DNA of 64,000 nt from Dongia mobilis. Its GTDB lineage: Bacteria > Pseudomonadota > Alphaproteobacteria > Dongiales > Dongiaceae. Shown one piece after another: positions 1 through 64,000 of this stretch. Location: contig NZ_SNYW01000013.1 of assembly GCF_004363235.1 (NCBI RefSeq), positions 1 to 64,000 on the forward strand, given 5' to 3'. The number at the start of each line of letters is the position of its first letter. The first letter of the stretch is position 1. The notes under the pieces are model-generated. The model worked only from the letters and a program-made list of their open reading frames with translations, had not been told where the DNA came from and searched no databases. The position numbers and the translations under genes were made by a program.

Positions 1-287
1 GTCACGTCGGCTTCGCCCACCGCCGCGATATAGCCCTGCAGGATCACCGTGATGTCGCCGACGCGCACCGCCAGATTGCCGTTGCCGTCGTCAAGCCGCG
101 CCACCATCGCGTCCTGCGGGAAGGGCAGCTGGATCGTCTCGCCCGGCGTCACCTGGATGCGCACCACCGGCTCGCCCGCCGGCAACTGGACCTGGGTCAC
201 CCCCTGCGTCAGCGTCGCCCGCTCGACATCACCCTCATGGGCAATGCCGGTCGTCTCGGTCGGGATGTTCGTGGTGTCGGTGGCCAT
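1..287 (-). CDS. N-terminus of a probable large repeat-containing surface protein (partial)
   Basis: The reading frame is open from an ATG at 287 to the left edge, so about 95 residues are visible and the rest lies outside the window. The start MATDTTNIPTETTGIAHEG has no signal peptide. It is followed by a compact beta-rich stretch, including PAGEPVVRIQVTPGETIQLP and VRVGDITVILQGYIAA. From memory this layout (no Sec signal, then an 'LQGYIAA'-type module) occurs at the N-terminus of giant type-I-secreted cadherin/VCBS/RTX-like proteins; that family call is inference. It is transcribed away from the ECF sigma gene and has a GGAAT-N17-CGTT promoter candidate about 100 bases upstream, shared with two other genes here. 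It could instead be an unrelated beta-rich protein. Confidence 0.55.
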   Translation of the reverse strand, partial: MATDTTNIPTETTGIAHEGDVERATLTQGVTQVQLPAGEPVVRIQVTPGETIQLPFPQDAMVARLDDGNGNLAVRVGDITVILQGYIAAVGEADV

Positions 288-699
288 GGTTCGCTCCCTG
301 TCGGCGAGGGTGGAATTCAGCAGCGGTCGCAACCGGCGAAATCCAGGGCGCGGGGCACCGAATTTTCCGGGAACCGGCAGTCCCCGAGAAAACGCGCCAA
401 AAACAGGCAATATTCCTTAAATTTGATGGGTATATTTCGAAAAGCCTACACCTTGATGTGGCCACAACGAGTTTTAATCGCTTGACGCAACTTGCCCGAT
501 GCAATGCCAATGCGCGGAAGGGATGCGGCCGGACGATGCGGGTTGATGATGCGGGAGACGGCGCCCGGTTTCAGGGTTTTGCCGATTTGGAGTAATGATG
601 CCCGGGGGAATACCGAGTAGCGGCATTGTGCGGGCGGATGTGAAACACAAAAACTCTGCTGTCCCCGATCCTACCGGAAAGGCGACTGGAGCGGATTGA
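288..699. other. Divergent intergenic region
   Basis: No convincing gene lies here. The region separates the leftward surface-protein gene from the rightward sigma gene. It holds the leftward ECF-type promoter candidate at 391-416 and an AT-richer patch around 405-470. On the plus strand a GGAAT at about 609-613 lacks a CGTT at the right distance, so I could not place the sigma gene's own promoter. Confidence 0.6.
391..416 (-). promoter_or_regulatory. ECF-type promoter candidate (GGAAT-N17-CGTT)
   Basis: Read on the minus strand, GGAAT at 416-412 and CGTT at 394-391 are separated by exactly 17 bases. The same two boxes with the same spacing precede the FecR gene and the Gly-rich gene. GGAA(C/T) -35 and CGTT -10 elements are typical of alphaproteobacterial ECF sigma promoters. 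The predicted transcript start would lie about 95 bases before the ATG at 287. Confidence 0.6.
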
Positions 700-1248
700 G
701 TGGCGGGACGGAAGGATTTCGAAGCCAAGTTGATCAGCCTGCTGCCCCGATTGCGACGCTTTGCCATCGGGCTCAGCGGGTCGATCGACGAAGGGCATGA
801 CTTGGTTCAGGCTGCCTGCCTGAAGGCGATCGAGAAGCGCCATCAGTGGAATCCGGACAGCAAGCTGGACAGCTGGATCTACCGGATCGTGCTTACGCAG
901 TGGCTGGACCGCCGCAAATCCGCAGCCATGCGTCTGAATGTGCCGGGCGATCAGCACTGGGACAATATCGCCGGCCCGTCCATGCAGAGCGAGCTGGAAT
1001 CCCGCGAGGAACTCAAGAAGACCTGGAGTGCCATCCGCGAATTGCCGGAGGATCAGCGGCAGGTCTTGCTGCTGGTCGCAGTCGAAGGCCTTAGTTACCA
1101 GGAGGCCGCCGACCTTCTCGGCATTCCGATCGGAACCGTGATGAGTCGGCTGGCGCGCTCGAGGCTGGCCCTCGCGCGGAATGTGCAGAACGACAGGGTT
1201 ACCGGCAAGACAGGATCCGGAAAGCCGGACACGGAGAACACTGGATAG
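700..1248 (+). CDS. ECF-subfamily RNA polymerase sigma factor
   Basis: A 182-residue protein with the ECF layout. Sigma-70 region 2 spans about residues 8-75 (DLVQAACLKAIEKRHQW, then SWIYRIVLTQWLDRRK), and region 4 spans about 110-165 (LPEDQRQVLLLVAVEGLSYQEAA followed by the helix-turn-helix IPIGTVMSRLARSR). It directs RNA polymerase to a dedicated promoter class. The start is GTG at 700, with a purine-rich stretch just upstream; no ATG fits better. The next gene, 41 bases downstream, is the probable membrane anti-sigma factor. The last 20 residues are hydrophilic and probably disordered. Three GGAAT-N17-CGTT sites nearby are the best candidates for its targets. Confidence 0.9.
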   Translation: MAGRKDFEAKLISLLPRLRRFAIGLSGSIDEGHDLVQAACLKAIEKRHQWNPDSKLDSWIYRIVLTQWLDRRKSAAMRLNVPGDQHWDNIAGPSMQSELESREELKKTWSAIRELPEDQRQVLLLVAVEGLSYQEAADLLGIPIGTVMSRLARSRLALARNVQNDRVTGKTGSGKPDTENTG

Positions 1249-1255
1249 GCTCCAG

Positions 1256-1280
1256 GGAATATTTTCATCCTGGAATCGTT
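1256..1280 (+). promoter_or_regulatory. Possible ECF-type promoter before anti-sigma gene (GGAAT-N16-CGTT)
   Basis: GGAAT at 1256-1260 and CGTT at 1277-1280 are 16 bases apart, one base shorter than the other three sites. If used, transcription would begin almost at the ATG at 1290, giving a near-leaderless message. This is weaker than the N17 sites. Confidence 0.3.
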
Positions 1281-1289
1281 AGGTGACAC

Positions 1290-1964
1290 ATGACCGGCAT
1301 TGAACAACAGATTGGCGACGAAATGATCGAGCGCATCATGCGATACTGCGACGGGACCTTGCCGCCCGACGAAGCCGCCCGCGTGGCTGACGAGATCGCA
1401 GCGGACCCGCTGCTGCAGCAATTGGCGCAGGACCTGACAACCGGAGCGAACCTCGCGCGCGAGACGATGTCCGGCCTGATGAACGACCCGGTTCCACTGC
1501 ATCTGGCCAGAACCATTGTCGAGGCGCCGGAACCGCTACAATCGCACTCGCGCCACCACAGGTGGTTTTCAGCACGCGAAGCCACGGCTGCAATGGTCGG
1601 CCTGCTGCTGGGTGGAGCCGCGATAGGTCTGTTGGCACAATGGCCAGGACAGGATGCCGGCCTGCGCCTGGCCAGCCTGCCGGAAGCAAGTGGAACCGAC
1701 ATCCAGTCCGGGGCAATGAAATCGGCCTTGATGGGCCTCCTGCAAACTCCAGGCGAGATTCGCACACAATCGTATCAGGATTCTGATCATTTAAATCAAA
1801 TTGCGTCGGTGAGTCTGGTATCCTGGTTCCAGATGGCGGATGGTTCCGATTGTGCGGAGTTTCACGTGCGACGGGGTCAATCCGACAGAACGGCCGGCTT
1901 CGCCTGCCAACGCGACGGCCGTTGGGATATCGTCATGCTGCAGGACGCTGCCGAGCAACAATAG
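1290..1964 (+). CDS. Probable membrane-bound anti-sigma factor
   Basis: A 224-residue single-pass protein directly after the ECF sigma gene. The N-terminal 90 residues are charged and helical, with IERIMRYCDGTLPPDEAARV near the start, which resembles the cytoplasmic sigma-binding domain of anti-sigma factors. A hydrophobic segment at about 98-116 (ATAAMVGLLLGGAAIGLLA) should cross the inner membrane. About 105 residues then face the periplasm, including SLVSWFQMADGSDCAEFHV, which may sense an envelope signal. No HxxxCxxC zinc motif is visible. It ends 57 bases before the subtilase start, so release by proteolysis is an attractive but unproven idea. Confidence 0.7.
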   Translation: MTGIEQQIGDEMIERIMRYCDGTLPPDEAARVADEIAADPLLQQLAQDLTTGANLARETMSGLMNDPVPLHLARTIVEAPEPLQSHSRHHRWFSAREATAAMVGLLLGGAAIGLLAQWPGQDAGLRLASLPEASGTDIQSGAMKSALMGLLQTPGEIRTQSYQDSDHLNQIASVSLVSWFQMADGSDCAEFHVRRGQSDRTAGFACQRDGRWDIVMLQDAAEQQ

Positions 1965-2021
1965 ACCCGGTTTAGACCCGGTTTCTTGCAGGCCGCGCCG
2001 GACGGAGATTGTTCTGGGATC

Positions 2022-3620
2022 ATGTGGCGCCGCCTGATCATCTCTGCCTTCGTTGCGACCAGCCTCGCTACCCTGCATGGGGCGTTGGCGGGCTCGCTGT
2101 TGATTGCTTTCACATCCGCCGCCATGGCCAAGAATGAAAAAGCCGACGGCAATGGCAAGGCTGGTGGCAACAACGCGGGCGGCAATGGCGGCAGTGGCAG
2201 CAACAACGGAAACAGCAACGGCAACGCTGGCGGAAACAATGCCGGCGGCAACAGCGGGAACGGCAATGCTGGTGGCAACGCCGGTGGAAACAGTGCCGGT
2301 GGAAACAGTGCCGGTGGAAACAGTGCCGGTGGAAACAGTGCCGGTGGAAACAGTGCGGGCGGCAACAACGGCAACGGCAATGCCGGTGGCAACAATGCGG
2401 GCGGCAACGGCACCCAAAACATCGGCGGCCCCTCAGGCCTGCCGGCAGCCGCTGCGCCGGCCGATAACCCGGTGACCAATACGGACGGCACTGCCGCCAG
2501 CGTCGGTGCAATCGCCACCGAAATCGTCGAAGTGCCGACGCCGAACGGCGGCGCAGGCAAGGCGATTGCGGTCAAGGGCGAGATCGTCGCCGCCATCGCC
2601 GGGATGGACCTCGCGGGCTATGCTGCGCAAAAGGGTTTTAAGGTGGTGGACAGCCAGGCCTACCCGGCGCTGGACATGTCGGTCACGCGAATGGCGCCAC
2701 CGGAGGGCGTCTCCCTGGCGGCTGCACGCGACATGATCCAGTCGGCGTTTCCTGGCGCGTCGGTGGATTTCAACCATGTCTACAGGCCGAATGCCGGCTT
2801 TGCCGTCGCGTCGCTGGAATATGCCCACCAACAGATAAGCTGGAACCCGACGTTGACCGGCTGCGATGCGAGGCAGGACCGCATCGGCATGCTGGATACC
2901 ATGGCGGATCTGTCGCAGCCGGCGCTCGCCAGTTCGGTGATCGAGCAAAAGTCCTTCGTGGATCACGGCGCGACAGAGGCCGCCAATCTTCACGGCAGCA
3001 TGATCGCAACACTTCTGGTGGGAACTGAATTCGGCCTTCTGCCAAACCGGCCGCTGTCCATCGGCGGCATTTTTACGATCGATCAGACAGGCGCGCCGAT
3101 AGCCAGCACATCCAGCTTCATCGCCGGGCTCAACTGGCTGGTGGACAATGGCGTGCGGGTCGTCAATACGAGCCTGAGCGGTCCCGACAATCGCCTGTTG
3201 AAACTGGCGGTCGATGCCGCCGCCGCACGCCAGACCCGGATTGTTGCGGCGGTCGGCAATGATGGACTGGATGGTGTGGCTCGCTATCCCGCGGCCTATC
3301 CCGGCGTGGTCGGTGTGACTGCGGTGTCGCCAGACCGCAAGGCGTTCCAGGCCGCCAATCGCGGCAGCTTCGTTGCCCTGGCCGCACCCGGCGTCGATCT
3401 ATGGATTCCCTATACATCAGCACAGAATGTCGGCGGGGTTGTCGTCAGCGGCACGTCCTTCGCCTCGCCTTTTGTCGCGGCAGCCCTCGCTGCCAACGGG
3501 AACAACCTCGATCGCCTGTTGGCATCTGCCCTTGATTTGGGTCCGGCCGGCCCCGACCCGGTCTTCGGGCACGGCCTGGTTCAGGCCGGCAATATCTGCG
3601 CCGTGGCTGAGGCCCAATAG
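2022..3620 (+). CDS. Secreted S8-family (subtilisin-like) serine peptidase with Gly/Asn repeat
   Basis: ATG at 2022 gives 532 residues and a good signal peptide (RRLIISAF then a hydrophobic core to about residue 35). A TTG at 1986 in the same frame would hide the signal and is rejected. After the signal comes a low-complexity Gly/Asn/Ala tract (about residues 38-130) built from GGNSA-type units. The peptidase domain follows, with the catalytic Asp in GMLDTMAD (about 292), His in NLHGSMIATLLVG (about 324) and Ser in GTSFASPFVAAALA (about 479). It probably acts in the periplasm or outside the cell. Third gene after the sigma and anti-sigma genes, it may cleave surface proteins or feed back on the anti-sigma factor. 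Alternative: autotransporter-like passenger, but no beta-barrel is present. Confidence 0.85.
   Translation: MWRRLIISAFVATSLATLHGALAGSLLIAFTSAAMAKNEKADGNGKAGGNNAGGNGGSGSNNGNSNGNAGGNNAGGNSGNGNAGGNAGGNSAGGNSAGGNSAGGNSAGGNSAGGNNGNGNAGGNNAGGNGTQNIGGPSGLPAAAAPADNPVTNTDGTAASVGAIATEIVEVPTPNGGAGKAIAVKGEIVAAIAGMDLAGYAAQKGFKVVDSQAYPALDMSVTRMAPPEGVSLAAARDMIQSAFPGASVDFNHVYRPNAGFAVASLEYAHQQISWNPTLTGCDARQDRIGMLDTMADLSQPALASSVIEQKSFVDHGATEAANLHGSMIATLLVGTEFGLLPNRPLSIGGIFTIDQTGAPIASTSSFIAGLNWLVDNGVRVVNTSLSGPDNRLLKLAVDAAAARQTRIVAAVGNDGLDGVARYPAAYPGVVGVTAVSPDRKAFQAANRGSFVALAAPGVDLWIPYTSAQNVGGVVVSGTSFASPFVAAALAANGNNLDRLLASALDLGPAGPDPVFGHGLVQAGNICAVAEAQ
2281..2355 (+). repeat. Five tandem 15-bp units inside the subtilase gene
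   Basis: The unit CCGGTGGAAACAGTG occurs five times in a row with perfect identity through 2355. Related, more diverged units lie on both sides from about 2150 to 2410. The units are in frame and encode AGGNS. Perfect identity suggests recent expansion by slippage; gain or loss of units changes protein length without a frameshift. Confidence 0.9.
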
Positions 3621-3689
3621 CCTGAGCCCGGGCAACCGGAGCGAGGCAAACCAGTCAGTTAGCGATTAAGTGATGGTGCCGAGGCTGGA

Positions 3690-4709
3690 TCAGTCGCGGC
3701 CAAGCCCCTTGCCGTTACCATTGCCATTACCCTGCCCCGAATTGTCCTTGCCCTTGCCCGGATTGTCGGGGTCGCGCCCATTGTCATTGTCGCCATGGCC
3801 GGAATTGCCGTCACCATCCGCGCCGCCAGAACCACCACCGCCAGAACCGCCGCCGCCAGAACCACCACCGCCGGAACCACCACCGCCAGAACCGCCGCCG
3901 CCAGAGCCGCCGCTGCCGCCGTCCGAACCGCCGCCACCAGCGCCAGAGTTACCGCCAGCGCCGCCGCCACTGCCATCACCTTGGGAGCCACGGGCCTGGC
4001 CAGATTCGCCCTGAGATCTTCCTTCGCTGTCCAGGTTGGAATTGCCGAATCCCGGCCCGGTTCCAGGCGCCGGCCCTGCCGCCGTGGCAAAGTCACCGAT
4101 CGCCCCGACCTGCGGCGGCATCTTGCTGTTGGTGATCAGAATGCTGTCGCCCTCCTCGCCGCCAACCGATTGTTCATGCTCCTTTGGCTTGGCAACGACG
4201 CTGCCCGACAGCACGTCCACAACGGTCGATCCATCGGCGCCCACGGAGATTGCAATATCGGTACCGCGAATGCCGACGGTCGCGACCGGTGTTTCAAAGA
4301 CGATACCCTCGTCATTGATGCCCGCTTCTTCATCAGTGGTGAAACGCATCAGACCCGAATTCAGGTTGACCTGAGCCGTCGTTGCGGCGCCATCGGGATC
4401 GTATACGTAAGAATCCAGCGTCATCTCGCTTTCCGCCTCGAGCCGCAATACGGCTCCGTCGGGGAAGCTCATCTCGACCGCCGAATCCGCGGCGGTACGG
4501 ACCACCGAATCCGACAGCAACCGGTCGCCGAGTGAAATCGGGCCCTCCTCACCGTCGGGCGGTGTCTGGAATGCCTCGTTGACCAGATCGATCACATCGG
4601 CGATCGGATCCGTTGTCGTGGCGGCCAAGGCGGTAAACGCAACGCCGGACGCTGTCAGACACGCCGCGATACCGGCCAGCACCGCGATCCGGCGGGATAT
4701 CCTTTTCAT
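3690..4709 (-). CDS. FecR-domain periplasmic protein with long Gly-rich tail
   Basis: The start is ATG at 4709 (MKRISRRIAVLAGIAACLT), chosen because it gives a clean signal peptide; the longer upstream frame is mostly antisense to the cyclase promoter region. The 339-residue product has a FecR-like beta domain at about residues 55-190 (DRLLSDSVVRTAADSAVEMS, then GIVFETPVATVGIRGTDIAI), usual for proteins that bind or sense at the envelope. About 130 residues of Gly/Ser/Asn/Asp repeat follow, with GGGGS-type units at 3820-3960. It lies convergent with the subtilase and divergent from the CHASE2 cyclase. A GGAAT-N17-CGTT promoter candidate lies 116 bases upstream. FecR domain proteins of this kind often accompany CHASE2 proteins. 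Confidence 0.8.
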   Translation of the reverse strand: MKRISRRIAVLAGIAACLTASGVAFTALAATTTDPIADVIDLVNEAFQTPPDGEEGPISLGDRLLSDSVVRTAADSAVEMSFPDGAVLRLEAESEMTLDSYVYDPDGAATTAQVNLNSGLMRFTTDEEAGINDEGIVFETPVATVGIRGTDIAISVGADGSTVVDVLSGSVVAKPKEHEQSVGGEEGDSILITNSKMPPQVGAIGDFATAAGPAPGTGPGFGNSNLDSEGRSQGESGQARGSQGDGSGGGAGGNSGAGGGGSDGGSGGSGGGGSGGGGSGGGGSGGGGSGGGGSGGADGDGNSGHGDNDNGRDPDNPGKGKDNSGQGNGNGNGKGLGRD

Positions 4710-4824
4710 AATGCCCGACCTTTCTAGCCCCCCGACTGCGTTGGCAGTGACGGTGTTGTGTCGCCGTTCGCCTGTTCCACCGGCATGCCGGTGAATGGAT
4801 GGAATTCGGGTTCTACGCACCAGT

Positions 4825-4850
4825 AACGACCGACCTGCCGTTCTTATTCC
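4825..4850 (-). promoter_or_regulatory. ECF-type promoter candidate for the FecR gene (GGAAT-N17-CGTT)
   Basis: On the minus strand GGAAT at 4850-4846 and CGTT at 4828-4825 are 17 bases apart. The sequence around them (GGAATAA, CGTTAC) is nearly the same as at the Gly-rich gene (GGAATAA, CGTTGA). The start of FecR lies about 116 bases downstream. Confidence 0.65.
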
Positions 4851-4938
4851 GTGACATGGGAAATTTTGACTCCGGCAGGGGAAGCAACTAGCGTCCGCTG
4901 ACACCCCGCCCCAGGAAGCGGCCCCAGGAAGCGGTTCC

Positions 4939-7131
4939 ATGAAGCATGTCCTGCATCGCCTGTTGCCGCTGTTGATGCTCATCGGCGCTGTGATGCTGCG
5001 GGCCGAGGACCCCGCTTTTCTCTCGGACATGCGCCTGCGCGTATTCGATGTGTTCCAGCGCCTCAGTCCGCGCACCTATGCCGCGACACCGGTCCGGGTT
5101 GTCGATATCGACGAGGAATCTCTGCGCCGATACGGCCAATGGCCGTGGCCGCGCAGCCGCATCGCCGCCATGATCGAGCGACTGCAGGTAGCCGGCGCTT
5201 CGGTCGTCGCCTTCGACATGGTTTTTGCCGAGGCCGACCGCACGGCGCCCCGCCGGGCCCTGCCGGAATGGGGGATCGAGCCGTCGGATCCGGTCTTTGC
5301 CGATATCGTCGGACGTACCGCCGACCCCGACGCGGCACTTGCGGCCGCCATCGCCCAGATGCCGGTGGTCCTGGGTTTCGTGCTGACCAGCAACCCGACC
5401 GAGCAGGACATGCCAAGGCGCAAGGGCGGCCTTGCCGTCCAGGGTGCCCCGAAGGGTCTCAAACTCGGCGATTATGTAAGCCCGCGCTTTACCGGTGCCG
5501 TCGTCAACCTGCCGGATCTGTTACGGCCGGCCAAGGGTCTTGGCAGCATCAATGTCATCCCACAAAACGACGGCATCGTCCGGCAGTTGCCGTTGCTGCT
5601 AAACGGCGACGGGACGCTTTATCCGAGCCTGGTCGTGGAGGCGCTGCGCGTCGCCGAGAAGGCGTCCACCCTTGCGGTGAAATCATCCGGCGCAAGCGGC
5701 TATCAGCATTGGTGGCAGGAACTCGGTGCGCGGCTGGCGGGTGCCGAGGTCATCGCGGAACTGCGCATCGGGCGGCGCGTTGTCCCCACCGACGGCATGG
5801 GCCGGGTGTGGCTGCATGACAGCGGCCGCATCGCCCAGCGACAGATTCCTGCCTGGCAAATCCTCTCCGGCGAAGTGACGGATCTGACCGGTGCGATCCT
5901 CTTTGTCGGTACCAGCGCACCAGGGCTTCTTGATCTGCGCGCGACACCGCTCAATCTCGTCACACCTGGCGTCGAGATTCATGCGCAAATCGCCGAACAG
6001 ATTCTGACCGGAGTTTCGTTGCAGCGGCCCTATTGGACCATCCTGCCGGAACTTGCCCTTCTGATCATCCTCAGCATTACCCTGGTGTTGCTGCTGCCGC
6101 GGCTCGGCCCGCTTGGCTGCACCCTACTCGGTGCCGGCACGGGGCTGATCGCAATCGGCCTCGCCTGGCTGGCTTTCGCTCATTTCGGCCAACTCTTTGA
6201 CCCGGTCTACCCCTGCCTTTCCACTTTCGCCATCTTCGTTACCGGCGTGCTGACGTCATATTTCCGGTCGGATATAGAGCGGCGCGGCATCCGCGAGGCG
6301 TTCGGTCATTACCTGGCACCGGAAATGGTCGAGCGTCTTGCCGACGATCCCAGCCAGCTCCGCCTCGGCGGTGAACTGCGCGAAGTCACGATCATGTTCT
6401 GCGACATTCGCGACTTCACCAGCATCGCGGAAAGAACCGATGCAACGCGCCTCACCCGCCTGCTCAACAGTTTTCTGACGCCCATGACGGATGCGATCCT
6501 GCGTCGTCATGGCACCATCGACAAATATATCGGCGATTCGATCATGGCATTCTGGAATGCGCCGCTTGACGATCCCGATCATGCCGAGCATGCCTGTTCC
6601 GCCGCATTGGACATGCGCCGCAGTCTGGCGGAACTGAACACCCAGCGCGCTGCCGAGGAGCCCCTGCGCATGGGAATCGGGATCAATTCCGGCACCTGTC
6701 TGGTCGGAAACCTCGGCACGCAGAAGCGCTTCAACTATTCGGTCATCGGCGACGACGTCAATCTTGCCTCGCGCCTGGAGACGCTGACCAAGAGTTACGG
6801 GATCGACATCCTGGTTGCGGATCCTGGCGACCGGCTGGCAGCCAAATTCGCCCTGCTCCCGCTGGGCGAAGTACAGGTCAAGGGAAAGCAGGTGTTTGTC
6901 AGGATCATGGCGCTGGTCGGCGGCGCCACGCTTGCCCGCGATCCCAGGTTCAAGCTGGTGCAGACACTGTTGCAGGAGGTGATCGCCGCCTTGCGGATTG
7001 GCGACACACGTGCTGCGCGACGATTCCTGGCGGAGTGCCCAACCATCGACGAGGCAAGCGAATTGCGGCCCCTCTACGACCACATGGCCTTAGCCATCGA
7101 ACGCCTGGAGGGGGAGCGCGGCGCCAATTGA
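4939..7131 (+). CDS. CHASE2-domain adenylate cyclase (class III)
   Basis: A 730-residue inner-membrane sensor. An N-terminal hydrophobic helix (about 5-22) is followed by a periplasmic CHASE2 domain to about residue 350 (VRVVDIDEESLRRYGQWPWPR is the classic start). Three membrane helices lie at about 355-435, and a class III cyclase domain spans about 475-650. Metal-binding Asp489 and Asp533 are present (FCDIRDFTS, DKYIGDSIMAFW). Lys529 and Asp605 (VIGDDVNLASR) are the residues that select ATP, and the transition-state pair Asn608/Arg612 is intact, so this should make cAMP. The last 80 residues form a helical tail. It is divergent from the FecR gene, suggesting one envelope-sensing unit that links a surface signal to cAMP. 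Confidence 0.9.
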   Translation: MKHVLHRLLPLLMLIGAVMLRAEDPAFLSDMRLRVFDVFQRLSPRTYAATPVRVVDIDEESLRRYGQWPWPRSRIAAMIERLQVAGASVVAFDMVFAEADRTAPRRALPEWGIEPSDPVFADIVGRTADPDAALAAAIAQMPVVLGFVLTSNPTEQDMPRRKGGLAVQGAPKGLKLGDYVSPRFTGAVVNLPDLLRPAKGLGSINVIPQNDGIVRQLPLLLNGDGTLYPSLVVEALRVAEKASTLAVKSSGASGYQHWWQELGARLAGAEVIAELRIGRRVVPTDGMGRVWLHDSGRIAQRQIPAWQILSGEVTDLTGAILFVGTSAPGLLDLRATPLNLVTPGVEIHAQIAEQILTGVSLQRPYWTILPELALLIILSITLVLLLPRLGPLGCTLLGAGTGLIAIGLAWLAFAHFGQLFDPVYPCLSTFAIFVTGVLTSYFRSDIERRGIREAFGHYLAPEMVERLADDPSQLRLGGELREVTIMFCDIRDFTSIAERTDATRLTRLLNSFLTPMTDAILRRHGTIDKYIGDSIMAFWNAPLDDPDHAEHACSAALDMRRSLAELNTQRAAEEPLRMGIGINSGTCLVGNLGTQKRFNYSVIGDDVNLASRLETLTKSYGIDILVADPGDRLAAKFALLPLGEVQVKGKQVFVRIMALVGGATLARDPRFKLVQTLLQEVIAALRIGDTRAARRFLAECPTIDEASELRPLYDHMALAIERLEGERGAN

Positions 7132-7170
7132 TGGCAGTGCGTCAGATCGCACGATCGGTTCCAGCGCCAA

Positions 7171-8004
7171 TCAGCTCTCCACCTCGCCGGCTGTCTCGCC
7201 GGTCGTATCGTCGGCCGTATCGCCGGTCACACTGTCTGTCCCGTCGCCGGGATTCTCAAACCCCTTGATCTCGTTTACCTTATCCGCGAGTGCGTCGGCG
7301 AAAGATTCCTCGCTGTCGTCATCCGGCTCGCCCTCCGCCGTACCGTCGTTCTCTTCCGGCTCATCCTGCGAACCGATCAGGCCGGAATAATCGTCGCCAT
7401 AGGTCTCGCTCAATCGGCCAAGGACATTTTCCACGATCTCGCCGGTCATCGGCTTGTTCACCGCCTCGGCTAATGCTTCCGCTAGATCGTCAAGATCCAC
7501 TGGTTCCGCGGCGCCTTCTTCGCCTTCGCTGTCCACAACCCCACCCACATACTCGTTCAGGAGGTCACGAAATTCCTGGCTGACGGCGCCGATCGCGGAA
7601 TTCGGTGCGGCGTTCTGCATGGCTGCCGGACTGGCATGCATGAAGCCATTGAGCTTTCCGTAGTCACTGGGCGTGGGCGAGTCCGTATCGCCGCCCGCCT
7701 TGGCGTTGCCGGCAGCACCTTGCGCGGCGCCACCACCGCCGGCCCTGCCGCCCGCGCCATCGGCATTGCCGCCACTCCGCTCGCTGCCACGGTCGGCGCC
7801 ATTTCCCTGGCCGCCGCCATTGCCGCCCCCGTTGCCGCCCCCGTTGCCACCGCCATTGCCGCCCCCGTTGCCGCCGCCATTGCCGCCGCCGTTTTTCGCC
7901 TCGGCGATATTGTCGAAGGGTGACGCGACAAGGCCGATTCCCGCACCGGCCACCAGACCGGCGACCGCCATAACCCTGACAAATTCGGAAACGCGACGCT
8001 TCAT
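7171..8004 (-). CDS. Secreted Gly/Asn-repeat protein with acidic C-terminus, unknown function
   Basis: ATG at 8004 sits behind GGAGAAAAG and starts a signal-peptide-like segment (RRVSEFVRVMAVAGLVAGAG). Then come GGGN tandem units (about residues 38-75), a Gly/Ala/Asp stretch, and an acidic region of about 100 residues (EEGAAEPVDLDDLAEALAEA, many Glu/Asp). The product is 277 residues. I recognise no catalytic domain. Codon-level repeats on the minus strand are GGCAACGGCGG-like. It is convergent with the cyclase gene and carries the third GGAAT-N17-CGTT site. With the subtilase and the FecR protein it is the third Gly/Asn-repeat exported protein in 8 kb, which points to an extracellular or envelope role. 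Confidence 0.7.
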   Translation of the reverse strand: MKRRVSEFVRVMAVAGLVAGAGIGLVASPFDNIAEAKNGGGNGGGNGGGNGGGNGGGNGGGNGGGQGNGADRGSERSGGNADGAGGRAGGGGAAQGAAGNAKAGGDTDSPTPSDYGKLNGFMHASPAAMQNAAPNSAIGAVSQEFRDLLNEYVGGVVDSEGEEGAAEPVDLDDLAEALAEAVNKPMTGEIVENVLGRLSETYGDDYSGLIGSQDEPEENDGTAEGEPDDDSEESFADALADKVNEIKGFENPGDGTDSVTGDTADDTTGETAGEVES

Positions 8005-8086
8005 GAGCTTTTCTCCAGAAGGGCAGTGTTGATACCGGGGCAAGGGCCCGAAGGCAGATCCGCGGTCAGGCCTGTTCCTGAGCGTC

Positions 8087-8112
8087 AACGAAGCTGCCAG
8101 TTGAGTTATTCC
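8087..8112 (-). promoter_or_regulatory. ECF-type promoter candidate for the Gly-rich gene (GGAAT-N17-CGTT)
   Basis: On the minus strand GGAAT at 8112-8108 and CGTT at 8090-8087 are separated by 17 bases, as at 391-416 and 4825-4850. The gene start is about 83 bases downstream. Confidence 0.65.
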
Positions 8113-8266
8113 TTCCAGGGAACGGGCGTGCAGCCTGGTCACAGTTTTGTCCCGGGTAAGGCCGTTTCTCCCCGACGAGCCGGCGACGCAGGGCAATACG
8201 GCATAAATTTGCCGCTGATTCGTTCAGCTAAATATGACGATTGCAAACCGCACCGGGAAAAGGGAC

Positions 8267-8629
8267 ATGCGTCACGCCGCTCACTTCGCTGCCGACACGA
8301 CGCCTCCAGCCGGCATGGCGGCGGGGTCACGCCGTCCGGCCATGGAAAAGGTCGAATTCCACGATTCCCGCGGTCGCGCCAACTTCGTTTCCCTGTCGCT
8401 CCATGACCTGGTACCGGACGACCAGGGCGCCCTGGTGATCGAGACCGGCGGCGATGTCCTGGTGATCGAGCTTTCGGATTTTCAGGAAGTTGTCCGCCGA
8501 GGGATTGCCCCCGAAGGATCCCAGACCCAGTACTTCAACGTCTCCGGCATGGATTTCTGCCAGTTCCTCGACGGTACCGTGCTCTATTTCTCGGCCGAAG
8601 ACGTGCGTCTGGTGCTGGCGCCCGAGTGA
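8267..8629 (+). CDS. Small hypothetical protein
   Basis: I do not recognise this protein. Three in-frame ATGs (8234, 8267, 8342) are possible. 8267 is preferred because GGGAAAAGGG lies just before it; the well-structured part starts at 8342 (MEKVEFHDSRGR). The product from 8267 is 120 residues, soluble, with a beta-rich pattern (GALVIETGGDVLVIELSDFQ, then TQYFNVSGMDFCQFLDGTVL). No signal peptide or membrane segment is evident. It is divergent from the Gly-rich gene and could belong to the same surface block, perhaps as a partner of the large protein at the left edge; that is a guess. Confidence 0.5.
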   Translation: MRHAAHFAADTTPPAGMAAGSRRPAMEKVEFHDSRGRANFVSLSLHDLVPDDQGALVIETGGDVLVIELSDFQEVVRRGIAPEGSQTQYFNVSGMDFCQFLDGTVLYFSAEDVRLVLAPE

Positions 8630-9173
8630 CGGCAGGGCCGGACGCGGGATCATTGATTTCCCGGCCGGTTTCTGTTTGTCCCGGTCCAACGATCCATCCT
8701 CCGTGCCCGAAAGGGGGATTCTACGCAGGTTGTCTTGCGAGTCCGGTCAATTCTGCGGGCCCAACCAATCGCCCACATCCACCAATGCCCTTCGCCTTCC
8801 AGTGCACGAGATCGCGGACACATCGACGAGGAACGGACTTTCCTGGGAAATAATCAGCCGGTCAGGCGCTGGCGTCCCAGCGGTGATGAAACTGATAACT
8901 GGCAATTGGTCGACGACCTAACCTCCGACCAGGGCGCCAGGGATCGTAGCTGATTTGGGCAATAGCCCTAACCAATTGGAATAAAAGGCCCGGATATCAT
9001 CGCTGGCTGCGAATGTGTCACAGCTTTGTGTGACGTGGAAGTGAAGATTTGGGCGCCTGCATCGTAGCCGGTCCTGCGTTCCAGTGCCCGCATCTGTTTC
9101 CGGGTTTTCAGCATTTGTATCAAATGCTAGACGCAAGATTGTCCATAGGCTGAGGCATCCCTGCGATCATTCT
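8630..9173. other. Gene-poor spacer between surface block and ABC locus
   Basis: No credible coding region: frames are broken, lack ribosome sites and resemble no family. It contains one copy of a 33-bp sequence (8870-8902) that recurs exactly at 57816-57848, so it may hold debris of a dispersed repeat or insertion sequence. Confidence 0.5.
8870..8902 (+). repeat. 33-bp dispersed repeat, copy 1
   Basis: This stretch (begins TGGCGTCCCAGCGG, ends CTGATAACTGG) is identical to 57816-57848 in the same orientation, 49 kb away, and both copies lie in gene-free DNA. Flanking sequence does not match clearly. It could be a remnant of an insertion-sequence end. Confidence 0.8.
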
Positions 9174-10250
9174 TCAGCAAATGCGCACGCCGTCTGCCGC
9201 AAATTTGTGGACTGCCGAGATGGGCACCACAACCTCAATTTCACTATTTGGCGAAATTCCAGGATCACGCCATTCGGCAAGGGCGATAAGGGGCAGGTTC
9301 CCGCCGACAGTTTTGAGGTCAATTATCATTGTAGCACCCAGAGGCTGCACATCGACTAGCCGGACTGGAAAGCTCAGAGAAGCCTCCGTCGTCGCACTAG
9401 TTCCAAGGCGAATGTCCTCCGGCCGGATACCCAGCTTGGCGACCTGGCCGCCTGACAAATCAAATCCAGCCGGGACCGTCAGAGGTGCCCCGCCCAGCCG
9501 CAAGCAGCCAGCAAAGTCCGTATCGAGAATATTCATGCCTGGGCTACCGACGAACTGAGCGACAAAGTCGTTCTTCGGTTGCTTATAGATCTCGAACGGG
9601 GTGCCGTTCTGCTGGATGGAGCCCTGCCGCATGACGATGATGCGCTGCGCCATTGTCATGGCCTCGACCTGATCATGCGTAACATAGACAATCGATTTGC
9701 CGGTTTCGCGGTGAAAGCGGATCAGTTCCGACCGCATTTCCTCGCGCATGTTGGCATCAAGATTGGAAAGGGGTTCGTCGAACAGAAAGACCTTGGGATC
9801 GCGCACCATGGCGCGGCCAAGGGCAACACGCTGGCGCTGGCCACCGGATAGTTGCTTGGGCTTTCGCGTAAGCAGTTCTAGCAGCCCCAGCATGCCGGCA
9901 ACCGACCGAACCTTCGCTGCTATCTCGGATTTCGGGAGGCCGCGCACCTCCAGCGGAAAGCCGATATTGCCGGCGACATCAAGGTGCGGGTAGAGAGCAT
10001 AGCTCTGGAACACCATCGCGATGTCTCGCTCGCTGGCGTGGAGATCGGTAACGACGCGGCCGTCGATCGCGATTTCCCCTTCGGTAACCTCTTCCAGACC
10101 TGCCAGCATGCGCAGCAATGTCGTCTTGCCACAACCTGACGGTCCCAAAAGAACGGTGAACTCGCCACTCTTCAGCGTCAGATCGAGTGCCTTCACGACC
10201 GGCACATTTCCGTAGGATTTCGAAAGATTGGAAAAGGTAACGCCCGCCAT
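9174..10250 (-). CDS. ABC transporter ATP-binding protein, MalK/UgpC type
   Basis: A 358-residue carbohydrate-import ATPase (CUT1 type). Walker A is GPSGCGKT (36-43), the Q-loop is VFQSYALYP (about 80-88), the signature is LSGGQ (134-138), Walker B is VFLFDEP (154-160) and the switch His is in VTHDQVEAM. The C-terminal 120 residues form the TOBE/MalK-like regulatory domain (LGIRPEDIRLG). It energises uptake together with the binding protein gene just upstream on this strand and the two permeases at 12.6-14.3 kb on the other strand. A strong hairpin separates it from the binding-protein gene. Substrate cannot be read from the sequence; the neighbouring kinase and GlpA/B-like genes favour a polyol or similar. 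Confidence 0.93.
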   Translation of the reverse strand: MAGVTFSNLSKSYGNVPVVKALDLTLKSGEFTVLLGPSGCGKTTLLRMLAGLEEVTEGEIAIDGRVVTDLHASERDIAMVFQSYALYPHLDVAGNIGFPLEVRGLPKSEIAAKVRSVAGMLGLLELLTRKPKQLSGGQRQRVALGRAMVRDPKVFLFDEPLSNLDANMREEMRSELIRFHRETGKSIVYVTHDQVEAMTMAQRIIVMRQGSIQQNGTPFEIYKQPKNDFVAQFVGSPGMNILDTDFAGCLRLGGAPLTVPAGFDLSGGQVAKLGIRPEDIRLGTSATTEASLSFPVRLVDVQPLGATMIIDLKTVGGNLPLIALAEWRDPGISPNSEIEVVVPISAVHKFAADGVRIC

Positions 10251-10276
10251 CTTGCTGCTCTGCCCTCTGGTCGTTA

Positions 10277-10302
10277 CGCGGGCCGGTGGAGTCCGGCCCG
10301 CG
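10277..10302 (-). promoter_or_regulatory. Intra-operon hairpin downstream of binding-protein gene
   Basis: A perfect 10-bp stem (CGCGGGCCGG and its complement) closes a 6-base loop (10287-10292). It sits between the binding-protein stop and the ATPase start. There is no U-run on the minus strand, so it is more likely an mRNA-stabilising or partial-attenuation hairpin than a full terminator. The same arrangement occurs at 60140-60164. Confidence 0.7.
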
Positions 10303-10322
10303 TTCTTGCGTCCTGGATATTG

Positions 10323-11630
10323 TCAGGGCTTTTGGTAACCGAGATCGACCATAAGCTTGTTGAGGTCGGCATCCGCTGCGCTCATCGCGTCTCCAGCGCT
10401 TTTCGAGCCGACCCAGGCGGCAAAGATCTGATCATAGATCACGCGCTGCATTTCGACATATTCCGCGAAATCGGCTGTAAGCGGCAGCATTTCCCCAGCC
10501 TCAGCCACAGGGCGCAGGAAGGGATAGCGCTCGATCCATTTTTCGCTTTTGTAGACATAGCTGCGATAGGCGCCCGGCGCGCCGTTCTCCAGCATGGTCT
10601 CCTGCCCTTCATCGCTGGTGACGTAAGCGATGAAGTCGTAGGCGGCCTGCGGTTCCGGGGCATGGGTCGCAATCGCAATCTGGAAGCCGCCCAGATAATC
10701 GCGCCGCGGACCTTCCAGCTTTTCGCGTGGCGGCAGTGCATAAGCGACCTTGCCGGCGACCTTGCTGGTCGAGGGATTCTCCACGTCGGAGAAGAAGGCG
10801 TACCAGTTCACATACATCGCCGCCGACCCCTGCATGAAGGCGTTGGTGGCTTCCGCATAGCCCATTTCATTGGCACCGGGGGCGGTGAAAGGCTGGATTT
10901 CCAGCCAGCGCTCGAGCGCCTTCTGCCCATTGCCGTTATGGGCGATCATTGACTTAAATGACTTGTCCCAGACGAACTGGTTGGCGTTTGGTGGCATATC
11001 GAGCCCTGCCAGGCGCACGGTCCACTCCGAATAGGCACCGTCCTGTTCGCCGGGCATGGTGGCGACGCCGTACACGCCGCTCTCGATCTCATTCAGCTTT
11101 TCGGCATAATTGCGGAACTCGTCCCAGGTCTTCGGCGGTTCCGAGAGGCCTGCCTTCTCGAACAGGTCCGGGCGATAGGCGAGAAGTTCGATAAAGAAGT
11201 CGATGGGCGCTGCATAGTGCTGGCCGTTGAACATGTCGTAGGCATCGACGATGCCGGGAACGAAGCCGGCCCAATCAATCTTGGTTTTCGCGGCTGCCTC
11301 CAACGGCTCAAAGGACTGGACCCATCCATTCTTGGTGAAGATCGGCAGCCAGATGCAGTCAACCACCATGATGTCATATTCGTCCGACCCTGCCGTGCTC
11401 AGCAGGACCTGTTTGTTATAGGCGTCACCATAGGGCAGCTGATCGATCACGACCTTGACGCCCGTCTTCGCGGTATAGGCATCGGCGGCAACCTTCATGG
11501 CGGCGCCATAGGCTTCGCCGGTCGCAAGAATGCGAATCTCCGTGTCGGCAAGTGCGCTCCCGCTGTACATCGACAATGTGATGGCAGCTGCCAGAAAGGC
11601 AGCACCGCGCTGTATCTTTTCTCCAATCAT
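10323..11630 (-). CDS. Extracellular solute-binding protein, family 1 (sugar/polyol type)
   Basis: A 435-residue periplasmic binding protein. ATG at 11630 is preferred over GTG at 11639 because GGGGAG then lies at a proper distance. The signal peptide (IQRGAAFLAAAITLSMYSGSALA) is cleaved near residue 29. The mature protein begins TEIRILATGEAYGAAMK and shows the usual family-1 features (YPLLAYRPDLFEKAG-like motif as ELLAYRPDLFEKAGL, then PKTWDEF). It is the first gene of the leftward unit, followed by a hairpin and the ATPase. The 145-base gap to the divergent DeoR gene holds the likely operator. Its permeases are on the opposite strand. Confidence 0.9.
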   Translation of the reverse strand: MIGEKIQRGAAFLAAAITLSMYSGSALADTEIRILATGEAYGAAMKVAADAYTAKTGVKVVIDQLPYGDAYNKQVLLSTAGSDEYDIMVVDCIWLPIFTKNGWVQSFEPLEAAAKTKIDWAGFVPGIVDAYDMFNGQHYAAPIDFFIELLAYRPDLFEKAGLSEPPKTWDEFRNYAEKLNEIESGVYGVATMPGEQDGAYSEWTVRLAGLDMPPNANQFVWDKSFKSMIAHNGNGQKALERWLEIQPFTAPGANEMGYAEATNAFMQGSAAMYVNWYAFFSDVENPSTSKVAGKVAYALPPREKLEGPRRDYLGGFQIAIATHAPEPQAAYDFIAYVTSDEGQETMLENGAPGAYRSYVYKSEKWIERYPFLRPVAEAGEMLPLTADFAEYVEMQRVIYDQIFAAWVGSKSAGDAMSAADADLNKLMVDLGYQKP

Positions 11631-11705
11631 CTTCCTCACTCCCCGCCCTGTTCGCTTCGTTGGGCCGCTGACTTCTCAGCAGCTGAGGATAAGATTATGC
11701 CAAAG

Positions 11706-11744
11706 TGATCGTTTGAAGCAATCATTTTGATCGTTTTTGATTGC
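11706..11744. promoter_or_regulatory. Probable DeoR-family operator in the divergent promoter region
   Basis: Two direct repeats TGATCGTTT lie at 11706-11714 and 11728-11736, 22 bases apart, that is two helical turns. An overlapping perfect inverted repeat pairs GCAATCA (11718-11724) with TGATTGC (11738-11744). The position between the binding-protein gene and the DeoR gene suits autoregulation and control of both arms. Confidence 0.55.
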
Positions 11745-11775
11745 TTTCAGGTATTCAGGTGAGTAAATTTGAAAA

Positions 11776-12561
11776 ATGAGCCGAAAAACACTGACCCCCG
11801 CACAAAGACGTTCTGAAATTCTCCGCCTCCTCACCGCACGTCAGGGGGCGTCGATTGAGGAACTCTGCGAATTTCTCTCCGCTTCGCCAGCCACCATCAG
11901 GCGCGACCTCGATCTGCTGGAATCCGAGGCGCCGATCCAGCGCACCCATGGCGGTGCGATGATGCGCACGCTCCGCCCTGCGGATCAGGATTTCGCCCAG
12001 CGCGAGTCCCTGGATATCGACGAGAAACGCGCGATTGCCGAGAAGGTTGTGAGCTTCATTCAGCCGGGCAGTACGGTGTTCATGAATGACGGTTCCACCA
12101 TCATGGCCATCGCCCATGCGATCGTCGCCGCCGATCTTGAGGTTTTCGTGGCAACTCCCGCAGTGAATGTGGCCACTCGCCTATCTGCAGGGAGCAAGGT
12201 GACGTCTTGCCTGCTCGGCGGCATCGTGCGGCAGAGCTCGCTCGCGACAGCCGGAAATTTCACGGCGGCGATGGCAGCGCAAATCAACGCGGATATCGCG
12301 ATCATCTCCCCCGATGGGGTTCATGCCGAATCGGGTATTACCTTTCAAAGCGGTGATGACGCTGCCCTTGCCCAGCGCATGTCGACGCAATCCGCCGATA
12401 CAGTGATCGTCGCCGTGGCCAGCAAGCTGCAACAGCGCCAGCGCATCAATGCGATGCCGCTCTCGAAGAAGTATTCACTGGTAACCGGCGCCGGTGAGGA
12501 TCGGCTGGTTGGCCTGCGCGAGGCCGGTATCCGCGTCATCCGTATTGGCACGTCAGGATAG
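11776..12561 (+). CDS. DeoR/GlpR-family transcriptional repressor
   Basis: A 261-residue regulator. The N-terminal DeoR helix-turn-helix is at about 10-60 (RRSEILRLLTARQGASIEEL, then SASPATIRRDLDLLE). The DeoRC sensor domain, which in this family binds a phosphorylated sugar or polyol, covers about 75-240 (DEKRAIAEKVVSFIQPGSTV, and FMNDGSTIMAIAHAI). The start ATG at 11776 has AGGTGAG upstream. It begins the rightward operon, and the next gene starts 4 bases after its stop. Given the kinase in the operon, the natural inducer may be the phosphorylated substrate. Confidence 0.88.
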   Translation: MSRKTLTPAQRRSEILRLLTARQGASIEELCEFLSASPATIRRDLDLLESEAPIQRTHGGAMMRTLRPADQDFAQRESLDIDEKRAIAEKVVSFIQPGSTVFMNDGSTIMAIAHAIVAADLEVFVATPAVNVATRLSAGSKVTSCLLGGIVRQSSLATAGNFTAAMAAQINADIAIISPDGVHAESGITFQSGDDAALAQRMSTQSADTVIVAVASKLQQRQRINAMPLSKKYSLVTGAGEDRLVGLREAGIRVIRIGTSG

Positions 12562-12565
12562 CGGG

Positions 12566-13480
12566 ATGACCGCGCATACGGGCGATAAAGCGCAGATCCG
12601 GCCACAGATCCGGCGCCGCAACAAGGCGGCCTGGTACGGGGCCTATTTCCTGTTGCCGGCGCTGGTCTACATCTTCACGATCATCATTTACCCGCTGTTC
12701 TATTCGCTTTATGCCAGCTTTACCGATTTGCGGCTGACCTTCCCGGTTACGCGTTTCGTGGGGTTTGACACCTATGCCCAGACATTGGGCAATGACGTAT
12801 TTCACGATTCGATTATCGTCACCGGTATTTTTCTGGTGACGGCGATCGTGGTCGAAACCATCCTCGGATTCCTCCTGGCCTTGTCATTCAGCCGCATGAC
12901 CGGCACGCATCCCGTCATGCGGGCGCTGATCATGCTGCCGCTGATCGCCACCCCTGTGACAGTGGGGCTGATCTGGAAGCTGATGCTCAATAGCGATTTC
13001 GGCATCATCAACCAACTGACGGATTCCCTTGGATTGGCACGGATTCTCTGGCTGGCCGATCCGAAGATGGCGCTGGTATCGATTGTTCTGATGGATGTGT
13101 GGCAGTGGACGCCCTTCATGTTCCTGATCATGCTGGCCGGGCTTGAAGGTTTGCCGCGCGACGTTTTCGAAGCAGCCGAGGTCGATGGTGCGTCTGCACT
13201 GCAGATCCTGCGCCGCATCACGGTGCCTCTGATGAAGCGAATCATCGCCGTTGCCGTCGTCTTCCGCTTCATGTTCGCTATCGCCACCTTTGACACCGTA
13301 TTCGTGCTTACCAAAGGCGGCCCGGCCCGAGCGACCGACATCATCACCCTCTTCATTCAACGCGAAGGCCTCGTCAATCTCAACGTTGCCTCTGCGTCGG
13401 CAGCGTCCTTCCTTCTCCTCATCATGGTCCTGGTGCTGACATTGATACTGTTCAAACGGGGTCTCGCTGATGCCAGGTAG
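12566..13480 (+). CDS. ABC transporter permease, sugar type (MalF/UgpA-like)
   Basis: A 304-residue inner-membrane permease with six predicted membrane helices. The first is at about 24-45 (AYFLLPALVYIFTIIIYPLF). The cytoplasmic EAA loop is clear (VFEAAEVDGASALQILRRITVPL), which contacts the ATPase. ATG at 12566 was chosen over an earlier in-frame start inside the DeoR gene because AGGATAGCGGG precedes it. It overlaps the next permease by 11 bases, showing tight co-expression. Confidence 0.92.
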   Translation: MTAHTGDKAQIRPQIRRRNKAAWYGAYFLLPALVYIFTIIIYPLFYSLYASFTDLRLTFPVTRFVGFDTYAQTLGNDVFHDSIIVTGIFLVTAIVVETILGFLLALSFSRMTGTHPVMRALIMLPLIATPVTVGLIWKLMLNSDFGIINQLTDSLGLARILWLADPKMALVSIVLMDVWQWTPFMFLIMLAGLEGLPRDVFEAAEVDGASALQILRRITVPLMKRIIAVAVVFRFMFAIATFDTVFVLTKGGPARATDIITLFIQREGLVNLNVASASAASFLLLIMVLVLTLILFKRGLADAR

Positions 13481-14303
13481 AGCTGTCAGATGGTATCGCC
13501 ATGCCCTGCTGGTGGCAGCCAATGCCGTCATCGTCGGCTTGTTTGTCTTTCCCCTGATCTGGATGTTGCTTGGGGCATTCAAGAGCGAGGCCGATCTGCT
13601 GTCACCGGATCCCGTCTGGTTCTTCAAGCCGACGCTGGAGCATTGGCGCTTCATTCACGACAATTGGGCGGTGGAACGCCATCTGCTGAACAGCCTGCTG
13701 ATCAGTGTGGCCACCACGTTCCTAACACTGGTTCTGGCCCTCCCCGCCGCCTATGGCCTGTCGCGCTTTCCCATCTGGCAGAAGGACGCGATCCTGTTCG
13801 ATATCCTCAGCCTGAAGATGATCCCGCCGATTGCCTCGATCGTGCCGCTCTTCGTGCTGGTGCGGTCGGTCGGTGCCTATAACACGCTGGCCGTCCTGAT
13901 CATCCTTAATGCAGCCTTCCAGCTGCCTTTCGCGATCCTGGTGCTGAAATCCTTCATCGACGAGATCCCCCGCGAGATCGACGAGGCGGCGACGGTCGAC
14001 GGATGCCGGCCGTGGCGGGTGCTTTGGAAAACCATTCTGCCCCTGTCGGCGCCCGGGCTCATCTGCTGTGCACTCTTTGTGTTCATGTTCACCTGGAACG
14101 AATTTCTTCTGGCCAATACGATGGTGAGCGGCGATACCCGCCCGCTGCCACCGATCGTGGGCCTCGCCCTCACCCATCGCGGCATCCTTTGGGGACCGGC
14201 AATGGCGCTGGGCGTTGTCGTGGTCCTTCCGGTCCTGTTCCTCACCTTCGCCCTCTCCCGCTACATGGCGCGCGGCCTGACCTTCGGCGCGGTGAAAGGA
14301 TGA
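13470..14303 (+). CDS. ABC transporter permease, sugar type (MalG/UgpE-like)
   Basis: The second permease of the pair, 277 residues with six membrane helices and the MalG-type start (HALLVAANAVIVGLFVFPLIWMLLGAFKS). The EAA motif is EIDEAATVDGCRPWRVLWKTILPL. The start overlaps the previous gene by 11 bases and its TGA overlaps the kinase start (ATGA). Together with the other permease it forms the channel used by the binding protein and ATPase encoded on the minus strand. Confidence 0.92.
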   Translation: MPGRAVRWYRHALLVAANAVIVGLFVFPLIWMLLGAFKSEADLLSPDPVWFFKPTLEHWRFIHDNWAVERHLLNSLLISVATTFLTLVLALPAAYGLSRFPIWQKDAILFDILSLKMIPPIASIVPLFVLVRSVGAYNTLAVLIILNAAFQLPFAILVLKSFIDEIPREIDEAATVDGCRPWRVLWKTILPLSAPGLICCALFVFMFTWNEFLLANTMVSGDTRPLPPIVGLALTHRGILWGPAMALGVVVVLPVLFLTFALSRYMARGLTFGAVKG

Positions 14304-15130
14304 GCACCGCCAAGAACCTTGCCGAACTGCCGATCTGGCAGGGCACGCCGGAAATCAAGCCGCTCGCTGCCGGCAGGACAAACCAGAACTACCTTGTCTG
14401 GGATGGTGATCGCCGCTTCTTTGCGCGCATCGGCAGCGACCGTCAGGATCTCGGCATTGACCGCGTCAGTGAAGCCATCTGCTGTCAGCTCGCGGCTACC
14501 CATGGCATCGGTCCGGCGGTGATCTATGCCGGGGATGCCATTCTTGTTCAGGACTATCTGCCCGGCGAAACACTTCATCTCGAAGAAACGCCAGACAGGA
14601 ACGTACTTCAGGAGCTTGCCACCCTGCTGGGACGCTTGCACCAAGTACCCGTGCCAGCCAATCTTCCCGCATTTGACCCCGTCGCGGTTTCGAGGCGGTA
14701 CCTTGCAGATCTCACCGACCTGGAACTGCCGGAAGAACGGCATCGCGTGGCAAACACACTGGACCGTCTGCGGCCTGGCAGAGGTCGATCCGTAGTGCAT
14801 GGTGATCTTATTCCCGAGAACATCCTTTGCGACGGCGGGCGGCTCTATCTGATCGACTGGGAATATGCGGGTTCCGGCGCTCCGGAAACCGATCTTGCAT
14901 TGGTGCTGGCCAATTTCGGCCTTGGCGAAGGGGACGCAGCACATTTTCTAGAAGCCTACGGCGACTATGACACCGGCGTTCTGTACGATATGAAAATCGC
15001 CTGCGTCATCCGCGAAGCATTGTGGTGCCTGTTGCAGGCAAGGCAGAACCGGTTGAAGGGCGAGAAATCAGGTGACCTTCCCGCCTATACCGCACTTTGC
15101 TTTCAACGCCTGCGCGACGTGCTGACCTGA
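14300..15130 (+). CDS. Aminoglycoside/choline-kinase-like phosphotransferase
   Basis: A 276-residue kinase-fold protein of the APH/choline-ethanolamine kinase superfamily. The nucleotide region includes NQNYLVWDGDRRFFARIG. The catalytic loop VVHGDLIPENILCDG carries the Asp and Asn expected, and the metal-binding Asp is in LYLIDWEYAGSG. ATG at 14300 overlaps the permease stop by 4 bases; the longer in-frame start lies inside the permease gene and is rejected. In an uptake operon with GlpA/B-like oxidoreductases it most likely phosphorylates the imported alcohol or amino alcohol. It is unusual in place of a GlpK/FGGY kinase. Confidence 0.82.
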   Translation: MSTAKNLAELPIWQGTPEIKPLAAGRTNQNYLVWDGDRRFFARIGSDRQDLGIDRVSEAICCQLAATHGIGPAVIYAGDAILVQDYLPGETLHLEETPDRNVLQELATLLGRLHQVPVPANLPAFDPVAVSRRYLADLTDLELPEERHRVANTLDRLRPGRGRSVVHGDLIPENILCDGGRLYLIDWEYAGSGAPETDLALVLANFGLGEGDAAHFLEAYGDYDTGVLYDMKIACVIREALWCLLQARQNRLKGEKSGDLPAYTALCFQRLRDVLT

Positions 15131-15132
15131 CC

Positions 15133-16515
15133 ATGCAATTCGATATCGCTATCATCGGGGCTGGCGTGGTGGGAACAGCCATTGCGCGCGACCTCTCGCG
15201 TTTCGACCTTCGCGTCATCCTGCTGGAAGCACGCGCCGATTTCGGCGACGAATCCAGCAAAGGGAACTCGGCGTTGATGACCGCTGGCTTCGATACACCG
15301 CGCGGCACACTGGAACGCCAATTGGTGACTCGCGGCTTCATTCGCTATCAGACGGAGGCGCCCGCCATGGGCCTGCCGATCCGCCGGGTCGGTGCCCTGA
15401 CACTTGCCTGGAGCGACGAACAGCGAGCCATCGTTGAACACGAAGTCGCCGGCGCCCGTGCCGATGGTTTCTCGAGCGTGACTTTGCTGGATGGCGCCGA
15501 CGTGCTGCGACGGTGGCCACATTTCAGCCCTGGCATTCAATGTGCCATGTGGGCGCCGGAAGAATGTATCGCCGACCCATTCTCTACGCCCTATGCCTAT
15601 GTGCTGGACGCGGTGGCAAACGGGGTGGTCTACCGGCCGTCTTTCGCCGTTAAGCGTGCGGATCGACTGACGAATGGCTGGCGGCTGGAGGAGGCCAAGG
15701 GTCAAGCCGTCACGTCGAGGCTTGTGGTGAATTCCGGGGGCTTGCGGGCCGACAAGGTCGAAGGACTGGCCGGCTACAGCGATTTCGTCGTGCGGCCCCG
15801 ACGGGGGCAGTATCTTGTTCTCGACAAGGCGGCGCGCAGCCTGCACGACGTGATCGCCCTGCCCACGCCGACGCCGACCACGCGCGGAATCCTGATTGCC
15901 CCAACCATTTTCGGAAACGTGATCGTTGGCCCCACGGCCGAGGAAGTATCTGACCCGGATGACCGGCGCACCACCCCGGAAGGTCTCGCCAAGCTGCGCG
16001 AGGCCATGCACCGCATGGCACCGGCGCTGGAACAGTTTCCAGTAAACACGGTCTTCTCTGGCATGAGACCGGCCACCGATCGAAGCGAGTATCAAATCAT
16101 CCCGCGCCTCTCCGAGCGGTGGGTGACAGTGGCGGGCATCCGTTCGACAGGCTTCTCCGGCGCTCTGGGAATCGCCGAGCACGTTGCATCCCTGCTCGTT
16201 CCGCTTTTTGTCGATGCACGCCGGAAGACAACAACAAACGCCATTGTGGTTCCGGATCTTGCAGAAACCTCTCAGCGGCCGTGGCAGGACAATGCCCGGA
16301 TCGAAGCTGATCCGCGCTACGGCGAAATCATCTGTCATTGTGAGAGAGTTACGCGTGGTGAGATTGAAAACGCCATGGCCTCGCGCATTCCTCCCCGGAC
16401 CTTGAAGGCTCTAAAACGCCGGACACGCGCCATGTTCGGTCGCTGCCAGGGCTTCTATTGCGGCGCCCGGATTGATGCAATATTCAATTCCGGCCGGAAC
16501 AGCGAACACACATGA
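15133..16515 (+). CDS. FAD-dependent dehydrogenase, GlpA-like, with C-terminal [2Fe-2S]-type Cys motif
   Basis: A 460-residue protein starting at ATG 15133, where the FAD motif FDIAIIGAGVVGTAIARDLS begins at once. The DAO fold runs to about residue 370 (the GNSALMTAGFDTP and GIRSTGFSGALGIAEHV segments are typical). The last 65 residues have a BFD/[2Fe-2S]-like set of cysteines (IICHCERVTRGEI, then FGRCQGFYCGARI), as in anaerobic glycerol-3-phosphate dehydrogenase GlpA. The start is 2 bases after the kinase stop, and the end overlaps the next gene by 4 bases. It probably oxidises the phosphorylated substrate made by the kinase; the exact substrate is unknown. Confidence 0.85.
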   Translation: MQFDIAIIGAGVVGTAIARDLSRFDLRVILLEARADFGDESSKGNSALMTAGFDTPRGTLERQLVTRGFIRYQTEAPAMGLPIRRVGALTLAWSDEQRAIVEHEVAGARADGFSSVTLLDGADVLRRWPHFSPGIQCAMWAPEECIADPFSTPYAYVLDAVANGVVYRPSFAVKRADRLTNGWRLEEAKGQAVTSRLVVNSGGLRADKVEGLAGYSDFVVRPRRGQYLVLDKAARSLHDVIALPTPTPTTRGILIAPTIFGNVIVGPTAEEVSDPDDRRTTPEGLAKLREAMHRMAPALEQFPVNTVFSGMRPATDRSEYQIIPRLSERWVTVAGIRSTGFSGALGIAEHVASLLVPLFVDARRKTTTNAIVVPDLAETSQRPWQDNARIEADPRYGEIICHCERVTRGEIENAMASRIPPRTLKALKRRTRAMFGRCQGFYCGARIDAIFNSGRNSEHT

Positions 16516-17753
16516 TTTCAACAAGTCCAGACGTACTGATTGTAGGTGCGGGTGCCGCCGGCCTTGCTGCCGCCATTGCTCTGGCGGATGCGGGCGTTGC
16601 CGACATCGTGGTCATTGACCGGGATGATGCACCGGGCGGCCTGCCGCGCTTCTGCCATCATCCCGGATTCGGTTGGGAGTATGCGCATTACCCGCGCACG
16701 GGCCCCGGCTTCGCAAGGTATATGCTCAACGCGGCTGACCGACCCAACATCCGCATTCTCTGCAAGACCACCATGATCAGCATTAACGCTGGGCCGTCGG
16801 TACAGATAGTCGGACCCGAGACCAGTTATACAGAGTTGCTGCCGAAAGCCGTGATCCTGGCTACTGGCATCCGCGAAAGCAATCGCGGCAATCTCTGCGT
16901 GCCCGGCATTCGTCCGGAACGCGGGATCTTCACGACCGGCATGCTGCAGCAGTTGGTGGCGCGACGCGACGGCCAGCTTGACCAGTTCCGAAACCTGACC
17001 GTGATTGGCACCGAGCATGTTGCATTTTCTGCCCTTCTGACGGCAAGGCACGGTGGCGCGACGGTCCGGCACATGATTGGCTGCGAGCACCGTATTTTCT
17101 CCTTTCCGATCATGCGGCTGTTGGCTGGTGTTCTGGCCGCACGTATCCATCTGGATACAGAGTTATTGGAGATTGACGGCAGCTCCGAACGTGTAGAGGC
17201 GTTGGTGGTGCGCCAGGGTGGCACAACGCGCAGGATTGCTTGCGACGGCATCGTGTTCTCCGCCGGATGGACCCCCGAGACCGCGGCTTTTGTCGGCAGC
17301 GCGGTGGAGGTGGACCCGGCGACCGGCGGCATCGCCATCGACCAGGCCATGCGCAGCTCACTGCCTGGCGTCTTCGCCGCCGGCAATGTTTTGCGCCCTG
17401 TGGAGAGTAGCGGCTGGGCAGCGTGCGAGGGACGCCGGGCTGGACAATTGGCGGCAAAGTATCTCGCGGGCGAACTGTCCGGTGTTCGTGGCGCGCTACA
17501 TTTGCGCCCCGGCAAAGGTCTCAAATACGTAGTTCCACAATACTGGGATGGCCCATTTGTCAGTCCCGCAGGGGTGGAGCCTCTCCGACCGAGCGCCAGG
17601 GTCGCCGGGGACACGAAAGGCGCGCTGACCTTACTGTCGGATAGTGGTCGCGAGAAACTTGGCAAATTTCAGCGGCTTCTGCAGACGCGGCGGATCAACT
17701 TTAGTCTGGCCAAACAAACGTTAAACTCGGACGCCGTTATCGACGTCAGCTGA
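16512..17753 (+). CDS. NAD(P)/FAD-dependent oxidoreductase, GlpB/opine-oxidase-alpha-like
   Basis: A 413-residue protein with two Rossmann-type motifs: an FAD motif at the start (VLIVGAGAAGLAAAIALADAG) and a second nucleotide region near 165 (NLTVIGTEHVAFSALLTARHG). The GXFAAGN-type motif (PGVFAAGNVLRPVESSG) closes the FAD domain. It belongs with the pyridine nucleotide-disulphide-type subunits that accompany GlpA-like or opine/hydroxyproline dehydrogenases. It overlaps the GlpA-like gene by 4 bases and is last in the operon. It probably forms a complex with that protein and passes electrons on. Confidence 0.83.
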   Translation: MISTSPDVLIVGAGAAGLAAAIALADAGVADIVVIDRDDAPGGLPRFCHHPGFGWEYAHYPRTGPGFARYMLNAADRPNIRILCKTTMISINAGPSVQIVGPETSYTELLPKAVILATGIRESNRGNLCVPGIRPERGIFTTGMLQQLVARRDGQLDQFRNLTVIGTEHVAFSALLTARHGGATVRHMIGCEHRIFSFPIMRLLAGVLAARIHLDTELLEIDGSSERVEALVVRQGGTTRRIACDGIVFSAGWTPETAAFVGSAVEVDPATGGIAIDQAMRSSLPGVFAAGNVLRPVESSGWAACEGRRAGQLAAKYLAGELSGVRGALHLRPGKGLKYVVPQYWDGPFVSPAGVEPLRPSARVAGDTKGALTLLSDSGREKLGKFQRLLQTRRINFSLAKQTLNSDAVIDVS

Positions 17754-18103
17754 CCAAACACCACCTCGCTGGAACTTATAGCAGCCACAGACCAGAACGC
17801 GCAACGTCCCGTCCACTCCACCCACTTTCTCAGAAGTTGGCTGCCGGCCTCGAGCAGCCGACTATTTCCATCCCATCCCGGTTCGCGTCTGGAACATCCC
17901 GTTGCAGTTGACTAATTTAAGACGTCAAGAAGGTGGGCAATGTCCTCGTCTGGCTCGAATGAGACATTTCCGCTGTGTCAGCGTGCGTCTCTATGTGGAG
18001 AAAGAGCGACATACCGCCGCCGCTGCGTTAGGGTCGAGCTTGACCCGTTGGGGACCGTGCAGCCATTCGATGATGACCGTCCGCTTAGCGATGCCTGGTC
18101 CGC
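17754..18103. other. Convergent spacer without recognisable gene
   Basis: This lies between two convergent oxidoreductase genes. I see no ribosome site or family match. The part around 17940-18090 contains short GACAT/CCGC-type repeats reminiscent of degenerate intergenic repeats of alphaproteobacteria, but the match is too weak to call. Confidence 0.4.
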
Positions 18104-19345
18104 CTAACCGCGACTTTTACTGGAACGTGCAGCGGCGCAACGGTCTCGGAAGTCCTGGGAAGAAGGATCCACGTCGCCGAACCGGTCAGGGCGGTAGCGT
18201 TCGATGTCGATGGTCATCGGAGAACCGTTGATGAGTTCAGCAATCGACAGTCCGAACCCACCCGATGCTGCAACGCCGGAGCCGCAACATCCGCCCGCAA
18301 CGAGAAAATTCGACAGGCTTGGAACCGGCCCAATCAAGAACTTTCCGTCTGGCGTATAGGTCGAAAGTCCCGCTATGTGATGCGCAAATCGCCAGCTGTC
18401 GATGGTGGGAACTACTGTTCTCAAGGCGCCGGATTGCTCTAGGAGCAGGTCAAGGTCATCTGTGTGGTTGCTCAGCGGCATCTCCGCCATGTCGCTGGTG
18501 ATCTGCAGCGGGTCGTAGGTAAGGGAACGGGGCTCCTGCATACCGATCAGCAGGCCGCCGACCTCCGGCCGCAGATATGTACGCATGTCCGGGAGTTGGA
18601 CTACGGGACATGTCTCGGAGCCTGATCCGTCCGGCGCTGTTATCCAATAATGGCTACGGGTCGACGCCGCCGGAAGGCCCCATCCAGCCCAAGAGGCTAC
18701 TTCGACGCCCCAAGCGCCGGCGGCGTCGACAACCCAGTCGGCCTCCACCGTTCCCTGATCTGTTCTAACGCCAACGGCTCGCCCGCTTTCCGACAGGATT
18801 GCCGATACCGAGACACCTCGTCGAATTCGTGCGCCCAGCATGCGCGCCGCCCGGGCGTATGCGGCATTGAGCCGGGCTCCATCAATGTATCCATCCGCCG
18901 AGACATAGATGATTCGCCTGCTCGCCTTGAGCTCAAGCCATGGGCAGATCTCCCGGGCAGCCGGAGGATCGAGGCTCTCGGCGGGAATGCCAGCCTCGGC
19001 CAAAACCCGCACCATGCCGACGAATTCATGTTCCCGCTCTTCGCTAAACACCGCGCGGATGCATCCCACTTGCCGGAAGTCCAGCGATTCTCCCAAGAGC
19101 TCCTCAAGTTCAGCCATTGCCGCGCAGGTGCGAGAGACCATCTGTGTCGTGCTGAGATCGGAGCGAACGTGCAAAACACATCCAGCCGACCTGGCGGTGG
19201 CGCCGCTGGCGAGCTCGTTCCGCTCGAGCAGCAGAACGTCTGTGACTCCCAAACGGGTAAGATGATAAGCGATAGAGCAGCCGACTACGCCACCGCCAAT
19301 GATAACGACCTGTGCTCTGTCGATCCTTTCCGTGTCTCCTGGCAT
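18104..19345 (-). CDS. DAO-family FAD-dependent oxidoreductase (sarcosine/dimethylglycine oxidase-like)
   Basis: A 413-residue protein when started at ATG 19345, where GAAAGAAC gives a ribosome site; an in-frame GTG at 19408 is less likely. The FAD-binding motif QVVIIGGGVVGCSIAYHLTR is near the start, and the DAO C-terminal signature (FLVAGGCCGSGVAASGGFG) lies near 375. The substrate is probably an N-methylated amine or a D/imino acid. It stands alone on the minus strand with about 540 bases of empty DNA upstream, so it is likely transcribed by itself. Proximity to the amine-type ABC/PhyH/Aco operon makes a shared pathway possible but not shown. Confidence 0.85.
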   Translation of the reverse strand: MPGDTERIDRAQVVIIGGGVVGCSIAYHLTRLGVTDVLLLERNELASGATARSAGCVLHVRSDLSTTQMVSRTCAAMAELEELLGESLDFRQVGCIRAVFSEEREHEFVGMVRVLAEAGIPAESLDPPAAREICPWLELKASRRIIYVSADGYIDGARLNAAYARAARMLGARIRRGVSVSAILSESGRAVGVRTDQGTVEADWVVDAAGAWGVEVASWAGWGLPAASTRSHYWITAPDGSGSETCPVVQLPDMRTYLRPEVGGLLIGMQEPRSLTYDPLQITSDMAEMPLSNHTDDLDLLLEQSGALRTVVPTIDSWRFAHHIAGLSTYTPDGKFLIGPVPSLSNFLVAGGCCGSGVAASGGFGLSIAELINGSPMTIDIERYRPDRFGDVDPSSQDFRDRCAAARSSKSRG

Positions 19346-19884
19346 CGACGAACGGTTCTTTCGTGACGTTGCTTCAGCGGGCGCGTGAGCGGTAAGGCAG
19401 GCGATCACGGTTCTTCACATGCACATACATCTCCCTTGCTGTGCTGTGGGCACTGCGGTCCATGCGCTCAGAACGCCCAATAGCTCATAGTCACGCGGAT
19501 TACATCCTGAAAAGCAGATGCGAAGCCAATGACGTCGCTGGAAGATGAAGGTGGAGTTCGCTGCAATTGCTTGCCTCAGATTTCGCGATCCGTGGACAGG
19601 AAGATAGCGATCACTGTCCTTCAGCGCGCAACATTGGCAGATGACCGGATATACAGCCAATGGTAATTTTCAATCCATTGTATTGATCGTTTCAATAACA
19701 ATGGTCGCGGGAACAGGTCGGGTCGCGCCTAGCTGCCAAAATCATACTGACATGCGGCCGTCCAATCTGATGAATTCACATGCTGTTAGTAGGCACCGAA
19801 GTTTGCCCCCTCAATTGTCGATCGATCCAGTGAGTTATCGGTGTCGATCGGCGCCAAAACCCCACGCCGAATCACATAAGGAGA
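19346..19884. other. Gene-free region with insertion-sequence-like repeat
   Basis: No real gene is visible. The stretch contains the promoter side of the DAO gene and, at 19792-19876, a diverged copy of a sequence also found at 39661-39742. Confidence 0.5.
19792..19876 (+). repeat. IS21-like end remnant, copy 1
   Basis: It aligns over about 80 bases with 39661-39742, including an exact GTGTCGATCGGCGCC core, a CCCCTCAATT segment and an ACCCCACGC segment. Alternating (T)GACCCC and TCGATCGGCGCC modules resemble the multiple terminal repeats of IS21-family elements. No transposase is next to it, so it would be a relic. Confidence 0.45.
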
Positions 19885-20994
19885 TTAATCCGTCGCGAGT
19901 TGCTGCAAAATCGCGGCATTGAGATCACTTGCTGCTTCCATGTGAAGCATATGGCCCTTGCCGTCGATGACCGAAATATCGAAAGCAGCATAAACAGCGT
20001 CTGACTGCGGCGGTGGGATCACCTTGTCCTCGGCGCCCCAGAAAATACGCACCGGGCAGCCAAGACCAGAGAGTTGCGCAGCAAGGCCACCCGCCTCCGG
20101 TGCTTTCAGCGCGTTGCTGGCAAGCAGGCCCAGCGCCGCATTGACGCCGTCGATACGCTTGTATTGTAGAACGTCGTTGACCATGTCGCGCGTGACGACC
20201 GAAGGCTCGGCGAAGAGATCGCTCAAGACTCGCTTCATCTCCTTGCGGTCGTCTGCCGCGATGAAGGAAGCGAGATAGGCTTCATTCACCGGCGTCGTGA
20301 AGCCGGCCGGAGCCAGGAGTGTTAGCGAGCCTGCCACCGCCGGCCGGCCGATCACCGCCAATGCGGCGACCATCCCACCCATGGAATGGCCGACGAAGTG
20401 CACCGCCTTCAGGCCGAGCGCATCGATGACGCCATCGACCGCCGCGATCAGATTGACCGCGGCGCCGTCGCCGACATCCTTGGAAGACTGGCCATGACCC
20501 GGCAGGTCGATAGCGATGGTGCGCTCGTGTTTGGCCAATTCCTCGAAGTTGAATAGCCAGTTGTTGAGATCGCCGCCGAACCCATGTATCAGCAGGAACG
20601 CTTTGTCGGACTCGCCGCCGCTATCCATGATATTTACGGTTCTCCCATCCACCTGGATCTTCGAGATCAGGCTGGTTTCGCCATCGGCATCGACCGCGAC
20701 CACACGATTGGCATCGACATACTGGTCAATCTCGCTGTCCGCGACCGACGCATCGGCAAGAACGGCAAGGAGGGCGCCGACCGGCAGGGTCTCATCCTCC
20801 GCCGCCACCCTGCGACGCAGGATCCCTGCATCCTGCGCCTCGACCACATTGGTGATCTTGTCGGTCTCGACCTCCATGATCTCCTGGCCCGGCTTGATAG
20901 CGTCACCTTCGCTGACCAACCATTTGACCAGCTTGCCTTCGCTCATGGACATGCCCCATTTCGGCATGTTGATGGACTGAATCGACGCATTCAA
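19885..20994 (-). CDS. acoC: Acetoin dehydrogenase-type E2: lipoyl domain fused to alpha/beta hydrolase
   Basis: A 369-residue protein. The lipoyl domain covers residues 1-80 with the lipoylated Lys46 in EVETDKITNV. An E3-binding-like linker follows, then an alpha/beta-hydrolase domain from about 110 with nucleophile Ser204 in GHSMGG and His348 in GKGHMLH. This hydrolase-type E2 is characteristic of AcoC-like proteins, which carry the acyl group from the TPP-dependent E1 to CoA. Last gene of the minus-strand operon, it starts 3 bases after the E1 beta stop. No lipoamide dehydrogenase gene is visible, so E3 must come from elsewhere. Confidence 0.88.
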   Translation of the reverse strand: MNASIQSINMPKWGMSMSEGKLVKWLVSEGDAIKPGQEIMEVETDKITNVVEAQDAGILRRRVAAEDETLPVGALLAVLADASVADSEIDQYVDANRVVAVDADGETSLISKIQVDGRTVNIMDSGGESDKAFLLIHGFGGDLNNWLFNFEELAKHERTIAIDLPGHGQSSKDVGDGAAVNLIAAVDGVIDALGLKAVHFVGHSMGGMVAALAVIGRPAVAGSLTLLAPAGFTTPVNEAYLASFIAADDRKEMKRVLSDLFAEPSVVTRDMVNDVLQYKRIDGVNAALGLLASNALKAPEAGGLAAQLSGLGCPVRIFWGAEDKVIPPPQSDAVYAAFDISVIDGKGHMLHMEAASDLNAAILQQLATD

Positions 20995-20997
20995 GAC

Positions 20998-22020
20998 TCA
21001 GTTTCCTTTCTTCTTGGCCGGCACGGTCGCCTGGACGGCGGTCACCACGTGCTCGGCGCGGGGAATGTAGAGATCCTCGAGAACCGGTGAAAACGGAACC
21101 GGCGTATGCGGCGGCGTGACCATTTTGATGGGGCCACGCAGGGCATGGAACGCCTGATCGGCCACCTGGGCGGCAATGTCGGTCGCGATGTTGCATCGTG
21201 GGCTGGATTCATCGACGATGACAAGGTGCCCGGTCTCCTCGACACTTTCCACGATGGTTTCGAGATCCAGGGGCGAGGTCGTCCGCGGATCGATCACGGT
21301 CGCCTTAATACCGAGGGTATCGAGTTCCTTGGCCGCATCCATCGCCACCTGCACCATCAACCCCAACGCCACGATGGTGACGTCCTTGCCCTCGCGCAGC
21401 ACATTCGCCTCACCAAAGGGAACGGTATAGGAATCGTCGGGAACTTCGCCGGTGACGCCGTAAAGCAGCTTGTGCTCCAGGAAGATGACCGGATCGTCAT
21501 CACGGATCGCCTGGATGAGCAGCCCTTTGGCGTCATAGGGGTTGGACGGAATGACGACCTTCAGCCCGGGAATATGTGTGACGATCGGATAGAGGCATTG
21601 CGAGTGCTGCGCCGCCGCCCGGAAGCCGGCGCCGATCATTGCCCGCACCACCACCGGCGTTACCGCCTTGCCACCAAACATGTAGCGGAACTTGGCGGCC
21701 TGGTTGTAGAGCTGGTCGAAGCAGACGCCGATGAAGTCGAAGAACATCAGGTCAGCGACGGGTCGCAATCCCTGTGTCGCGGCACCGACGGCGGCGCCGA
21801 TGAAGGCGCTTTCGGTGAGGGGGGTGTCGAGCACGCGGCTCGGGCCGAACTCCGTGTAGAGACCCTTGGTGGCACCCTCGGAGCCACCCCAGGCATCGGC
21901 CTCGCCGCTGGCCCCCTGTCCACCCGCAACGTCCTCGCCCATGACGATGACCCGGGGATCGCGTCGCATTTCGAGGAAATGCGCCTCCGTGATGGCTTGT
22001 TTGAATGTCTTCTTGGGCAT
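20998..22020 (-). CDS. acoB: TPP-dependent dehydrogenase E1 component, beta subunit (acetoin type)
   Basis: A 340-residue transketolase-like pyrimidine-binding and C-terminal domain protein. Motifs include VIVMGEDVAGGQGASG near 25, DTPLTESAFIGAAVGAATQG near 65 and the C-terminal GHLVIVDES. It pairs with the alpha subunit to form the thiamine-diphosphate E1, cleaving a 2-keto or acyloin substrate and loading the E2 lipoyl group. It sits between the alpha subunit (33-base gap) and E2 (3-base gap). Whether the substrate is acetoin or another 2-oxo compound is not settled by sequence, because of the unusual operon partners. Confidence 0.88.
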   Translation of the reverse strand: MPKKTFKQAITEAHFLEMRRDPRVIVMGEDVAGGQGASGEADAWGGSEGATKGLYTEFGPSRVLDTPLTESAFIGAAVGAATQGLRPVADLMFFDFIGVCFDQLYNQAAKFRYMFGGKAVTPVVVRAMIGAGFRAAAQHSQCLYPIVTHIPGLKVVIPSNPYDAKGLLIQAIRDDDPVIFLEHKLLYGVTGEVPDDSYTVPFGEANVLREGKDVTIVALGLMVQVAMDAAKELDTLGIKATVIDPRTTSPLDLETIVESVEETGHLVIVDESSPRCNIATDIAAQVADQAFHALRGPIKMVTPPHTPVPFSPVLEDLYIPRAEHVVTAVQATVPAKKKGN

Positions 22021-22053
22021 GATCCGTGTTCCTTGTTTCCTGGGCCGCGCCGG

Positions 22054-23022
22054 TCAGTAGCGGACGTAGACGTCGGTGGTCAGATCGGCGACGGTCGGCA
22101 GGGTGCCGGCCAGGGCTTTTTCGATGGCTTGGTCGATCTGCGTTGCGACCTCGCCGTCGATGGCGTCGAGATCGGCCGTGGAGAGCAGGCCCGCCTCAGT
22201 GACGCGCTTGCGGAAGTGGACGAGGCAATCCTTCTCTGCCTTCACCTTCTCGACCTCGCCAGGTGCCCGATAAGTCTGTGCATCGCCCTCGAAATGGCCG
22301 TAATAGCGATTGGTCGTCGCTTCGATCAGACTTGGCCCCTCGCCCGCCCGTGCCCGCTCGACGGCTTCTCGCACGGCCTCCCAGACAGCGAAGAAGTCGT
22401 GGCCGTCGACCCGCGCGCCCGGCATGCCGAAGGCGTCGGCCCGTTTCACGATTTGCTTGCTGGAAACCGACCAATGGCTGGCGGTCGATTCCGCATAGCC
22501 GTTGTTCTCGAAGACGAACACCGCCGGCAGTTTCCAGACGCTGGCGAGATTGAGCGCTTCCAGTGTGGTCCCTTGGTTCGACCCGCCGTCACCGGTGAAA
22601 CAGACCGCGACCGCGCCGGTACCCAACGTCTTGGCGGCCAGGGCCGCACCGCAGATCAGGGGCGGGCCGCCGCCGACGATGCCGTTGGCACCCAGCATGC
22701 CCTTGGAGAGGTCGGCGATATGCATGGAGCCGCCCTTGCCGCCGCAAAGCCCCTCTTTCCGGCCGTAGATCTCCAGCATCATCCCATCGATGTCGCAGCC
22801 TTTGGCAATGCAATGGCCGTGCCCGCGATGGGTGCTGGAGATGGTATCCTGGTCGGTGAGGTGCATGCAGACGCCGACGGCGCTGGCCTCCTGCCCGGCA
22901 TAGAGATGGACGAAGCCGGGAATCTGGCCCCGGGTGAATTCAAGATGCAGGCGATCCTCGAAAACGCGAATCTGCCGCATCCGCTGATAGGCGAGCTTCA
23001 GTTGTTCCTTGCTGAGCTGCAT
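22054..23022 (-). CDS. acoA: TPP-dependent dehydrogenase E1 component, alpha subunit (acetoin type)
   Basis: A 322-residue alpha subunit. The TPP/Mg motif starts with GDGGSNQG at 144-151 and ends with the Asn-Asn pair in VFVFENNGYAES. STHRGHGHCIAKG near 63 is the typical substrate-channel His region, and a phosphorylation-loop-like YYGHFEGD lies near 240. It works with the beta subunit and E2 downstream. It starts 28 bases after the hydroxylase stop, within the same operon as the amine-type ABC importer. Confidence 0.9.
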   Translation of the reverse strand: MQLSKEQLKLAYQRMRQIRVFEDRLHLEFTRGQIPGFVHLYAGQEASAVGVCMHLTDQDTISSTHRGHGHCIAKGCDIDGMMLEIYGRKEGLCGGKGGSMHIADLSKGMLGANGIVGGGPPLICGAALAAKTLGTGAVAVCFTGDGGSNQGTTLEALNLASVWKLPAVFVFENNGYAESTASHWSVSSKQIVKRADAFGMPGARVDGHDFFAVWEAVREAVERARAGEGPSLIEATTNRYYGHFEGDAQTYRAPGEVEKVKAEKDCLVHFRKRVTEAGLLSTADLDAIDGEVATQIDQAIEKALAGTLPTVADLTTDVYVRY

Positions 23023-23050
23023 GTAACTTCTCCCTTGAGCAAATCTCGTG

Positions 23051-23938
23051 TCAGATCAAGACGGCCCATTTTCCGGGCTGCAATTCGCCAGCCGTATCAT
23101 CATCGTCGGAAAGGTCGACGGCGCCGCGCTGATCCTCCGGCACGTCGATAAGGGCGACGCGGCAATCGTTCTGGTCCAGCCAGCCGAGATAGGGCTCGTG
23201 GGTCTTGTAGCCGAGCAGGTCCTGGATCTTGCGCGGCAGGGTCTTCGCCTTCTCCGGCGGCACGGCGAGGAATTGCTCCTCCTCCTGGCGCAGCCAGCCG
23301 ACGATATAGCCAAGGATCATGCCGTCACGCGGAATACCGGTGCGATTGGCGCCGCCGCCATGGAAGGTGTCAGCCCAGTAGATCAGCGCCGAGCCAGCCG
23401 GCATCACAGCCTGCGTCCACTCACCCTCTTTCGGTTCGCGCCCTTCGCCCCAGAGATGGCTGCCCGGGGCCACACGCGTCGCGCCGTTTTCAGCGGAGAA
23501 GTCTGTCACCGCCCAGATGCAATGGATCAGGCGGTGGTTCTTCACCGGGTGCTCGAACGGCCATAGCGCATCGTCGCGGTGCATGTGCTGCACGGTCTCA
23601 CTGGCGCCGATGCTGATCACCTGCGACACCGACAGGCGATAGCGCGTGCATTGCGGCAGCAGCACTCGGTCGCACAATTCCAGGATCTTTGGATGCGTCG
23701 CGATCTCGCCAGCCATAGCCGATTTGCCGAGCACACCGCAGCAGCGCTTGGTCTTGTAGCCGACAAAATCGCCATTGCCGTTGGGCGTCTTGTCGATCCA
23801 CGGGCGCAGCTCTTCGCTGAGGGTCGCCATCTGCTGCGGCGTCATCAGATTGCGCACGATCAGCGCGCCGTCGCGGTGCAGGACCGCCAGAATTTCATCG
23901 ACAGATGCCGTCGGCTCTAAGGTTGTAATATCAGGCAT
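23051..23938 (-). CDS. Phytanoyl-CoA dioxygenase (PhyH)-family Fe(II)/2-oxoglutarate hydroxylase
   Basis: ATG at 23938 follows a strong GGAGGA and gives 295 residues; the longer in-frame start is rejected. The Fe(II) triad is present as His120-x-Asp122 (QHMHRDDALW) and His193 (DTFHGGGANRTG), with Arg199 for 2-oxoglutarate. Other PhyH features are GATRVAPGSHLW and the double Cys in KRCCGVLG. It should hydroxylate a small molecule using O2 and 2-oxoglutarate. Placement between the PotC-type permease and acoA implies that the imported compound is hydroxylated before the TPP-dependent step. Closest general analogues are ectoine-hydroxylase- or mitomycin-type PhyH proteins; the substrate is unknown. 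Confidence 0.85.
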   Translation of the reverse strand: MPDITTLEPTASVDEILAVLHRDGALIVRNLMTPQQMATLSEELRPWIDKTPNGNGDFVGYKTKRCCGVLGKSAMAGEIATHPKILELCDRVLLPQCTRYRLSVSQVISIGASETVQHMHRDDALWPFEHPVKNHRLIHCIWAVTDFSAENGATRVAPGSHLWGEGREPKEGEWTQAVMPAGSALIYWADTFHGGGANRTGIPRDGMILGYIVGWLRQEEEQFLAVPPEKAKTLPRKIQDLLGYKTHEPYLGWLDQNDCRVALIDVPEDQRGAVDLSDDDDTAGELQPGKWAVLI

Positions 23939-23997
23939 TTTTTCCTCCATAAATAGCATAACTGTGTAAGGCGCTTTCGCTCGTCCGCTTGGCGCGT

Positions 23998-24786
23998 CTA
24001 ATGCCGCCCGCTATTGCCCCTCGACAGACGCAGACCGATGGTGACCAGCACCAGGGTCAGGGCGATCATCACGGTGCCGGCGACGTTCACCAGTGGTGTC
24101 GCCTCGCGCCGCAGGATCGACCACAGCACCATGGGCAGCGTGTTGTCGCGCCCGGTCAGCAGGAAGGTGACCGCGATTTCATCCAGCGACAGCGACAGGA
24201 TGATTAGGGTGGACCCGATCAGCGCAGTCTTGATGTTGGGCAGCGTCACCTTGACGAAGATCTCGAACTCGCTGGCGCCTAGGTCATAGGCGGCCTCGTA
24301 TTGCGACCGGCCCAATTGCTGCAGGCGGGCGAAGACCTCGGTCACGGTGATGCAGATCAGCGCCGTTCCCTGGCCCAGCATGATGGTAGTCAGCGACAGC
24401 GGCACCTTCAGCATGACATAAAAGTTCAGCAGCGAAATGCCGGTGATGATGCCGGGGAGGACCAGGGGCAGCAGCACCAGGCGGCGGAACATGTCCTTGC
24501 CGGGAAAGCTGAATCGATCCATCGCGATCGCCGCCATGAGGCCAATCGGCACGGCGATCAGGATGGTGCCACCGGCGACCAGCACGCTGTTCCAGATGGC
24601 ACGCACGATCTGCCGGTTGGAAAGTGCGGCCTCGTACCAGCTCAGCGTGAAGCCGGTGAAGGGCAGACCGGCATTGCGCCCCTCGTTGAACGAGAAGACG
24701 ATGATGACCAGGATCGGCAGATAGAGGAACAGCATGATGGCACCGGCCACCGACCAGATCAGATAGGGTGAGCCGAGACGCGTCAT
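23998..24786 (-). CDS. ABC transporter permease, spermidine/putrescine type (PotC-like)
   Basis: A 262-residue permease with six membrane helices. The first is at about 8-30 (YLIWSVAGAIMLFLYLPILVI), and the EAA-like loop is EAAYDLGASEFEIFVKVTLPNI. It belongs to the polyamine/opine/2-aminoethylphosphonate branch. It overlaps the PotB-like gene by 4 bases (ATGA) and is followed 59 bases later by the PhyH gene. It forms the channel with the PotB-like protein. Confidence 0.9.
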   Translation of the reverse strand: MTRLGSPYLIWSVAGAIMLFLYLPILVIIVFSFNEGRNAGLPFTGFTLSWYEAALSNRQIVRAIWNSVLVAGGTILIAVPIGLMAAIAMDRFSFPGKDMFRRLVLLPLVLPGIITGISLLNFYVMLKVPLSLTTIMLGQGTALICITVTEVFARLQQLGRSQYEAAYDLGASEFEIFVKVTLPNIKTALIGSTLIILSLSLDEIAVTFLLTGRDNTLPMVLWSILRREATPLVNVAGTVMIALTLVLVTIGLRLSRGNSGRH

Positions 24787-25685
24787 AGCCGCACCTGCGT
24801 CCGCTTCTCGAGATATTGCGAGACGGTCAGCAACGCCATCGCCATCAGGATGATGGCGACGCCGATAGCGGCGGCCAGCGGCCGGTCATTGGCAACACCC
24901 AGCAGGCTGATGACGACGCTGGAGATCATGATCGAATCCGCGCCACCGAGCAGGGCCGGGGCGATGAAATCGCCGAAGCCGAGCGAGAATGTGATGACGC
25001 CGCCGGCCAGCACACCGGGGATTGAGATCGGCCAGATCACCTTGATAAAGGTCTCCCAGCCGGTGGCACCTAGGTCGCGTGCTGCCTCGATAAGGCTGAG
25101 GGGCAGCCGCTCGAGCTGCGCATAGATCGAAAGAACGGCAAAAGGCGTGAAGATATAGGTCAGCGTCAGGATGATGCTGAAATCATTGTAGAGGAAGACG
25201 GTAAGTGGCTCGTCGATGACGCCCAGCCAGATCAAACCTTCATTGAGCAGGCCGTGGGTGCCAAGTATCGTTTTCCAGGCATAGGCCTTGACCAGATAAC
25301 TCGCCCACCATGGCAGGATCACCAGGATATAAAGGATATGCTTGGCGCATTCGCTGCTGAGATAGAAGGCCATGGCAATGGCGACCGGGTAGGCGAGCAG
25401 GGTCGACCAAAACGCGGTCAGCAGGCCGATCTTGGCCGAGCGCAGGATCAGCCCGGCATAAGGCTGCACCGTCAACACCTTGACATAATTGTCGAGGCTG
25501 AAGCCGGCCACGAACTGGACGTAATCCATGCGACCGAAGCTGTAGAACAGGGTGATCGCATAAGGGACCAGCATGAAACCGACGAACCACAGGATCGGCG
25601 GCAGCAACCAGAACAGCGCCCGGCGCCGCTCGATGCGGCGCATGTCAGGTGCATTTTCGGTCAGGATGTCGGCTTGCACTGTCAT
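24783..25685 (-). CDS. ABC transporter permease, spermidine/putrescine type (PotB-like)
   Basis: A 300-residue permease; the first membrane helix is at about 25-48 (ALFWLLPPILWFVGFMLVPYA). FYSFGRMDYVQFVAGFSLDNY is the usual PotB-like periplasmic start. The EAA loop is IEAARDLGATGWETFIKVIWPISIPGVLAGG. It lies 12 bases after the ATPase gene and overlaps the next permease by 4 bases. Confidence 0.9.
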   Translation of the reverse strand: MTVQADILTENAPDMRRIERRRALFWLLPPILWFVGFMLVPYAITLFYSFGRMDYVQFVAGFSLDNYVKVLTVQPYAGLILRSAKIGLLTAFWSTLLAYPVAIAMAFYLSSECAKHILYILVILPWWASYLVKAYAWKTILGTHGLLNEGLIWLGVIDEPLTVFLYNDFSIILTLTYIFTPFAVLSIYAQLERLPLSLIEAARDLGATGWETFIKVIWPISIPGVLAGGVITFSLGFGDFIAPALLGGADSIMISSVVISLLGVANDRPLAAAIGVAIILMAMALLTVSQYLEKRTQVRL

Positions 25686-25697
25686 CTAGACTGCCGT

Positions 25698-26792
25698 CTA
25701 CTTCGTCAGAATTTGGACGTGCTGCGGCCGTAACGCGAATTGTAGCGGGCCGCCATCGCCAGGCAGGGGCCGAGCTTGGGCATCGTGGATCGTCACCTCG
25801 CTGCCGTCGACCAGCCGCACGATATGTTCCATGCGGTTGCCGAGGAACATGCTTTGCACATGGATGCCCGACACCAGGCTGGCGTCCGTATAGCCGTTGA
25901 CCTGCATCAGCGCCCGGTCGGCACGAAAGACAGCGGTAACCTCCTGGCCTGGCACCAGTGATTCCTCGGCATGGGCACCAAGATGCGTTCCATCGGCGAG
26001 CCGCAGCAGAACTTCGCTGCCGGTAACCTTCTCCACACGCGCCGAAATCAGGTTCTTGGCACCGATGAACTGGGCAACGAACCGCGTCCGCGGGCGCTCA
26101 TAGATTCCCTCCGGCGTGTCGTACTGGATCAGCCGGCCGCCGCTCATCACCGCCACCATGTCGCTCATCGACAAGGCCTCGTCCTGGTCGTGGGTGACAT
26201 AGATGAAGGTCTTGCCAAGCTCGCGGTGGATCCGCTTCAGCTCGGCCTGGGTGGAACGGCGCAGCGATGCATCGAGGGCACCCAGCGGTTCGTCGAACAG
26301 CACCACCGGCGGCTCCGTCGCCAGCGCTCGCGCCAGGGCCACGCGCTGGCGCTGGCCACCGGACAATTGATGCGGCATCCGCTTGCGCATCTCGCCCAGA
26401 CGCACGATGTCGAGATAGGTGGCGACCCGCCGCCTGATTTCGTCCGCGCTCAGCTTGCCGCGCATGCGCTTCAGCCGGAGACCGAAGGCGACATTTTCCT
26501 CGACGCTCATATGCGGAAAGAGCGCCAGGTCCTGGAACATCATCCGCATGTCGCGATGCGAGGCCGGCAGATGCGTGATGTCCGCCCCGTCGAACAGGAC
26601 CCGGCCGCTGGTCGGGCTTTCCAGCCCCGCGACAATGCGCAGGGTCGTCGTCTTGCCGCAACCGCTGGAGCCCAGCAGGGATACGAATTGCCCCGCGGCG
26701 ATTTCCAGACTGACATCGTCCACGGCCAGGTGGCCAGACTGGCCGTCGCCGAAGGTCTTCCTAAGGTTCTGGAGTGAGATCGTGGCGGACAT
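25698..26792 (-). CDS. ABC transporter ATP-binding protein, spermidine/putrescine type (PotA-like)
   Basis: A 364-residue ATPase. Walker A is GSSGCGKT (41-48), the signature LSGGQ (142-146), Walker B VVLFDEP (162-168) and the switch region VTHDQDEALSMSD. The C-terminal TOBE domain ends FALRPQHVQIL. It powers import with the two permeases and the binding protein, and it lies 41 bases after the binding-protein stop. Confidence 0.92.
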   Translation of the reverse strand: MSATISLQNLRKTFGDGQSGHLAVDDVSLEIAAGQFVSLLGSSGCGKTTTLRIVAGLESPTSGRVLFDGADITHLPASHRDMRMMFQDLALFPHMSVEENVAFGLRLKRMRGKLSADEIRRRVATYLDIVRLGEMRKRMPHQLSGGQRQRVALARALATEPPVVLFDEPLGALDASLRRSTQAELKRIHRELGKTFIYVTHDQDEALSMSDMVAVMSGGRLIQYDTPEGIYERPRTRFVAQFIGAKNLISARVEKVTGSEVLLRLADGTHLGAHAEESLVPGQEVTAVFRADRALMQVNGYTDASLVSGIHVQSMFLGNRMEHIVRLVDGSEVTIHDAQARPLPGDGGPLQFALRPQHVQILTK

Positions 26793-26833
26793 CGTCGCTG
26801 CTTCGTGTTTTCTGGTCGTTGTTCAGGCCATCA

Positions 26834-27910
26834 TTACTGGGCGGTCTCGGCCTTCACCTGATTCCAGATTTCGAGATAAGCACCGCGCCGCGGCACCGGT
26901 TGCCACCACGAGATGCTCTTCTGGACTTCCGGATCGCCGGTCCCCAGCTTGGTGAGCAACGCGAGCGCTTCCGGCTCAAGCATGTCGAAGGATTTGGCGT
27001 TGGCAAAGGCATAGCCGGTCAGCTTCGAGGCCAGCGCCTGGGATTCCGGCGACGAGATCCAGTCAAGCCAGGCATAGACGCAGGGATTTTCGCTGGCGCC
27101 CTTGACGATCATCCAGCTGTCGGACCAGCCACCGCTGCCTTCCTGGGGCAGCACTTCCTTGAGGCTGTCGGCACTCTGCGCCCACAGGCCGGAGACGGCC
27201 AATTCGGTGGTGTTGCCGCCGACCACTTCTTTCTGCATGTAAAGCTGCTGGAACTCGGCATCGCTGGTCCAGAACTTGCGAATGTTCGGCTTCAGGGCGA
27301 TGAGCGCATCGCGCGTCTTCTGCAGCTCCTCATCGGTCATGTTGTAGACGTCCTTCACGCCGATATATCGCGCAGCGACATATAGTGTCTCTAGGTTGTC
27401 CCACATGGCGAGCTTGCCCTTGAGGCGTTCGTCCCACAGCACCGAAACCGAGGCCGGCGCGTCCGGAATAACATTGCTGTCCAACACCAGGCGCAGGAAT
27501 CCGTAACCATACGGCACGCCGTAGAGATCGTTATCCTTGACCAGCCAAGAGGGCGACTGGAAGACCGGGAAGTAATCGGCAAGATGCGGTAGTTTCGACT
27601 TGTCGATCGGCTCCACCGCACCGGCATCGATCAGCGTCATAGTGGCGTCGTTGGACGGCGAGACCAGGTCGATCGTGGCCGAACCGGATGCCAGGGTCTT
27701 GGCGATGATTTCATCATTCGAGCTGACATAGGTGGGCTCCACCACGCAGCCGGTCTTCTCGGTGAAAGGCGCCACGACCAGGTCGTCGGAATAGCCTTCC
27801 CAGGTGAGCAGGGCGAGGCTGCCCTCGGCGGCTGCATGCTGCGATGCAGCAAGAACGCCCAACGTTAGGACAGCGCCGGCGGCCAGACCTTGAATTTTAA
27901 CGTTTCCCAT
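26834..27910 (-). CDS. Periplasmic binding protein, spermidine/putrescine type (PotD/PotF-like)
   Basis: A 358-residue exported protein. The signal peptide (IQGLAAGAVLTLGVLAASQHAAA) is cleaved near residue 28, and the mature protein opens SLALLTWEGYSDD, the hallmark LxWxxY motif of the polyamine-binding branch. The Asp and aromatic residues typical of the ligand pocket are scattered (DLYGVPYGYGFL, DNLETLYVAARYIG). First gene of the eight-gene leftward operon, it faces the GlxA-type regulator across a 233-base promoter region. Ligand: a polyamine, betaine or opine-like cation is plausible. Confidence 0.9.
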   Translation of the reverse strand: MGNVKIQGLAAGAVLTLGVLAASQHAAAEGSLALLTWEGYSDDLVVAPFTEKTGCVVEPTYVSSNDEIIAKTLASGSATIDLVSPSNDATMTLIDAGAVEPIDKSKLPHLADYFPVFQSPSWLVKDNDLYGVPYGYGFLRLVLDSNVIPDAPASVSVLWDERLKGKLAMWDNLETLYVAARYIGVKDVYNMTDEELQKTRDALIALKPNIRKFWTSDAEFQQLYMQKEVVGGNTTELAVSGLWAQSADSLKEVLPQEGSGGWSDSWMIVKGASENPCVYAWLDWISSPESQALASKLTGYAFANAKSFDMLEPEALALLTKLGTGDPEVQKSISWWQPVPRRGAYLEIWNQVKAETAQ

Positions 27911-28051
27911 CGAGTAGCACTCCTGTGACTAGGGGCGTTTTTAAGCCATTGTTATTACGCGTCTTTCATCAGAGAAACCATCACCCAAGGAGTTGGGAAT
28001 GCTTCTCCCTGATCACGTTCAACGCAGATTAACATTGAGTTTTGCGGTGTG

Positions 28052-28121
28052 TTTTGCATTCTACGCAGTATTTTTTGCATAGAGCGCACTAACTGGCACC
28101 AAATTCTGCTGCAATGCAGCA
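28052..28121. promoter_or_regulatory. Possible regulator binding sites between PotD-like and AraC-type genes
   Basis: TTTTGCAT occurs at 28052-28059 and 28073-28080, 21 bases apart (two helical turns), which suits dimeric AraC-type binding. A perfect palindrome TGCTGCA-A-TGCAGCA follows at 28107-28121, close to the start at 28144. Both could control the divergent genes. Confidence 0.4.
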
Positions 28122-28143
28122 TACCTAACCTACAAGGAATGGC

Positions 28144-29517
28144 ATGCAGTCAGTTGTTTACGTCCTGGTTGTGCCCCCCGTCAGCGATCTCGATTGTGCC
28201 CTGGTCCTGGACATTCTGCGGCTGACGAACCGCGTTGCCGGCGAGGCGCTGTTCACCGTCAGGATTTTGACGCCGAACAGCCAGCCGGTGATGGCGACCA
28301 ATGGTCGGCCGATCATTCCAAATGCCACCTATCCGGAGGATTTCCGCGACCTTCTCATCGTCCTCAACAACCTCAAGCCAAGCGACCAAGACGAGGACGC
28401 GACCGTGCGCGTGCTGCGTCGTGCCGCACGCAGCGGCGCAATCATCATGGGGATCGAATATGGCGCATTGCTGATGGCGCGCAGCGGTATCCTCGACGAC
28501 CATCGGGCTACCACGCATTTCGATTGCCTGCCGATGGCACAGGAGAGCTTTCCAAACGTCCATTTCGGCGAGGAGCTCTACGTAAAGGATCGCAATTGCT
28601 TCACCTGCGCCGGCCATCTTGCGATCGTTGACATGATGTTGCACTACATCAAGAGCAATCTCTCCGAAACGGTGGCCGCGACGCTGGCTTCCGAGCTCCT
28701 GGCTCCCGAGATCCGGCAGCCGCAGACGCCGCAGCGCGTCAGCCTGCTGGATCCCTTCAGCACGCAACGCGATCCGCGACTCAAGAAGGCGATCATCGAG
28801 ATGCAGAACAATCTGGAATCGCCCCTATCCCTGAACGAAATCGCCGACCGCGTCGGCATCTCGGCTCGCCAGCTGCAGAATTTGTGGCGCACCAAGCTGG
28901 GTTCCTCGCACAACGAATACTACCAGGATCTGCGCCTCGATCGCGCTCGGTCGCTGCTGCTAAATACCGACATGCAGATCGGCGAGATTGCCATCATCAG
29001 CGGGTTCTCGTCGTCGGCGACCTTCTCGCGCGCCTTCAAGAGTCGCAGCGGCAGTAATCCGCGCGATTTTCGCGCCGAACACCAGAACTCGCTCTCGCCG
29101 ATGATCCAGCGCAATGCGCTGCGCACCATCAGCAGCATCGCCGAGCGCAATGCCGGCTTTCTCTACCGCTGCCTAAACGACCATCCCTATACCGTTCTCT
29201 ACGTGACGCGGGGAATCGAACGCCTGCTGGGATACTCGGCGGCCACTTTCATCAACAGTCCCACGCGCAACATGTCGTCCGTGATACACCCTGACGATCT
29301 CGAGCCGATGCGTCGAATTGTCGACACCGCACTTGAGAGCAACAATAACTGGGATATCGAGTTCCGCTACCGACATAGAGACGGGCACATCGTCTGGGTG
29401 CATGAGGTCGGCTGCGGCGTGTTCGACAACAATGGTCGACTGATTTATCTCGAAGGCATGATCGTCAGGAACCTCAATCCACCGGACCAGTATATAGACG
29501 CCTTGAGTTCAGATTAA
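28144..29517 (+). CDS. GlxA-type regulator with unusual domain set: GATase1-like, AraC helix-turn-helix, PAS
   Basis: A 457-residue regulator with three modules. Residues 1-185 form a DJ-1/PfpI-like (GATase1) domain (VYVLVVPPVSDLDCALVLDI), without the catalytic Cys at the usual elbow (IIMGIEYGALLM). The AraC-type DNA-binding domain spans about 215-310 (SLNEIADRVGISARQLQNLW, then GEIAIISGFSSSATFSRAFK). A PAS domain covers about 330-445 (HPYTVLYVTRGIERLLGYSA and FRYRHRDGHIVWVHEVG). GATase1-AraC regulators include those for carnitine and betaine use; a C-terminal PAS is not part of their normal layout. RBS AAGGA lies before the ATG. It is divergent from the Pot-PhyH-Aco operon and upstream of the amidohydrolase. 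Confidence 0.85.
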   Translation: MQSVVYVLVVPPVSDLDCALVLDILRLTNRVAGEALFTVRILTPNSQPVMATNGRPIIPNATYPEDFRDLLIVLNNLKPSDQDEDATVRVLRRAARSGAIIMGIEYGALLMARSGILDDHRATTHFDCLPMAQESFPNVHFGEELYVKDRNCFTCAGHLAIVDMMLHYIKSNLSETVAATLASELLAPEIRQPQTPQRVSLLDPFSTQRDPRLKKAIIEMQNNLESPLSLNEIADRVGISARQLQNLWRTKLGSSHNEYYQDLRLDRARSLLLNTDMQIGEIAIISGFSSSATFSRAFKSRSGSNPRDFRAEHQNSLSPMIQRNALRTISSIAERNAGFLYRCLNDHPYTVLYVTRGIERLLGYSAATFINSPTRNMSSVIHPDDLEPMRRIVDTALESNNNWDIEFRYRHRDGHIVWVHEVGCGVFDNNGRLIYLEGMIVRNLNPPDQYIDALSSD

Positions 29518-29644
29518 TAGGGGCATGCACCCTGCTTGCACAGGCAGAGTGAAGACGACGTGTGGCTGAGAAGCGGTGAAACTGCAAATAGATCTCTTAC
29601 CGGCAATTCCGAGGTGGATCCTGAGTGAGAGGCGGAGAGACTGA

Positions 29645-31057
29645 ATGAAGGCAGACGACGAGCACAAGCTCAAAGAGACTGCAGACGCAGCGCGCCGCCA
29701 CTGGCTGGCGATCCGGCCGCAGATCGAGCGGCAGTTCCAGGCTTTGTGGCAGCTGGCCGAGCTGCCCAACATGGAGTTCCGGTCCGCCACAATTCTGGCC
29801 GACTGGCTGGAAGAGCATGGCTTTACCGTTTCACGGCACGTCTGCGGCATCCCAACGGCCTTCACGGCAAGCTATCGGCACGGCGACGGACCCTGCATAG
29901 CCCTTCTGGCTGAGTATGATGCCCTGCCCGGCACCGGCAATATGGCCGTGCCGCGGCGCGAGGCGACAGGCCTGCCAGGCGGACATGCCTGCGGCCACAA
30001 CCATATCGGTCCGGCAAACATCGGCGCAGCCATCGCCGCTGCCCATGCCATGGCAGAGACCGGCATCGACGGCCACATTCTGGTGATCGGCTGTCCGTCC
30101 GAGGAAATCGTCTGGGGAAAGATCGCGCTGCTGCGGGAAGGCGCTTTTGATCAAGCCGATGCAATACTCACCTCCCATGGCGATTACCAGAACGGCGCTG
30201 TGTCGCGGCCCTGCCAATCGGTGGTAAGCGGTGAGTTCGTGTTCCTGGGCGAGTCCGGCCATGGCGGCACCGTAAGGCGCCAGAATGCGCTGGATGCCGC
30301 CGAACTGGCGATCCAGTCGGTCGAGCGCCTGCGGGCGCATCATTTTCCGGACACGGCGGCCGAGCATGTCATGCGCCTCGGTGGCCGCATCCCCAACGTG
30401 ACCCCCGACGAGGCTCGCGTCTGGATGACGACGCGGCAGGTGGATTTCGAGCGTGCCGAAGCCGTCTATCAGTTCATCCGCGGCATCTCCGATAAGGCCG
30501 CAACCATGTGCGGCGTCGGCTTCCGCGAACAGTTCATCACCGCGACCCGAGGCTACCTTGCCAACGACACACTGGCTGAGCTGCTGCAGCGGCGCATGGA
30601 CGAGATCGGACCGCCGCGCTGGTCCGATGCCGACCTTGCCTGGATGCAGGAACTGGTTCACGCGATTCGCCCAGGCGAGCGGATGAAGCTCGACCGCGAT
30701 ACGCGCCTGCATCGCGTCGGCCATGATCTTTATGGCCAGGATGATGGCGAGGCGAGCTGGCGGATTCCGCTTGGCCGGGTGAATTGGGCCGTGCCGGAAC
30801 AGGTGCCGCTTCACAATTGGTCGTTCGCCGCCCTTTCAGGGCACACCGCGAGCCATGCGGGTCCGTTGATGGCGTCGGAGGTCCTGACCCTGGGGACACT
30901 TGACCTTATTCAGTCTCCAGCCACCGTCGCACAGGCGAAGGCCGAGCTTGCACGCCGTATCGCCGGACGCACGATTGGCGAGCCGAGAATCGGCGCCTGG
31001 CACACCATGACGGAAGCGCCAGACTCGTTCTGGGACGCGACATGGGTGGAAAGTTGA
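29645..31057 (+). CDS. M20-family amidohydrolase/peptidase (AbgB-like)
   Basis: A 470-residue metal-dependent amidohydrolase. The metal-site motif is GGHACGHNHIGPANIGAA near 115, preceded by IALLAEYDALPGTGN and followed by GCPSEEIVWGKIALLREGAF, in which the Glu pair should act as base and ligand. The dimerisation (lid) domain covers about 200-330. The C-terminal metal ligand region is ALSGHTASHAGPLMAS. It resembles p-aminobenzoyl-glutamate hydrolase subunit B and related amide hydrolases that remove acyl groups from amino compounds. RBS GGAGAG lies before ATG 29645. Its 3' end overlaps the CobW-type GTPase gene by 16 bases, implying translational coupling. Confidence 0.87.
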   Translation: MKADDEHKLKETADAARRHWLAIRPQIERQFQALWQLAELPNMEFRSATILADWLEEHGFTVSRHVCGIPTAFTASYRHGDGPCIALLAEYDALPGTGNMAVPRREATGLPGGHACGHNHIGPANIGAAIAAAHAMAETGIDGHILVIGCPSEEIVWGKIALLREGAFDQADAILTSHGDYQNGAVSRPCQSVVSGEFVFLGESGHGGTVRRQNALDAAELAIQSVERLRAHHFPDTAAEHVMRLGGRIPNVTPDEARVWMTTRQVDFERAEAVYQFIRGISDKAATMCGVGFREQFITATRGYLANDTLAELLQRRMDEIGPPRWSDADLAWMQELVHAIRPGERMKLDRDTRLHRVGHDLYGQDDGEASWRIPLGRVNWAVPEQVPLHNWSFAALSGHTASHAGPLMASEVLTLGTLDLIQSPATVAQAKAELARRIAGRTIGEPRIGAWHTMTEAPDSFWDATWVES

Positions 31058-32052
31058 GCCAGACCCTCCCGGATCCAGCTGCGGTTCCACTGTTCCGCCA
31101 GGCGGCAATTCCGGTGGTCATTGTCACCGGCTTTCTGGGCAGCGGCAAGACGACTCTGATCCGCGACCTGCTCACCAATGGCGGCCTGACGGATACCGCA
31201 ATCATCGTCAGCGAATTCGGCGAAATCGGCCTCGACCACCTGATTGTCCGCGAAGTCGGCGACCAGATCGTCCTGCTCGAGAATGGATGCCTGTGCTGCG
31301 GGCAATCCGGCGATCTCGCCCAGGCATTGAGGATGCTGCTCGAAGAGAGCGAACGTGGTGGCATCCCACCCTTCGCGCGGGTCGTCATCGAGACCTCCGG
31401 ACTTGCCGATCCGTTGCCGATCCTGCAGACTTTCCTGGCCGATCCGCTACGCTTCAGCCGCTACCGGCCCGCGTCGATCGTGACGGTGGTGGACGCGGTG
31501 CTCGGCGTCGGCATCCTTGCAAGCCATGATACAGCGCGCCGCCAACTCGCGCTGGCCGATCACGTCATCGTGACCAAGCTCGACCTCCCCGCCGCTGATC
31601 TCCGTGGAACGACAGCGGCGATCAGCGGACTGACTGATACCGGTATGTTCCATTCAGGCAGGGACACTCTGCCCTGGCAGGAATTTTTTGCGACAATACC
31701 GAGTGGGATCGGCAATGTGTCAATGGAAGGGTTACAGCCTCATAGCCAACTCTATCATACGCGTTCAGCACGGATCGAGACGGACCTGGATCCTGTGCAT
31801 TTAAGTCGCTGGATCGCCCGGTTGACCGGACAGCACGGTACCGAGGTGCTACGCGTCAAGGGTTTGCTGCCGATTGTCGGCGAAGAGCGCCCGGTGATCC
31901 TTCAGATGTCGCGGCATCTGGTTCATCAGCACCAGCGCCTGACCGAGTGGCCAGAGGCTAGGCGCCAAGGTTTCGTGACCATAATCTGCGATGGTGCCAC
32001 ACCCGACCTACCGGCGCACCTGATCAACGCATTGGACTTGGTCTGCCACTGA
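31042..32052 (+). CDS. CobW/COG0523-family GTPase (putative metallochaperone)
   Basis: A 336-residue G3E-family GTPase. Walker A is GFLGSGKTT (30-38), the family metal-binding motif GCLCC is at 82-86, Walker B-like VIETSGLADP is near 115, and the base-recognition VTKLDLPAAD is near 175. The C-terminal domain is of CobW_C type (GLLPIVGEERPVILQMSRHL). These proteins deliver Zn or other metals to client enzymes. The 16-base overlap with the M20 amidohydrolase suggests that the hydrolase may be its client. No zinc-uptake regulator site was identified. Confidence 0.88.
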   Translation: MGGKLSQTLPDPAAVPLFRQAAIPVVIVTGFLGSGKTTLIRDLLTNGGLTDTAIIVSEFGEIGLDHLIVREVGDQIVLLENGCLCCGQSGDLAQALRMLLEESERGGIPPFARVVIETSGLADPLPILQTFLADPLRFSRYRPASIVTVVDAVLGVGILASHDTARRQLALADHVIVTKLDLPAADLRGTTAAISGLTDTGMFHSGRDTLPWQEFFATIPSGIGNVSMEGLQPHSQLYHTRSARIETDLDPVHLSRWIARLTGQHGTEVLRVKGLLPIVGEERPVILQMSRHLVHQHQRLTEWPEARRQGFVTIICDGATPDLPAHLINALDLVCH

Positions 32053-32092
32053 AAAACTATCATCGGCAGCATTTGTCATCCGTGCGCAGAAC

Positions 32093-32362
32093 ATGCAGGA
32101 TATAGGGCTCGCGGAGCTTCGACGATTCGATCGAATCTTCCCGATCCGGCCCAACCATCGTAACTGGAATTTTCGAGCTATCCTTGACCTAAATTCCGGG
32201 GAGCAGATCAAGCAGCAACTCGTCCACGATGACAGCGACTTGGTGGTCCTCGTCTTCAACAAATATGTGAGCGCACTGTCCAAGCAACTTTCCCACGAAG
32301 AAGTCGTCGGGACCTGGGACTTGGATGGTTTAGAAGTGGCCGAGCTCTGGCAGTTTACCTAA
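32093..32362 (+). CDS. Small hypothetical protein (doubtful)
   Basis: An 89-residue frame (MQDIGLAELRRFDRIFPIRP onward) with a fairly normal amino-acid mix and a hydrophobic core DSDLVVLVFNKYVSALS. No Shine-Dalgarno sequence is visible and no family is recognised; a similar-length frame exists on the other strand. If not coding, 32053-32493 is simply a convergent spacer. Confidence 0.3.
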   Translation: MQDIGLAELRRFDRIFPIRPNHRNWNFRAILDLNSGEQIKQQLVHDDSDLVVLVFNKYVSALSKQLSHEEVVGTWDLDGLEVAELWQFT

Positions 32363-32493
32363 TTCCCGGTCGCGAGGTAGTTCACATCCACCTCGCCTCT
32401 TCTCGCGATGGCTTGGCAGTTCACACCCCTCGCACGCAGAGGTTTTTACGCTCCGCCAACAGCACTTTAAGCGGCCAATGCCCAGTCTGATGT

Positions 32494-33420
32494 TCAATCT
32501 TTTCCCATGAAATTGACGACCTTCAGAATAGCGACGAGGTTGTCGTCGCGGATGCGTTCCATTTCGTGGATAGTGAGGTGGCCGGATTGGGCATCGGACT
32601 GGTCAGAGATGGTTTTGACAAGGGCGTCGTCCAGTGTCGGTACGTCCATGAGCTTGCTGAAGGGGGCTTCGAGATAGGGGCCGAACTGGCTGAGGAAATG
32701 GGCGAAGCCGCCTTCACCGCCAGCCATGCGGCAGGTGTCGAAGGGACCCATGATGGCATAGCGCAGGCCGAAGCTGTAGCGCACGGCGTCGTCGACTTCC
32801 TTAGTTGTAGCGAAACCGTCCTTCACCATCCAGAGCGCCTCGCGCCAGATCGCTTCCTGCAAGCGATTGGCGATGAAGCCGTCGATCTCGCGCTTCATCG
32901 CCAAAGGCTTCATGCCAATTTTTGTCATGATGCAGGTGGCGAGATCTATTGCCGCGGGCTTCGTATGTGGCGAGGGGACGACCTCCACCAGCGGCAGCAG
33001 ATATACCGGGTTGAAAGGATGGGTGACGAGGAAGCGCTCGGGGTACTTCCTGCCCTCCTGTAGCAGTGAGGGGGCGAGGTAGGATGTGGAAGAACCGATC
33101 ACGGTATCCTTCGCCCCATGCTTCTCGATCTCGGCATACATCGCGCGCTTGATCTCGAGTTTCTCCGGCAGCGATTCCTGGATCCAGTCGGCGTCCTGCA
33201 ATGCCTCTGCAAGCGAGGTGAAGATGAACCGGCCTTCGGCGGGCAGGCCGGTCTTCTCGTAGAGGCGCGGCAGGCAACGGCGGGCGCTTTCCAAGATCGC
33301 CTCGACCTTGCGCGCGGCATCTGGCGCCGGGTCGACGATGGCGACGTCCCACCCGTTCAATATGAACCGCGCGGCCCAGCCGCCGCCGATAACACCGCCG
33401 CCGATAATGGCTGCTTTCAT
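32494..33420 (-). CDS. L-carnitine dehydrogenase-like 3-hydroxyacyl dehydrogenase
   Basis: A 308-residue NAD-dependent enzyme. The Rossmann motif is AAIIGGGVIGGGWAARFIL (3-21), DADWIQESLPEKLEIKRAMY is near 80, and SSTSYLAPSLLQEG is near 110. The pattern IQES.PE.L..K and GSSTS..P..LQ matches carnitine 3-dehydrogenases better than 3-hydroxybutyryl-CoA dehydrogenases. The catalytic His is expected in LVTHPFNPVYLLPLVEVV. The start overlaps the ligase stop by 4 bases. It has no C-terminal thioesterase domain, which is present in some relatives. Expected reaction: carnitine to 3-dehydrocarnitine, or the same step on a similar beta-hydroxy acid. Confidence 0.8.
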   Translation of the reverse strand: MKAAIIGGGVIGGGWAARFILNGWDVAIVDPAPDAARKVEAILESARRCLPRLYEKTGLPAEGRFIFTSLAEALQDADWIQESLPEKLEIKRAMYAEIEKHGAKDTVIGSSTSYLAPSLLQEGRKYPERFLVTHPFNPVYLLPLVEVVPSPHTKPAAIDLATCIMTKIGMKPLAMKREIDGFIANRLQEAIWREALWMVKDGFATTKEVDDAVRYSFGLRYAIMGPFDTCRMAGGEGGFAHFLSQFGPYLEAPFSKLMDVPTLDDALVKTISDQSDAQSGHLTIHEMERIRDDNLVAILKVVNFMGKD

Positions 33421-35537
33421 TTATCCCCTTGCGCTACAAAAAGGGCGTCCACAGCGACGACGCCGGTTTCAGACACGATGACCGGATTGACATCCATCTC
33501 GGCCAGTTTATCGCCTAGAGAAACGCAAAGTTCCGAGAAAGTCACCAGCGCGTGAGCCAACGCCTTCACATCCTTCGGCCCCGCACCGCGCGCACCGGCA
33601 AGGAGCTTGGAGATGGGAAGGCCGGCGATCATCTGCTCCGCTTTCTCCAACGAGACTGGCGCCAGGGCGAATTGACGGTCGTCGAAGAGTTCCACCAGCG
33701 CGCCACCGGCGGAGATCATTACGAGGGGACCGAAATCGGCGTCATGGACGCAGCCTATCGCCATTTCGACGCCCGGATTCGCCATGCTCTGAACGATGAC
33801 CCGCGAACCGAGCCGCGCGCTGATGTCGTCATAGGCCGCGAGCAGCGCCGCTTCGTCGCCGAGGTTAAGGCGGACGCCGTTAAGATCGGATTTGTGCTCA
33901 ATCCCTTGCGCGGCAGTCTTGAGGACGATGGGATAGCCGATCCGCGCGGCGACCTTGGCGAGATTTTGCCGGTCGTCGACCGTCTCGCTCCGTATGGTCG
34001 GTATGCCAGCGCGCGCGAGCAGATCCAGTGCCTCTCTTTCATCCGCGTTATGCCCCGGCCGCAGGCTGGCGCGCCAATCGGCGACAATCGCGGAGAAATG
34101 CTGTCTGGGGGCGGTGGCTTTGAGGGCGGGTTTTGCGACACGGTCCGCCCAAGCCTGGAGCTTTTTCACGGCGGTAAGCATCTCGGCGGCCCCATTGATG
34201 CAAGGCACATTGTGTTCCGCCAGCGCTTCGCCGAGCTGACGATTATGGGTGCGGGCGAAACTTGTGTAGAAGAAGCAGGGCTTGCCCGAGATCTTCGGCA
34301 GGGTCAGCGCCAATTGCTTGATGTCCTCGAGATAGATGTAGTCGTCACGGAGGTCCGCCTCGAGGCCGATCATGGAAACCTCCGGCGCCCGCCCCAGGAC
34401 AGCGAGGCCACGCTCGAACACCCGCGCATATTCATCGGTGAGGTCGGCGGCGCAGTCGAGTGGGTTGGAGGGTTCGAGCGAGGGTGGCATCGTCGCCCGC
34501 AATGCGGCTACGGTGTCGGCAGAGAGGGTTGCTAGTGGGGCACCGAGTTCGCCAGCGCAATCCATGACCAGTTCGCGCAAGCCCCCTGAGTCCGTCACCA
34601 GCCCGACGCCGCCGGCACCCGGTAGCCGCCCCGCGGCACAAAGCTGTGCGACATTCATTAACTGGTCCACATTGTCGACGACGATGGCACCACAATCGTC
34701 GATGGCCGCCTCGTAAGCCACGCGGGAGCCGGCAAGCGCACCGGTATGCGAGCGCGCCATGCGAGCACTTTCGGCGGAGCGCCCAACCTTGCAGACGACG
34801 ACCGGCACGCCCGCCGCCCGCGCGCGCCGCAGGCTCGCCATGAACCCCGCCGGGTTGCGCGCGGCTTCCATAAAGACCGCGATGACACGGGTGGTCGACC
34901 GCTGCACGGCATAATCGATGTATTCGTCGACCGTTGCACCGATTTCCTGGCCGGAAGATATGATGAGATCGAAGCGATAGCGGGGGTCGTTCATGGCAAG
35001 CGTCGTGAACACCGAGCCCGAATGCGCGATCAGGGAAATGCCACCGGGCTTCAGATGGCCGGCGGGGTAGAAGCTGGCGACGCAGCCGGTCGCGACATTG
35101 ATGAAGCCCATGCCGGCACCGCCGCAGACCGGCAACCTCGCTTCGCGAGCGATGTCGCGCAATCGGGGGAGCAGTGGCAGGCCGGAGGCTGTCTCGCCGT
35201 AGCAAGCGTCAAAAATGACCGCCGCGCGCACGCCCCGGTCAATTGCGGAAAGCATGGCCGCTTCCAGATTTCGCGCACCCATGCCGAGAATGGCGAGGTC
35301 CGGCACGTCGTCGATATCGGCCAAGCTGGCATGGCAGGGCCTGCCGAGGATCTCGCTCTGCCGTGGGTTGATGAAATCGATTCGCCCGGCGAACTTTGCG
35401 CTGGTGACCGACTGGGCGAGCCGTTGGCCGAAAGACCCCTCCCGGCCGGAAGCGCCGAGAACCACCATCGAACGCGCGTTAAACATCGGTGCTAGGCGGC
35501 TCTTCACCTCAACATTGCGCTCCATCACATCCGACAT
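33417..35537 (-). CDS. ADP-forming acyl-CoA ligase (fused alpha-beta, ATP-grasp)
   Basis: A 706-residue NDP-forming CoA synthetase. The CoA-binding Rossmann domain starts at about 15 (FNARSMVVLGASGREGSFGQ). The succinyl-CoA-ligase-like middle carries SLIAHSGSVFTTLAM near 165. The C-terminal ATP-grasp domain starts at about 490 (LDLLARAGIPTIRSE, GYPIVLKTAAQGIEHKSDLN, KLAEMDVNPVIVSETG). ATG at 35537 comes one base after the hydratase stop, so the earlier in-frame start is rejected. It should join a carboxylic acid to CoA with ATP to ADP. Between a CaiD-like hydratase and a carnitine-type dehydrogenase it is a candidate to replace the AMP-forming CaiC, or to activate crotonobetaine-like acids. 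Confidence 0.87.
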   Translation of the reverse strand: MSDVMERNVEVKSRLAPMFNARSMVVLGASGREGSFGQRLAQSVTSAKFAGRIDFINPRQSEILGRPCHASLADIDDVPDLAILGMGARNLEAAMLSAIDRGVRAAVIFDACYGETASGLPLLPRLRDIAREARLPVCGGAGMGFINVATGCVASFYPAGHLKPGGISLIAHSGSVFTTLAMNDPRYRFDLIISSGQEIGATVDEYIDYAVQRSTTRVIAVFMEAARNPAGFMASLRRARAAGVPVVVCKVGRSAESARMARSHTGALAGSRVAYEAAIDDCGAIVVDNVDQLMNVAQLCAAGRLPGAGGVGLVTDSGGLRELVMDCAGELGAPLATLSADTVAALRATMPPSLEPSNPLDCAADLTDEYARVFERGLAVLGRAPEVSMIGLEADLRDDYIYLEDIKQLALTLPKISGKPCFFYTSFARTHNRQLGEALAEHNVPCINGAAEMLTAVKKLQAWADRVAKPALKATAPRQHFSAIVADWRASLRPGHNADEREALDLLARAGIPTIRSETVDDRQNLAKVAARIGYPIVLKTAAQGIEHKSDLNGVRLNLGDEAALLAAYDDISARLGSRVIVQSMANPGVEMAIGCVHDADFGPLVMISAGGALVELFDDRQFALAPVSLEKAEQMIAGLPISKLLAGARGAGPKDVKALAHALVTFSELCVSLGDKLAEMDVNPVIVSETGVVAVDALFVAQGDK

Positions 35538-35538
35538 T

Positions 35539-36357
35539 TCAGGAGCCCTTGAAGTTCGCATTGCGCTTCTCGGAAAAGGCGACGGCGCCCTCATTGAAAT
35601 CGCTGGATTGCAGCATGCGTTCGTAGTTGGTGAGGTTGCTCTTGCCGACCCAGGCCTTGCGCGTGACCTTGTGTGCCTCCTCCGGTGAGGTCATGGCGTT
35701 GTAGCGCATGTATTCCTTGAGCGCTCGCGTCACCAGTGGCGCTCCACCCGCGATATTGCGGGCGACATCGCGTGCATGCTCCAGCAGCTTTTCCTTCGGC
35801 ACGACATCGCGCACGAGACCCCAATGTTTCGCCTCCAGCGCGCCGAGGCGGCGGCCGGTCAGCATAAGGTCGATCGCGACATTGTAGGGTACCCGGTGAT
35901 GCAGTTTCTGAACGGCGCCGCCATCGGGCAAGAAACCGCGCTGCATCTCGGGCAAGGAGAAATAGGCGTCTTCGGAAGCAACGATGATGTCGCTGGCGAG
36001 CGCCATCTCGAATCCGCCGCCGACGGCCGCGCCATTCACGGCGGCGATGACAGGCTTATAGAGGTCGAAAAACTCGGTGAGGCCGCCGATGCCGCCGGGA
36101 CCTAGATCGAAGCCCAGTTCCTCGTCGCGGCTTTCTCCACGTGCGACGGCTTTCAGGTCCCAGCCGGCACTGAAGATATTCTTGGGGTTGGGGGCAGCCG
36201 TCAGGATGGCCACGCGCAAATCCTCGTCGTCATTGAAGCGCTTGAAGGCTTCGTACAACACGGTGCTGGTCTCGGTGGTCAGCGCGTTGGCCGGCGGCCG
36301 GTTGAGGGTCACCGTCATGACCCGTCCTTCAATCTCGACGCTTACTTCCTGGCTCAT
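35539..36357 (-). CDS. Enoyl-CoA hydratase family, CaiD-like (carnitinyl-CoA dehydratase type)
   Basis: A 272-residue crotonase-fold protein starting at ATG 36357 (CCAGGGGAAG upstream). It contains NIFSAGWDLKAVARGE near 65, GPGGIGGLTEFFDLYKPVIA near 90 and the oxyanion-hole loop VNGAAVGGGFEMALASD near 112. It ends FSEKRNANFKGS. The FSAGWDLKA, GPGG..GLTE.F.L.KPVIAAVNG and FAEKR patterns are those of E. coli CaiD. It should interconvert an enoyl-CoA and a 3-hydroxyacyl-CoA, possibly crotonobetainyl-CoA and carnitinyl-CoA. First gene of the three-gene leftward unit, divergent from the LysR gene. Confidence 0.85.
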   Translation of the reverse strand: MSQEVSVEIEGRVMTVTLNRPPANALTTETSTVLYEAFKRFNDDEDLRVAILTAAPNPKNIFSAGWDLKAVARGESRDEELGFDLGPGGIGGLTEFFDLYKPVIAAVNGAAVGGGFEMALASDIIVASEDAYFSLPEMQRGFLPDGGAVQKLHHRVPYNVAIDLMLTGRRLGALEAKHWGLVRDVVPKEKLLEHARDVARNIAGGAPLVTRALKEYMRYNAMTSPEEAHKVTRKAWVGKSNLTNYERMLQSSDFNEGAVAFSEKRNANFKGS

Positions 36358-36516
36358 CTGGACTTCCCCTGGCTTGATTGAACAGCATGAGAAAATCCAA
36401 GCAGCCAGGCGAGTTAGGCGCAGCCCTTGGAGCATGCTGTAATTGTTTATTCTGGCGATGAAAATTGCTAGGCTTGAATAGGGGATCGGCTCATCACAGC
36501 ATGAAGAAAATTGATA

Positions 36517-37425
36517 ATGAGATATTGGAAGTACATTCCGCCACTAAAATCGCTACTGGCCGTCGAGGCGACAGCTCGCTGCGGCAGCTTTTCCAAGGCG
36601 GCAGATGAGCTGAATGTCACGCAATCCGCGGTCAGCCACCTGGTCGGTCAGGCGGAGACGTTGCTGGGCACGCGTCTGTTCGACCGCACCAGCCGGCCGA
36701 TCCAGCTGACGACCGAGGGCCAGCGCTACGTTAATTCGGTGATCTCGAGCCTCAATATCCTGAAGGCCGAGGGACAGTTGCTGCATGAGCGGCACGGCTC
36801 ATCGGCGCTGACTGTATCCTGCAATCTGGGCTACGGCAATTTCTGGCTATTGCCGAAGCTGAAGCATTTTCACGACGCCTATCCGGATATCACCGTCAAC
36901 ATGGTGACGACCTATCAGGGATTACCGGAACTTGGTGAGGGTATCGACGTCGCGATCCGCTTTGGCAGTGGCGACTGGCCGGATTGCCACTCCAGACTGC
37001 TCTTCAGCGAGCGCATCACGCCGGTGGCGAGCAGCATGTATATCGAACAGGCGCCGCAAATCCGCCAGCCGAAGGATTTGCTGAAGCATACGCTGCTTCA
37101 CGCTCATGCCAGGGATAAACGGTGGTTTGACTGGGAACAGTGGTTCGATCATTTCGGGATCGCTCGGCCGCCGACTCTGACCGGACCCAGCTTCGACAAT
37201 CATGTGATGATGATGCAGGCGGCCCTGACCGGCAGCGGCGTGGCGCTTGGTTGGAAAGGCACTGCCGGCGAATTTGTGCGACAGGGGCAGTTGATCGAAG
37301 TGCTGCCAGAGCAGATCCAGGTCGAAGGCAGCGTTTATCTGGTCACGCGTCAAGGGGGATACCCGCACCGCATACTCGATCTGTTTTCCGAATGGCTAGT
37401 AGAGCGAGCCGGTGCCGATCGCTGA
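36517..37425 (+). CDS. LysR-family transcriptional regulator (GcvA-like)
   Basis: A 302-residue regulator from ATG 36517; a TTG two codons earlier is possible. The winged helix-turn-helix is at about 7-65 (LKSLLAVEATARCGSFSKAA, then ADELNVTQSAVSHLVGQAE). The effector domain runs from about 90 to 300 (YGNFWLLPKLKHFHDAYPDI). It resembles the GcvA/AmpR branch. The 159-base gap to the divergent CaiD-like gene makes that operon its likely target, with a carnitine-like or acyl-CoA effector. Confidence 0.9.
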   Translation: MRYWKYIPPLKSLLAVEATARCGSFSKAADELNVTQSAVSHLVGQAETLLGTRLFDRTSRPIQLTTEGQRYVNSVISSLNILKAEGQLLHERHGSSALTVSCNLGYGNFWLLPKLKHFHDAYPDITVNMVTTYQGLPELGEGIDVAIRFGSGDWPDCHSRLLFSERITPVASSMYIEQAPQIRQPKDLLKHTLLHAHARDKRWFDWEQWFDHFGIARPPTLTGPSFDNHVMMMQAALTGSGVALGWKGTAGEFVRQGQLIEVLPEQIQVEGSVYLVTRQGGYPHRILDLFSEWLVERAGADR

Positions 37426-37437
37426 GGGGTCGGCACC
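37411..37437. terminator. Bidirectional terminator-like hairpin between convergent genes
   Basis: GGTGCCGA (37411-37418) pairs perfectly with TCGGCACC (37430-37437) around an 11-base loop. It overlaps the LysR stop and precedes the end of the convergent binding-protein gene. No strong T-run follows on either strand. Confidence 0.5.
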
Positions 37438-37449
37438 GCTCGATATTGG

Positions 37450-39054
37450 CTATTCCTTGAACCAGGTCGTGCGCAGCATGCTGATATTGTCGAGCCCGTA
37501 GGCACCACGGAATTCGTTGTGACCGAGCTTGTCGCTGGCGGCATGCAGATGGCTGGCGAAGAGCGGCACCGGCACTCCGCCGTCATCGCGGGTAATCTCC
37601 TGCAACTCCCAGTACATCTCCCGGCGCTTGTCGGTATCGGGCTCGCCGCGCGCTTCGGCGAGGATATTGTCGAAGCGCTCTTTGGTCCAATAGGCCTCGT
37701 TCCAGGTCGAGGTGGAGACGAAGGCTGTATTAAACATCCAATCCGCCGTCATGCGGCCCGACCAGTAGCCGAAGATGAACGGTTTCTGCCGCCAGGTGTC
37801 AGCCCAGTAACCGTCGTCGGGAACGCGGGTCACCTTCACATCGATCCCGGCAGAGGCCGCTGATTCTGCAAAGAGGATGGCGGAGTCAATGGCGCCGGTA
37901 AAGGCCGCGTCCGCGGTAAACAATTCCACCGGCAGACGATCATGGCCGGCCTTCTTCAAATGAAATCTTGCTTTCTCTGGGTCGTATTCCCGCTGCGGCA
38001 AGTCCGTGTTGAAGAATTGCTGATTCTTGCCGATCGGATGATCGTTACCAATATAGCCGTAGCCGTTGAGGATCTTCTGCAGCATCTCCTCGCGCTTGAT
38101 CGCGTATTTGACTGCGAGGCGGACATCGACATTGTCATAGGGCGCCACGGTCGTGTTCATTGGCATCGTGTAGTGCTGCAGCCCCTTGGCCTCGATCAGT
38201 TCGACACGGGGCGCGGTCTTAAGGCGGTCAGCGAGCTTCGGCTCGACGTTCGAAATGAAATCTACATCTCCGGCCTGCAGCGCGGAGATGCGCGCCGCTG
38301 TATCCGGCACGTTCATGATCTCGACCGCGTCGAAGAAACCGTCATCGTCACGGTAGTAATGCGGGTTCTTGGTGAGCGAGATCTTCACGCCGGGCTCGAA
38401 GGTATTCAGCACATAGGGACCGGTGCCGTTGCCGGGCTTGCCCCAGCCATCCTTGCCCATATCGGCGGGCGCCACCATAAGGGCGTGGTGCGAGAGTTTC
38501 AGCGGCAGGTCGGAATCGGCGGAGGAGAGTTCGAACACGACGGTGTCGCCGTCGGCCTTTACGTCTTTCACGCTGGAGAGGATCTGGCGTGGCTCAGAGT
38601 ATTTGGATTCTTCCGCGGTTACGTAGCGGTAGGAGGCGACGACGTCCTCGGCGGTGAGGGCGCGGCCACTCTGGAACAGAACGCCCTTCCGCAGTTTGAA
38701 GCGCCACACCAGGCCGTCCTCCGAGGTCGACCAGGATTCCGCCAGCATCGGCGCTGGCGCGCCGGAAAGATCTACGTCGATCAGTCGGTCATACATGCCA
38801 GTCATGGCGAGGGTGATGTGATACGTGTAGATAAAGACATGCGGATCGAAGCTGTCGACGGTGGCACCGCCCGTGGTCGCGATGCGCAGCGTACCGCCCT
38901 TGCGCGGCGAGGCGAAGGCCATGGACGAATACGTGAAGGCGGCGGCGCCGAATCCGAGCGCGAGCGCGCGACTGAGGAACGTACGTCGGTCGCAGCCCCA
39001 AGTGTTTTTTAATGCCGCAAGCTGGTTCTGTACCGTGGTCAATTCCGACTTCAT
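37450..39054 (-). CDS. ABC substrate-binding protein, family 5 (dipeptide/opine type), orphan
   Basis: A 534-residue protein with a twin-arginine-like leader (CDRRTFLSRALALGFGAAAF, about residues 21-40) rather than a plain Sec signal. Family 5 features include GGTLRIATTGGATVDSFDPH near 55, AESWSTSEDGLVWRFKLRKG near 110, and GTGPYVLNTFEPG near 205. It should bind a peptide, opine or similar solute outside the inner membrane. No permease or ATPase of the Dpp/Opp type lies in the window: downstream is the convergent LysR gene, upstream is IS debris from 39.4 kb. The rest of the transporter may have been lost, or may lie elsewhere. Confidence 0.88.
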   Translation of the reverse strand: MKSELTTVQNQLAALKNTWGCDRRTFLSRALALGFGAAAFTYSSMAFASPRKGGTLRIATTGGATVDSFDPHVFIYTYHITLAMTGMYDRLIDVDLSGAPAPMLAESWSTSEDGLVWRFKLRKGVLFQSGRALTAEDVVASYRYVTAEESKYSEPRQILSSVKDVKADGDTVVFELSSADSDLPLKLSHHALMVAPADMGKDGWGKPGNGTGPYVLNTFEPGVKISLTKNPHYYRDDDGFFDAVEIMNVPDTAARISALQAGDVDFISNVEPKLADRLKTAPRVELIEAKGLQHYTMPMNTTVAPYDNVDVRLAVKYAIKREEMLQKILNGYGYIGNDHPIGKNQQFFNTDLPQREYDPEKARFHLKKAGHDRLPVELFTADAAFTGAIDSAILFAESAASAGIDVKVTRVPDDGYWADTWRQKPFIFGYWSGRMTADWMFNTAFVSTSTWNEAYWTKERFDNILAEARGEPDTDKRREMYWELQEITRDDGGVPVPLFASHLHAASDKLGHNEFRGAYGLDNISMLRTTWFKE

Positions 39055-39385
39055 GACTTTCCCCCCTGTTGATTAGTGCTCATGTTGACCTCGGCACGGC
39101 TAAGGCGGATAGCCGGCATGCCTCTTAGTATTCGCCCAAGCCACTGGCTGGGCCGCATCGCTAACTATCTGTTTTATCGTCGTAAAAGCAGACGCCGGTT
39201 TTCTTCCCATGGCCAGACGTCATCCTGGGGATAAACAGGCGTGCGGAGAAGGGCGGAACGGTTCATTCCAATATGAAGAATTTTAATAGTGTGCACGCCG
39301 ATCATCGATCCCGTTTGCGTGCTGATTGACATTCACCTGCCGTGTACTTCCCAAATTCTTCAACGCAGCCCGACTCGTTTACTTT
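39055..39385. other. Upstream region of the orphan binding protein
   Basis: No gene visible. It holds the promoter side of the family 5 binding-protein gene and ends at a TGACCTGCTCCC-type IS3 terminus. This is the boundary between core-like DNA and the accessory region. Confidence 0.5.
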
Positions 39386-39554
39386 TGACCTGCTCCCGGT
39401 TTCTTAACTCACTTTGAGCTGGAAAATTCTAATTTAGCGCCCTTGGCCGGGTTGGTGGATTTTCCATGAAGAGGTCGAAGTTCAGCGAGCAGCAGATCGC
39501 GTTCATTCTGCGACAGGCGGAGGAAGGTACGGCGGTCGGCGAGGTATGCCGAAA
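39386..39554 (+). mobile_element. IS3-family 5' end with OrfA N-terminal fragment
   Basis: It starts with TGACCTGCTCCCGG, the usual left-end sequence of many IS3 elements. About 80 bases later comes MKRSKFSEQQIAFILRQAEE (39466 onward), the classic OrfA helix-turn-helix start. Similarity stops after GTAVGEVCR at about 39554. The rest of the transposase is missing here; an OrfB tail lies at 43384-43545 in the same orientation. Confidence 0.75.
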
Positions 39555-39660
39555 CACACAAGAAAAGGGGGGCCGCTTTCGTGCTGGTCCAAAGAAAACC
39601 GCGTTGGAAGCGCCTTTATCTCTCGACCGAGCCTTGCCGGATTCACAAAAAATGCTAACA

Positions 39661-39742
39661 GCGCCGAAAGATGACCCCTCAATTTTCTCTCGATTCAAGG
39701 AATTAACGTGTCGATCGGCGCCGACACCCCACGCTGATTCAG
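39661..39742 (+). repeat. IS21-like end remnant, copy 2
   Basis: A partner of 19792-19876, sharing the GTGTCGATCGGCGCC core and flanking CCCCTCAATT and ACCCCACGC segments. It lies just after the IS3 fragment. Diverged in small gaps, so the copies are old. Confidence 0.45.
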
Positions 39743-39879
39743 AGTCGCCCTTCCTCCGGGAGGGTATTTCTCTCGCCTTTGTTCCAATATTCCAGATAAG
39801 AAGAATGGTAGGAATCTGTAGCGCCCGATCCTTCTGCAGGGTATTGACGCGGCATCACTTCATCGACGAAGGATGGATA

Positions 39880-40503
39880 ATGATCAGAATCGGTTTCATC
39901 ACCTTGGCGCTGGTCCTGTCGGCATGTTCGCCGGAGGAAAAAGTGATCGCTTCTGCAGCGTCATCCAACCAGCATTCCCCTGAGGACTATGCCGTTCGTC
40001 TGGCCGCCGCCGAGCAGGAGGCGATAGAGAGGAATGTCGGTTGGGGGGCGCTTCAAGAAACGCCTTGGGAGATCTATGAGGAGGCCTGCGCGACCTTCAA
40101 GAAGAATGATCAAATTAGATGGGACCTGCAGATCTGGTTCGATGATCTGACGGACTACCGGCACGGCACCGAGTATGAGATTCTGGTGTACAATTTTGCG
40201 CCGCTGTCGGTGCCGGATGGGCAGGTAGTTCCGGCCACTATCGAGATTGATGGCGTGACCTTCCGCACGGAAGCGAGCAAGGGAATTGCGGTCAATGCCG
40301 TTCATGACGTGCGCCTGAGAGCGATCTCCTTCGAGATCGAGGATCAGCGGCACCTGCTGCGCGACGCGTTTCTGAACTCGGCTGAAGTCAAGCTGTTGAT
40401 CGGACGGGATCGGGTCAACTTCAAGATGGGAGATGTCAAACGGATGGCGCTCAATCTTGAAAAATGCCTTGAGCACCAGGCCGCATCGACACTGCAACCC
40501 TAA
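39880..40503 (+). CDS. Hypothetical lipoprotein
   Basis: ATG 39880 follows GAAGGATG and encodes 207 residues beginning with a lipoprotein signal (IRIGFITLALVLSACSPEE, lipobox LSAC, Cys15 or so). The in-frame extension back to the IS3 OrfA start is accidental and rejected. The mature protein is acidic, with a helix rich in Glu/Ala (DYAVRLAAAEQEAIERNVGW) and beta-like segments (TIEIDGVTFRTEASKGIAV). No known family recognised. A rho-independent terminator follows, so it is a single-gene unit stranded among IS remnants. Confidence 0.65.
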   Translation: MIRIGFITLALVLSACSPEEKVIASAASSNQHSPEDYAVRLAAAEQEAIERNVGWGALQETPWEIYEEACATFKKNDQIRWDLQIWFDDLTDYRHGTEYEILVYNFAPLSVPDGQVVPATIEIDGVTFRTEASKGIAVNAVHDVRLRAISFEIEDQRHLLRDAFLNSAEVKLLIGRDRVNFKMGDVKRMALNLEKCLEHQAASTLQP

Positions 40504-40553
40504 AGCGAGGCCCGGCAATCGGCCCTACTACCGACGTATATCGACGCGGCCTA

Positions 40554-40587
40554 AACCCACCCACCGGATAGACCGCGGGTGGGTTTT
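40554..40587 (+). terminator. Rho-independent terminator
   Basis: AACCCACCC (40554-40562) pairs with GGGTGGGTT (40577-40585) and is followed by TT. The loop is 14 bases. It sits about 50 bases after the lipoprotein stop. Confidence 0.7.
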
Positions 40588-40754
40588 GCAATCACCGTAT
40601 CGTCACCATGCCGCTGCGATGACAGGCGCCATGGCGGCCCTGGTGGCTGTCGCCAATGACGTGACGCTCGACTTCTCGCGGCCTGGCAAGCCCACGGATA
40701 CGGATGTAATTGACAAGCCCCAGCGGAGGTCAGTTCATCACTTTGCTTTACTTG

Positions 40755-41013
40755 TGTTTCGGCATGCAATAAGGACCCCGTTTTAGGGGTTATCGGCATC
40801 CAAAAGGGACCCCTCTGACGCAGGGGTGTGTTTCAGCATCGAACCGGGACCCCCACCCAAAGGATCCCTATCGTATTGATTATGCGCGCAAAACAATTCG
40901 CGATATGGGGTCCCGATCGGCGCCGATCGGGACTCCTAGCCAATCCAGATTTACAAGAGAAATCATGTGGATGGTTAAAAAAATTGAAGGGGTCCCAGTT
41001 CGATGCTGAAACA
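40755..41013. mobile_element. IS21-like element remnant: both ends, interior lost
   Basis: Three direct copies of a TGTTTC(A/G)GCAT...GGGACCCC module lie at 40755-40779, 40791-40813 and 40829-40853. An inverted copy lies at 40989-41013 and differs from the third by one base. Such multiple internal repeats at the ends are typical of IS21-family elements. About 135 bases remain between the ends and carry no transposase, so this is a deletion derivative that could be moved only in trans. I saw no istA/istB in the window. Confidence 0.55.
40910..40933. repeat. 24-bp perfect palindrome
   Basis: A sequence centred on CGGCGCCG, with outer arms starting GTCCCGAT, is its own exact reverse complement across 24 bases. 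It lies inside the collapsed IS21-like remnant. It contains the GATCGGCGCC core also seen in the repeats at 19.8 and 39.7 kb. Confidence 0.85.
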
Positions 41014-41725
41014 CACCCACCGCATCCATAACCCGTTTACATCCGAGAAGCTCGCCACTCTCGGCAAGGCGTTGCGCCTGGAGCCTGAGATCCGTGTGCT
41101 GGACCTCGGCAGCGGTTCTGGCGAGATGCTGTGCACCTGGGCTCGCGACTACGGGATTGTCGGCACTGGTATCGACAAGAGTCAGTTGTTCAGCGAACAA
41201 GCGAAGCTGCGCGCCAAAGAACTCGGGGGGGCTGATCAAGTCGAGTTCATCCACGGCGATGCGACCGGCTATGTGGCCGACGAAAAGGTCGGTGTGGCAG
41301 CCTGCGTAGGTGCCACGTGGATCGGTGGGGGTGTCGCCGGTACCATTGAGCTTCTGGCGAAAAACCTTCGCACCGGAGGGATAATCCTGATCGGGGAGCC
41401 GTACTAGCTGCGGTTGCCGCCGACAGAAGAGGTTGCCAAAGGATGCAATGCCAGTTCGATTTCCGACTTTCTGATGCTTCCCGATCTTATCGCATCGTTT
41501 GGCGACCTGAACTACGACGTGGTGGAAATGGTACTGGCAAACCAGGACAGCTGGGACCGGTACGAGGCGGCCAAGTGGCTCACCATGCGCCGATGGCTCG
41601 AAATGAATCCCGAGGACGATTTTGCACATGACGTTCGAGCCAAACTGACCTCGGAACCCAAGCGCTACACCGCGTACACACGTGAATACCTGGGCTGGGG
41701 CGTGTTCGCGCTCATGGCGCGATGA
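41003..41725 (+). pseudogene. SAM-dependent methyltransferase with in-frame amber codon and IS-derived start
   Basis: The frame 41003-41725 reads as one methyltransferase of about 240 residues but is cut by TAG at 41405-41407. The SAM motif VLDLGSGSGEML is near residue 33 and GIDKSQLFSEQAKL near 58. Before the stop it reads LIGEPY; after it, LRLPPTEEVAKGC continues in the same frame, and related proteins have a Trp there (TGG to TAG). The end, TREYLGWGVFALMAR, is intact. The ATG and first codons (MLKHT) lie within the IS21-like inverted end at 40989-41013, so the original N-terminus was replaced. Either a pseudogene, or two fragments. Confidence 0.75.
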
Positions 41726-41871
41726 TGCAGGTCATAGCCCCTCCCCGACCCCGAAGGGCCAATAGCGAACCCGGAGCCCAGCTTTATTCCGGATAGGTGG
41801 AAAATGGCGCGCCGGGGAGATAAAATCGGGCACCACTATCTCATTGCGATCGCTTACAATTTTCGTAGTAA

Positions 41872-42408
41872 TCAGGTCCCCGGGCAAACGAAGCTCTTGC
41901 CTGTGACCAGGTCGACTACCTCAACGCCGGGCGCGCGGCCTGAAAGGGAGGGCCTGCAGAGAGCTGCAAAGGCATCCTCATCCACGACAAACATAAAGCG
42001 ATAGTCGGCCTTGTAGGCCGCGAGGCGGGTGAGGTCCTTTATGATCTGCGTGCGCTGCGCTGCGCCGAAGCCCGGCTGATAAGGCTTGGTCGTCTTCAGC
42101 TCGCCGACAATGCTGAGGCCATCAGCGCTTACTGCCTCAATGTCAACGCCGGAGGCGCCCTGCGCCTTGCCGGCTGCATCGAAATTCACGATGCCAAAGC
42201 GCTGCTCCAGATATTGCTTTATCAGCAACGTCGCGACGAAGCCTAGGTCATTGTTGATATTGCCGAGCGCGGATTTGATGCCAATGAGATAGGCCAGCCA
42301 GTCGCGGGCGTTGTCGCTTGCGGGAAAGTCGCTGTTGGCCAGGAACAGTCGCAATCTCCGGTCTTTCTCCCGGATCGTATCGCAGAACCGAAGTTCAGCG
42401 GCGCTCAT
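41872..42408 (-). CDS. PD-(D/E)xK nuclease-like protein, partner of the trypsin-like protease
   Basis: A 178-residue protein from ATG 42408; upstream in-frame starts at 42453 (ATG) or 42456 (TTG) are possible and none has a clear ribosome site. After a helical N-terminus (REKDRRLRLFLANSDFPASD) there is a restriction-endonuclease-like core: GVDIEAVSADGLSIVGELKT, with Asp89 and Glu103-x-Lys105 spaced as in the PD-(D/E)xK fold, then QRTQIIKDLTRLAAYKADY. VDIEA...ELKT is typical of nuclease-fold proteins in defence and mobile elements. It starts 20-68 bases after the protease stop, so the two form an operon. Catalytic activity is inferred. Confidence 0.6.
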   Translation of the reverse strand: MSAAELRFCDTIREKDRRLRLFLANSDFPASDNARDWLAYLIGIKSALGNINNDLGFVATLLIKQYLEQRFGIVNFDAAGKAQGASGVDIEAVSADGLSIVGELKTTKPYQPGFGAAQRTQIIKDLTRLAAYKADYRFMFVVDEDAFAALCRPSLSGRAPGVEVVDLVTGKSFVCPGT

Positions 42409-42475
42409 CGGTGGGTCTGCGCGATCGTTCAAGAGGGATGGCTCCCTGTGCATCAATAACCGCAGCGCCGGCGAC

Positions 42476-43267
42476 CTAGCTGTCGCGCGGTGGGCATTGC
42501 GCGATCCAATCCCGGACTACTTCAGGGGTGGCGATCTCGCCGTACACGTAAATCGACCCGTTGCCGTGACCGGGGCCGCCTTCATAGATAATTCCAAGGA
42601 TTCCGTATTCATCTTCCGTCGACCAGAAGATCGGCCCACCGCTCATGCCGGAGTACTCGATATCCGCAGCGGGCTTCACGAGTTCTGAGAACATGGTGAA
42701 ACGCCGATCCGGGCGGCGCGACAGCTCTGCAAGGATTTCGACTTGGGGTATCGACACCCGATAGCCGAAGGGATCCCCCGCGTCGTGCCTGTTGTACTTC
42801 AGGGTTTCAGGAAAGCCGACAGCGTAGGCGTGGCGCATGTTCTCGGGCGGCTCACCGAGAGTATCAAGATCAAGCGGCTGCTTGCCGATATGGGCAATAT
42901 GGCTGGGGTTGATCTCTCTTATGGCGATGTCCGGCGGCTCATCGCCAGGCTTGGCATGCGGCTGGATGAAGCGGTCCATCACAATGTGAAAGCCATTCAG
43001 CATCGTCCGCATGGAATGACTAAACTCCTGTCCGGACTGTTCCAACATGTCCCGGTAGTGTTGAACAACATGCTGACAGGTGATGGCGTAGGTTCGACCG
43101 TTCGATCTTACAAAGGTCAGGGTTCCGTTTCGCAAAGAGGCTTCCGGCTCTGCAAACCTCGGCAGGCCCGCCTTCCGGTCTTCAAGGGCATTCCGCGTTA
43201 TGGCGAGGGCGGCGCAATGGATTGCTGGGTTCGCGTGAAGTTTGTCCGGGATCGGGTAGTCGACCAT
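42476..43267 (-). CDS. Trypsin-like serine protease (cytoplasmic type)
   Basis: A 263-residue chymotrypsin-fold protease without a signal peptide. The likely triad is His66 (ITCQHVVQHY), Asp113 (EPPDIAIREI) and Ser209 (EYSGMSGGPIFW). A good hydrophobic pattern for the second barrel follows (EYGILGIIYEGG). No PDZ domain is present, unlike DegP types. Lack of export, a nuclease-like partner directly downstream and flanking IS debris fit a defence-type effector pair, in which the protease might activate or regulate the nuclease. That role is inference. Housekeeping function seems less likely. Confidence 0.72.
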   Translation of the reverse strand: MVDYPIPDKLHANPAIHCAALAITRNALEDRKAGLPRFAEPEASLRNGTLTFVRSNGRTYAITCQHVVQHYRDMLEQSGQEFSHSMRTMLNGFHIVMDRFIQPHAKPGDEPPDIAIREINPSHIAHIGKQPLDLDTLGEPPENMRHAYAVGFPETLKYNRHDAGDPFGYRVSIPQVEILAELSRRPDRRFTMFSELVKPAADIEYSGMSGGPIFWSTEDEYGILGIIYEGGPGHGNGSIYVYGEIATPEVVRDWIAQCPPRDS

Positions 43268-43383
43268 GTTATTCCTTATTGTTAGACTAGGGCTTGCGCT
43301 CGCACCGTGGCTGCCATAACAGCTAAATGTTATAGCACGAATTGGTGCCTTCCAGCTGAGACCTTAGTGTTGACGCCTGATAC

Positions 43384-43545
43384 CAGCGCGCTCACTGGTT
43401 CATCAGCCTCGACGAAGCACGCCGAAAATGCGAGGCTTGGCGTAGAGAGTATAACGAGCTGCGGCCACATTCCGCGCTCGGACAGAAAGTGCCGAAAGAG
43501 CTGCATCCGTTGCCTGGCCAATCCGGCCAGCCAGGCCCCGGATGA
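43384..43545 (+). pseudogene. IS3-family transposase OrfB C-terminal fragment
   Basis: The frame gives HWFISLDEARRKCEAWRREY then NELRPHSALGQKVPKEL, the characteristic C-terminal end of IS3 OrfB (rve) transposases, and ends at TGA 43543-43545. No upstream catalytic DDE part is present. It is in the same orientation as the OrfA fragment at 39466 and could be the other end of the same original element. Confidence 0.8.
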
Positions 43546-43839
43546 AGCCGGAATTTACCAGCCGAAGTGGTCCAAGGTTGGGGGCAAGCTCAATGTGGAA
43601 CGGATTCTACTTCCCAATGGATGAGCCAAGGGGCTCAGGTCACGACACACCTCCTCGGTCGCCGTACCTTCGCCCGCCTGGGCGCAGAACATCTGCAGTT
43701 GGGGATTAGCTGGACTTCGTCGCTGTCATGCTTTCCACTCCTCCCAGCCTGGGAATCGGCAGCGGAAAATTCTATCTCAGAACGATCCACGTTTTTGGGG
43801 GCAGAGCACTGTCAAACTGTAAAAGTTTCTTCCAGAAAA
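43546..43839. other. Probable IS3 right-end remnants
   Basis: Two stretches, around 43555-43600 and 43775-43815, both read like IS3 3' ends (a TCTA/TTTACC start, then GTCCA...GGGGGCA). No gene is visible. Two such ends suggest two successive insertions or a nested deletion. Confidence 0.45.
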
Positions 43840-44160
43840 CTAACGCTGATCGCATCCCCAACTCCCACCCTCCAAGCAAGAGCCTCTAATGCAATCCTGT
43901 TCATCAAGGATTGAGTTAGTCACGTCTTGGCAGAACGTGACACACTCGCGATAGCATTGCAGATTTAGTTCGAGCGTCGATGCGTTAGGTGACTTCTTGT
44001 TGATGCTACTGCAATCGATTCCATTTACTTCGCCTTTCTGTAAACACTCGTAGATCTGTCGATCGGTTGCCGGCAGCGGCGCATCTTGAGCTAGGCAATT
44101 CGTTGCGTCGAAAAAGTATAGAGAAAGAAGGGCCAGAACTGCTTTAGAATGTTTTGACAT
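43840..44160 (-). CDS. Small secreted Cys-rich protein
   Basis: ATG 44160 follows AAAGGAA and begins a signal peptide (SKHSKAVLALLSLYFFDATN). The mature part of about 85 residues contains eight cysteines in pairs (ECLQ, DCSS, QCYREC, FCQ, DCIRGSC, GCD), suggesting disulphide bonds. No family recognised. It starts 13 bases after the larger Cys-rich gene upstream, so both form an operon. Base composition here is clearly more AT-rich than the chromosome-like flanks, in line with transfer from elsewhere. Confidence 0.6.
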   Translation of the reverse strand: MSKHSKAVLALLSLYFFDATNCLAQDAPLPATDRQIYECLQKGEVNGIDCSSINKKSPNASTLELNLQCYRECVTFCQDVTNSILDEQDCIRGSCLEGGSWGCDQR

Positions 44161-44173
44161 GCGACTGTTCCTT

Positions 44174-45958
44174 TCATTCGGCCACGCAGACAGTATCTGC
44201 CCCATTAGCCCCTACTCGTACATTGCACTCTTTGAACAGCTCAACTCCGTGCTTCTCGCTTCGACAAGACTGGAATGTTGCACCTCCCCACTCAGGTTTG
44301 GAGCAAACTGGCCATGATTCTACCGGATGCATTGGACTACGACAGTTTGTATAGAGTTCAACGCCGAAATCTGGGTGCCGACACGCAGATTGTTCGTATT
44401 GGGCAAAAGGCGCACGATGTTTAAAGTGAACGCCATCGGCTATTCTGGTGCACTCAGCAAGAAACGTGTTTATCGAATTAAAGTCGTTAGGATCTCTGGA
44501 GTACGGAACAATATTGATCGTCCCCGGTTTGCAGGCGACATTGTGAAGCGGTTCCCCGTACTGATTTGTGTTTCGATAGTTTGGATTCAATATGAGGCAC
44601 TCACCCGATTTGTGAAGTTCCACGCCGCACTCTGGCCCTCTTGCGTATTGATAAATTGGCTGAGGGTCGCTTCCATCTGGGCCAACACATTGCGGGTCGG
44701 CACGAGTTATGTATGTCGCAATTGGGCACGCGTTAGTTACGGCCTCTACATATAACTCGGGTCCACACGCATTTGACCTACGAACTTCGCATCCGGCAAG
44801 GCTGCTTTCGAGGCGCTGCGGTAGATCAGGAATCGCCGCAATGTCTGCAGGTAATGGGCCACATTTGAGCACATCCTGCAGACAATTCGTGTCACCGGCG
44901 AGGTAGTCGTAGTATGCATTTGCTACCGCCTGCATCTCCTTCAGCGCCTCAGTAAGCTCTATACGGTCGTGCTCGGCAAATTGGTTCGGGTGAGAGAGGA
45001 TAAACAGTATGCTCGCGATTGCTTGATCAATCTCCTGATAGCGCCGCGACGCTCGATCTCTGTTCTTGGTCTGGGTATCATATAAGGCGACAGGATTTTT
45101 TGTATCCGGGTAATTTTGCGCTATCGTATATGGTCGCAGCTCTACTCTTCCAATTCTAGGACTGCTAACCATCGTTTCGACGGCTTCTTGGAATGCACTA
45201 AACATTTCTTGAATACTGTTCACCTGCACAATCGGTCTTGTTCCACCTTGCACAACGACAAAGTAGCGCATCTGCGAAGTGGATAGTATTTTTCTCAGAT
45301 CGTCAGAGCTTTCGGTAGAAACGTTTGGTAAGTGAATGTTGAGTTTATTGAGTCCAGCTATTACCTCATTCTCAGTTTTAGTCCGGTGGTCCTTCGACCG
45401 TGTAGAGAACGATAGAACCGCAAGAACTCGGCCTTCGTAGAATTCTGTCCAGACAAACTGATTGCCGCAGGCCCTTCGAAATGCGGATTGACCCTCCGGG
45501 CCCTGATTCAAGCGTTTCTCCCAAGCCGGCTTTATATTCACGTCCTCGATTGATCGCGACCCCATCGTGATATTGACTTCGATAACAACGTTGGCATCGT
45601 ACTCGTTTATCGAGAACTCGCTGACATCGGAATTGGTGAATTTGAGCAGCTCTCCCCACGAAACGCTGTGTCCACCCGACATTCTGCGGATCATTTCTAC
45701 CTTTGTGCTCACGGCATAGACGCTTGTGGTCTGGCTTTGAATGACCCCAGCCATTGAAGTAGTGCCGATTGGCTCAGCTAGGGTTCCCTGAACGCAACTA
45801 GGCTGTGTGATACGGAGCTCTGTGTCATAGCCTGCCCCGCGCTGAATGGCCTGGCTGGTCAAGACGACTAGAGAGCCTGCTTGCGTCAACTCTTGAGAAA
45901 GCGCTGCTGGTGTTGCTAGAAGGAAAAACACCAGTGATGCTAACGTTTGAGTCTTCAT
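44174..45958 (-). CDS. Large secreted protein with Cys-rich C-terminal repeats, unknown function
   Basis: ATG 45958 gives 594 residues with a signal peptide (KTQTLASLVFFLLATPAALS). Residues 25-250 look like a structured domain of unknown family; a helical section follows (ELTEALKEMQAVANAYYDYL). The last 200 residues are Cys-rich with a recurring unit of the type GVEL-(Y/H/F)-x(2-4)-C: ECGVELHKSGEC, FGVELYTNC, HGVELFKEC. The repeat could be a small disulphide-linked module for binding outside the cell. AT-rich for this genome. It is first in a two-gene unit with the small Cys-rich protein. Confidence 0.65.
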   Translation of the reverse strand: MKTQTLASLVFFLLATPAALSQELTQAGSLVVLTSQAIQRGAGYDTELRITQPSCVQGTLAEPIGTTSMAGVIQSQTTSVYAVSTKVEMIRRMSGGHSVSWGELLKFTNSDVSEFSINEYDANVVIEVNITMGSRSIEDVNIKPAWEKRLNQGPEGQSAFRRACGNQFVWTEFYEGRVLAVLSFSTRSKDHRTKTENEVIAGLNKLNIHLPNVSTESSDDLRKILSTSQMRYFVVVQGGTRPIVQVNSIQEMFSAFQEAVETMVSSPRIGRVELRPYTIAQNYPDTKNPVALYDTQTKNRDRASRRYQEIDQAIASILFILSHPNQFAEHDRIELTEALKEMQAVANAYYDYLAGDTNCLQDVLKCGPLPADIAAIPDLPQRLESSLAGCEVRRSNACGPELYVEAVTNACPIATYITRADPQCVGPDGSDPQPIYQYARGPECGVELHKSGECLILNPNYRNTNQYGEPLHNVACKPGTINIVPYSRDPNDFNSINTFLAECTRIADGVHFKHRAPFAQYEQSACRHPDFGVELYTNCRSPMHPVESWPVCSKPEWGGATFQSCRSEKHGVELFKECNVRVGANGADTVCVAE

Positions 45959-46268
45959 CTTCCACCCCTGGCTCATCGACTTACTGCAGCTCTTACAATC
46001 GCGCGATTATGTGTTGGCGTACCACCAGTCACAATCTATCTGGATTGCATCAAAGGTCGGAGTATGGTCGCCCAGACTCTTTCTCTAGACAAAGCTCGCT
46101 CCAGAAGATTGTCCGCGCTCAATCGAAGTGCGGAATTCGCGTTTGAACGGCCAGACTTTGGGCGCTGGCGAAAGTCGCGAAAACAGTAAGCAGGCAGACA
46201 ACTAATCGCATTTAGCACGTCGTATGCTAGCCTTTGAGCTATTGCCGCAATTCGATACCGGCGAGGTT

Positions 46269-46934
46269 TCAGCAGGCGACCGGCACCCGGGCTACAACTT
46301 CGCAGCTCGTTTCTTGTGGAAAATTCTTAAAGGCAGCGCTGAGCAGACTGTCCATAACCGCAGCGAGTCGGCCGCAGCTTCCACTACTGACAAGCCGAGC
46401 CTCGTAAGCCTGAGCAACGTCGCCATTGGAGTTAACTTCCATTATGTCGATGTAAAGATAGCGCGTGAATTGTGTCGCCGTACCGGTAACCTGGTTATAC
46501 CCGGTAAGCCCGTAGGATTGCTGATAGGTCGTTGAGCCCGAATATGTGCCGTAGGGTGAGATAACCCCAGTTGTCGTTGATGACGTTATGCCGGTCGGAC
46601 CCCATGTGGGTACGCTATAGGAGTATGGCACCTCGCGGCCGCCATCGATGCTGAAGTCAAGGAAGGCCACATAGCGCGGTGGAGCCGCCTTTGGATCGTA
46701 TGGCACAACTCGCATTCCGGCAGCAGCGAGTTTGGCTTCGAACTTCTTGGCGTGACTGGCAAACTCCAAGCTGCCCCGCTGCTCATCGTAGGGCGCAACT
46801 GCGATTGTCTCACCGCGGAAGCTGTTTTCCATTGTGCTGAAGGATTCCACGTTGGCGTGAACGCCGCCTACGCAGGAAGCCAGCAGCAGGCTCCCCGAGG
46901 CCAGTAGTGCCGCGGATAGCGATTTCCACCGCAT
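46269..46934 (-). CDS. Hypothetical lipoprotein (DUF4136-like at best)
   Basis: A 221-residue lipoprotein with a clear signal and lipobox (LSAALLASGSLLLASC, modified Cys at about 21). The first half has IAVAPYDEQRGSLEFASHAK and KFEAKLAAAGMRVVPY, resembling lipoproteins that start with a strand-helix unit. The middle is Tyr/Ser/Thr-rich (GTYSGSTTYQQSYGLTGYNQ), and the C-terminus has two cysteines. It is separated from the Cys-rich operon by about 310 bases. Function unknown; an outer-membrane-anchored location is likely. Confidence 0.6.
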   Translation of the reverse strand: MRWKSLSAALLASGSLLLASCVGGVHANVESFSTMENSFRGETIAVAPYDEQRGSLEFASHAKKFEAKLAAAGMRVVPYDPKAAPPRYVAFLDFSIDGGREVPYSYSVPTWGPTGITSSTTTGVISPYGTYSGSTTYQQSYGLTGYNQVTGTATQFTRYLYIDIMEVNSNGDVAQAYEARLVSSGSCGRLAAVMDSLLSAAFKNFPQETSCEVVARVPVAC

Positions 46935-47173
46935 TTGCCTTGCCCTTGCATTATCTCGCCGTCATCGCAGCACACCCGAGCGGGCAAATCAACCCAGAAT
47001 TGTATGAGAGTGGCAACCTACGACCATAGGCACTTTACATGCCCAATATCCCTGGGCTGTACTTCATTGGCAGTCTCAACCCTTGGGTGGGGGGCCCGGT
47101 GGGGATCAAAGTAAGCGATGCCAAGGCCGATCCGATCATCGATTGGTACGGGCGGAGTGCCCACCCCTTGGTC

Positions 47174-47275
47174 TCATACCCTGCCCGCAAGCCCTGCGAT
47201 TTCTTCCAGCAACCATACGTGATCGGTCACGCCTGCGGCCATCGCCGGTGTAATCCGCAGGCTCCTATGAATGCG
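47174..47275 (-). pseudogene. Transposase C-terminal fragment (IS1-like)
   Basis: The minus-strand frame reads SLRITPAMAAGVTDHVWLLE then EIAGLAGRV and a TGA at 47176-47174. The TPAMAAG...DHVW..EE phrase is a familiar transposase C-terminus (IS1-type or similar). Everything upstream is lost. The overlapping plus-strand frame (47039-47332) is taken as spurious. Confidence 0.5.
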
Positions 47276-47292
47276 CCCGAAACAGACGCTGG

Positions 47293-47979
47293 CTACCACT
47301 CGCTATCCGCCAATGCCGGGTTATCGATATAGGGGTTGCGTGTGCCCTGCAGATCCTCAATCAGGTCATTCCGCCTGCGTTCATCGGCGCTGACCCTGTC
47401 TGCCTTATTCCATGCCTTTAGCAGCGGCACTAACCTTTCCTCTATCGGCAGATCGTATTCGTGCGCCATGTAGAAAATGGACCGCGCAATATTGCCTCGG
47501 GCGATGTTTCGAGGCTCAATCACCCAGTTGGTGGGCGTTCCGTCGAATGCCGACTCCGCCTTTTCCATGTCGCAGTTCTCAAACTCCCAATCCTCGCCGG
47601 ATATGACCGCGAAGCTGTGATTGGAGCGGAGCTGATTGGCATTCTTCTCGGATGGCTAAAGATTGTGCAGATCAGCTTCGATAAGGTTGAAGCGCTCACT
47701 GGTCTGTTGGTATTGCGTACGCGTTCCGCAGCCTAGCGGGGTTCCGAACCAGTTGGCCGGATACACATGCTCGACCTGCATCTCGACGTCATCGCGGGTC
47801 CGGAAATCGAATCCGCAGTAGAGATCCGAGTGAGGGCGGCCGGTCGGTTTGTCGGGATAAACATCGCGCCAGAAAATGCGACGCGCGGTGTCATAGTCAG
47901 GAGTTATCGTCTGATCGGCAGAAGCGTTGACGGGCCAGGCGATCAGAACAGCGACGACAAGGCCTACGGGCATAAGCAT
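47293..47979 (-). pseudogene. Secreted endonuclease I with in-frame amber codon
   Basis: The frame from 47979 to 47293 encodes one endonuclease I-type protein of about 228 codons, with TAG (47655-47657 region) replacing an expected Tyr in NLIEADLHNL-stop-PSEKNANQLR. Before the stop are a signal peptide (MPVGLVVAVLIAWPVNASA) and the catalytic region VEHVYPANWFG; after it are IEPRNIARGNIARSIFYMA and GTRNPYIDNPALADSEW, the family C-terminus. Both halves are otherwise intact and in phase, so the break may be recent. The truncated product would lack key C-terminal residues. Intact relatives degrade DNA in the periplasm or outside the cell. Confidence 0.8.
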
Positions 47980-48056
47980 GGCACACCTCGCCCCACTCGG
48001 TTGAGCGACGACATGCCAGAACAGCCTTGAGTTGGGGTCAAGTTATGGTTTTGCGC

Positions 48057-48535
48057 CTATTCCTCGCCGCCCGCTTTCGCCAGCGCCTTCGCCAATTCCG
48101 CCAGCCGCCGCCGGGCCGCTGCCGAGGGGATCTTGTAATAGGCGCGCACCAATTCCAGCGTTTCGCGCTTGGCCATCGGGTCGGGCTCGTACTCGACCGG
48201 CTCTGGTGTGGCGGCGCCCAGCAGCTTGGCCGGCGACTTCCGCTCTACGTCCCCTGGCATATCCTCGAAGAAATAGGACACCGGCACATCCAGCACGCGG
48301 CTTAGATCGAATAACCGGCTGCCGGACACCCGGTTAGAACCGGCTCGTATTTCTGTACCTGCTGAAATGTCAGGCCGATGGCATCGCCTAGAGTGGTTTG
48401 GCTCATGCCCAACAATGCCCGGCGCTGGCGCATCCGCTGACCCACATGCACATCGATCGGATTGGGGAATCCCTTGCTCGCCATCCGGCCGCTGGACTTT
48501 CGTGGCTTCGCCTTGGTCGCAGTCTTTTTTGCCAT
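48057..48535 (-). pseudogene. XRE-family regulator with a one-base frameshift
   Basis: From ATG 48535 the frame reads a helix-turn-helix ([20 protein letters not shown], then [14 protein letters not shown]) and then goes off frame near 48345. The expected continuation, [20 protein letters not shown] and VSYFFEDMPGD, is in the next frame and runs to 48057. A single missing base in an Arg codon explains it. The C-terminal region (AYYKIPSAAARRRLAELAKA) is the usual helical tail of the small XRE regulators of alphaproteobacteria. Inactive unless the reading frame is restored. Confidence 0.75.
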
Positions 48536-48828
48536 TGTCGCGCCCCCGTGATTTTCTGCCCCACGTGCAGAGAATACGGCAAAACGTGGCAAGCAAAATA
48601 CCACTTTGGGGAGTGACCGGCGGCTGGGTTGGTTGCCAGCGGCGGAGATGGCATCTTGAGTGCCGGTGGAGGGGCCACTGTTCCCTCATACGGCGAGGCG
48701 CCTAGGACACCTCCGGCGGCAGCGGACTTTCCGACCATCACCAGCACCCGGCCGGAGACTAGCCGCAACGGCTGATGCCTGCAATCAGAGGCGGCGGGCA
48801 GCCGCGAAGCCACCCGCCGCCCTGGCCG

Positions 48829-49020
48829 CTACCTGCCCGCCCTACGCGCGAAGTCCTGGCGCAATGCCTTCGCTTGAGCCTCAAGGTCGCCTGCCATATC
48901 CAAGAGCACTCCCGGATTCCGGCTCCTGGTGGCGAGGTCCTGGGTGATCTCCTGGACCAGTTCCCGGATTACCTGCCGGACTTCCTCGACATGCGCGGCT
49001 GCGATTTTGCGATGCTTCAT
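48829..49020 (-). CDS. Small hypothetical helical protein
   Basis: A 63-residue product starting at ATG 49020, with GGGGAA at a good distance. It is charged and almost wholly helical (KIAAAHVEEVRQVIRELVQE, then DLEAQAKALRQDFARRAG), suggesting a coiled coil. No family recognised. It is flanked by the frameshifted XRE gene and a Zn-ribbon-like small gene. Confidence 0.45.
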   Translation of the reverse strand: MKHRKIAAAHVEEVRQVIRELVQEITQDLATRSRNPGVLLDMAGDLEAQAKALRQDFARRAGR

Positions 49021-49177
49021 AGCGTTTCCCCATTCATGCCGGGAATGCCCCGGCGGCACCGCCTGCAACTGCTGGCGGCAGGGAAATGGTCGCGCTACGA
49101 CTTTCGGGATGCATTGTGTTCCTTATCCGTTCTGGCCTAGCGTTCCCCAATGAGAATGGGAGGGATGCCACCGCGCC

Positions 49178-49486
49178 ATGCCGGAATCCTGGGACAAGCA
49201 CGGCCCGCCGAAGCTTTGGGCCAAGATCTGCTGCCTGGTGCCCGGCTGCGGCGGCGAGCGCCTGTTATTCCCCGAGGATGCCGAACGCCTGGCGCGCCGG
49301 ATCGAACGCGGCCTGAGTTTGCGCTACCTGATCGGCCGCTACCGATGCCAGAAATGCCGGCACCGAAACGCCAGCATCACCTTCCATCTTGCCTATCCTG
49401 GCAAGCGGCCATGGGACAAGCCGGTGATGCCTTGGCGCAATGAGGGTGAGCGCGCGGCATACTATCGAGCGTCGAAGGGGCGATAG
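49178..49486 (+). CDS. Small zinc-ribbon-like hypothetical protein
   Basis: A 102-residue frame with cysteine pairs CCLVPGC and CQKC (YRCQKCRHRNASITF) separated by about 35 residues, the spacing of a zinc ribbon. It is basic and lacks a signal peptide. No family recognised; such small proteins often come with phage or integrative elements. The start ATG 49178 lacks a strong ribosome site. Confidence 0.45.
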   Translation: MPESWDKHGPPKLWAKICCLVPGCGGERLLFPEDAERLARRIERGLSLRYLIGRYRCQKCRHRNASITFHLAYPGKRPWDKPVMPWRNEGERAAYYRASKGR

Positions 49487-49878
49487 GCCTAGAGATGCCT
49501 TGGCAGCGTCCAGGAAACGACGCTCACCGACCCCTGTAGCGGCCGCTGGAGCCGGCACCCCTTACACCCTAGGGACCAAGGCCGGGTGGCTATATCACGG
49601 CGGGTCCAGGTTGTCAGGGGCGCGCCGGAGCAAGGCCGGGCAGAGCCAGTGACCTGCCCTGAAGCGTCATCGAGTCGCTTGGATAGTTGAAAAATGGCCG
49701 GGGTCCCAGTTCGGTGCTGAAACACAGCTTGTTACCGAACGGCCACGATGCCCCAACCTTCTCTCGCGGGATCCGGGACCACTCGTAAAGCGACACGAAA
49801 GTTCCGCATATCGAGTCTGATTCATGGCAAATGATCCCTAAATCAATTATCGACCCAAATGTGGTCAGAGTCTCAGGA
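49487..49878. other. Spacer with a single IS21-like end
   Basis: No gene is recognised. It carries one inverted copy of the IS21-like terminal module at 49700-49724, preceded by TTGAAAAATGGCC. Confidence 0.5.
49700..49724 (-). repeat. Solitary IS21-like terminal module
   Basis: It matches 40989-41013 at 24 of 25 positions in the same orientation, and is the inverse of 40829-40853. It may be the right boundary of a region first bounded by the direct copies at 40755-40853. Confidence 0.7.
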
Positions 49879-51045
49879 CTACTGTTTTTGGCAAAGGAGC
49901 AATCCGACGTAAGGATTTGTCACATCGACCGGAGCACCAGGTCCGAACGCGTTCGATGTAATTGCATTCCCGTGGTCAGATACAACCACGCGGCCGTAGT
50001 AGAAGCCCGCTTGATCACGGCTATTCATTAATCCGCCCGAAATCCCTGTGCGAGTAGATGCCTCGCCTGTGTTGGTCAGCGGCAAGACGTGCGCGTGCGG
50101 AGGGAGGTTGTTTGCTGTTAGCGACACTACCTGAGAGCCGCCTTGAGCCAGGAGAGACACATTGGGTAGCCCGCTGCCAGCACTTCCGACACCGACAATG
50201 GTTCGCCCTATGCCCTCTGCGAATGGTTGCCAGCCCTTCGGACACGCTGCGGCATTGAAGGCCATGACCGCATTCTGAGGCACGTAATACTCGCGGATCG
50301 AAGGCAACAATGGGTCGATCTGCTCTACAAAGGAGATTAGAAGGCTATTGCCTGCGAGGTAGATTGCTAATGACCCGGGCTTATATCGATGGAACGATTG
50401 GCCGTCCTGCTCGATAGTTTCAGGTTCATCACGCCAACAATCAACAGTGATCCCCCTATTGGTCAGCAATCCGCCCTCCGCGGTTTGCGTTTCGATGATC
50501 TCGTCTTTGCTTCGGAAGGCCCTATAGCCGCACGTGTATCCGTGCGGGGATACGCCGCCGAACGCGATTCCTGAGCCGGCGCCAGTGTACTTCAGATTGA
50601 CCAGTACGTGCCTTTGGTTGCCATCGGTCAGAATGGGGTCGATATCCACTTCCTTGTTAGCAGTGCAGGTTTCCCAAGCCCTTACGGCGGCATCGTTTAT
50701 AGTACGGACTTCCTGGTACTGGTCCGTTTGATCACTGCTCGAACTCCGATTAGTCTGACACCACTCGTCCAGTTTGGTTTTTCGGAGATCATCTGACATT
50801 GAACCGTCACCCGAGCCGTACCCGAAGACTTCGACGTCAATCTGCCCCTTCTTGCTGCTGTCAAATGTCTCGTACTGTTTGCGGCAATACTTGTCGTAGA
50901 GGAATGCGGTACGGTCATAAGAGTACTTACTGACCGATATGTTGTAGAGCCCATGCTGGAGCAAAGCATCGCAGTTGCCGGCCGCGAAAGCTGTACCTGG
51001 GGCCGCGAGCATCGAGACTACGAGGATGGCTCGGAGAGAAGGCAT
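49879..51045 (-). CDS. Secreted protein with C-terminal phage tail-collar-like domain
   Basis: ATG 51045 follows GGAGG and starts a signal peptide (PSLRAILVVSMLAAPGTAFA). The 388-residue product has an N-terminal region of about 250 residues with paired cysteines (NCDALLQHGLYNISVSKYSY, DKYC, EWC, CTANK). A C-terminal collar-like domain follows (AACPKGWQPFAEGIGRTIVG, LPPHAHVLP, TNPYVGLLLCQK), as in phage tail-collar and microcystin-dependent-type proteins. Those normally sit at phage fibre ends and have no signal peptide, so this fusion on an exported protein is unusual. It may bind surfaces or glycans outside the cell. Confidence 0.65.
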   Translation of the reverse strand: MPSLRAILVVSMLAAPGTAFAAGNCDALLQHGLYNISVSKYSYDRTAFLYDKYCRKQYETFDSSKKGQIDVEVFGYGSGDGSMSDDLRKTKLDEWCQTNRSSSSDQTDQYQEVRTINDAAVRAWETCTANKEVDIDPILTDGNQRHVLVNLKYTGAGSGIAFGGVSPHGYTCGYRAFRSKDEIIETQTAEGGLLTNRGITVDCWRDEPETIEQDGQSFHRYKPGSLAIYLAGNSLLISFVEQIDPLLPSIREYYVPQNAVMAFNAAACPKGWQPFAEGIGRTIVGVGSAGSGLPNVSLLAQGGSQVVSLTANNLPPHAHVLPLTNTGEASTRTGISGGLMNSRDQAGFYYGRVVVSDHGNAITSNAFGPGAPVDVTNPYVGLLLCQKQ

Positions 51046-51542
51046 CGGATCCTCCACCTGCTATCAAAAATCTGAGATAAGGAAAGATACAACTCTAAGG
51101 TAATGTAAATATGTTGTTCGCGCGTGTAAATAGATGAACCGAAAAGTAAGGTGGATGGTTGGACTCTGACCCAGACTAGCGCAATAGTCGTAGTGCTGAG
51201 ACCGCTCGCGTTGGTGGGAAAAATGGATGCTGCCAGTTTCAAGAAAAAAAGCGTTACCCAGGTAATTGCCCGGGGGCCGATTTCAGCCCATCGGCTGTGC
51301 TGCCAAGCTGGGCACCGTCGCGCCAGGGCCTTATTTGGGAGAAAGATTGGGGCACTTCGATGGGCCAGCCAGGTAAGCCATTGATTTAATGGCGTCCCCA
51401 AAGGGAGTTGGCCGATACAGCGCATTATCGAGGAAGCCACAAATGTGGACTTATCGATTACAAATCAATAAATTAACTCACATCTTATAGCCGAGCGCTG
51501 CGCTTTCCCTGGTCACCCCTCCCCGGACAGTGTGGGGCGTTT

Positions 51543-51591
51543 GGTTTTGGTCTCATCTTCACTCCTGCGTCGTTACGACGAGACCAAAACC
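51543..51591. repeat. 12-bp perfect inverted repeat
   Basis: GGTTTTGGTCTC at 51543-51554 is repeated inverted at 51580-51591, with 25 bases between and partial extension of the stem inward. It may be an element end, a recombination site or a terminator without a U-run. Confidence 0.8.
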
Positions 51592-51683
51592 CTCCGTTCC
51601 TCAAGCCCTGCTATGTGTCTCATGGCTGCTGACGCCGGACACGCATATTGATAGTTTGCCATCAACTTGGGAGGCTAAGCACC

Positions 51684-51724
51684 TTGATCCATATCAAAGC
51701 GTGGGCAGCTTAACCTGCTACAAA
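51684..51724 (+). promoter_or_regulatory. FNR/Anr-type box with class II promoter spacing
   Basis: TTGAT-CCAT-ATCAA (51684-51697) is a perfect FNR consensus. TACAAA at 51719-51724 suits a -10 hexamer. A start near 51732 would place the box centre at about -41.5, the class II position. The metal-island genes follow from 51767. Confidence 0.65.
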
Positions 51725-51766
51725 TTAACCTGCTCTAGTCAAATAGCGGCGGGAAAAGGGCGTCGA

Positions 51767-52177
51767 GTGCAGGCGGACATAGGATACCAGCGCCTAACGA
51801 CCTCGAAGGTTCGGACCTCGGGCCAGTGGCTTTGCCTCGTGCTGATTTTTGCGCTTGTACTGTCGACGTCCAGCTTCATTCATGCTCCCGTGGAGACCCA
51901 CGCCGCTGTTGCAGCGTCTCTTTCGCACGATGTCAATTTCAATTCCCTCGATCCTGGCGCCGATAGCGAGCCATGCGACTCCGAGCATGATGGCCGGTCT
52001 CATGACGCTACTTGCAGCACGGCTGGTGGATGTTCTTTCTGCGTCCCGATGCTGACGACCATGGTCTTGATGACGCCGCTGACCACGGAGCTACGCCCGG
52101 CCCTGCCTGATGCATTTCATCGCAGTCGTGTGCCGACAACACTGTTCCGCCCACCGATTCTCTCCGCGAACGCCTGA
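51767..52177 (+). CDS. Small exported/membrane protein with His/Cys-rich segment, metal island
   Basis: GTG 51767 was chosen because GGGAAAAGGG lies just before it and the FNR-type promoter ends upstream. The 136-residue product has an N-terminal hydrophobic helix (WLCLVLIFALVLSTSSFIHA), then an acidic, His/Cys-rich part (CDSEHDGRSHDATCSTAGGC, followed by SFCVP) and a hydrophobic patch (MLTTMVLMTPLTTELRP). It resembles the small metal-island proteins of the DUF2946/CopL kind, but I cannot assign a family. First gene in line with the copper genes. Confidence 0.55.
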   Translation: MQADIGYQRLTTSKVRTSGQWLCLVLIFALVLSTSSFIHAPVETHAAVAASLSHDVNFNSLDPGADSEPCDSEHDGRSHDATCSTAGGCSFCVPMLTTMVLMTPLTTELRPALPDAFHRSRVPTTLFRPPILSANA

Positions 52178-52417
52178 TCCCGAGCGCCGTTTTCGGTGCC
52201 TTGGGATGGATCCGTTGGCCAACTTGGTACAACCAGATCTTCTCACATTCCAAAGATAGCTTCTGTCGGCGACATCAAGTGTGTCGCTCCCCCTCAAGCA
52301 TCTCTGGACGAGAACACGGGCAATCGAGCGCAACGCTGCTATCACCCCGTCAAATGACAAATGGCGTGATGACGGCCCTCCGACAGCGCGATTTAGCCCC
52401 AGCCAAAGGTTATCACA

Positions 52418-53548
52418 ATGAAGAAGATCCCATCAGATTCTTTGGGCAGCAAAGCGGTGACGCTTCGGTTGCCGATCGAGCGATCGCGCCAATTTTGGCT
52501 GACCGTACTTGCCGCAACTTTCCTAACGATTTCAGGCGTTACCGTCGCGCAGACGCAAATTACGCACTGGAAGGCAGGCACGTTTGTCTATACTGCGGAC
52601 GAACACGGCAACTCGATCAGCGCCATCGACCTCGCGACTGGTAGCGTCACAACGACCCCAGTCCCTATTTCTCCGCACAATGTACAGATTACCGCCGACG
52701 GCAGCCGAATTCTGGCCGTTGGCGAACCGGCTGCGGATGGGCATGGGCATGGGCACGGTGGTACTGACGAGGGACACGGCGCAACAGAGGCCAAAGGATT
52801 CCTGCTGGTTTTCGATGCAACAGCACTCGGACTCGAGCCGATCGCTAAAATTCCCGTCGGTACACATCCTGCCCATGTCGTCGTCGAGCAGAGCGGCGCG
52901 CGCGCCTTTGTTACGAACGCCGGTGACAACTCCGTCAGCGTGATCGATCTAGCCACCAAGGCTCTAATCGCCAACATCGATACCGGCCGCTACCCACACG
53001 GTATTCGAATGAGTCCCGACGGGCGCGAGATCTATGTCGCAAATGTCGAGGACGGTACGCTATCCGTGATCGATGCAAAGGGCCTCACCGAAATTGCGCG
53101 GATCCCTGTGGGAAACACGCCAGTGCAGGTGGGGTTCACGCCAGACGGAAGCTGGGTCTATGTCTCCCTGCGAGAGGAAAACAGGGTGGCGGTGGTCGAC
53201 ACGTCTACGCGGAATCTGATCGGGTCGATCGAGGTTGGTCGAAACCCCATCCAGGTTTACGCAACGCCCGACGGACGATCTGTCTACGTTGCGAACCAAG
53301 GCAGCGCCGACGAGCCGGCCGACACAGTGTCGGTGATCGATGTGGCGAGCAGAACGGTCGTCAACACAATCCGGACAGGCATGGGCGCGCATGGTGTCGT
53401 TGTCGCCGACGACAGCGATTGGGCGTTTGTCACTAACATCATGGATGGAACGGTATCCGCCATCGAAGTGGCGACAGGAAATGTGATCGCGTCCTTCCCT
53501 GTTGGGCGCGGGCCCAACGGCATTACCTATCGGTCACCGAAGCAGTAG
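52418..53548 (+). CDS. Exported YVTN beta-propeller protein with His-rich loop
   Basis: A 376-residue protein with a signal/anchor helix (FWLTVLAATFLTISGVTVAQ, about 27-46). Seven-bladed YVTN-type repeats follow (GARAFVTNAGDNSVSVIDLA, REIYVANVEDGTLSVIDAKG, RSVYVANQGSADEPADTVSV). Between blades 1 and 2 is a His/Gly insertion (DGHGHGHGGTDEGHG) fit to bind metal. Propellers of this sort occur in the periplasm beside copper-resistance systems and cytochrome cd1-type genes. It is downstream of the FNR box and upstream of DUF2933. It probably helps hold or sense copper; there is no sign of heme-binding. Confidence 0.82.
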   Translation: MKKIPSDSLGSKAVTLRLPIERSRQFWLTVLAATFLTISGVTVAQTQITHWKAGTFVYTADEHGNSISAIDLATGSVTTTPVPISPHNVQITADGSRILAVGEPAADGHGHGHGGTDEGHGATEAKGFLLVFDATALGLEPIAKIPVGTHPAHVVVEQSGARAFVTNAGDNSVSVIDLATKALIANIDTGRYPHGIRMSPDGREIYVANVEDGTLSVIDAKGLTEIARIPVGNTPVQVGFTPDGSWVYVSLREENRVAVVDTSTRNLIGSIEVGRNPIQVYATPDGRSVYVANQGSADEPADTVSVIDVASRTVVNTIRTGMGAHGVVVADDSDWAFVTNIMDGTVSAIEVATGNVIASFPVGRGPNGITYRSPKQ

Positions 53549-53584
53549 CTGTTTCTCCAGAAAATCTCGAGGGAAATTGATGCC

Positions 53585-53827
53585 ATGGTACATCACCACG
53601 ACAATTCGCCCGACCCGAAACGCGATGAGGGCGTACGGAGAACATTCCTGCGGACCCCAGCTGGGCTCGCGCTCTGCCTATTCCTCGCAATCGGGGGCGT
53701 GCTTCTCTGGCTGGATCACCAGGCCCATATTCTCGGCGTTTTGCCTCTTTTCCTGCCGCTACTGATCTGCCTCGGTATGCATTTTTTCATGCATCGAGGA
53801 CACGGTGGAGGGCACCATGAACAGTGA
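53585..53827 (+). CDS. DUF2933-domain small membrane protein
   Basis: An 80-residue protein with two short membrane helices (GLALCLFLAIGGVLLWLDHQ, then LPLFLPLLICLGMHFFMH) and His-rich ends (VHHHDN; RGHGGGHHEQ). The layout is that of DUF2933, common in copper and other heavy-metal islands. It overlaps the methyltransferase-like gene start (53817) by 11 bases. Confidence 0.82.
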   Translation: MVHHHDNSPDPKRDEGVRRTFLRTPAGLALCLFLAIGGVLLWLDHQAHILGVLPLFLPLLICLGMHFFMHRGHGGGHHEQ

Positions 53828-54329
53828 CGCCCCTGCATATGGGCTGTGGCTGCTGGCGGTCGTCAATGCAGGCCTCTTCATCCTGTTTGCCTTCAGTTTC
53901 TTCAAGCCAAGAACCGCGCGCGACTGGAGGACTCTGGGTGCTTTTTCCGCCTTTGTCGTAGCGCTTTTTGCCGAAATGTACGGCTTTCCCCTGACGCTCT
54001 ACTTGCTGGCCGGTTGGCTCGGCAGTCGCTTCCCCGCACTGGACCCCATGTCACACGATGCAGGTCATATCTGGCCCGCTGTCTTCGGCTGGTCTGCCGA
54101 TCCTCATTGGTCGCCCTTCCATTTGCTGAGCTTCGTTCTCATCGGTGGCGGCTTCATCCTTGTCGCTAGTGCATGGCGGATCCTGCATGAAGCGCAGCGC
54201 AAAGGAAGATTGGCGACGACAGGCCCATATGCACATCTGCGCCACCCTCAGTACGGCGGCTTTGCACTCATCCTGATCGGCTTCTTCCTGCCACGCTTGA
54301 GTCGCCTCACAAAACGCAGAATACCGTGA
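53817..54329 (+). CDS. Isoprenylcysteine-methyltransferase-like membrane protein, C-terminally truncated
   Basis: ATG 53817 (MNSDAPAYGLWLLAVVNAGL) starts a 170-residue multi-pass protein of the ICMT/PEMT-like group that accompanies DUF2933 in copper islands. The conserved RLATTGPYAHLRHPQYGGFA motif (SAM-binding region) is present, but the expected following helix and the catalytic E/R region of the C-terminus are missing. After LILIGFFL the sequence changes to PRLSRLTKRRIP and stops. About 50 residues appear lost, probably by a deletion or frameshift. Activity is doubtful. Confidence 0.7.
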   Translation: MNSDAPAYGLWLLAVVNAGLFILFAFSFFKPRTARDWRTLGAFSAFVVALFAEMYGFPLTLYLLAGWLGSRFPALDPMSHDAGHIWPAVFGWSADPHWSPFHLLSFVLIGGGFILVASAWRILHEAQRKGRLATTGPYAHLRHPQYGGFALILIGFFLPRLSRLTKRRIP

Positions 54330-54373
54330 CGAAGCAGTCACCTAATCTCTCAATCTGACAAGGAGTAAGATCC

Positions 54374-55039
54374 ATGATGTCCAACAAGACCCTCTCAATC
54401 CTGTTTGGCGGGCTGCTCTTCATTGGCACGACAAGCACTGCTCTTTCGCAAACGGATACGCAAGATCACGATGCACACCATCCAGAGGAACAGCAGCCCG
54501 GTCCAACCGCGCCACCGGCGGGCGCCACATCTCCTTCGGGTATGCCAGGCAATATGCCCGGCATGGGCATGATGACGCCGGAGATGATGCAGATGATGCA
54601 ACGGATGATGGGTCAGGGTGGAATGCCCGGCATGATGGGAGGTATGCCTGACCAGTCGATGCCGGGCGGTGGCATGGGTTCCGGCATGATGGGCCCGAGT
54701 ATGATGGGACAGATGTCGACGATGGACGGCATGATGATGTGTCCGATGATGCGTATGATGACGACTGGTCAAGCAGCAAAGAGTATGCTTGGCACAATGG
54801 AAAACCATGGCAACCTCATCGGAACTCCGCTCAGTGCACCAGTGCAAATCACCGAGGCTCAGGTCCGCGCTTTGCTGGAGCAAGATCTGATCCGCCTCGG
54901 CAATCCGCGCCTGAAGCTGGGGGAGGTAGCCGGTGCTGCCGATGGCAGCATCACTGCCGAGATTGTGACCCTGGACGGCTCTTTGGTCCAGAAGCTCGCC
55001 TTCAACCGCTATCCCGGTCTGGTACGCCAGATCGAGTGA
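54374..55039 (+). CDS. Met-rich periplasmic copper-binding-like protein
   Basis: A 221-residue exported protein (KTLSILFGGLLFIGTTSTAL signal). The middle is very Met/Gly-rich (MPGMGMMTPEMMQMMQRMMG; further MxxM units to about residue 135), typical of Cu(I)-binding periplasmic proteins. The C-terminal 70 residues are a folded-looking domain (PVQITEAQVRALLEQDLIRL). It lies just upstream of the CPH-type P-type ATPase and is likely to pass metal to or from it, or buffer it. RBS AAGGAG before the ATG. Confidence 0.8.
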   Translation: MMSNKTLSILFGGLLFIGTTSTALSQTDTQDHDAHHPEEQQPGPTAPPAGATSPSGMPGNMPGMGMMTPEMMQMMQRMMGQGGMPGMMGGMPDQSMPGGGMGSGMMGPSMMGQMSTMDGMMMCPMMRMMTTGQAAKSMLGTMENHGNLIGTPLSAPVQITEAQVRALLEQDLIRLGNPRLKLGEVAGAADGSITAEIVTLDGSLVQKLAFNRYPGLVRQIE

Positions 55040-55170
55040 GGGTATCGAACGTTTTCTCACGGTAGCCGTGACGACCGTGAGCAGGTAGGTGATGCCGAAA
55101 GCAGCTTCCAACTTTCGTTGGATTGGTACGCCAGTCCGAGCCGCAACCGGCCAGAGCAGGACAAGGCAGA

Positions 55171-57285
55171 ATGACAACAGAGCGACCACACGCCCATTCC
55201 AGTGATCACGGTCATGATCTACCTGGCACAGAAATCCCGCATCCCGGATCAAACGCTGGAGCGAAGGTAGTATCGGCCGGCAGTCCCGCTAACTCTGAAC
55301 ACGCAGGACATGCCGGGCATGATCATGGTGAGATGGTCGCCGATTTTCGGCGCCGCTTCTGGGTGGCCTTGATACTAACACCACCGGTTCTCCTGCTTTC
55401 GCCCATGATTCAGCACTGGTTCGGTATAGCTGAAGCACTGTCTTTTCCGGGAGATCGCTATCTTCTTTTCGCGCTTTCCACCATTGCCTATGCCTATGGT
55501 GGGTGGCCGTTCCTGACGGGCTTCATCGCGGAACTGCGCAAAGGCCAGCCCGGCATGATGTCGTTGATTGCCCTCGCGATCTCGGCAGCCTACTTGTTTT
55601 CTGCCGCTGTCACATTCGGTTTCCCGGGCGAGGAATTGTACTGGGAACTGGTAACCTTGATCCTCATCATGTTGCTCGGCCATTGGGTCGAGATGCGCTC
55701 GGTGATGGGCGCCTCGCGGGCGCTGGAGGAGCTTGTCAGACTCCTGCCCGACAGTGCGACCAGAATCGATGCGGATGGCTCGACGCACGAAGTTGCGATC
55801 GCAGCCCTACTACCTGGAGATCGCGTTCTGGTGCGCCCCGGCGCAAAAGTGCCTGTGGACGGCAAGATCATCGAGGGTTCGTCGGGGTTCAACGAAGCGA
55901 TGTTGACTGGCGAATCCCGGCCGGTCTCAAAGACCGTTGGTGCAACCGCAATCGGTGGCGCGATCAACGGCGCCAATGCCGTGACGATCCAAGTCACCGC
56001 CACTGGGGATGCAACCTATCTAGCTCAGGTCATCGACCTTGTGAAAAAGGCTCAGGCTACCCGGTCCCGCACCCAGGATATCGCCAACCAGGCGGCCTCA
56101 TGGCTAACTTATATCGCGCTCATAGTCGGGTTCGGCACACTCTTCTTCTGGTGGCTGGCACTCGATGCACCACCCGCATTTGCGATCGAACGGATGGTAA
56201 CGGTGATGGTCGTTGCCTGCCCTCATGCACTCGGCCTTGCAGTCCCGCTTGTCGTGGCGGTCAGCACCTCGCTTTCGGCCGGCAATGGACTCCTGATCCG
56301 GGACCGCGCCGCCTTTGAGCGAGCCCGAAATCTCGACGCCGTAATATTCGACAAGACCGGAACACTGACCGAGGGCCGATTTGGTGTCAGTGACATTGTG
56401 CTGCTGAACGTTGGCGACGAGAACGAAGAACTCGCCTATGCGGCCGCGGCCGAAAGCCAGTCCGAACATCCCATTGCCAATGGGATCGTTGCCAAGGCGA
56501 AGAGCCGCAACCTCGCTGTCCCCAAGGCCGCAGAGGTGAGCAATATCACCGGAGAAGGCATCGTCGCGCGGGTTGAAGGCCAGGACGTTCGCATCGTCAG
56601 CCCCGGACACCTCGCTCGGCAGGGCCAACCCATTACCCATGACAGCCTCAGGCGACTGGAGGAACAGGGCAAGACTGTTGTCGTTCTGGTTCGCGATGGC
56701 GTACCTCGCGCACTTCTGGCGCTGGCCGACATTGTTCGCCCGGAATCGAAGGAAGCAATCGCCGAACTCAAATCCCTCGGCATCACCTCTATCATGCTCA
56801 CCGGCGATGCCCAGGGGGTCGCCAGGGCGGTGTCTGAGGAGCTCGGCATTGTCGAGTATTTTGCCGAGGTGCTGCCCGACCAGAAGTCTCGGAAGATCGA
56901 GGAGTTGCAAGCCCGGGGGCTTTCCGTCGCCATGGTTGGCGATGGCGTGAACGACGCCCCTGCCCTGGTGGTCGCCGATCTGGGGATTGCGATCGGTGCT
57001 GGTACCGACGTCGCCGTTGAGTCCGCCGACGTCGTGCTGGTGCGGAGCGATCCGCGCGATGTCGCCGCGATCCTTGGGCTCTCTCGCGCCACATATCGAA
57101 AGATGGTGCAGAATCTGATTTGGGCAACTGCCTATAATGCGATCGCTGTGCCAATGGCGGCAGGGATCACTTTTGGGACCGGATTCATGATGACGCCCGC
57201 TGTGGCAGCCGTCTTCATGTCGGCCAGCACTGTCATCGTCGCCATCAACGCCCAGTTTCTGCGCTCCTACAGGCGGCGCAGTTAG
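55171..57285 (+). CDS. copB: CPH-type P1B heavy-metal ATPase (CopB-like copper exporter)
   Basis: A 704-residue P-type ATPase from ATG 55171. The His-rich N-terminus ([21 protein letters not shown]) replaces the CxxC metal domains. The membrane metal site is Cys350-Pro351-His352 ([13 protein letters not shown]), the mark of the P1B-3 (CopB) group, matched by [13 protein letters not shown] in the last helices. The actuator TGES is in [12 protein letters not shown], the phosphorylated Asp394 is in DKTGTLTEG, and the hinge is [10 protein letters not shown]. It pumps copper (or silver) out of the cytoplasm. Membrane topology of eight helices appears complete. Confidence 0.92.
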
Positions 57286-57356
57286 CTGCCAATGTTCAAT
57301 CGGGCCCAATCTTATCCATCATGGCATAGCGATAGACAGTACCAAAAACCAGAATC

Positions 57357-57647
57357 TCACTCCGTCACGAAGGCGCGCAGTGTTCCATCCTGGATGACGT
57401 AGAACACGAAAGGTTCGGTCTTCTCGCCACTCATGCCTAGCGACCCTGCGGGCATGCCTGGCAGTGAAATCCCGTTGATCATCGGTCGATCGGCAAGGAG
57501 CTTCCTCATCGCCGCTGCGGGAGAATTTCCTTCGATGACTTCACCGGTGGCCAGAATCGTGTGACACCCAGCCATCGGGTCCGGGACGCCGTACTTCGCC
57601 CTGACCGCGCCGAGGTCGGCCGACTCCTCGAACCCGGCTGAAGCCAT
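57357..57647 (-). pseudogene. DUF411-family metal-related protein lacking its N-terminus
   Basis: The 96-residue product has the DUF411 core: GFEESADLGAVRAKYGVPDP, AGCHTILATGEVIEGNSP and PMINGISLPGMPAGSLGMSG. Normal family members begin with a signal peptide and a CGCCxxW metal motif, absent here; upstream of ATG 57647 the frame meets a stop and DNA of a different nature. It is thus a 5'-truncated remnant, or a short cytosolic variant. It is convergent with the ATPase gene and belongs to the copper island by theme. Confidence 0.75.
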
Positions 57648-58072
57648 GCATTTGATTCGAGGGGTTGATCGACCGGATCATTTTACGACCAACCGAGATA
57701 GGGCGCGGGATGGAAGCCGAAACAGTCGGACAGATAGCCGCACTTGCCGCGATCGGAAGAAGCGCCGACAGAATTGCGCCGATTGGAAGGACCGGCCCGG
57801 GATGTACTGTATCGATGGCGTCCCAGCGGTGATGAAACTGATAACTGGATGCTGGTCGCTGCGATTTGTTGATGGCAGCACCAAGCTATCGATGCAACGA
57901 CATCCAAATTCGCATGGGTGGCTGAAATGCGGCCACGTCAGCGGAACCAGTCGTGTCGAAATCATGCGTCCTTCCTTGCTATCTTGCGCTTGACGGCAAT
58001 GAAAATTGCAGTTAATACTTCTTCTGCAATGATAATTGCCCGAGAAAATCCGGGCTGCTGGGGAGGCTGGCC
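57648..58072. other. Gene-free junction region with dispersed repeat
   Basis: No gene is supported. It contains the 33-bp repeat copy at 57816-57848 and the promoter side of the RpiR regulator. The truncated DUF411 start abuts it, so it marks the right edge of the copper island. Confidence 0.5.
57816..57848 (+). repeat. 33-bp dispersed repeat, copy 2
   Basis: Identical to 8870-8902 in the same orientation. Lies next to the truncated DUF411 gene, in keeping with an insertion or rearrangement scar. Confidence 0.8.
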
Positions 58073-58909
58073 TTGGATTTCCTGGAGCGGCTGACGGGGA
58101 CAGCGGTGAAATTGACCGCCACGGACCAGAAGATCATCCGGGCGCTGCTCGATCACCGCGACGAGACCATGTTTCTCTCCGGGCCCCAGCTCGCCGAGCG
58201 CCTCGCGGTACATGAGGCGGCGGCGACGCGTCTTGCCCAGAAGCTCGGCTACAAGGGCTATCCGGAGCTCCGCGCGCAATTGCAGCGCGAGGCGATGGCA
58301 GGGCAGGACGCTGCCAACCGCATGCGCCGCTCGGTCTCGCAGGTCCAGGGCGGCGGCTATCTCGCCGATTTGATCGCGACCGAAATGACGGCGCTCGAGA
58401 ATTTGCAGCGTTGCGTCAGCCAGGAGGAAATTGACCAGGCGGCGGACGCGATCGTGGCCGCAAAGCGTATCTTCCTGTTCGCACAAGGGCATGCGCAATC
58501 GGTGGCCTCGTTTCTCCACCGTCGCCTCGACCGTTTCGGCATGACGACGATCGCGCTGACCGGGCGCGGCCGCGACGTTGCCGAACGCCTGGTGGGGTTG
58601 CGGTCGGGGGACCTCGTATTGGCGCTCGCCTTCCGCAAGCAGCCGCAGGGCTATGCGCCGCTGATGGAGCACGCGCGCGAAATAGGCGCCGCCTCCATAG
58701 TCATCTCGGATCTGGTCGGCGCCACGCTGGAGCCGCGCGCCGATCTGATGCTGGCCGCCCCGCGCGGCCGCTCGGGCAGCGAGTTCCAGACGCCGACTGT
58801 TCCCCTTGCCATCGTGAACGCGATCCTGCTCACCATCGCCGGCCGCCACGAACGCAAGATCATGCCGAACCTCGAACGTCTCTCCAGCCTGTTCGAGAGT
58901 TTCGAATAG
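58073..58909 (+). CDS. RpiR/MurR-family transcriptional regulator with SIS domain
   Basis: A 278-residue regulator starting at TTG 58073 behind GGGGAGG. The HTH_6 domain is at about 1-75 (MFLSGPQLAERLAVHEAAAT, then RLAQKLGYKGYPEL). The SIS sugar-phosphate-binding domain spans about 115-250 (AADAIVAAKRIFLFAQGHAQ, RLVGLRSGDLVLALAFRKQP). Such regulators respond to sugar phosphates. It heads the ABC operon, 74 bases before the binding-protein gene, with a small GCCCGG/CCGGGC hairpin between. A sugar-phosphate ligand supports the proposed role of the transporter. Confidence 0.88.
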   Translation: MDFLERLTGTAVKLTATDQKIIRALLDHRDETMFLSGPQLAERLAVHEAAATRLAQKLGYKGYPELRAQLQREAMAGQDAANRMRRSVSQVQGGGYLADLIATEMTALENLQRCVSQEEIDQAADAIVAAKRIFLFAQGHAQSVASFLHRRLDRFGMTTIALTGRGRDVAERLVGLRSGDLVLALAFRKQPQGYAPLMEHAREIGAASIVISDLVGATLEPRADLMLAAPRGRSGSEFQTPTVPLAIVNAILLTIAGRHERKIMPNLERLSSLFESFE

Positions 58910-58983
58910 CGGCAGCGATTTTCCCAGGATAAGCCCGGCGCAAAGACCGGGCGACTTTACCCATAATCCATCGGAGGAAACCC

Positions 58984-60129
58984 ATGCGCTTTACGTCATC
59001 CAGAACTCTGAAAGCCGGCATCGCCGCCGCGGCACTTGCGGCGGGCCTGGCTGGAACGTCGCTTGCCGATAGTGCCAATCTCGACCAGTTCTCGGCCGAA
59101 GAATTGCTGCCACTCGCCTTGAAGGAAGGGAGCGTCACCGTATTCTCGCTCTCGAGCCGCATCGCCAAGGTGGAAGCAGCGTTCGAAAAAGCCTATCCCG
59201 GAATCGACATGATCGGCGTCGACCTATCCTCGGTAAAGCAGATCGCGCGCGTGACGGCGGAACAGGACGCCGGCGTTTATGCGGTCGACGTTCTCTACAT
59301 GGCTGACACGCCGGTTGCCTTCAAGGAACTCTACCAGGCGGGCCGCGTCCACAATTACGTGCCGCCCCGGATCGCAGCCGAGCTCGACGCAAAATTCCAG
59401 GCGCCGCTCCTCCAGCACCGCCTCTCCACCAAGGTGCTGATGTATAACGAGGCGGCCTATCCCAACGGCGCGCCGATCAGCAATCTCTGGCAACTGACGA
59501 CGCCCGATTGGGAAGGAAGGGTGCTGATGGTCGACCCCATGCAGCGTGGCGAGCTCCTCGATCTTCTGACGGAGATCGCACTGCATCCCGACGAGATGGC
59601 GGCCGCCTACGAAAAGCAGTTCGGCAAGAAGATCGAGGTCGATTCCGATCTCAACGGCGCCGGCGAACAATATATCCGCGACCTTTTCGCCAACGACCTC
59701 ATCCTGGTCTCCAACAGCGACGCGCTCAACAAGGCGGTCGGCGACAAGACCCTAAAGGAGGCGCCGGTCGCCTTTGGCACCTATTCCGACCGCCGCGACA
59801 ACGAGGAGGAAGGCTGGGCACTGCAGATCGCGAATGATGTGGAACCGGCGAACGGCATCCTGTTCCCGGCAGTCCTCGCCATCGCCGACAAGGCGCCGCA
59901 TCCGGCGGCTGCACGCCTGGCCATCGATTTCATGTTCGGCGATGACAGCGCCAATGGCGGCGCGGCGTTTGCGCCCTTCAACGTGCCGGGCGACTATGCG
60001 ACACGGAAGAGCATCGCCGATGACCCGGATTCGGTGCCGCTCGACAGGCTGAAAGCCTGGACCATTGACCCCGAGAAAACGGCGGCGGCGCGCGGGCGTA
60101 TCGCCGACCTCATCATCACCTTGCAGTAA
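58984..60129 (+). CDS. ABC substrate-binding protein, iron/AfuA-like family
   Basis: A 381-residue exported protein (FTSSRTLKAGIAAAALAAGL signal, cleaved near residue 29). GSVTVFSLSSRIAKVEAAFE then KAYPGIDMIGVDLSSVKQIA matches the AfuA/Fe(III)-type binding family, which includes carriers of sugar phosphates and aminoethylphosphonate. The RBS CGGAGGAAA is strong. It is followed by a strong hairpin, then the permease. No Tyr-Tyr iron-binding pair is obvious, which speaks against iron as the ligand. Confidence 0.87.
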   Translation: MRFTSSRTLKAGIAAAALAAGLAGTSLADSANLDQFSAEELLPLALKEGSVTVFSLSSRIAKVEAAFEKAYPGIDMIGVDLSSVKQIARVTAEQDAGVYAVDVLYMADTPVAFKELYQAGRVHNYVPPRIAAELDAKFQAPLLQHRLSTKVLMYNEAAYPNGAPISNLWQLTTPDWEGRVLMVDPMQRGELLDLLTEIALHPDEMAAAYEKQFGKKIEVDSDLNGAGEQYIRDLFANDLILVSNSDALNKAVGDKTLKEAPVAFGTYSDRRDNEEEGWALQIANDVEPANGILFPAVLAIADKAPHPAAARLAIDFMFGDDSANGGAAFAPFNVPGDYATRKSIADDPDSVPLDRLKAWTIDPEKTAAARGRIADLIITLQ

Positions 60130-60139
60130 ACCATTTCAA

Positions 60140-60164
60140 GCCGGGCGGGGATGACCCGCCCGGC
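60140..60164 (+). promoter_or_regulatory. Intra-operon hairpin after binding-protein gene
   Basis: GCCGGGCGGG and its complement form a perfect 10-bp stem around a 5-base loop. There is no T-run after it. It probably protects or raises the level of the binding-protein message relative to the permease, as at 10277-10302. Confidence 0.7.
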
Positions 60165-60187
60165 GCCCATGCTTTAGAGGTTTGTTC

Positions 60188-61920
60188 GTGACGTCCCTGG
60201 TTGCGGCCTTTCATCACCGCTCCGGCCGTGCGCTTCTGGCACCGTTGCTGCTCCTCGCCATGGTGGCGGTGCTGGTGGTGGCGCCCCTCCTCAAAATCCT
60301 GGTGGCGACGTTGAGCCCGGAGGGGCTTGCCGCCTGGAACACGGTTCTCGCCAGCCCGCTCTCGATGAATCTATGGTGGAAGCCGCTCGGCACCACCCTC
60401 ATCCTTGGCGTGGGAGTGGCGTTCGGCTGCCTGCTCATGGGCGGGTTTCTGGCCTGGCTGGTCATCCTCACCGATTTGCCGGGGCGGAAATTCATCGGCG
60501 TTCTCTCGACGCTCCCATTCATGATCCCGAGCTTTGCCACCGCCCTCGCCTGGGGGACCCTGTTCCGCAATTCACGGCTCGGCGGCTCGGCGGGCTTCTT
60601 CGAGGTCAACGGAATCAGCATTCCTGACTGGCTCGCCTGGGGCCTGGCGCCGACGCTCATCGTGCTCATCGCCCATTATTACTCGCTCGCCTACACCATC
60701 ATCGCGGCAGCGCTCTCCTCGGTCGGCGCCGACCTCATCGAATCCGCACATATGGCAGGGGCAAGCCGGAAGCGAATCTTTGTCGGCATCATCCTCCCCG
60801 TGGTGACGCCGGCTTTGGTCTCGGCAGCCTCGCTAACCTTTGCCGGCGCCGTCGCCAATTTCGCGGCCCCCGCCTTGCTGGGTCTGCCGGTGCGCATGCA
60901 GACGCTCTCGACGCGGCTCTTCGGTATGATCGAGACAGGGCAGAACGAACGCGGCTTCGTGTTGGCGCTCCTCCTCATCATCGTCGCGGCGAGCTTCCTC
61001 TGGGCGAGCGACCGCCTGGTCTCGGGGCGCAGGGCGTTCACCACCGTCACCGGCAAGGGCGGGCGCACCAAGCGCTTTGGCCTCGGCCCCTGGCGCTGGC
61101 CTTTGGCGATCCTTGCCGTCGCCATCGGTATCGGCACAACGATCCTCCCCGTCATCGTGCTCGCGGCCTCCAGCCTCGCCCCGCAATCGGGCGCCCTGTT
61201 CTCGAACTGGAACCTGCATTTCTGGCTGGGCGAGGCGGGCGGGCAAATAGCGCAAGGCCAGGCCGGGATCTTCCGCAACCCGGTCCTGATCGAGGCGATG
61301 TGGAACACGATGCGACTTGGCCTCACCGTCGCGCTCCTCACCGTGGCGATGGGCCTGCTGCTCGCCCATACCATTGTGAAGCGGAAGGGGACGCTGATCG
61401 CCAATCTTTTGTCGCAGCTCTGCTTCACGCCGCTCCTGGTGCCGAGCATCGCCTTCGCCGCCGCCTATATCGCTCTTTTCGGGGCGCCGCTCGGGCCATT
61501 GCCCTCGCTCTATGGCACCTTTACGCTCCTTGTGATCGCGGCGGCTGCGCACAACTTGCCCTTCGCGGTGCAATCCGGGCGCTCGGTGCTGGGGCAGATC
61601 TCTAACGACCTCGAGGAAGCGGCGCGATTGACCGGAGCCGGCGCGCTCAGGCGCATGGCGGTGATCGTCTTCCCGCTCGCCATCCGCGGCGTGCTCGCCG
61701 GAGCGATCCTGGTCTTCGTGAAGATGGTGCGAGATCTTTCCCTGGTCGTGCTGCTCTTCAGCGCAACCTCGCCGGTCCTCTCGATGGTCGCCTATCGCTA
61801 TGCCTCGGAGGGTTTCATGCAGTTTGCGAACGCGATCACCCTCCTCATTCTCGTAATCTGTCTTGCCGCCGCTTTGCTCTCGCAGGCATTGCAGGCGCGT
61901 GTCCAGAAGTGGAAGCAGCC

Positions 61921-61924
<4 letters not shown>
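60188..61924 (+). CDS. ABC permease with two fused membrane domains (AfuB/FbpB-like)
   Basis: A 578-residue protein of about twelve membrane helices in two homologous halves, each with an EAA-like loop: LIESAHMAGASRKRIFVGII in the first and LEEAARLTGAGALRRMAVIV in the second. GTG 60188 lies nine bases after AGAGG and is preferred over TTG 60182. The fused form is typical of the iron/AfuB/PhnU-like family. Its TGA overlaps the ATPase start by 4 bases. Confidence 0.9.
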
Positions 61925-63017
<1,093 letters not shown>

Positions 63018-63018
<1 letters not shown>

Positions 63019-63623
63019 TGCGCCTCATCATGCTGCGCCATGGCGAGACCATGTGGAACGTTGATCTCCGCTTGCAGGGCCAGGACAATTCGGAGCTTTC
63101 CCCGCGCGGGATCGAGCAGGCGAAGCGCTTCGTCGGTTTCGCGCGCGCGCTGAAACCCTACCGCGTCGTCGCGTCCGACCTCGGCCGCACAAGAAAGACC
63201 GCCGAGATCATCGGCCATGGCGACGCGCCGACCGATCCGCGCCTGCGCGAGCTCAGCATGGGAAGCTGGACGGGACTTTTGAAAGCCGACCTCATCGCGC
63301 GTGAACCGGAGAAATACCATGCCTGGCGCGCGGGGCATTTCACGCCGGAAGGCGGCGAGACCTGGGACCAGTTCCGCGCCCGGACGGGCGAAGGCTTCCG
63401 CCACTGGCTGAAGGCGGGCGAGGGTGATCTCCTGGCCGTGGTTCATGGCGGCGTCATTCGCGCCGCCATGCACGAATTCATCGGCCTACCGCCCGCTCGT
63501 GTCATCCCGGTGACCCCAGGCACTGCGACCATCCTCAACTTCACGCATGCCGATGCAAAGGAAGCCCAACTCGAAGGCTACAATATCGGCGCCGTCGTAC
63601 CGGACCTAGCGGTCGCGGATTAG
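63018..63623 (+). CDS. Histidine phosphatase (phosphoglycerate-mutase-like)
   Basis: A 201-residue histidine phosphatase from GTG 63018, overlapping the ATPase stop by one base. The RHGE motif is at 7-10 (His8 nucleophile), Arg57 is in DLGRTRKTAE, Glu78 in RELSMGSW, and the second His143 in VVHGGVIRAA. It should remove phosphate from a small phosphoester. As last gene of an importer operon under an RpiR regulator, it may dephosphorylate the imported sugar phosphate. It lacks the features of a true mutase. Confidence 0.87.
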
Positions 63624-63647
63624 TGAGGGGAGCCTTTCTCACTATTG

Positions 63648-63857
63648 TCATTCCCGCGTAAGCGTGTGATTCGGTGTTGGGCTTCGGCGCCTCCTCACGG
63701 GAGCAGGTGGTGTGTCGATAGCCTCGCCGGCTCGGCGTTGGGCCAGCAACCCGTCTGCCTTCACCTGCGCGCTCAACAGGGCGAACGCCAGTTCGCGATA
63801 TGACAGGCTGTCCTTCGGTAGGTTCAGGCCGTTTCGTTCGAACAAAACCTCTACCAC
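63648..63857 (-). pseudogene. Integrase-like fragment (core-binding region)
   Basis: The minus-strand frame gives VEVLFERNGLNLPKDSLSYR then ELAFALLSAQVKADGLLAQR, which has the look of the SAM-like core-binding helices of phage integrases (a GL..PKDS.SYREL...LL.A.VKA pattern). It goes on open to about 63950 but has no good start, and the C-terminus after RRAGEAI is atypical. Likely a degraded relic. No attachment site or tRNA is visible nearby. Confidence 0.4.
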
Positions 63858-64000
63858 GAACTCGACAGGCCTAGTGCGGCCGCGTGCCCGTAGCCTCCCG
63901 ATGGCCGGGATGACGATGGCCAGCCCTCGCCTTGCATCTCGATCACTCGGTTAGAAAGGCGGTGCGGCCGGGCTACTTCGTAGGCGGTGGGCAGGTGGCA

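Follow-up and report, generated by a model that had tools for sequence, protein, structure and literature searches.

The window analyzed here, a 64,000-nt stretch of Dongia mobilis DNA, very probably carries a local regulon of an ECF26-type (RpoE6-like) sigma factor, served by four promoters of the form GGAATA-N15/16-CGTT, as judged from the sequence and its comparison with related loci. The original prediction, which had read the locus as a local sigma regulon, is thus supported in substance. The type of circuit is already known; the informative addition is a change in its wiring.

Promoter sites and genes of the locus

Pattern search across the window recovered GGAAT-N17-CGTT at all three of the minus-strand positions originally predicted, as well as the fourth site, GGAAT-N16-CGTT, that had been placed before the anti-sigma gene (Table 1). 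With a fifth match outside the locus, at 49946(-), the window total is five against 0.87 expected, and at least five were found in 0 of 100 shuffles. All four local sites read GGAATA; with the gap counted after this hexamer, GGAAT-N17-CGTT becomes GGAATA-N16-CGTT, and GGAAT-N16-CGTT becomes GGAATA-N15-CGTT. Measured as the difference in position between the final T of CGTT and the first letter of the start codon, the distances are 104 for the surface protein gene, 116 for the FecR gene and 83 for the Gly-rich gene, in agreement with the predicted range of 83–116, and 10 for the anti-sigma gene. The extended GGAATAA and CGTT(A/G) attributed to the sites at 4825 and 8087 are likewise present in the sequence. 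The N16 site is a core part of the set and probably acts as the promoter of an anti-sigma/subtilase unit.

Table 1. Genes and candidate promoters of the sigma factor locus (window coordinates).
Feature	Position	Strand	Basis
Giant surface protein, N-terminal part (MATDTTNIP...); gene truncated by contig end	1..287	-	Orthologue comparison
Promoter of giant surface protein, GGAATA-N16-CGTT	391..416	-	Same element before orthologue in L041, L042
ECF sigma factor, RpoE6/ECF26-like	700..1248	+	Sigma70_r2, Sigma70_r4_2 matches; 46.6% identity to S. meliloti 1021 pSymA homologue
Promoter of anti-sigma/subtilase unit, GGAATA-N15-CGTT	1256..1280	+	Conserved in L041, L042; same place in S. meliloti ecfR6
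Anti-sigma factor (probable)	1290..1964	+	Position; weak domain matches; one membrane segment by eye
S8 subtilase	2022..3620	+	PF00082 E 1.8e-18 on residues after Gly/Asn-rich tract
FecR-domain protein, Gly/Ser/Asn/Asp-rich tail	3690..4709	-	PF04773 E 1.8e-13
Promoter of FecR gene, GGAATA-N16-CGTT	4825..4850	-	Present in L041, absent in L042
CHASE2 adenylate/guanylate cyclase	4939..7131	+	PF05226 E 1.6e-57, PF00211 E 5.4e-27
Gly/Asn-rich protein, signal-like start	7171..8004	-	Orthologues in L041, L042, L043
Promoter of Gly/Asn-rich gene, GGAATA-N16-CGTT	8087..8112	-	Present in L041, L042, L043

The sigma factor is 182 aa long and comprises regions 2 and 4 only, as group ECF26 requires. Two further traits of this group are present: a linked serine protease, here the S8 gene downstream of the anti-sigma gene, and target promoters of the GGAATA / GT type, here the four local sites, which are conserved. 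ECF26 is therefore the best assignment and not a proof, being based on these sequence traits rather than on the published ECF group models. The sigma gene and the probable anti-sigma gene are adjacent, as originally described, with domain matches for the former and two weak ones, both below the cut-off, for the latter (zf-HC2, E 0.006; PRK13920, putative anti-sigmaE, E 1.6e-5). Anti-sigma factors of group ECF26 have an N-terminal anti-sigma domain, a membrane segment and a periplasmic end; the gene in the window agrees in position, with these weak domain matches and a membrane segment judged by eye.

No GGAATA-CGTT site precedes the sigma gene of the window, and no sigma-70-type promoter was found between positions 250 and 1400. 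A GGAATA lies 93 nt before the sigma start, with no CGTT at a usable distance and nothing alike in L041 or L042; that it could be a promoter relic is only a thought. The cyclase gene is divergent from fecR, a pairing kept in L041 and L042, and has no ECF site of its own; we regard it as a neighbor rather than a regulon member. A general domain scan of the neighboring genes gave no match to NepR or PhyR, the partners of EcfG, apart from the sigma-like domains of the sigma factor itself.

Conservation within the genus

Same-genus genomes keep the element with different spacer sequence: it precedes all four target orthologues in G003 and three of the four in G001, the FecR gene of its locus L042 being without a site; in G005, it occurs at the Gly-rich gene and at the sigma gene itself. 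An open search for any 5-mer/4-mer pair at gaps of 10 to 22, over 14 upstream regions of 200 bases before orthologous genes of four same-genus genomes (G000, G003, G001 and G005), returned GGAAT-N16/17-CGTT as the best pair, present in 13 of the 14 regions, a set chosen once the first sites were known and including the site-less L042 FecR region. The best pair in 40 random sets of 14 stretches was found in three (23 sets) or four stretches (17 sets); these sets lack the kinship of orthologues, between which, in turn, the spacers differ freely.

L042 contains two further sites, at 8546(-) before a gene for a DUF5801 protein and at 15798(+) before a TadE/G-like gene, which suggests that the local regulon differs between species. 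The locus is also patchy in the genus: in G002, G004 and G006, the sigma model found nothing at E 1e-38, and there was no anti-sigma match.

The wider sigma family

The sigma alignment was scanned against named genomes, and 90 loci were compared: the best 80 of 580, the stretches of nine relatives, S. meliloti pSymA and the window, minus L079, which shares a contig with L045. An S8 peptidase match lies within 4.5 kb in 57 of these 90 loci (a set that includes the best 80 of 580), divergent in 46, downstream in eight and otherwise placed in three. Among the 57 S8-linked loci, 16 have GGAATA-N15/16-CGTT before the sigma gene and 12 have it in the anti-sigma region; of the 46 upstream regions of divergent S8 genes, 17 contain it. 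The remaining gaps between 6 and 30, pooled, gave two, zero and one for these three kinds of region, and the anti-sigma regions read on the other strand gave none at any gap.

The motif is not universal in the sigma family, since in 57 of the 90 loci (again including the best 80 of 580) neither the sigma gene nor the anti-sigma gene is preceded by an exact site, a count that takes in L091 and L104, whose upstream DNA is missing. Sphingomonad-type loci (L080, L088, L090, L092, L094, L095 and L098) keep the divergent S8 gene and have no exact GGAATA-CGTT site; promoter specificity may thus have shifted there.

Genome-wide counts and alternative explanations

The genome-wide search proposed with the original prediction gave no excess of the bare core: GGAAT-N16/17-CGTT has 39 matches in the 4.19-Mb genome, where one repeated site accounts for three, compared with 35.7 expected for two spacings from 214 matches over 12 other spacings. 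The case therefore rests on clustering and conservation. The longer GGAATA-N15/16-CGTT occurs 13 times in this genome, where 23 matches over 10 other spacings predict 4.6; the corresponding figures are 15 against 7.2 in G001 and 13 against 7.0 in G003, and in G005, it is rarer than expected (4 against 10.4). Four of the 13 sites fall within 7.7 kb, before four genes. The nine outside the locus comprise six inside called genes and three intergenic ones, according to a crude gene caller; where a gene start lies within 300 nt of an off-locus site, the product resembles an efflux adaptor (L007), a Flp pilin (L024) or a LysR regulator (L052). In G001, G003 and G005, which together have 32 sites, the survey took in 21 viewed loci and seven sites within L041/L042, with G001:C13:1422878, G001:C14:37357, G001:C15:20976 and G003:C47:20015 left out of the off-locus comparison. 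No off-locus target was common to the genomes among sites with a called gene, several sites having no gene in their 3-kb locus; the regulon thus looks local. A GGAAC version of the element was also counted genome-wide and set aside, with 47 sites, fewer than the 106 of a backward control, the only control applied to it.

A short motif chosen by eye after the sequence had been read might cluster by chance, and the background level of the bare core speaks for this. The original prediction had named many random hits genome-wide as telling against it, and the bare core on its own behaves in this way; conservation overrides that result, the element being kept before orthologues and showing a sharp spacing peak in independent genomes. 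Chance clustering is strongly disfavored and we give it hardly any credence; the original claim that chance agreement is unlikely holds through clustering and chiefly through cross-species conservation, without a bare-core excess.

Real promoters could still be read by another factor. EcfG of the general stress response (group ECF15), which recognizes a GGAAC –35 box and is under NepR/PhyR control, could own the sites and leave the local sigma incidental. All four local sites instead carry GGAAT (none GGAAC), the sole GGAAC site of the locus lying inside the cyclase gene, and GGAATA sites track the locus of this sigma across species. We consider ECF15 ownership improbable, even with the resemblance of its –10 box and spacing and, in the accessible text of PMC6180224, the likeness noted between the motifs of RpoE6 and ECF15, along with a 67% overlap between RpoE6 targets and the RpoE2 regulon. 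A reading in which another ECF sigma of the genome mainly serves these promoters draws on seven further ECF-like matches in the genome and on the cross-activation described between the S. meliloti ECF26 sigmas RpoE1 and RpoE4 (PMC6180224, accessible text). The best of those seven, however, scores 123.8 bits against 292.4 and is placed by the tree, with weak support, outside the family, and the promoters accompany this sigma in many species, which makes such a reader quite improbable. That the sigma factor of the window reads the four sites accordingly remains our preferred, sequence-based inference.

Exported products

The L041 orthologue of the surface protein is 2721 aa long, with bacterial Ig, cadherin-like, DUF5801 and RTX repeats. 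The subtilase has a signal-like start, a Gly/Asn-rich tract and then the catalytic domain, in which Asp, His and Ser motifs are recognizable by eye. A domain scan of the Gly/Asn-rich protein gave no family match. Tracts rich in Gly, Asn, Ser and Asp are shared by the subtilase, the FecR protein and the Gly/Asn-rich protein of the window, and a role of the products in surface remodeling would fit, as a guess.

Across the 57 S8-linked loci (in the set including the best 80 of 580), tract-bearing ORFs, from a crude longest-ORF choice, made up 14 of 60 near a site and 18 of 826 others (Fisher p 1.7e-9). By position, the 18 away from sites are 15 S8 genes, two FecR genes and one other ORF (L110); the 15 S8 genes either sit downstream in a unit, lack an exact site or have a misplaced start. 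As S8 genes account for 24 of all 32 tract-bearing ORFs, again by position, the test mostly restates the tract of the S8 protein itself.

In L141, at about 8407-8793(+), a small-protein ORF with a signal-like start and (NSSS)n repeats lies behind a GGAATA-CGTT site. The gene annotated opposite the (NSSS)n ORF in L142, at 8316-8705(-), is a minus-strand hypothetical protein, and the annotated strand is possibly wrong. Similar (NSSS)n ORFs lie behind sites in L066, L083 and L087. A small exported-looking (NSSS)n protein behind a site is thus an addition in some rhizobial loci.

Two promoter wirings

Among the 90 loci (including the best 80 of 580), the exact site lies before the sigma gene in 20, in the anti-sigma region in 13 and at both in none. 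One of the 13, L082, is a doubtful member: its site lies about 1330 nt past the sigma start and is unlikely to be an anti-sigma promoter. The window, L041 and L042 form one clade (support 99), all of the anti-sigma kind, which branches within a sigma-first group of L043, L044, L045 and L064 (supports 89-92); L178, of the same family and outside the 90-locus counts, is also sigma-first. Given this nesting, the promoter probably moved inside the genus, and the clade of the window seems to have gone from sigma-first to anti-sigma-first wiring. A separate move probably occurred in the rhizobial branch holding RpoE6. The exclusivity of the two wirings carries little independent weight, as the tree has just three wiring changes, L082 among them.

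The best characterized relative found is S. meliloti RpoE6-EcfR6, which has a related sigma, an adjacent anti-sigma factor and an S8 peptidase beside them. In the accessible text of PMC6180224, RpoE6 is placed in group ECF26 with the consensus GGAATA/GT; its mapped promoters, of SMa0142, ecfR6 and SMa0148, have the form GGAATA-N15-CGTT; and the ecfR6 promoter, possibly also RpoE6-dependent, lies inside rpoE6, just before the anti-sigma gene, while rpoE6 itself has a promoter region resembling RpoD/RpoH promoters. All three listed promoters were located in L141, and the printed SMa0142 and ecfR6 sequences stop 9 nt after CGTT. The ATG of the anti-sigma gene follows CGTT by 9 nt in the window and by 10 nt in both L041 and L042; if transcription begins, as for SMa0142, 9 nt beyond CGTT, the anti-sigma mRNA may be almost leaderless. 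The two systems differ in arrangement and output: the S. meliloti S8 gene, SMa0142, is divergent from the sigma gene and its local set has SMa0139 and SMa0148 (PMC6180224, accessible text), whereas in the window the S8 gene follows the anti-sigma gene and the set consists of the giant surface protein, the FecR protein and the Gly/Asn-rich protein. In the tree, the clade of the window is not the sister of RpoE6 and joins loci of RpoE6 type, with weak deep support. SMa0142 has been screened among peptidases, with fixation scored '+' (PMC8175422, accessible text).

SigH-RshA of Corynebacterium glutamicum, as described in the accessible text of PMC3489674, is an independent precedent for anti-sigma-only wiring: the sigma gene is under other promoters and an extra sigma-dependent promoter serves the anti-sigma gene only, in a different ECF group and phylum and in a redox/heat response. 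The RpoE6 of Azospirillum (PMC12826043) was taken as a namesake, having a 98-aa anti-sigma factor and, in the accessible main text, no mention of 'ECF26' or 'GGAA'. A literature search, mostly of papers outside subscription, yielded no recognized account of this locus type with an adhesin and a FecR protein.

Proposed circuit and implications

At rest, the membrane anti-sigma factor would hold the sigma factor, which an envelope signal, we guess, would free. The holoenzyme would then read the four promoters, giving anti-sigma factor and subtilase, presumably co-transcribed, together with the giant surface protein, the FecR protein and the Gly/Asn-rich protein. As the sigma gene has no such promoter, sigma-dependent feedback would run via the inhibitor only, and active sigma would yield more anti-sigma, not more sigma. 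The exported products could plausibly remodel the cell surface, and one or more of them may be substrates of the subtilase.

More broadly, and tentatively, we propose that ECF26-subtilase systems come in two exclusive wirings, a sigma-first, self-amplifying one and an anti-sigma-first one with inhibitor-only feedback, the second probably reached by two independent moves. Their outputs would be co-regulated exported proteins with Gly/Asp/Asn/Ser repeats and a subtilase with like tracts that matures or sheds them, so that the system would be a surface-coat module and not a stress response.

The locus provides a well-supported promoter set for an uncharacterized ECF26-type sigma factor and links this factor with a subtilase, a FecR protein and a giant adhesin-like protein. 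This product set suggests surface remodeling as a role for the branch, to whose S. meliloti member the accessible text of PMC6180224 assigns no function. With both wirings present in a single sigma lineage, and a switch that probably took place within one genus, natural pairs would be available for studying how the sign of feedback affects an ECF circuit.
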